A stretch of 27,783 bases of DNA from Asterionellopsis glacialis (taxonomy: Eukaryota > Bacillariophyta > Plagiogrammaphyceae > Rhaphoneidales > Asterionellopsidaceae). Every line of letters starts with the position of its first letter. Positions within the stretch are counted from its first letter, which is position 1. Positions 1 through 27,783 of the stretch are shown here, piece after piece. Location of the stretch: positions 21,640 through 49,422 of the forward strand of contig WKLE02000128.1 in assembly GCA_014885115.2 (NCBI GenBank), read 5' to 3'. The notes under the pieces are model-generated. The model was not told the origin of the DNA. It ran no database searches and worked only from the letters and a program-made list of their open reading frames with translations. A program made the position numbers and the translations under genes.

Positions 1-2162
<2,162 letters not shown>

Positions 2163-2357
2163 GCAAATAATTCAACATGTTTTTCTACTCTTATGAAAGA
2201 TTGAACCAAAGATTCAAATATAGTCGAACGAATATGGATTCCAAACCAGCAAAATTTTAGTGTATAGTCGATGGTCATTTACGTAGGTTTTAGATTTTAG
2301 ATATTAGCATCCAATTATATTTAAACATCGTGACTGCCGTGTCAGTATTGGATATTT

Positions 2358-4097
2358 TTAATAGCGACCGGCAAATTTGGAATTCAACTTTGTCATACCG
2401 CTTCCATCTTGTCCCTCGGGTGCCCTCCACACATCTTCCTTGGGATCAGATGCAGTCTTACTTGCGCCGTTGGTATTGGTAGGGGCGTTCTTGATTTCTT
2501 TCCCCTCTTTTCTGTTTTCTCCATGATTGACCCGATTTGCTGACATAATTGCAGATAAGGTGCCTTGAGGTAGATGGGGTCCCTTAACTTTCTTAGTAAC
2601 AAGTGATGGGGGAGGCATGGCAGTGAAAGTTTTCTTAGAAGGGCTGCTATTTGTGGTTGGTTCGGCTTCGGGTGGGCCAACCATTCGTTTTCTTTTAGGA
2701 GGAGGTGCCATTGAAATCCCTTTTCTATCATGGCTATCGGGAACACCTTGTTGAAGAGCTGGTGGGGGAGGCATATCAACATGTTCAGCTCCGGTTAATG
2801 GGGGCGGCATTATGGTAGAAGCTTCCCCTATGCAGCCATTCTCTCTATCAAAAGTAATCTTTTCATTCACAATTCGCAACAATCGTTCAGTTTCGTCCAT
2901 TTCCGCAAGTATCGATCTCTTATGCACATCCGCCTTTTTTGATTCGTCCATGGCCAAATCAAGCTCATTTTGGACAAAAAAAATGTCATCGTCTCCATCC
3001 TGTAGAGCAGCAAGTCTCCTCTTCACTTTGTTAACTCGTTCGTGAGCATGACAAGCTTCTGCCACGTGTTGTCGCAATGATGAATACAGCTGCCTCCATT
3101 CGGTAGTCAATGACTGCTCGGACTCTTGTTCACTGTGCTTATGTGTGTTGTGATCAATAGTGCGGTCATAAAAATCGTCAACATCTTCTTCTTCTCGTGC
3201 CACATATTCATCTGCCTGGGAACCTTTTTTAGCACCTAGGTTAGCATTCGGATTGATTTTCTGACGGAGGTCGCGTTCCATCTCTTCCAATTCTCTTTCT
3301 AAAACTGTTTCCTTTTCAGAATTTTTCAGTAATTGTTGGTTTTGCCCCGCAGTCAGCTCATCTGCCGATCCCTTTCGGCGGATTCTTTCACTTTCCTTTT
3401 GCAAATTGGCAAGTTTATACCTTTTAGCCGTGATCTTTTCAAATGCCTTTTGGTGGCGCTCGGGGATTTCAGCAGGATCCAGCGGTTTCAGTGAGATTGA
3501 ATTTTCTCCTTCTGCGTGATCTTCTGAAGCATCTGTTCCATTTTCATCATCCATATCAAGACCCCATGAAACACCTCTGCCACTTGCATCCTCACCTAAT
3601 TGCGCAGTAGCAGTTGCAGCAGCAGATGCATGGATTGGGCTATTTGCTTTGTGTTGTTTGATCAGTGGAGTACGAGACGCCCCGCGTTCGTACTCGGGTG
3701 GACCGTCTAGTAAATACATGCGTGTAGAAGCTCCAAATTGTATGGCATCGCCAGGATACAGTATAACGCCCCTTGAACCCTTTTCCAAACTGTTGCTTTC
3801 TATTTTCCCTACTGCCTGTCTCGGGAGCTTTCGTTTGTTCACCGTGGTGCCGTGTGTGCTAGCCAAATCTCGAAGCCACGGAAGACCATTCCGATCAAAT
3901 GCAATCCTAGCATGCTGTCGACTACAGCTTTCATGGTTAGTAGCGATCTGCACTGCATCGGCAGCCCTCCCAAACACTGTACAGGCACCACGGAGAGCAT
4001 GTTTTGCCAGTTCGACACCCCCCTTGATTTCAGTGACAGACCATTCAAATTGCTCTGGTGCAGGACAGGCCCATGATGGTGGTCGATATGCTGTCAT
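2358..4097 (-). CDS. Kanadaptin-like FHA-domain protein
   Basis: Nuclear FHA-domain protein resembling kanadaptin (SLC4A1AP), a conserved eukaryotic protein of poorly defined role. From the ATG at 4097 it has 579 residues. The frame stays open upstream to about 4166 but only from a TTG, so I chose the ATG just before YRPPSWACP, the conserved kanadaptin opening. The FHA domain spans about residues 18-137 with the phosphothreonine-binding signature: GR at 43-44, SRQH at 59-62, STHGT at 80-84 and Asn 87. The middle is a Lys/Glu-rich coiled coil, followed by the acidic VDDFYDRTID segment typical of kanadaptins. The C-terminal third is low-complexity, with repeated MPPPP patches and basic stretches suggestive of nuclear localisation. 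No intron is needed. It converges on the chaperonin gene with 195 bp between stop codons, and diverges from the aconitase fusion. Confidence 0.82.
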   Translation of the reverse strand: MTAYRPPSWACPAPEQFEWSVTEIKGGVELAKHALRGACTVFGRAADAVQIATNHESCSRQHARIAFDRNGLPWLRDLASTHGTTVNKRKLPRQAVGKIESNSLEKGSRGVILYPGDAIQFGASTRMYLLDGPPEYERGASRTPLIKQHKANSPIHASAAATATAQLGEDASGRGVSWGLDMDDENGTDASEDHAEGENSISLKPLDPAEIPERHQKAFEKITAKRYKLANLQKESERIRRKGSADELTAGQNQQLLKNSEKETVLERELEEMERDLRQKINPNANLGAKKGSQADEYVAREEEDVDDFYDRTIDHNTHKHSEQESEQSLTTEWRQLYSSLRQHVAEACHAHERVNKVKRRLAALQDGDDDIFFVQNELDLAMDESKKADVHKRSILAEMDETERLLRIVNEKITFDRENGCIGEASTIMPPPLTGAEHVDMPPPPALQQGVPDSHDRKGISMAPPPKRKRMVGPPEAEPTTNSSPSKKTFTAMPPPSLVTKKVKGPHLPQGTLSAIMSANRVNHGENRKEGKEIKNAPTNTNGASKTASDPKEDVWRAPEGQDGSGMTKLNSKFAGRY

Positions 4098-4659
4098 CGC
4101 ACTCTTATAAGTTATCCGCTTTCGATCTTTGATCACAACCTCGCTGCTGTCACTCAGTCCATCCAAGATATGAAAAAATATGATGTGCTATGCCAACCAG
4201 AACTGCAACGGGGCTCTCGACACATGAAGCAAAAAGTACAGTACTGTACCATGGAGGTAGACAGGTATGAATACTGTACGAAATCAACCATTAAGGTTAG
4301 AATTAGGGAAAAAATAATGGTTATCCACAGTCCTTCATAATATTATTATGATCCGAAAACTAGAGAGAGCACCCTTGAAGTCCTACGGTACAGGAAATCT
4401 GTAGAAATACGTGGAGTTTCGTACTTCCTGACACCCATCGAGACTGATGCGAACCCTTCGAGCTCTCCCTCCACCACGAAAGTACCGATTTTAACGAAGC
4501 TTGATGTAAACGAGAAAAAAAGAACGAGAACTCTCATATGCAATAGAAACCAACTCACAAAAGATCGCACAGAATAATCAAAAAGGTCCTGGATCCTTAC
4601 GCACAGATAAGAAAGAACGGCCAACAACTTTTCCAGACTATTAGTGCAATATTTTTAGT
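4098..4659. promoter_or_regulatory. Divergent promoter, kanadaptin / Trx-aconitase
   Basis: The 562 bp between two divergent start codons probably hold both promoters and 5' UTRs. The only distinct element is a perfect 14-bp palindrome, GTACAGTACTGTAC, at 4236-4249. The ORFs here (for example 4346-4627, minus) have no recognisable features. The first 70 bp continue the kanadaptin frame without an ATG. Confidence 0.4.
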
Positions 4660-7600
4660 ATGAGCCCTTTCCCTCCACCAACTAATGTTAAGAGTGCGAC
4701 AGACAAAGAACCACCCATAGAAGGTCGCAAATCTGTAATCTTTTTCTGGGCACCATGGCATGACGACTCTTGTCCTGGTGGTCAACTAGACAAAACTTTC
4801 CTGAACTTTGCTTCGGAAGATTCTTTAATTTTATTTTACCGTGCAGAAGCTGAAGCAGCTGTTGAACTCAGCAATAAGGTAAGGAACAAAAATCGAGTTG
4901 AACCTGCTCGCACTCTCTTTCATAAAAAAAAGGGTGCTCAAAAGTTACTTTGTTGCCTCCAACTATGAATGATGTTCCCAGTTTGAGGTGAATGTCGTCC
5001 CAACTTTCGTCCTGTTAGATGAGTCTGGAAAAGTACTTGACCGAATTGACGGTGACGAGGATGTCTCCTCTCGTCTTGAAAAGGCAATTCATTCTATGAA
5101 GTCTTCCAAATTTTTAGAATCTTACGAGGCGCATGTTGCAGAACGTGCTGCTATGGCGGATGGTATGGGCGTCGTACCCAAACCTCTAGATGCAAAGCAA
5201 GTTGAAGCACTTATTCAAGAAATCAAGCAGTCTGCCACAACGACCCCAGAAACTGACCGACTTGTCTATTTGTTATCGGAAAGAGTCCCCCCTGGGGTTG
5301 ACGATGCCGCCAAAGTGAAGGCAGGATATCTTTCATCTATTGCAACAAAGACAGAATTGCCGACCCTCATTAATAGAGAGAGATCTATAGATTTGCTAGG
5401 TACAATGCAAGGCGGGTATAATGTCCAAACCTTAATAGCTCTGCTCAGTGATAAAAACCACAATATAGCCAATTTGGCTGCTGAGAAGCTCAAACACACC
5501 CTATTAGTATTTGACGCATTCGATGATGTCCTCAGCCTTGCAGAGAGCGGAAATGAAGCTGCAGCATCTGTTATCGAATCATGGGGTGCAGCTGAGTGGT
5601 TTGAGCAAAAGAAAAAAGTAAAGGAAGTAATCACAGTAACGGTATTCAAGGTGAAAGGAGAAACAAACACTGATGACCTTTCTCCAGCCCAAGATGCATG
5701 GAGCCGTCCCGATATTCCGTTGCATGCTGTAGCTATGCTCAAAAATTCACGAGAAGAAACAAACGGAATCAAACCCATTGAAAGTGGTCATATTGGTCCT
5801 CTAGATCAGCTAGAAACTTTGAAAGCAGCAGGATTTCCATTGGCATACGTTGGTGATGTGGTTGGAACTGGTAGTTCCAGGAAATCAGCCACTAACTCTG
5901 TACTTTGGCACATAGGGGAAGACATCCCCTTTGTTCCAAATATTAGAAATGGCGGAGTTTGTATAGGTGGAAAGATTGCACCCATTTTTTTCAATACCAT
6001 GGAAGATAGTGGTGCTCTACCGATCGAAATGGATGTACAAAACCTGAATATGGGTGATGTAATCGACATTTACCCGTTTCAGGGAAAAGTCTGCCGACAT
6101 GGGACCCAAGAGGTTTTGGCGGAATTCACTCTCAAGACTCAAGTATTACTAGATGAAGTACGAGCAGGTGGCCGTATCCCCCTCATCATTGGGAGGGCAT
6201 TAACAGCCAAGGCTCGGAAGGCTCTTGGACAAGATGCATCACTTTCAGATGTTTTCAACTTACCACCAGAGCCAGTACAGAAGCCGAAGGGTTTTACCCT
6301 GGCTCAGAAGATTGTAGGCAAGGCTTGTGGTCTCAAGGGTGTCGTTCCTGGACAATACTGTGAACCTATCATGACGACGGTAGGTTCTCAAGATACGACA
6401 GGTCCGATGACACGCGATGAATTGCGTGGCCTTGCTTGTCTCAACTTTAGCGCTGATTTGGTAATGCAATCCTTTTGCCATACAGCAGCGTATCCTAAAC
6501 CTACTGATGTTGTAACACACAAGACTCTTCCTGATTTCATTCGACAACGGAAAGGAGTTGCCCTCGATGTCGGGGACGGCACAATACACGCATGGCTCAA
6601 CCGCATGACATTACCTGACACAGTGGGTACAGGTGGTGATTCTCATACTCGTTTCCCCATAGGGATTTCCTTCCCTGCTGGAAGTGGCTTAGTTGCTTTT
6701 GCGGCTGCCACAGGCACGATGCCTCTAGATATGCCAGAAAGTGTGCTGGTAAGGTTTTCGGGTGAAATACAACCTGGTATTACTCTTAGGGACCTTGTTC
6801 ATGCCGTCCCATACTCTGCCCAAAAGATGGGCTTACTAACAATAGGAAAGCAAGGAAAAAAGAATATTTTCTCAGGACGTATTGTAGAGTTTGAGGGATT
6901 GCCGAACTTGACTGTCGAGCAGGCGTTTGAATTGACTGATTCCAGTGCTGAGCGAAGCGCCGCTGCATGCACTATCAAACTTGAGAAGGAAGCGGTTACA
7001 ACTTACTTGAATTCAAATATTGTAATGTTGAAATGGATGATTTCGGAAGATTATGGTGATGCCCAGACGCTTGAGCGTCGCATCGCAAGGATGGAGGCAT
7101 GGCTTGCAAACCCAGTTCTTCTTGAAGCAGACCCAGATGCCGAGTACGCGGCAGTGATTGACATTGATCTTAATGAAATCAAGGAGCCTCTTCTTGCTTG
7201 TCCGAACGACCCTGACCATTCAGAGTTGTTGTCTACAGTTGCGGGTACAACGATTGATGAAGTGTTTGTTGGAAGTTGTATGACAAATATTGGCCACTTT
7301 CGTGCAGCCGGCAATATCTTTAAAGAGGCAAAGCCACCACTCCCCACTCGACTGTGGATGGCACCACCGACCAAAATGGACCAGGTGCAACTCCGAGACG
7401 AAGGTTACTACGCAGTTTATGGAAGTATTGGAGCGCGTATGGAAATTCCGGGCTGCTCCCTTTGGTAAGAAGCTGATATCCCATTTGCAAAGTTTTATTT
7501 TCCTTTTGATATCAACATATCATGACTCAGCTGTGACTACCTCATCTTTCTTGTCTTGAACAGCATGGGTAACCAAGCTAGAACTGACCCGGGAACTACA

Positions 7601-7891
7601 GTTGTCTCAACATCTACTAGGAATTTCCCAAATCGTCTAGGTCAAGATACAAAGGTTTACCTAGGTTCAGCAGAACTTGCTGCAATTGCTGCCATTACGG
7701 GAAGAATCCCAACAGTGGAGGAGTACATGTCGCACATGAAAAAAATTTGCTCTAATGCCGAGGATACTTACAAGTATTTGAAATTCGACAAAATGCCCAA
7801 TTTCGTTGAGAATGCCAGCAAGGTGGTAGTCAGTGATGACATGAAGAATGCGGCCCGTTGTCTCGAGTGTGATTGTCCTCTGGCCCAGTAG
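4660..7891 (+). CDS. acnB: Thioredoxin-like (PICOT-type) domain fused to aconitase B
   Basis: Bifunctional-looking aconitate hydratase interconverting citrate and isocitrate. Three exons, 4660-4878, 4982-7464 and 7564-7891, splice to 1009 residues. Residues about 22-113 form a thioredoxin fold like that of PICOT/Grx3 (FFWAPW, a single active-site Cys38, cis-Pro in VVPTF), so it lacks the CxxC dithiol. From about residue 120 the sequence is a full-length bacterial-type AcnB (E. coli 865 residues): a HEAT-like domain with [16 protein letters not shown] and [12 protein letters not shown], a swivel domain with [18 protein letters not shown], then the catalytic core with [10 protein letters not shown]. 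The [4Fe-4S] ligands are Cys839 ([10 protein letters not shown]), Cys898 and Cys901 (CSLC), with the same 59-residue spacing as in E. coli. Intron 2 splits the Cys901 codon. A C-terminal tail adds CLECDC. No clear mitochondrial or plastid presequence is visible, so its location is uncertain. Confidence 0.92.
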
Positions 7892-8637
7892 GAAAACACA
7901 TAACAGGTACTAGCAAGAGAAGGAAAGGGACGGGTGCACAATACTTATAAAAGCACACGTGGTTGTAATTTTGATTGGGGAATAACAGCTCCATACTTAT
8001 ATCATGGAGCGTCCTTGGAAAGGTTGCGGCACGACATTTTGGCAATGAATAAAAAATGTGGTTGCAACAATCAAAGATAGAGTAGTCAACACTGAAGGTG
8101 TACACGTAGTCTACTTGGAAAATAGCTTTGTAAGCTAAACTTCGTATTTTTGTGTTGAATTCTAACCAAACTTTAATTTGCGTGAAAACACAGAGCACAT
8201 TTTTGATGAGAAGAACAAATATGAAATTCAAAGCTTACAAGTTGTGCAAGAATTATTTATTGCACTTGAAATAACAGCCTCACTCCCATCTAGAAATTGT
8301 GATCCTACTCCTGCGTGTCCTCCACCTAGAGAGGATTGAGCCTGTTTTCCCAGAAGCAATCTAAATTTACCACAAAATATTATCATCTTTAATTTTCTTC
8401 TAATCTCAAAATCAGTCCTGCCCAGTAGTGAGACCCAGCGGTTGTATCCCGAACCCTTCTGTAATCCTGAAATGTCTACTTGACACACAATATACAGAAC
8501 TTCACAGTATAGGAGATATAGGCTCTAGAGAGGATCGGTCCCAAAAGCAGGTCCGTCAAGGAGAGGACAACGAACAACCATCCAACCAGGACACGTTGGT
8601 TGACGGTGGTCGATGGTTCACCAAAAAGCAAGGAGAC
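7892..8637 (+). other. Intergenic / 5' region of the next gene
   Basis: This holds the 3' end of the aconitase transcript and the upstream part of the gene at 8638. From about 8515 the downstream gene's frame is open and reads like protein (Gln/Asp/Glu-rich, then GGRWFTKKQGD), but no in-frame ATG occurs. It is therefore either 5' UTR or the body of an exon spliced to an upstream start exon I could not place. Otherwise I see nothing distinctive. Confidence 0.4.
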
Positions 8638-9168
8638 ATGAGTGGATCCGGAGACTCTAGCGACGAAGATGACTGGGCAGTCCAAGAGCTACCTCTCCCA
8701 AAGGGTCAGTCTGATAAGAATCAAATTAAAAAAACTGATGAAGAGGGAGAAGGAGATGATTGGGGTGGACTTGACGAGCAAGAAACTGTGGCAGACAACT
8801 ACTGGGAGGTCAAGGTGTCTCCACCCCAACAGGCCAGAGATAAAGATACTTGTGAGATCACGAAACCAAGAGATTCTTCAAGTGATGGAGAACCCATGAT
8901 TCTAGTGGATATGACAATCTTGAGCAACTCCGCTATTCACAACAAATTTGACAAAATGTCAGTAAACGACTCGAAGGCTGCATCAGACCTTCGACGAAAA
9001 ATTGAAAGTAAGTATGATAAATATGCGAACGATTCTTCACTTCTTGCTGATCGAATAGTTATACCTTGTGGAACAACTGTGTGGAGAGGTGCTCTTGTCA
9101 ATCTTCGGAATGAAACGCCTGGGCACTATTTTGCCCCAATTTTTCCGCCAAAGAAGAAAACAACTTGA
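8638..9168 (+). CDS. Acidic protein of unknown function
   Basis: I do not recognise a family. From the first ATG the product is 176 residues. The N-terminal half is very acidic and disordered-looking, with two short DDW motifs (DEDDWAVQ and GDDWGGLDE) and a third Trp in NYWEVKV. Regularly spaced acidic-Trp motifs like these often act as peptide docking sites, but no partner can be named. The C-terminal half looks folded: PMILVDMTIL, KFDKMSV, a Lys/Arg-rich helix with KIESKYDKYA, then VIPCGTTVWRGALVNL, ending in a basic PPKKKTT. The reading frame continues upstream without an ATG, so the real protein may be up to about 70 residues longer through an unplaced 5' exon. No signal peptide or membrane segment is visible. 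Confidence 0.6.
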   Translation: MSGSGDSSDEDDWAVQELPLPKGQSDKNQIKKTDEEGEGDDWGGLDEQETVADNYWEVKVSPPQQARDKDTCEITKPRDSSSDGEPMILVDMTILSNSAIHNKFDKMSVNDSKAASDLRRKIESKYDKYANDSSLLADRIVIPCGTTVWRGALVNLRNETPGHYFAPIFPPKKKTT

Positions 9169-9735
9169 CCTGGAAAATATGAGTAGACTTGCATTGAGAA
9201 CATTCAGAGGCGAGGGCCTTTACAAAATAAATTTAGCCTCTACTTGAACTGCTGATGACAATTTGAATAAAAGATGGGTGTCGATCTAATCAGGTGATAA
9301 CAAATGTCGCTATAAATTAAGAGTACTCTTATTGCCAACCATTGAGCCGGTTGGAGAGTATGGCAGTTTCGGATCAGGAGAGCCATTCAAGCTTTGTGTA
9401 CAGGTCTTTACAAGAAGATGTTCATCAACAGTATACTGCTGACGCCACCTATATTCTGCTCTCTCTACCAAAGGACAAAAGTGTACCTGGTACTCATAGG
9501 CATCATATCGTAGGTAGAGAGTCGTTTCCATTTTTGTTGATAGCAGTGGAGTTTGCTTATGCTTCCGTTGATTTGCAATCTGCATAGTTTCATGTCCCAG
9601 AGCTGACTAGTTTGCTCTTTGCCCCCTGCGAATTCCGCAATACATAAATTTGTAAGTATTGTAGACACGAACCTATCAACTAACCATCATCTTGGAACGA
9701 GCAATTTCCACGAAAGTCCATTATATTATAATATA
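9169..9735. other. Intergenic region
   Basis: These 567 bp lie between convergent genes and presumably hold both 3' UTRs and polyadenylation signals. Overlapping small ORFs on the two strands (about 9310-9587) have no signal peptide, domain or compositional support and look like chance. The end near 9720-9745 is strongly AT-rich. Confidence 0.5.
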
Positions 9736-10701
9736 CTAAATATTACAATGTTTCGAGATTAAACTTTTCAATTCTCCATTTTCATGCATGTCTTTCATTC
9801 CTGTGGCACCAAAGTAACGTAAATCAAGTGATGGATCTATTTCCATATTACCAGCAGCAGCAGCAGTGGTGATAGTCATCGATTGAAATCCATCTGTAAA
9901 TCCACCAATAGACTTCCCACCAATGAAGCATGCCGGCATAGATGTACGACCTGTAGAAAGTGCAATAGATGCTCTTAATTGTTTTCCTTTGTGATTCAAA
10001 TGTTCCAATTCTATGATTTGTAATTTTCCATCACCATTCGTCAAATTATATTCATCTTTAAGCATTTTTTTAGCCAATAAACACCATGGACAATCCACAA
10101 ATGAAAACAATGTCATACCAACACCATCATCATTAGTATTATTATTATAGTGCAGAACTCGAAGTAATTCTTGATGCCCTGCATCGATATCAAATGGTAT
10201 GCCAGCAGCTGTTGTACTGTTGTAAACAGTGGTATTGTTGTCAACCATGCCACCACTAGAAGCAGCTTCTACAATTTTTTGAATTTTCCATTCGCCTAAT
10301 AATTCTTGTTCCGATGCCATCATTTCACTGACAAGGTTACCCCAAAAACCGGTAGCGAATTTAACTTTCAAATCATCATCTGCTTCAATTAACCATTGAT
10401 TTTCTTTCATCATGTGTTGTACTTGAGATGACGAGACATGCTTTTCATGAAGTTTGGCTACTAATTCTGAATTTTGAAACCATTGCAAAAGTGCTTCTTT
10501 CGTAGCTTTTTTTATTGTTGCTTTGTTGGGTAGTTGCGATGGAAATGACCAAGCATGAGCAGCCATTATCATCCTTGTTGTTGTGGTAGTTGCGGTTTCG
10601 TCATAATTATTATTATTGTAATCATGTTTTATCAATAACGATACTACAACAAACAACAGCAACAGCCAAACTGATGACTCAAATCGATAGACACACATCA
10701 T
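9736..10701 (-). CDS. Membrane-anchored glutaredoxin-like protein
   Basis: Single-exon protein of 321 residues ending in a glutaredoxin domain (about 194-275). The active site is CPWC (204-207), within FSFVDCPWCLLAKK. The cis-Pro loop is TSMP (253-256), followed by CFIGGKSIGGFTDG, which matches the glutathione-binding region, so a dithiol glutathione-dependent oxidoreductase is likely. Residues 11-24 form a hydrophobic signal peptide or anchor, pointing to the secretory pathway or plastid. A possible cleavage AHA|WSFP at 50/51 resembles the diatom plastid motif with Trp in place of Phe, but it lies unusually far from the hydrophobic core. Residues 60-140 are helical and unrecognised. Asn and Thr runs encoded by trinucleotide repeats lie at about 28-43 and 185-190. 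It diverges from the PDI-ERV gene, 506 bp away. The first of two adjacent ATGs is taken as the start. Confidence 0.8.
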   Translation of the reverse strand: MMCVYRFESSVWLLLLFVVVSLLIKHDYNNNNYDETATTTTTRMIMAAHAWSFPSQLPNKATIKKATKEALLQWFQNSELVAKLHEKHVSSSQVQHMMKENQWLIEADDDLKVKFATGFWGNLVSEMMASEQELLGEWKIQKIVEAASSGGMVDNNTTVYNSTTAAGIPFDIDAGHQELLRVLHYNNNTNDDGVGMTLFSFVDCPWCLLAKKMLKDEYNLTNGDGKLQIIELEHLNHKGKQLRASIALSTGRTSMPACFIGGKSIGGFTDGFQSMTITTAAAAGNMEIDPSLDLRYFGATGMKDMHENGELKSLISKHCNI

Positions 10702-11207
10702 CCTGGTGGGCCTGTCCCCCTGCCTGAGTTCTGAGCCAACACAACTTGTTATGTCATCGTGGTAACATAATATAAATCACCATGTAGCTTGGTTGCGATC
10801 TATATATATGCAAGGGTGGAAATTTTCCAAAAAATGCTGACGTCAGCAGTCTTCGCCATTCATCGTCATCTCGCGTTCATTTTTTTTTTTTAAATTGGCG
10901 ATCTTCGTTTGTCTTCTACGATAGTCATTGGGTTTTCGGTTCTCGAATGACCAACAGAGTGTATCCGAAGAGAGAAACAACCGCTACCAACAAGCTGAAT
11001 GCTGGCAGGAGGAGCCGAACCCTGCATACAGGTAACAATCGTGCTGTTGTGAGACAAGAACGCATTTGTGGCCCGTTGAGAACTCCATACGCAGAGTTTA
11101 TTGATTGGAAACCTTAAACAACAAACCCTTTCCACCTCCTTTCTTTCATTGATATCGTCTTTCTTACACATCCCAAAACACGGAAAGTTCAATTATTTAA
11201 AAAAAAT
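10702..11207. promoter_or_regulatory. Divergent promoter of glutaredoxin and PDI-ERV genes
   Basis: This 506-bp stretch separates two divergently transcribed redox genes. It contains an AT-rich run with TATATATATG near 10800-10810, a perfect CRE palindrome at 10836-10847, and a poly-T tract near 10880-10890. No conserved coding frame is visible; the minus-strand ORF at 10890-11192 has no domain support. Confidence 0.5.
10836..10847. promoter_or_regulatory. CRE-type palindrome GCTGACGTCAGC
   Basis: A perfect 12-bp palindrome with the TGACGTCA core bound by bZIP (CREB/ATF-type) factors. In diatoms such cores act in CO2/cAMP-responsive promoters, and in animals and plants ATF6/bZIP60-type ER-stress factors bind related ACGT cores. 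Its position between a glutaredoxin and a PDI-like gene makes a bZIP site plausible. A TGACGTCA also occurs at 12751-12758 inside a coding exon, so the 8-mer alone is not proof. Confidence 0.5.
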
Positions 11208-12869
11208 ATGGGCAAAAAATGGGTCGCCAACTTGGATATGTACCGCAAGGTACCTGCGGATTTATTGGAGGGTAGTAGAGAAGGACGACTCTTATCATGG
11301 GCTGCCTTATTGTTGATCATTACCTTATTTACCAAGGAAACACAATCATTTTTAGAAAGTAGTTTGGTGACAGATTTAGCATTGGATAAACGAGTTTCAA
11401 ATCACGAAGCAGGAATATTTACTGGCAAGGGACGAAACCAGAATAATAAAATTCGCGTCAATTTCAACATTACCATGTTGGATTTAAAATGTGAATATGC
11501 TACCATTGATGTCTTTTCAACGTTGGGACACGAACAAAATGTCACACAAAATGTAAATCGTTGGAGTGTAGATGCCGAGGGTATAGCACAAGAATTTGTT
11601 CATCGGAATATGTTACAGCATGACATTGAGTTAAAGGATGAAAAGGTTACAACGACAATTGAAGAAATGCATGAAAATGGTGAAGATGCCATAAGTTTAG
11701 ATCCGCAAAGTTTTGAATTTGCATTACGTGAATATCAATTTGTGTTTATGGACTTTTACGCATCTTGGTGTTCGCATTGTCGTGATTTAGCACCTACATG
11801 GGAGGCACTTGCGAATGTCATGGTGGATGCTGGTATCCATTCGGTAGAGAACAGCGAAGAACATGCCTCCAAGGTACATGAGTATAGTGATGAAGAATAT
11901 GATAAGGCTGTCAATCTAGCCATGCCTGTGGTAATTGCTAAAATTGATTGTGTTGACCATCATGACTTTTGCCGAGAACAAGGTATTATGGGGTACCCAA
12001 CATTACGATTATTCATTGATGGGAAAAGGTATAGCGGCGGTGATTATTATGGCAATCGTAATGTCATGGCAATGACAGAATTCTTAGCCGTTGCAGAAGA
12101 ACGGTACAAAACTGACAATGGTGGTGAAACAGGAGTGATGGATAAGGCACGTGAATTCATGAAGGCTAGGATGAATGTCACGGAAGAAGAACGTCAATGG
12201 GCAGAGGCCGTGGAGCGTACACGTCATGCAACACACGAAAACTGGAATGGCAAGGGTCATCCTGGATGCCGTTTATCTGGTGAACTCATGGTAGATCGTG
12301 TTCCTGGTAACTTTTACATCCGTGCACAATCTAAATCACATGATTTAGCACCTCATATGACCAACGTATCACACATCGTTCATCATTTGTCTTTTGGTGA
12401 CGCGCGTCTCATCAAATACATGTCAGAACGGGCAACGGGCCTTGCATTTCCTGGTAAACTTGTGGAGTCTCTCATGCCCATGGAAGAAAATGTATACATA
12501 ACTCGAAACTTACATGAAGCCTATCATCATTATATCAAATTAATCCCAACCAAAATGGACAATCAAGTGAATACCAATGATAAGGCATGGGAAATGGCAT
12601 CTAATCCTAATTTAGACGTGTATCAAGTATTACAGAGTAGTGAGCTGGCATTTTATCGGACCGATATAGTTCCAGAAGCTAAATTTGTGTTGGACTTATC
12701 ACCAATAGCTGTATCGTATCGTGTTGAGAAACGAGCATGGTATGATTACATGACGTCACTTATGGCTATCATTGGCGGGACCTTCACTGTCCTTGGACTT
12801 TTAGATTCAGGAGTACATGCAGTAGGCAATGCCATATCAAAGAAAAAAGCATACAGACCTGTCAGTTAA
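11208..12869 (+). CDS. ERV41/46-type cargo receptor with inserted PDI thioredoxin domain
   Basis: A 553-residue, single-exon protein with the architecture of plant PDIL5-3/5-4: an ERGIC/ERV41-46 ER-Golgi cargo receptor interrupted by a thioredoxin domain. The N-terminal DMYRKVPADLLEGS plus membrane segment (about 29-41) is the ERV opening, followed by the luminal RVNFNITMLDLKCEYATIDV. The thioredoxin domain (about 165-300) has WCSHC at 187-191, cis-Pro264 in GYPTL and an intervening Cys pair at 248 and 255. The ERV luminal part resumes with GCRLSGELMVDRVPGNFYI (353-371) and HHLSFGD. The second membrane segment is about 515-533, before a short basic tail. The likely role is oxidative folding or quality control coupled to cargo selection in early secretory membranes. 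Position and CRE site suggest co-regulation with the divergent glutaredoxin. The ATG has A-rich upstream context. Confidence 0.9.
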   Translation: MGKKWVANLDMYRKVPADLLEGSREGRLLSWAALLLIITLFTKETQSFLESSLVTDLALDKRVSNHEAGIFTGKGRNQNNKIRVNFNITMLDLKCEYATIDVFSTLGHEQNVTQNVNRWSVDAEGIAQEFVHRNMLQHDIELKDEKVTTTIEEMHENGEDAISLDPQSFEFALREYQFVFMDFYASWCSHCRDLAPTWEALANVMVDAGIHSVENSEEHASKVHEYSDEEYDKAVNLAMPVVIAKIDCVDHHDFCREQGIMGYPTLRLFIDGKRYSGGDYYGNRNVMAMTEFLAVAEERYKTDNGGETGVMDKAREFMKARMNVTEEERQWAEAVERTRHATHENWNGKGHPGCRLSGELMVDRVPGNFYIRAQSKSHDLAPHMTNVSHIVHHLSFGDARLIKYMSERATGLAFPGKLVESLMPMEENVYITRNLHEAYHHYIKLIPTKMDNQVNTNDKAWEMASNPNLDVYQVLQSSELAFYRTDIVPEAKFVLDLSPIAVSYRVEKRAWYDYMTSLMAIIGGTFTVLGLLDSGVHAVGNAISKKKAYRPVS

Positions 12870-13246
12870 AACAAAAAGGGCGGACATCTTCTTTGGAAGA
12901 ATAGAGAAAGACTTCTCTATCTTAAACAGATAACATGGATTGTTTGTGTTTTAAGACCTATAGATAGATGGCCCTGGACCGTGGATGGCCATAAAGCCAC
13001 ACAAGCTTTATAATTTAAAATAAATGAAATTATAGTAGTATAACAACGTGTGTTTTTTCTCAAACTGTAATAATTATGAGCTTTATATTGAGAGTACAAG
13101 AGTTTGGATCGGATCCACTCCAGAAGAGTATTTCTTGAAGATTGCCTAACAATCATGTTTGCAACGAATAAAATATTCCAAAATGAAATCCAATTTTTCC
13201 ATAGATTCTTCAGCAATGCATATAGAAAAATATACACACAACTTTT
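12870..13246. other. Convergent 3' intergenic region
   Basis: 377 AT-rich bases between the stop codons of the convergent PDI-ERV and Tudor-like genes. The minus-strand ORF inside it shows no family features. Nothing further is seen. Confidence 0.5.
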
Positions 13247-13768
13247 TTATGCCTTATTTTGACTAAGAATGGCCCACGTTGCGTTCTCATTCCATGGGAC
13301 TCGTTGCAACCTATCTGGTGTCGTTTGTTTCTCTACTTCGACCAATGATGCAACCTCATTCCCTTGTTCATCCATAGTAACATCCGCCTTTTGATATTTA
13401 ATGGTATAATATGGTTTATCTGGTCCATCATCCAAATGAACACCCAAGATTACAGCATCATGCCAAGAATCCATGGCACGATAATGGTATTTCACTCGTT
13501 GTTTCTTCACGTATGCATTTCGACTTTCTGCCTGTATTTCTCGTTCACGCTGTGAATTTAATTGCATTCGACGAATTCTTGTTTCAGGATCTACTTCGTC
13601 TTCCTGCTGCTGAGGGTGGCGTTCTGGTCCTGGCGTTGTAGCTGATTCTACGTCATTGTTATTTTCGTTAGCTTTTCGTTGTTCCTTTTTTTGCCGTTTA
13701 GAAGTCCGATTTTGAGGAGCAAAAAAATCCCATAAACCCATCTTTTCAAAAAGATACGTTAATACCAT
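13247..13768 (-). CDS. Small Tudor/PWWP-like domain protein
   Basis: From the ATG at 13768 the product is 173 residues; an alternative ATG at 13741 begins MGLWDFF. The frame is open further upstream only from a TTG, which I rejected. The N-terminal half is a charged Lys/Arg/Glu/Gln-rich segment that looks helical or disordered. The C-terminal 75 residues contain VKYHYRAMDSWHDAVILGVH, LDDGPDKPYYTIKY and EKQTTPDRLQRVPW. That is the pattern of small Tudor-like beta-barrels (an aromatic cage plus a PYYTI strand) found in many stramenopile proteins that bind methylated or otherwise modified partners. The specific ligand is unknown. A hydrophobic MVLTYLF start is too short to call a signal peptide. 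Confidence 0.6.
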   Translation of the reverse strand: MVLTYLFEKMGLWDFFAPQNRTSKRQKKEQRKANENNNDVESATTPGPERHPQQQEDEVDPETRIRRMQLNSQREREIQAESRNAYVKKQRVKYHYRAMDSWHDAVILGVHLDDGPDKPYYTIKYQKADVTMDEQGNEVASLVEVEKQTTPDRLQRVPWNENATWAILSQNKA

Positions 13769-14460
13769 CCAGTATAGCAGAAGAGAGCCAAGGTGTGAAG
13801 ATGTTGGAGTTTCAAGTATCTCGAAAGTGCAACAAATGCCCTGGTTCAAGGTCTTCGAGGACTGTAACAAGTACTCGTATAGCAAGTATTGTTGAGTTCC
13901 TTGCCAGGTTTGTCAGTCATCAAGTTCCACAAGTGTGTTGCTGCTAGCTACAGTGGTTTTTGCTATTGAAAAATAATAGCGATGGAAACACTAAAAAAAA
14001 TGTCCATGTAAAAATGCATGTGTTTCCAAGATTGTCGCCAGATAGATCTTATCATTAACTCTAATAAGCTTATGAATGTTAGAGATTTCTTTTCTACCTT
14101 ACACATTTTGAGCAGCATCTTCTCCCTGTGTCGTTGATTCTTGTGTGGTTCCCGCCTTGCCACGGACATGTGATATTTGTTTCGGTCACCTTTATTCAGA
14201 CAATCGGAACATAGAACATCGCCATAGCGCTGCTTCTACGAGCAGTGAAAGGATCATACCAATATAAAAAAAGGGAACGAAACAAATATTTTTAAAAGTA
14301 TTATATGAGGATTCTGCTTTGCTGCAAAAATAAAAGTGTTAGAAAACTCTCTTGTCACTTTTAACATTTATAAAACTATGTTTAAACTAAGGCGTTCATT
14401 TCTCCATGTTGCTTCAGGAGGATAGCACAGATTACACTTCTACTTCCTCTAGAGTAACAT
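13769..14460. other. Intergenic region
   Basis: 692 bp between two minus-strand genes. It should hold the promoter and 5' UTR of the Tudor-like gene and the 3' UTR of the WW-domain gene. A minus ORF at 13963-14169 starts with a real ATG and is basic, but it has no recognisable domain and turns AT-rich and hydrophobic at its end. It could be an upstream exon, but I cannot support that. Confidence 0.4.
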
Positions 14461-15007
14461 CTACCGTTTCTTGGGTGTGACTTTTTCACTCTTTTTCGTC
14501 GTCATCTTCTTTTTCTTGTCACGATGTTTACGAATATCTTTAAAGGGGATATCCAATGGTCCTGTCGCAAATTCTTTTAAGAATGGATACATGGATACTT
14601 GATTCGCAAGGACAGTATGACTAGCACCTGTGGGTGGTTCACTCCAATAACAAACTCCTGTTCGGACAGACCGAAAGTAATTTTTCCGTTTCCCAGTCTT
14701 CTTTCCTACACAATGTCGTTCGACCCATACATCGTCGTCTCCTTCCAAGTCCTTTTGTTTCTTGTTTAATCTATTGGATTGTTTCGGTGTAAACTCATCC
14801 TTTTTGTGACGAGTGGTATTGTTTCTCCTTGGTGTCGACTACAGTCAGCACGTACAGACAGTAAGGGAGCAAAGAAAAGTCGCCAACGTGTGAGAAAAGC
14901 AAACTGATTCGGGAATGGAATTGAATGGAATGAAGCTTCTCTTGCACTTTAACTTACGTTCGGAGATTTCCTTGAATTTGTTCTGTTGCGTCGTTGGTCT
15001 GTACCGT
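14461..15007 (-). CDS. WW-domain protein, 5' end incomplete
   Basis: The last exon (14461-14838) encodes a basic protein with one WW-like domain: W in VWVERHC, then NYFRSVRTG, then CYWSEPPTG, giving the W...YF...T...W..P pattern that binds proline-rich ligands. The C-terminus is a Lys-rich tail that could direct nuclear import. The frame has no ATG in this exon. On the minus strand a canonical intron (GTAAGT at 14957 down to TGTAG ending at 14839) joins it in frame to an exon whose 3' end is 14958 and which plausibly begins at 15007 after TTCCAG. The joined N-terminal part reads RRNRTNSRKSPN then STPRRNN, basic and Ser/Asn-rich. The start codon must lie in a further upstream exon I could not place, so the 5' limit is provisional. 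Confidence 0.55.
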
Positions 15008-15431
15008 CTGGAATGATCGAAAATTTATTGAATTGAAAAGAACCCCAAAAAAAGTGATGAATCAATGAAGATGACAAAATCAACTAATGTCGACAGGATC
15101 ATGGAAATGCTAACTGAAATGGTTCCAAAAAACTCTGCCAAATAAGCATGATCTTTCTTTTGTGATATCCGATACCGTTGCGTACTTCGTAGAACGTACC
15201 TGTCATAGTTCTTCCGTTTTTATCGAGTTCCGATTCAATCAACATTTGATAAAGAAGAAGTGTAAGTTTGTGGTCAAATGCATGTTTGACACTATAAAAT
15301 TATGGGACTCTCCTTCTCCTCCTAATTCGTCGTGCTTGCATTATTACTACACTGTAACCGGGTTTGCTGTCATTTCCTTTGAATTTCGAAATCGTGAAGG
15401 CAAAATCAAAAATCGTGGGGTTTTTTGGTTT

Positions 15432-15478
15432 TTTTCAAATTTGAAAAGTTTAACGGCAATTATATTGCCGTTAAACTT
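15432..15478. repeat. Overlapping palindrome and 15-bp hairpin
   Basis: A perfect 16-bp palindrome TTTTCAAATTTGAAAA (15432-15447) runs directly into a perfect 15-bp stem: AAGTTTAACGGCAAT at 15446-15460, its reverse complement at 15464-15478, and a 3-nt TAT loop. Poly-T precedes it. It could be an extruding cruciform, an RNA hairpin, a protein-binding site or a relic of a small inverted-repeat element. Nothing in the flanks shows target-site duplications. Confidence 0.6.
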
Positions 15479-15744
15479 CATAAATAGAGTGAAACAATGT
15501 AGCCAACTCATCTATACATTTGACATTGCCTTGTATGCTTAGATTCAGCTATAGCTAGCATGGTACTGTTAAGTTTTGTGTAGCCTTTTTTCGGAGTGTT
15601 ATATAACACATAGTATATTGGGTTTAATGTAGAAAAGATCCGTTCAGTATCCGTTGAAACTGCCGAAATCAAAAAAGCGAAAATGACTCCGTATTCATAA
15701 TTAACATATTTTTCAATCCTATGTAATATTAACTACTTATAAAA

Positions 15745-15779
15745 ACGTACCAGGTCCAGTACAGTACCAGCAGGTACGT
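15745..15779. repeat. GTAC-rich inverted repeat upstream of heliorhodopsin
   Basis: ACGTACC (15745-15751) and GGTACGT (15773-15779) are perfect 7-bp inverted arms around a 21-bp spacer that itself contains AGTACAGTACC. Four GTAC cores lie within 35 bp, about 300 bp before the heliorhodopsin ATG. It may be a transcription-factor site, but no known diatom factor can be assigned. Confidence 0.4.
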
Positions 15780-16074
15780 GCATGGGAATGCTCTAAATAT
15801 TGCTATGTATATTCCATTGTAACTCTTCCGATATCGCTGAAAGGTCGCTCTCTTTCAAGTGCCATAAAAGATGTATTAATATCTTACTTCTACAAAAATC
15901 GCTGATTTTTTTTATTCACTCATCTATGATACAAAGGAGATAATATTCATACTCTTCCCACATCGTAAATTTTCACAAATTCATTTTCATTTGCTCACCT
16001 CTATTCCAACACACTGTGAAACAGACTTATTTAAAACCAATCGATTGCACTTGACCAATTAATTTAACCCAACC

Positions 16075-17058
16075 ATGTCTACCACAGCTTCAGAAGAGGG
16101 GAGCATTGAGGCGAGTATTGAAGAGCATATGACCGAGCAAGCTCCCAAGAAAAGATTCGACGATGAAACAACATACGGTGAAGGTTTCGAGATGGTTCCC
16201 GGTGGTTCACAAGTAGTTGAGGGAGAATATATTTCCTTCGATGACTCGCAACTTCTCTTCCGGACAAACCTTTTCCTTGGTTTTGTTCACCTCTTAACCG
16301 GAGGAGCTATTATCACGTTTACCGACCAAAACGCTACTGTTCCACTCGTTATCTTTATGCCCAACCAAGATGAGCGAGGAGTAGCTGGTGCAACGACATC
16401 AGCCATACCAGAAGAACTTGAAGCCTTCCCAGCCGGCTGGTACGCCGCAGGAATACTCATCATGGCCGGTTTTCATCATTTTTCCGTTGCTACCTGCCTT
16501 CGATTTTCCTACGAATTTAATCTCGCTCAGAATAGGAATCCCTTCCGATGGTTTGAGTATTCTCTAACGCATGGCTTGATGCACGTAATGGTAGCTCAAC
16601 TAGCTGGAGTTATCTCTCTTCATTTGCTACTTGCCATCTTTGGACTGTCATTTATGACAACGATCTTAGGAAACGAACAAGAAATCCTCAATCTCCATCG
16701 TGACAGGAATGACATCGACGATCTTGTACAGTGGAGACCGTTTGCTTACTCATGGATTCCATTTTGGTTGCAGTGGGGTATTATTGGTCACTTCTTTGCT
16801 CAATATATTACTGAAGGAGACCCACCAGGATTCATCTGGGCTATCGTGATTATTAGTTTTGTACTTGACCTAATGAACCCACTCATTCAATACCTGCAAC
16901 AACGCGGAAATGGCTACTGGAACAACTTTGTTTACGGTGAGCTATGGTTTTGTTTCGTTTCCTTAGTTGCCAAGCAAGGACTTACTTGGATCAACTACGT
17001 TGGTACAGCAACTCTTGCCGGAGAGCCAGAGCGCTGGGATCGCGTTCCTGGACTCTAA
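16075..17058 (+). CDS. Heliorhodopsin
   Basis: Seven-helix retinal protein of the heliorhodopsin family, whose N-terminus faces the cytoplasm, opposite to type 1 and 2 rhodopsins. It has 327 residues and no intron. Membrane segments are about 63-82, 120-141, 160-181, 184-199, 223-245, 253-275 and 287-311. The retinal Schiff-base lysine is K300 in helix 7 (SLVAKQGLTW), with S296 one turn before it as in the family. The counterion glutamate is E161 in NPFRWFEYSL, a hallmark segment. Family histidines match H72 (FVHLL) and H134/H135 (GFHHF). The segment LLAIFG and the helix 6 end IQYLQQRGNGYW also fit. About 55 extra N-terminal residues, strongly acidic, precede helix 1, so it is longer than prokaryotic members (about 250). 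Such proteins are slow-photocycle sensors or enzyme regulators, and one viral member is a proton channel; the function here is unknown. The ATG sits in AACCATGTC context. Confidence 0.95.
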   Translation: MSTTASEEGSIEASIEEHMTEQAPKKRFDDETTYGEGFEMVPGGSQVVEGEYISFDDSQLLFRTNLFLGFVHLLTGGAIITFTDQNATVPLVIFMPNQDERGVAGATTSAIPEELEAFPAGWYAAGILIMAGFHHFSVATCLRFSYEFNLAQNRNPFRWFEYSLTHGLMHVMVAQLAGVISLHLLLAIFGLSFMTTILGNEQEILNLHRDRNDIDDLVQWRPFAYSWIPFWLQWGIIGHFFAQYITEGDPPGFIWAIVIISFVLDLMNPLIQYLQQRGNGYWNNFVYGELWFCFVSLVAKQGLTWINYVGTATLAGEPERWDRVPGL

Positions 17059-17510
17059 GCGTATAAACCAAGGAGAATATTTTTAATGTAGTGATGACTA
17101 TACATACATACACAGTTGGATTCTAATTGCGGAGTACCGAAATTTGCTGCAGACGTTTTATTTGGGAAGTATTCTGTTATGCAGCATTTACAAATAAAAC
17201 TAATTTTATAAGTTCGTCGATGTTTCATGTTTTTTAAAAATGATACCTTAGCTATAATACAATGTCGACTTTTTTGCGCCTATCTCTCACTTCAGGACGA
17301 GGAATTGGTCTTTTTTACGGTTGTATGCTCACCATGATAAGCAATTATTTTCAACAATGCTAAGTCAACTCAAACTTGGAACTATCCAAAATGGAAATAA
17401 ACCCCAACAAATCAAAGGAAGGCAGTGAATCGCAGCAAAGATATCGCATCTGTTCAAACTTGTCCATATTGCAATGATAGAGGACAAGGTAAAATGAAAC
17501 AATATCTATT
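17059..17510. other. Convergent 3' intergenic region
   Basis: 452 bp between the stop codons of the heliorhodopsin and ALG3 genes. It is AT-rich, with candidate AATAAA-like polyadenylation signals (for example ACAAATAAAAC near 17190). No coding signal was seen. Confidence 0.5.
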
Positions 17511-18917
17511 TTAATCCGCTTTTGGCTTTAATCCCTCGTTTTTCACTTCGATCTCCTCCTTAGGTGCTATAACAGTTGGGACTTGCATTGACGCAATGCT
17601 AATGAGAACCAAAAGGTGACCTATTTGTAATACAGCTGAACTAGATGATGTTGCTGGAAACACATTGAAGGCATATTCAATAGCTCCCCATATCACAACC
17701 CGCACCCAAGTTGGGTATGTTCCTGACCACCATAAAAGCATTGGGATAGCATGGAAGTACCAGCTGTAGAATTGGTAATGCAACGTACGAGCGAAAGCGA
17801 TTCCAATAAAGTTCGCAATAAACATCGTACAAGCAATATATTCTGGTGTTAGTAGCTGTTTCGAGGATTTTTTCGTCGAACCATTTTCCGCACTTGCTTC
17901 CGGTTCCTGTTGTTGCTGTTCCCGCCTTCCTTTAAGCCATTTGAAACAGAATATGCCCAGGCATTCCAAATGTAAAACCAGTAGAAGAATCGACATTGGC
18001 TTTCCTACAAAAACATCCTCTGGTATCAATTTCCAATTAACAGTCCATTTGTAAAAAAATACTCGGTCTAACTCAAATGCCTTTCGTAGATACTCAACAG
18101 GGAACGTCAACAAAAACGGGGCCCCGAGCACCAGTTGAATGGAAGCACAAATTCCTAAGCAAATGATTACCTCTATTAGAGGACAAGCTTGAAGTAAGAG
18201 GAGAAGTAAGCCAGGTGCAAATAATAGAACATTCATCTTTATAGATACAGCAAGTGAAAAGAATATGCAACCAACCCTCCATTGATTGTGCATAAAGATC
18301 AATACCGACAAGTAGAGCAGTGCCATAGTTGGCCCATCGTTAAACAAGCGGAGCATAAAAATAGAATGCATTCTTTTGGACAAGCATAACAATCCCATAG
18401 CGACACGCCAAGACCAAAGTGTATTGGCAAATTTGAATTGTATTCTCCTAATTTCTTGAGGAGTCGCATCTTCTGGTATGCCCTGTTGCGCAGCCAGCCG
18501 GTTGACGTGTTGTCGGGCAACAATTTTGTATATCAAGAGGACGATAGCCGTTATGCATAGATAAAAGACAACAAAAATTTCCTGTGCCTTATGAATGTCG
18601 CTTCCATTGTTCGTTATGCGTTTCAGATAACTAAAGATGTAGAGAAAACCTGCTGGATACACAAGAGGCCCTGTTCCACCCCGAATATTGAGATAATTCC
18701 TTTCTCCTCCTTCGTAGTATGCAACTTCTTCCATGTATGCAGTCCAATCTATCTCTGTGTAGGGAACAAAATTGACAATGGCCTGGCTTACCACCATTTC
18801 AAAGACCAATAATATAGCCAAAAATGAAGCGTCATACTTCGACTGAGCCAAGTTCAGGTAAGCATCGCTAACGGCACCCAAGAAAGATTTTTCTGGATTT
18901 CGGCTATGTGATTGCAT
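17511..18917 (-). CDS. ALG3: ALG3 alpha-1,3-mannosyltransferase
   Basis: Dolichyl-P-Man:Man5GlcNAc2-PP-dolichol alpha-1,3-mannosyltransferase (family GT58). It adds the sixth mannose, the first one in the ER lumen, to the lipid-linked oligosaccharide for N-glycosylation. It has 468 residues, close to the usual ALG3 length, in a single exon from a clear ATG. Family hallmarks are YTEIDWTAYMEEV near residue 53, with the luminal acidic residues, then RNYLNIRGGTGPLVYPAGF, RLFNDGP, SIKMNVLLFAPG, the FFYKWTVNWKLIPE segment and the late FARTLHYQFYSWYFH. Around ten hydrophobic helices span the ER membrane. A Gln/Glu-rich loop (GRREQQQQEPEASAE) and a charged C-terminal tail are probably species-specific. 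It converges on the heliorhodopsin gene. The ER location follows from the family and not from a signal seen here. Confidence 0.93.
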   Translation of the reverse strand: MQSHSRNPEKSFLGAVSDAYLNLAQSKYDASFLAILLVFEMVVSQAIVNFVPYTEIDWTAYMEEVAYYEGGERNYLNIRGGTGPLVYPAGFLYIFSYLKRITNNGSDIHKAQEIFVVFYLCITAIVLLIYKIVARQHVNRLAAQQGIPEDATPQEIRRIQFKFANTLWSWRVAMGLLCLSKRMHSIFMLRLFNDGPTMALLYLSVLIFMHNQWRVGCIFFSLAVSIKMNVLLFAPGLLLLLLQACPLIEVIICLGICASIQLVLGAPFLLTFPVEYLRKAFELDRVFFYKWTVNWKLIPEDVFVGKPMSILLLVLHLECLGIFCFKWLKGRREQQQQEPEASAENGSTKKSSKQLLTPEYIACTMFIANFIGIAFARTLHYQFYSWYFHAIPMLLWWSGTYPTWVRVVIWGAIEYAFNVFPATSSSSAVLQIGHLLVLISIASMQVPTVIAPKEEIEVKNEGLKPKAD

Positions 18918-19511
18918 GGTAAATTTCGTTTTCAGTTAATACTAATCTAACTCCCTTATCGAAGTTATCGCCAAAAAAACGAAGATGCAGCACAACAATT
19001 TGTTGTTGAGATTTTCTTGAGACTAGAAGTTCCAATTAGATTGATACCAATATTAGAAAGTCGCGATCAGCGGCAGCATCTTGTGTCCCCACACGAACCC
19101 CTTTCGATGCACTGACAACGTCTCTACTAGAGACCCCGCGCTACTGTCACGATAAGATTGGGGAGTTGAGAATGTGGCGGATGGCGGCAAGATACTATCT
19201 TTGGCCCTCTCTTTTTAAATAGACATGAGGGGTAGGGTTCTTCTTCGGACTGCGGTCAGACAGGAAGAAAAAAGGATGACACTTCTTATTATAACTTTTT
19301 CATTTTCTAGGTCTCTCTAGTCTAGCTCTTCGTTAGTCCTAGACATATAGTAGGACTAAAACAATAGGTCAAGTCCAGAAGATAGCATGTGCTGTGAAGT
19401 TGTATCCATCGAGATGTATGAAATGTTTGACCGATTTCGAAAACCTGTTTGGATTATTATAGAGCTAAAATATATTTTTTTAAAGATATTAAGAAATTCC
19501 CATTGCAATCA
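18918..19511. promoter_or_regulatory. Upstream region of ALG3 / 3' flank of methyltransferase gene
   Basis: 594 bp without a supported gene. Both flanking genes are on the minus strand, so it holds the ALG3 promoter and the methyltransferase 3' UTR. Two small inverted repeats are visible: GTCTCT/AGAGAC at 19120-19134 with a 3-nt loop, and a 9-bp pair at 19333-19359. Confidence 0.4.
19333..19359. repeat. 9-bp inverted repeat
   Basis: TTAGTCCTA (19333-19341) and TAGGACTAA (19351-19359) are perfect inverted arms around a 9-nt spacer. It could form a hairpin or bind a dimeric factor. It lies about 150 bp beyond the stop codon of the minus-strand methyltransferase gene, where a 3'-UTR or termination role is possible. 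Confidence 0.45.
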
Positions 19512-21937
19512 TTACTTTTTTTTCTCGTCGTCCTTTTTTTCTGGGATGAGTTCCATTTTACCAGAACGAGGATTAAATGCCATCGTACGTTCTGCTCTTG
19601 CCTTTTCGATTTGTTTTTCCATTGCTTTCCTTGTGGCTTCAATTTCAGCTTTTCTAGTAGCACGCTTAGTCCGCATGTCTTCAAGTTCAGCATCAGCCTT
19701 TTCCTTAAAACTCTTGCGCTTGGACAACATAGATTCAATATCGTCTACTGTCATAGCACCTAACCATTCAGCAAATTCTGCCTTTGTACTTCTACCAGGC
19801 TTTAATATTTCTGCAGCCAATAACTCAGTTCCTACGAGTTGAACATCCGCGTCTTTAAGATCGGGGCATTTCGATTTGATCACATCGAATGTTGGACTCA
19901 AACCAGTGACAAAGTTTTCAAGTGCCTTTTCTTGCTCAGGGTCACCACTTCCAAAACGTGGGACAATGTGAGCTAGAAGATTCACCTTTTCGTCCGGATT
20001 CATAGCTGCTGTTTTCTGACCTACTGGTAACCAGAATTCTGGAGTTGGTTTCAACAATCCGAGACCTTTAGGTAGGAATTAGAGCAAGAAAGAGAAAATG
20101 AAAATGTTCAACATTAGATATATTGACAGGGCGTGTTCAAAAGGAAATGTTGCGACAACTCAGTAGCATTCATCGTACCTTGTTTGAGAGATCTAATTTG
20201 TTCGTCGTTCCCAACAAAATCAGGGTCGGCAACAAGATCGACTGCAAGTTGTGCTTGCATACTGAAAGTGAATGCAAATTGGTCCATCTTGATGAGGCCT
20301 TCGTAAACCCTTGGCAAAGTACTGACATGTTCTACGATAGCAGTTTTCTCTTCTGGGGTTTTTGCAGCTTCGTAGGCCCGAACGAGACGAGGAGCTACAA
20401 GTTTCTTATCACGGTCTTCCATGGTGGGTAACATCCACATTTTAGAACTAAAGGATTTTTCTGGGTTCTTTTCATCGATTGATTCGTCCATGTACCCCTT
20501 GGTTGCCTGGCAAACATACATGTTCATAGGTTTGTTTCTGTTCATGAGACTTGCAAGTGGACCGTCATCGTCACCTGCACCTTCGGGTGAAATGTCAAAG
20601 CCCTTTAGTCCTTCCCAACCATCACCAGCACTGAATTGAAAGAAAGAACCACATACCCACATGTGCTGATCGTTATTCATATCTGACCACATTTTAGTCT
20701 GTGCGCGTCCGAATTTGGCAGTATAAGCATCCTTGGAAACAAAGGGAACGATCATGACTCCACCTGGCTTCAGAAGCTCCCATGAGGTTCTTTTTTACAG
20801 ACAGTGGCGTTCAGAAAAAAGGACAAATCAAAAGGAGGTTGGAAATACAATTATACACTTTCACAGGGATTTATTTCACGCATACGATCCGATCACAAAA
20901 TACGGTAATGCTTTTGAATAACATAATCTCAATGGCTTACCTGAATACTTCTCGGGGAGAAGTCAAAAAGTCAATAGTATTGGCCATAATAACAGCATCA
21001 AAGGGTTCCGAAGCAAGACCACGGAGTTCTTCGGAATTGACATACTGTTCTTCTACAACATCATTCAAATCCACGACCATTGTTTCTGTTAAAGATGGAT
21101 TTTCTCCCATAAGTTTCGTAGACAAACCAACTCCAATGTGACGACTGGGTTTCAAATCATCTGGTAAATATGAATTTTCAGCAGCACCAAGTTCCAAGAT
21201 GGACATACCATCACGCAAATAAAATGAGTAGTGGCTGTTTGGGTAGTTGTGGTTGTGGGGCGGGTTGTAGGAGATAAATAATATGCAAACAGAAAATGAG
21301 TTTAAAGAAAATTCATGGTGAAGAAATTAATTTTTCATTTCATGTAAACCAGCTGCAAAAAGGTCATGTACACTCAATACACACCCAAAATAAAAACATC
21401 AAAATGCACAGACAAAAAAAATCACCTTGCTTCTTACCTTTTCAATTTTTCAATAGCAGCCTCATCAATTTCAGTTTTGACATCGGCATTGTCTTCTGAC
21501 CAATATTTGACTTGATCAAGAACTTCAACTTCAGGTTCTTCTGGTTTAACAGGTTGTTGTGGCATACCTGACATCATCCCAGCAAGACTGTCCAATTGTG
21601 GTGCCTTGGGAACTACAATTTCTTCCTTTCTCATGAAGAATTGTGGATCATATGGCCAAACAGGTGGCCATTTCCATACAGCTTCACCGACACGTAGACC
21701 AGGAGCTTCCTTTAGTGCTTCATCAGCAGTTGCCATGGGCATTTTCTGTTTCGCCTTTTCCTCCTTCATCTTACGAATCATAGGACCAATAATCATAGGA
21801 GGCATGACATTTAAACTAGTATCAGTATTGCGGAAAGTTGTGGAGGGCGTTGTCGTTGTTGAAGGAGCAAATGCATTAGCACCGGAAGCCGCAAGGGCGA
21901 CAAGAGCAGCAATTGCAACTGAGCTATAATTCACCAT
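19512..21937 (-). CDS. Plastid-targeted SAM methyltransferase-like protein
   Basis: Four exons on the minus strand: 21438-21937, 20941-21234, 20179-20789 and 19512-20065. All junctions keep frame and give 652 residues; donors are GT and acceptors AG, though the exon 3 acceptor (AAAAAAG) is weak. Residues 1-22 are a signal peptide ending ANA, followed by FAPS and a Thr/Ser-rich stretch, the diatom plastid signal. A class I methyltransferase-like core follows: SILELGAAENSYLP (motif I, about 178-191, with its glycines partly replaced), HIGVGLS, MVVDLNDV, FDAVIMANTIDFLTSPREVF (about 245-264) and WELLKPGGVMIVPF. The part after residue 300 is unrecognised; it ends in a Lys/Glu-rich coiled coil and a KKDDEKKK tail. 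The substrate is unknown, and the altered motif I leaves it open whether SAM is bound. Confidence 0.83.
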
Positions 21938-22588
21938 GGTTTTAGACTATTTATTTTCACTGTTCTTTGATAAATAGATTGATTGAGATATGCTGTGTAG
22001 GATTTGTTGGCAATACTGATAAACAGACTTAACCTAGACCACACTGCACAGTTGTTCCTTTATCGTTCTTCAGTTGGAATCTTTTCACAACACACGGAGA
22101 GACACCCTGCGACAGAGAAGCGAGAGAAAGGTGGAAGACGAATACTGTATGATTTTTCAGATTTTGGACATCAGCTTTTTCGAGACTTCAACTTGATACG
22201 TGTTGTGGGTTATGAGTTTTTTTCGGGTTACGCGTGGACATCTCAGTGATCTATCCACTCCTCTTAGAGAGAGATAATCAAAACATCAAAAGAAACTTTA
22301 GGGAGATATACGTGCGAAAAATCGCGCGAAGTCCCGGTTCGCAAAAATTTTTTGCAGAGAGATTTTGGCGACTGATGAAGACAAGGAATGTCACATTTTC
22401 CACTGAGAAGCGAACGAAGTACCTCAATAAAGTGGTGCAAATACACAAGACTCGAAGAGACACGAATTCTCATTATCAGTTGAGTTGTCAAAGGCACTAA
22501 AGACCGTCACACAATTCTCAATACTTGTAGATAAAGAATACGAGTTCCTACTGACTATACTTGATATTGCTTTTGAAATCGAGGTAAA
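21938..22588. promoter_or_regulatory. Divergent promoter, methyltransferase / PH protein
   Basis: 651 bp between divergent ATGs. It includes an A/T-rich near-palindrome, GCAAAAATTTTTTGC, close to 22341-22355. Plus-strand ORFs at 22004-22249 and 22234-22500 have no domain or targeting features and are treated as chance frames in a 5' UTR. I see no clear promoter box. Confidence 0.4.
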
Positions 22589-24364
22589 ATGGCAACTGCA
22601 GACAGTAGCAATAACAACAACTTGGGCTTGTCAGAACTGTCCAAACAACTTCGAGTGCTGCAAGCGAAGAATCAAGCACAAGAAAATGAAATTGATCGAT
22701 TAGAACGGCAAATTAAAATTTTATCGGATTTGAAGGGTGTCTCTGTTGGTGATTTACGTGATGCATTGAAACATGCGTGTAAGGGGGAGGCCCATGCGGA
22801 TCTTCAAAACCAAGTTGCATACTTGCGAGCACAATTAGATGCTGCCAGATCATCCACAACATCCAATTCTATATCTGATAGTAAAGGATTCGAAACAGAA
22901 TCATTAAATCGTACCATTGCAACACTACAATTACGTGTCGGAGAATTAGAAGAAGTAGAGGGTACTCTTAGGGCAGAAATTGCAAATTTGTACCAATCTT
23001 TGAGTGAACAGACTTCCAAATCAACACGATTGGAATCGTTGTGTGAAGAGCAAAAGGAAGAACTTGACAAGGGAAAAGATGTACTTAGTGAAGAATCAAG
23101 TCGTGCGGAATCGTTGCAAAAAGAGCTGGATGATGCTTTGGCGGGTATGGATCAATCAAAGAACCGTGTACAAGAACTGGAGATAGAACTACAAGTAGAA
23201 AAGGATAAAAATCTACTGCTTGAGAAACAGAAACAAAAACAGGGAGAACAACAGGAGACTGAAAATTCACTCAATGCTGAGATTAATAGATTGTACAAGG
23301 AATTGAGCGAACAAACTGCTAATGCTAGTAAATTGGATGCACTGTGCAATCAACAGCAAGAGTTACTTGGCAAAATGAAAGATTCAACTAGCAAGGATAA
23401 GAAGAAGAAAGAATCCTTGAGAAAGGAAAGGGATACTGTCAAGGCCGAAGCAAAACGTCTCAATGCTCGTTTGAAGGCAACTCAAGTAGAGGTGCAAGTA
23501 GAAAAGGATAAGTCCAAAATGTTAGAGACTCAGGCAGAAGCGAGGGAGAGTGATCATCAATTACGAAGTGATCAGGCCAAGAGTAGGTTTCAAGTTCAAG
23601 ACGAACGAATTCATGATTTGGAACAGCAGCTTTCAAGTTTGTATGTAGCATTTGAGTTACTACGACAGGAACATTCCCTAGAAACGAAACAAAGATCAAA
23701 AATGCAGGAGAACTTATTTGAGGCCGATATGCAAGTGGCTCGTTTTGAAGAAGAGCAAGAAAAGAAAAAGTTGCAAAAAATATCTAGACCACCGATCCAA
23801 TCACCCCAAAGTCCCCCTCCTGTCAAGGTTACGAAAACCATTGTTACTCACGGTACACCTAACACCGCCATCATGAGTCCTCAATCTACCATTTCATCAG
23901 CATCACCTCCTGCAGTAGCATCATCACCGCCACCAACTCCAACTGGGACGAGGAAAGTGGCAGCTGGTTTTTTGTGGAAATATGATAAAAATGTGCTGAA
24001 AGGTTGGAAAAAGAGGTATTTTATCTTGTTGTTGTCTGAAGGTGTATATCATATGAGTTATAGTGATGGTCCAAAGCAATATATAAAGGGTACCATTACA
24101 ATGAGAACCGGAATATCTAGTGTGACACAAACAAGAGAATTCCCCAAGCACCCACACGCTTTTGTAATACATGTCAATCGGCACGAGGCACAGGCACCGG
24201 TAGTGACTGTTGCTGCAAACAATGACAAAGAATTGGCACAATGGCTTTCTGTACTTCGGACGGCCACTGAAGGGGCTGACGTTTATAACAGTGGTTCTCG
24301 CCAAGCAACACAAGAAGAATCCGATCGTGCAATGGCGTTGAGACTACAGCAGCAACTGATGTAA
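22589..24364 (+). CDS. Coiled-coil protein with C-terminal PH domain
   Basis: A 591-residue, single-exon protein beginning in a good context (AAAATGGC). Residues about 14-395 are almost continuous heptad-type coiled coil rich in Glu, Lys, Gln and Leu. A Pro/Ser-rich linker (about 400-452) follows, then a pleckstrin-homology domain (458-565): AAGFLWKYDKNVLKGWKKRYF opens it in the typical strand 1-2 pattern with the basic phosphoinositide-binding loop, and ELAQWLSVLRTAT is the closing Trp helix. The tail EESDRAMALRLQQQLM resembles a short ubiquitin-interacting-type helix, but this is uncertain. A peripheral membrane scaffold or trafficking protein is the likely class; the specific role is unknown. 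Residues 122-222 and 223-323 are a tandem duplication. It diverges from the methyltransferase gene and converges on the surface-protein gene. Confidence 0.85.
   Translation: MATADSSNNNNLGLSELSKQLRVLQAKNQAQENEIDRLERQIKILSDLKGVSVGDLRDALKHACKGEAHADLQNQVAYLRAQLDAARSSTTSNSISDSKGFETESLNRTIATLQLRVGELEEVEGTLRAEIANLYQSLSEQTSKSTRLESLCEEQKEELDKGKDVLSEESSRAESLQKELDDALAGMDQSKNRVQELEIELQVEKDKNLLLEKQKQKQGEQQETENSLNAEINRLYKELSEQTANASKLDALCNQQQELLGKMKDSTSKDKKKKESLRKERDTVKAEAKRLNARLKATQVEVQVEKDKSKMLETQAEARESDHQLRSDQAKSRFQVQDERIHDLEQQLSSLYVAFELLRQEHSLETKQRSKMQENLFEADMQVARFEEEQEKKKLQKISRPPIQSPQSPPPVKVTKTIVTHGTPNTAIMSPQSTISSASPPAVASSPPPTPTGTRKVAAGFLWKYDKNVLKGWKKRYFILLLSEGVYHMSYSDGPKQYIKGTITMRTGISSVTQTREFPKHPHAFVIHVNRHEAQAPVVTVAANNDKELAQWLSVLRTATEGADVYNSGSRQATQEESDRAMALRLQQQLM
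22952..23557 (+). repeat. Tandem 303-bp duplication inside the coiled coil
   Basis: Two gap-free units of 101 codons, 22952-23254 and 23255-23557. Matching segments include GTLRAEIANLYQSLSEQT against NSLNAEINRLYKELSEQT, and LQVEKDKNLLLE against VQVEKDKSKMLE. The DNA word CAAGTAGAAAAGGATAA recurs exactly 303 bp apart (23192 and 23495), which points to duplication and not only heptad convergence. Confidence 0.75.
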
Positions 24365-24998
24365 GATACACCCGTGGCGTGCACTCTGTTTGGCTAGTCC
24401 AGAGGGTAACCACCTCCTGTTCAATTTTCATCTCGCGAAACAGCAAAAAAATTTAAATTAGAGACAACCATCATATCAAAAAGTGCTGTAAAGTACATTC
24501 AATTGTGCTAGAAATATGATTAAAAAAACCTTGTATTTTTTCTTGTGTTGCAGAATATCATTTCGGAGTGTATTGTTGTATTGTCGCAAGGAAGTGAGTA
24601 CTTGTCAAGTCTTTTGTAACCTTGTCTTTGTCTGGCACCTTTTTCGGCTTCAAATAATTCAACAACCAGCACAGCTGATGTAGGACATCATAAAATTTAC
24701 ATGGATGAAACATCTGAAGATGAGTCTGGTATGAATCTGTAGTCTCTCGTGGTGGGCACCAAACGATACCAAAACGAAAGGCCTGCGATTGTGCGGAAAT
24801 CATAATTCATGGCTTATATACATAATCCAATTATTTACCCGAAAACGAATTTTGATAAGAAATCTGTCTTCCAACTGGCTGAACCTCCTAACTCATCCTG
24901 TCATTTTCGCCACGCCTCGATGCTAGGTGTGTCCAAATATTTTAGAATCCCATTTATATTTGATTGATCATTTTTCATTAAAATAGTTTCAAAATTCT
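24365..24998. other. Convergent 3' intergenic region
   Basis: 634 bp between convergent stop codons. It is AT-rich with no supported gene; the minus ORF at 24558-24803 has no family features. Presumably it holds two 3' UTRs. Confidence 0.5.
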
Positions 24999-27462
24999 TC
25001 AAGCGATGTTAATATTTCCTGTTGGAGCTACCAAGGAAACCATTTGTTTAGCTTTGTCATCATCATTATAGTCAGCCCTACTCGTTAAAGAGTAGGCCCA
25101 AAGCCCAATGACAAGAGCTATTACAAACGCTGTAATGACCATAGAAAAATTTATTGCTCCATCGTAGGATTCAGTTGTTGTTGTTGTTGCTTCGGCACAG
25201 GCATCTATCTCCTTCGTTTCACCAATATATTCGCAGCCATAAGGTAACCCATCCAAGCCCTCAAAGAAAGCATTGGCTATCTCCTGTGGTCCATTTGGAA
25301 CTAATGGAATACTTGACCCAGGAACTACTACCAAACTTTCTTTAATCAAATTCGCAGATGTTTCACTATGATTGGCAATGTCAGGGAGTACTGCCAGAGC
25401 AAGCACTTCGCCTGCTGCAATACTTGCATAATCCTCATCTGACATGACGCCATCATTCAAAACTGCAAATCGTAATACACTCTGAATGATAGGGATCAAT
25501 AAAAGATGTTGGAGGTCGTCATCTACTTTCAGAAACCACTTACAATCCGGTGCCTCCAAGGCACCCAGCCCTGCGAACAACAGCGCTTCAATCTCTTGAT
25601 TAATAACAGCATAATTGTTTGCCCCCATGGTGTTGAATTGAAATGCACGCATGTTTGCCAAATTCCAAATCAACTGTCCATCTTCGTAGTCCAAGGACCC
25701 CCCTGCCCCTGGCCCTTCCAACGATCCGATTAAAAATGCTGCCACAAGATCCCAATTGTGGCGAGCACCGTCCGTCCCATCCAGCTTACCAGCATCACAC
25801 TTTTCATGAACAATGGTCATCTGTGCAAAAACAAACATGTGAACAATCTGATATTGAATTGTCTTTGTAATGACTTGATACCGATATTCATCAGACCTGG
25901 TACCGTATTTTCCCTCACCATTCAACGTATTCAAAACAACCTTGTCAGAAAATAAAACATCTCCATGGTACTGGACAAAATCAGTGTAAAAATGATCAGC
26001 TTTTTGACGGAGTGATGTAGTTGCCATCTTGTGCAATGACTGTAACACATATGGATCATTTTCCGTGTTCTGACGTAAAGGATAATTCCGACCGTACAAA
26101 TACAAATATTTTGCAAACTGGTATGAGTCCAATGATGTTAGAATCTTGATCTGATGGATATCTAAATCTATCCTAGATGCCTGCAGTGTGAAATTGGCCA
26201 AACAGTTGGAGAGAAAAACAAAGCTTGAGCCTATCAAAAATTGCAGTGTAAAAAAAATCATATTGCTGCCTTCCCAACGAAAGAAGCTTACTTACGTCTC
26301 TGACATCAGAGGATGGAATATACTCTGCCAAAGGTACAATTTTCTTATTGTCACATTCAATGCCGGAGTATGAACCTACATCTTGGCAGGTAAAGCCTAA
26401 ACATTCGTAAACTTGTTGTAAATCTGCAATGATATTTTCCGGCATGGTATAATCTATAGCGCCAACACCTAATAATTGTGTTTTCAATCGTTTGTACACA
26501 GATGGACGACATTGGACCACTTGAGGGATAACAGCTTCTGCATACAATGATGTTAATTCACGATCCTTATTGGCGATAGCATAAATCAATCCTTGCATGA
26601 GAGGAATGGTAGCCTTGGACATCATTCGTTGTGCAACACTCCACAAATGCGGCATAGAGTCATCATTATTTGGTGTACAAGCATTTGTAAATGAAAGCGC
26701 CGTAACTCCCTCTTGATACAATAGCTTCAAATCAGAATTGACGGGTGATTCAGGATCATTCTGTCCAAAGTAATTCCCCATTTCTTGTGACCAGGTATAT
26801 AATCCGTACCCATCTGACCTGCCAGGTGTTTGGTCCTTCCCAATCCACAGTCCAATAAATTCATCCATTCCTCCACCACCTAACTGTATCATATCCGGAT
26901 TGTCGGCCACACTACGTTTGTAACAACGATCAAGTCCCTGATACAAGAGATACGTGGAATACATCCACATATTCAAAACACGAGTTGCTGTTGTGGCTTT
27001 ACTGGGGTCTTCTGTCAAATACGTCCGTACCCTAACATCAGCATATTTGGAGTTGGATTGAAGATATGATACTTTTGTGGACCGAGTCGTAAGCCCATAT
27101 AATTGATAAAGAAAGGATGGACACGTATCGTTGAGTGGCAAATTAGCTAAATCGTCAGATAAACGGTGAAGTGTCAATCGACGTCCAGTTGCATCAGATC
27201 CAGAATTATGGCCATTCATGTAAACGTTGGTAGCATCATTTACTTTGCCACTCTGTATATGTGTTTCCATATCTCGCAAATCAAGAGCTAAGGCAGCATA
27301 GCGTTCTACATTTGTTTGCGTGACAATGCCTCCTCCTAAATCAAGGCCATCATTATCACCCACACTTTCCCCTACACATAATAGCCCGAACAAAACGAAG
27401 AGCAGTAAACGAATCATTCTTCTACGATGCATCATGAAGCTACTAGCACTTGTCGAAATCAT
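24999..27462 (-). CDS. Type I membrane protein with duplicated FEA1-like ectodomain
   Basis: Two exons on the minus strand, 26296-27462 and 24999-26180, joined by a phase-0 intron (GTAAGT...CTGCAG) to give 782 residues. Residues about 17-32 are a signal peptide. The ectodomain holds two diverged copies of one unit, about 50-330 and 395-690: FIGLWIGKDQTPGRSDGYGLYTW (201-223) aligns with AAFLIGSLEGPGAGGSLDYEDG (535-557), and TIPLMQGLIYA with LIPIIQSVLRFA. A single membrane helix (about 736-753) precedes a short acidic and hydrophilic cytoplasmic tail. The pattern (an IYxxGxN-like start, then WDxxxAFxIGSLEG) recalls algal FEA1/low-iron-inducible proteins, the group related to phytotransferrins. 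Cell-surface iron binding is therefore possible but unproven. Several Cys and N-glycosylation sequons fit an extracellular location. The first of several ATGs is used; the ATG at residue 16 would also leave a signal peptide. Confidence 0.8.
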
Positions 27463-27783
27463 TCTTTACAGGCATGTTCCTTCTGGAGATACGTAAAAGG
27501 GTGGTGTTGAGATTCTCTTGTTTGTGATCAGACAGTATCGCACTAGTAAAGTTGTTCACCCTGGCGATGGGAAAGAGAACCTCCAGAGAGAGACCTCATA
27601 CTACAGTACCAGGAAATATCACTCTCTAGCTAGAGTGTTATTCGGTGTTTTCTCGATCTTTGAACGGTCCCGGGAAAAGTTCAAATGGGACACATCTAAT
27701 CAGTTAGGGGAAAAGTTCCCAGAGGCGCTAAATTCAACCAATCAGAGAAGTCAGAACACTTCCCTTACTTATGGAGCTTGATG
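27463..27783. promoter_or_regulatory. Upstream region of the surface-protein gene
   Basis: 321 bp upstream of the minus-strand gene, reaching the window edge. A plus-strand ORF (27518-27781) runs off or ends at the edge with no recognisable domain. ACAGTACCAG at 27603-27612 repeats a word also found in the heliorhodopsin promoter. I cannot say whether another gene begins beyond the window. Confidence 0.35.

Follow-up and report, generated by a model that had tools for sequence, protein, structure and literature searches.

The function of heliorhodopsins (HeRs) is largely open, and the HeRs of eukaryotes have been little characterised. Bacterial HeRs have been reported to signal via protein partners. 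In 48C12, a prokaryotic HeR of solved structure, the retinal is clamped between F206 and Y108, much as W182 and W86 clamp it in bacteriorhodopsin (PMC6951262), and in TaHeR, likewise prokaryotic and solved, the equivalent F203 is together with F206 among the aromatic residues lying within 4.5 Å of the retinal (PMC8389987). Where the ion barrier of TaHeR is discussed, the residues named are Y109, A113, M116, F203 and F206 (PMC9529153). The interior of the extracellular half is entirely hydrophobic in TaHeR and 48C12, whereas it is polar in the proton-moving viral HeRs, which include the proton transporter V2HeR3 from Emiliania huxleyi virus 202 and for which E191 is described as the hallmark and W195 as its likely partner (PMC9448325). 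Another diatom HeR, PtHeR from Phaeodactylum tricornutum, has a transcript that responds to blue light in the wild type, a response that is absent in aureochrome 1a knockouts (PMC7670200), and according to a paper on Seminavis heliorhodopsins are encoded in the genomes of diatoms (PMC8413402). With both of these in print, a HeR in a diatom is not new as a report of presence; what sets the HeR of Asterionellopsis glacialis apart is a clade-wide change of the retinal pocket, as judged by sequence comparison. As diatoms rank among the major primary producers, a photoreceptor with retinal that worked unlike the bacterial models would bear on how they read light.

The window, by which we mean the whole analysed stretch of 27,783 nucleotides of A. 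glacialis DNA, contains a genuine diatom heliorhodopsin, encoded by a single native gene (Table 1). The protein matches the Pfam heliorhodopsin family PF18761 with 171.4 bits (cut-off 26.7) and the NCBIfam HeR model NF038020 with 139.8 bits (cut-off 100), and it finds 48C12 heliorhodopsin in the PDB at E 2.7e-26, with 9vfc (a HeR of 317 aa) also among its structure matches. PF18761 is the only Pfam match at E <= 0.001, where the type-1 microbial rhodopsin family PF01036 gives none, and the predicted model adopts a seven-helix fold that resembles solved HeRs more closely than it does type-1 rhodopsins, in keeping with the earlier claim that this is no type-1 rhodopsin. E161 and K300, which had been proposed as Schiff-base counterion and retinal lysine, align with E107 and K241 of 48C12 with zero indels, and the register is exact: 49 residues separate P251 from K300, as they do P192 from K241. 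The original prediction had named two outcomes that would overturn it, a profile search placing the protein outside heliorhodopsins and a misalignment of these two residues; with the family profiles matched and both residues in register, neither was observed. The gene was also said to be intronless, and it is a single open reading frame; P0001, a relative from jgi and mmetsp sources, is likewise 327 aa long and identical at 324 of 327 residues, which supports a gene model free of introns, and also that a close relative transcribes the gene. The assembly (40.3 Mb, 1503 contigs) holds one HeR match. From homology, an inverted topology with a cytoplasmic N-terminus is probable.

Table 1. Positions in the window of the A. 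glacialis HeR gene and of the codons and regions discussed
Feature	Position	Strand	Basis or remark
Heliorhodopsin (HeR) gene, Asterionellopsis glacialis	16075..17058	+	intronless, ATG to TAA, 327 aa + stop
N-terminal tail (residues 1-54), for the most part predicted to be disordered	16075..16236	+	predicted model
E161 codon, Schiff-base counterion (48C12 E107)	16555..16557	+	alignment
H166 codon (TaHeR A113, hydrophobic seal position; 48C12 S112)	16570..16572	+	alignment
H170 codon (48C12 I116), TM3	16582..16584	+	alignment
D265 codon (48C12 F206, TaHeR F203, bacteriorhodopsin W182), mid TM6	16867..16869	+	alignment
N268 codon (48C12 F209, TaHeR F206), TM6	16876..16878	+	alignment
K300 codon, retinal Schiff-base lysine (48C12 K241)	16972..16974	+	alignment

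Our comparisons are drawn from an alignment of 158 HeRs, made up of the A. glacialis protein, P0001-P0156 (the row of P0129 being short at the N-terminus) and one viral HeR; the protein searches listed 7, the best 120 of 1813, and 35 matches. Thirteen of these rows form the clade of the A. glacialis HeR, and the 145 others, with 80 prokaryotic loci kept from 194 relatives, are the 225 sampled others referred to below. The scan that yielded the prokaryotic relatives looked for stretches resembling NPxRWxEY or M[HR]VM, and the RWxEY motif served to excise the sequences; this selection in part fixes the counts at positions 158, 159, 161 and 162, but not those at 265, 268, 292 and 300. PtHeR, V2HeR3 and the haptophyte and Micromonas HeRs stand outside this set; the sites of V2HeR3 were transferred via the TaHeR and 48C12 numbering in PMC9448325.

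The A. glacialis HeR shares 26-30% identity with 48C12 and TaHeR, and the pocket has changed at its centre. The phenylalanine sandwiching the retinal has given way to Asp (D265), and the pocket is polar towards the extracellular side. Relative to 48C12, F209 has become N268, I116 H170, S112 H166 and S76 A131. The canonical aromatic lid, Phe at the F206 position, is thereby missing, which does not in itself place the protein outside the family, an aromatic lid being a common HeR trait and not a defining one (V2HeR3 has Trp). Site 265 is Asp in 12 of the 13 clade rows and Cys in one, P0126, against Phe in 225/225 sampled others; site 170 is His in nine clade rows and Arg in four, against Ile (198), Met (17), Val (7) or Leu (3) in the same 225. 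Over the 158-HeR alignment, the residues at 265 and 170 are Asp and His in 8 rows, Asp and Arg in 4, Cys and His in 1, and Phe with Ile, Met or Val in 145, and the 80 prokaryotic loci have F265 in every case and His or Arg at 170 in none, although M[HR]VM was one target of the scan. All 13 clade rows have F292 where the sampled others have Tyr (225/225), and all have N307, with Asn there in 0/225; the clade also lacks G230 and P233, which the sampled others keep in 223 and 221 of 225 cases and which are Phe and Gln in A. glacialis. Other changes are confined to the nearest relatives: N268 is found in A. glacialis, P0001 and P0002 (the clade's 10 other rows have Phe, as do 225/225 sampled others), and H166 in A. 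glacialis and P0001 only (of the clade's 11 other rows, 10 have Ala and one has Val; Ala or Ser in 225/225). No description of Asp at the 265 site was found in the open-access literature searched, consisting mostly of passages, nor any account of a change shared by a whole clade in the heart of the pocket; one such passage places Phe at this site in "most" HeRs (PMC9448325), so its authors knew of exceptions.

In an unrooted tree of 49 of the 158 sequences, from which columns 170 and 265 were omitted, the 13 clade rows form one side of a branch with support 84/100; with six long rows removed, the 10 remaining clade rows are supported at 100/100, and run warnings indicate that long branches meet in both trees. 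The A. glacialis HeR groups with that of Leptocylindrus danicus (P0124; 51% identity, 137/270) and more distantly with that of Epithemia clementina (P0131; 31%, 93/304), both Bacillariophyta and the only other members with names. These two share Asp265, His or Arg170 (Arg in Epithemia), Phe292 and Asn307 with A. glacialis, and differ from it in retaining F268 and A166. The grouping, with eukaryotic sources for P0001, P0002 and P0127, suggests that the unnamed members are algae as well. The most distant row, P0133, shares 77 of 282 aligned residues (27%) with A. glacialis. The tree needs two changes for D/C265 and one for a charged residue at 170, so that the perfect co-occurrence of the two rests on about one change each; being close to a single event, it is no independent evidence of contact, and we rejected coevolution of 170 and 265 as a proof of contact. 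A history of roughly one origin, together with the Cys of P0126, would also suit an ordinary HeR in which D265 and H170 are a neutral packing swap of one lineage; against this, Asp is held in 12 of 13 rows of a clade reaching as far as P0133 where Phe is otherwise found in 225/225, and we consider such a swap very unlikely. That nature has put Asp where an aromatic side chain normally lies against the retinal, and has retained it throughout so divergent a clade, offers a direct handle on the role of the lid.

Around the altered pocket, K300, E161, R158, Y162, M169, H135, E203 and E289 are unchanged in 13/13 clade rows. Lys at 300 is also found in 225/225 sampled others, and Glu at 161 in 145/145 of the aligned others as well as in 80/80 prokaryotic loci, the latter having been chosen by the RWxEY motif. 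Conserved residues on the intracellular side (R158, E203, E289, H135) are retained, and the proton-transfer and cytoplasmic-network residues of 48C12 are mostly kept (the same four with H72 and S296), the exceptions being S76 and S111, replaced by A131 and T165; in simulations of 48C12 both serines reorient during proton transfer (PMC9726877). One might suppose from the pocket that the pigment function has been lost, and that the cavity has been taken over for a different ligand or for a role that needs no light, K300 and E161 being mere remnants: two phenylalanines within 4.5 Å of the retinal in TaHeR are D265 and N268 here, the S76 serine is gone, and Phe and Gln stand at the G230 and P233 sites. 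The eight residues invariant across the clade speak against such a loss, as does the retention of ACO-like oxygenases in the genome, and we regard it as unlikely. The assembly encodes two RPE65-family oxygenases, matched over nearly the whole profile and each nearest to the solved apocarotenoid-15,15'-oxygenase (a third match, at 23.2 bits, falls below the cut-off), which makes them a plausible, putative source of retinal. A search of the genome for a type-1 rhodopsin gave no match; the control genomes were equally silent, so this does not establish an absence.

The barrier sites of TaHeR correspond to Y162, H166, M169, D265 and N268, with H170 adjoining M169, and the seal is therefore polar at three of the five listed positions, besides Y162. 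In having polar residues in the extracellular half the protein resembles V2HeR3, whose E215 and E/Q205 sites are kept as E289 and Q275; it differs in that E191 is S261 and W195 is D265, which puts a carboxylate one helical turn from the E191 site, on the lid position itself. It is possible, though we would not expect it, that the protein is a light-driven or light-gated proton transporter in which H166, H170, D265 and N268 open the hydrophobic seal and pass protons between Schiff base and exterior, along a route unlike the E191/W195 gate of the viral V2HeR3. The difference between the hydrophobic TaHeR and 48C12 and the polar, proton-transporting viral HeRs (PMC9448325) favours this, as do the three polar barrier positions (PMC9529153) and the kept E289 and Q275; the hallmark glutamate and its Trp partner are replaced, EhHeR showed no transport in spite of having E191, and the HeRs tested earlier showed no ion transport (both PMC9448325). 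The non-pumping AbHeR has Ser at the A113 position (PMC9529153), so polarity there is insufficient for transport. More tentatively still, the Asp265-His/Arg170 HeRs might be a separate functional class, in which a buried acid-base pair replaces the lid and moves a proton in the extracellular direction, and so a second, independently evolved kind of proton-moving HeR in diatoms. The Asp265 clade could show whether it is the seal on the extracellular side that makes a HeR a sensor or a transporter. One clade member, P0132, has Glu at the V2HeR3 E191 site (261) together with Asp265.

The reading we lean towards, if only by a little, is that of a slow light sensor whose photocycle is altered; it ranks first among those considered, ahead of transport, which is possible, and of a protein without retinal, with a neutral swap in last place. 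Conserved residues and fold suggest that K300 would carry the retinal, that E161 would act as the counterion and that light would isomerise the chromophore. D265 takes the place of the aromatic residue that packs on the extracellular side of the retinal, and His or Arg170 on TM3 lies near it in sequence, as do N268 and H166 in this lineage; these residues may form a polar, ionisable cluster that would shift colour and photocycle and offer the Schiff-base proton an alternative extracellular partner. Several points tell against a sensor: retinal could be bound less firmly now that both Phe side chains of the pocket are gone, the S76 and S111 serines are replaced, the co-occurrence of 170 and 265 is close to one event on the tree, and P0126 within the clade has Cys265.

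As bacterial HeRs are reported to do, a sensor of this kind would probably signal through protein partners in the cell, perhaps by way of its cytoplasmic N-terminal tail. Compared with 48C12 and TaHeR, the A. glacialis HeR has a tail of 54 residues, with a predicted pLDDT below 50 at residues 1-23 and 25-49. Identity to P0002 is 37/52 aligned residues in the tail and 198/273 in the rest, so that towards P0002 the tail is as conserved as the remaining protein. A stretch of 17 residues, KRFDDETTYGEGFEMVP, is identical in P0002 and may be a candidate docking motif.

The surroundings of the gene bear on its origin. A silicon transporter (PF03842) is matched in the assembly with 278 bits, against one match below the cut-off in 14 control genomes, which fits a diatom and agrees with the diatom-like nuclear genome first suspected. 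The codon-usage distance of the HeR gene (0.211) is no outlier among 12 other open reading frames (0.098-0.272). Contig neighbours, silicon transporter and codon usage together oppose contamination, and the view that the gene is genomic has held. The neighbours include a Cpn60 over two open reading frames, separated by a gap consistent with a GT-AG intron, an ALG3 identified by its profile match, and the aconitase B and ERGIC-thioredoxin-ERV genes described below. It had further been suggested that the absence of introns is compatible with transfer from a prokaryote or virus; a recent event of this sort was rejected, with the clade on one side of a branch, ordinary codon usage and no closer viral relative in scans for short conserved stretches, and the part that stands is that an old transfer may have occurred, given the unrooted tree, the meeting long branches and the published HeR transfers between viruses and marine eukaryotes (PMC10132985). 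Another published proposal is that HeRs arose in eukaryotes (PMC9601134). The viral collection was scanned four times for short conserved stretches: the A. glacialis protein and alignment A8 gave no confirmed match, alignment A1 led to one contig (L002), and that contig's own protein recovered it again (L003). This IMG/VR contig of 65 kb encodes at 818-1915 a HeR of 365 aa with F265 and an N-terminal extension of about 100 residues.

Elsewhere in the window, a bacterial-type aconitase B lies over two open reading frames at 5096-7891 as a nuclear diatom gene, and the product of 11208-12869 combines ERGIC N-terminal, thioredoxin and COPII-coated ERV domains. On the minus strand, two overlapping open reading frames at 24999-27462 match the low-iron-inducible Fea1 with 33 and 20.5 bits (cut-off 25) and are perhaps one intron-split gene. 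An inverted repeat at 15439-15485, with 22-nt arms of 86% complementarity and a 3-nt loop, lies upstream of the HeR gene, roughly 590 bases from its start.
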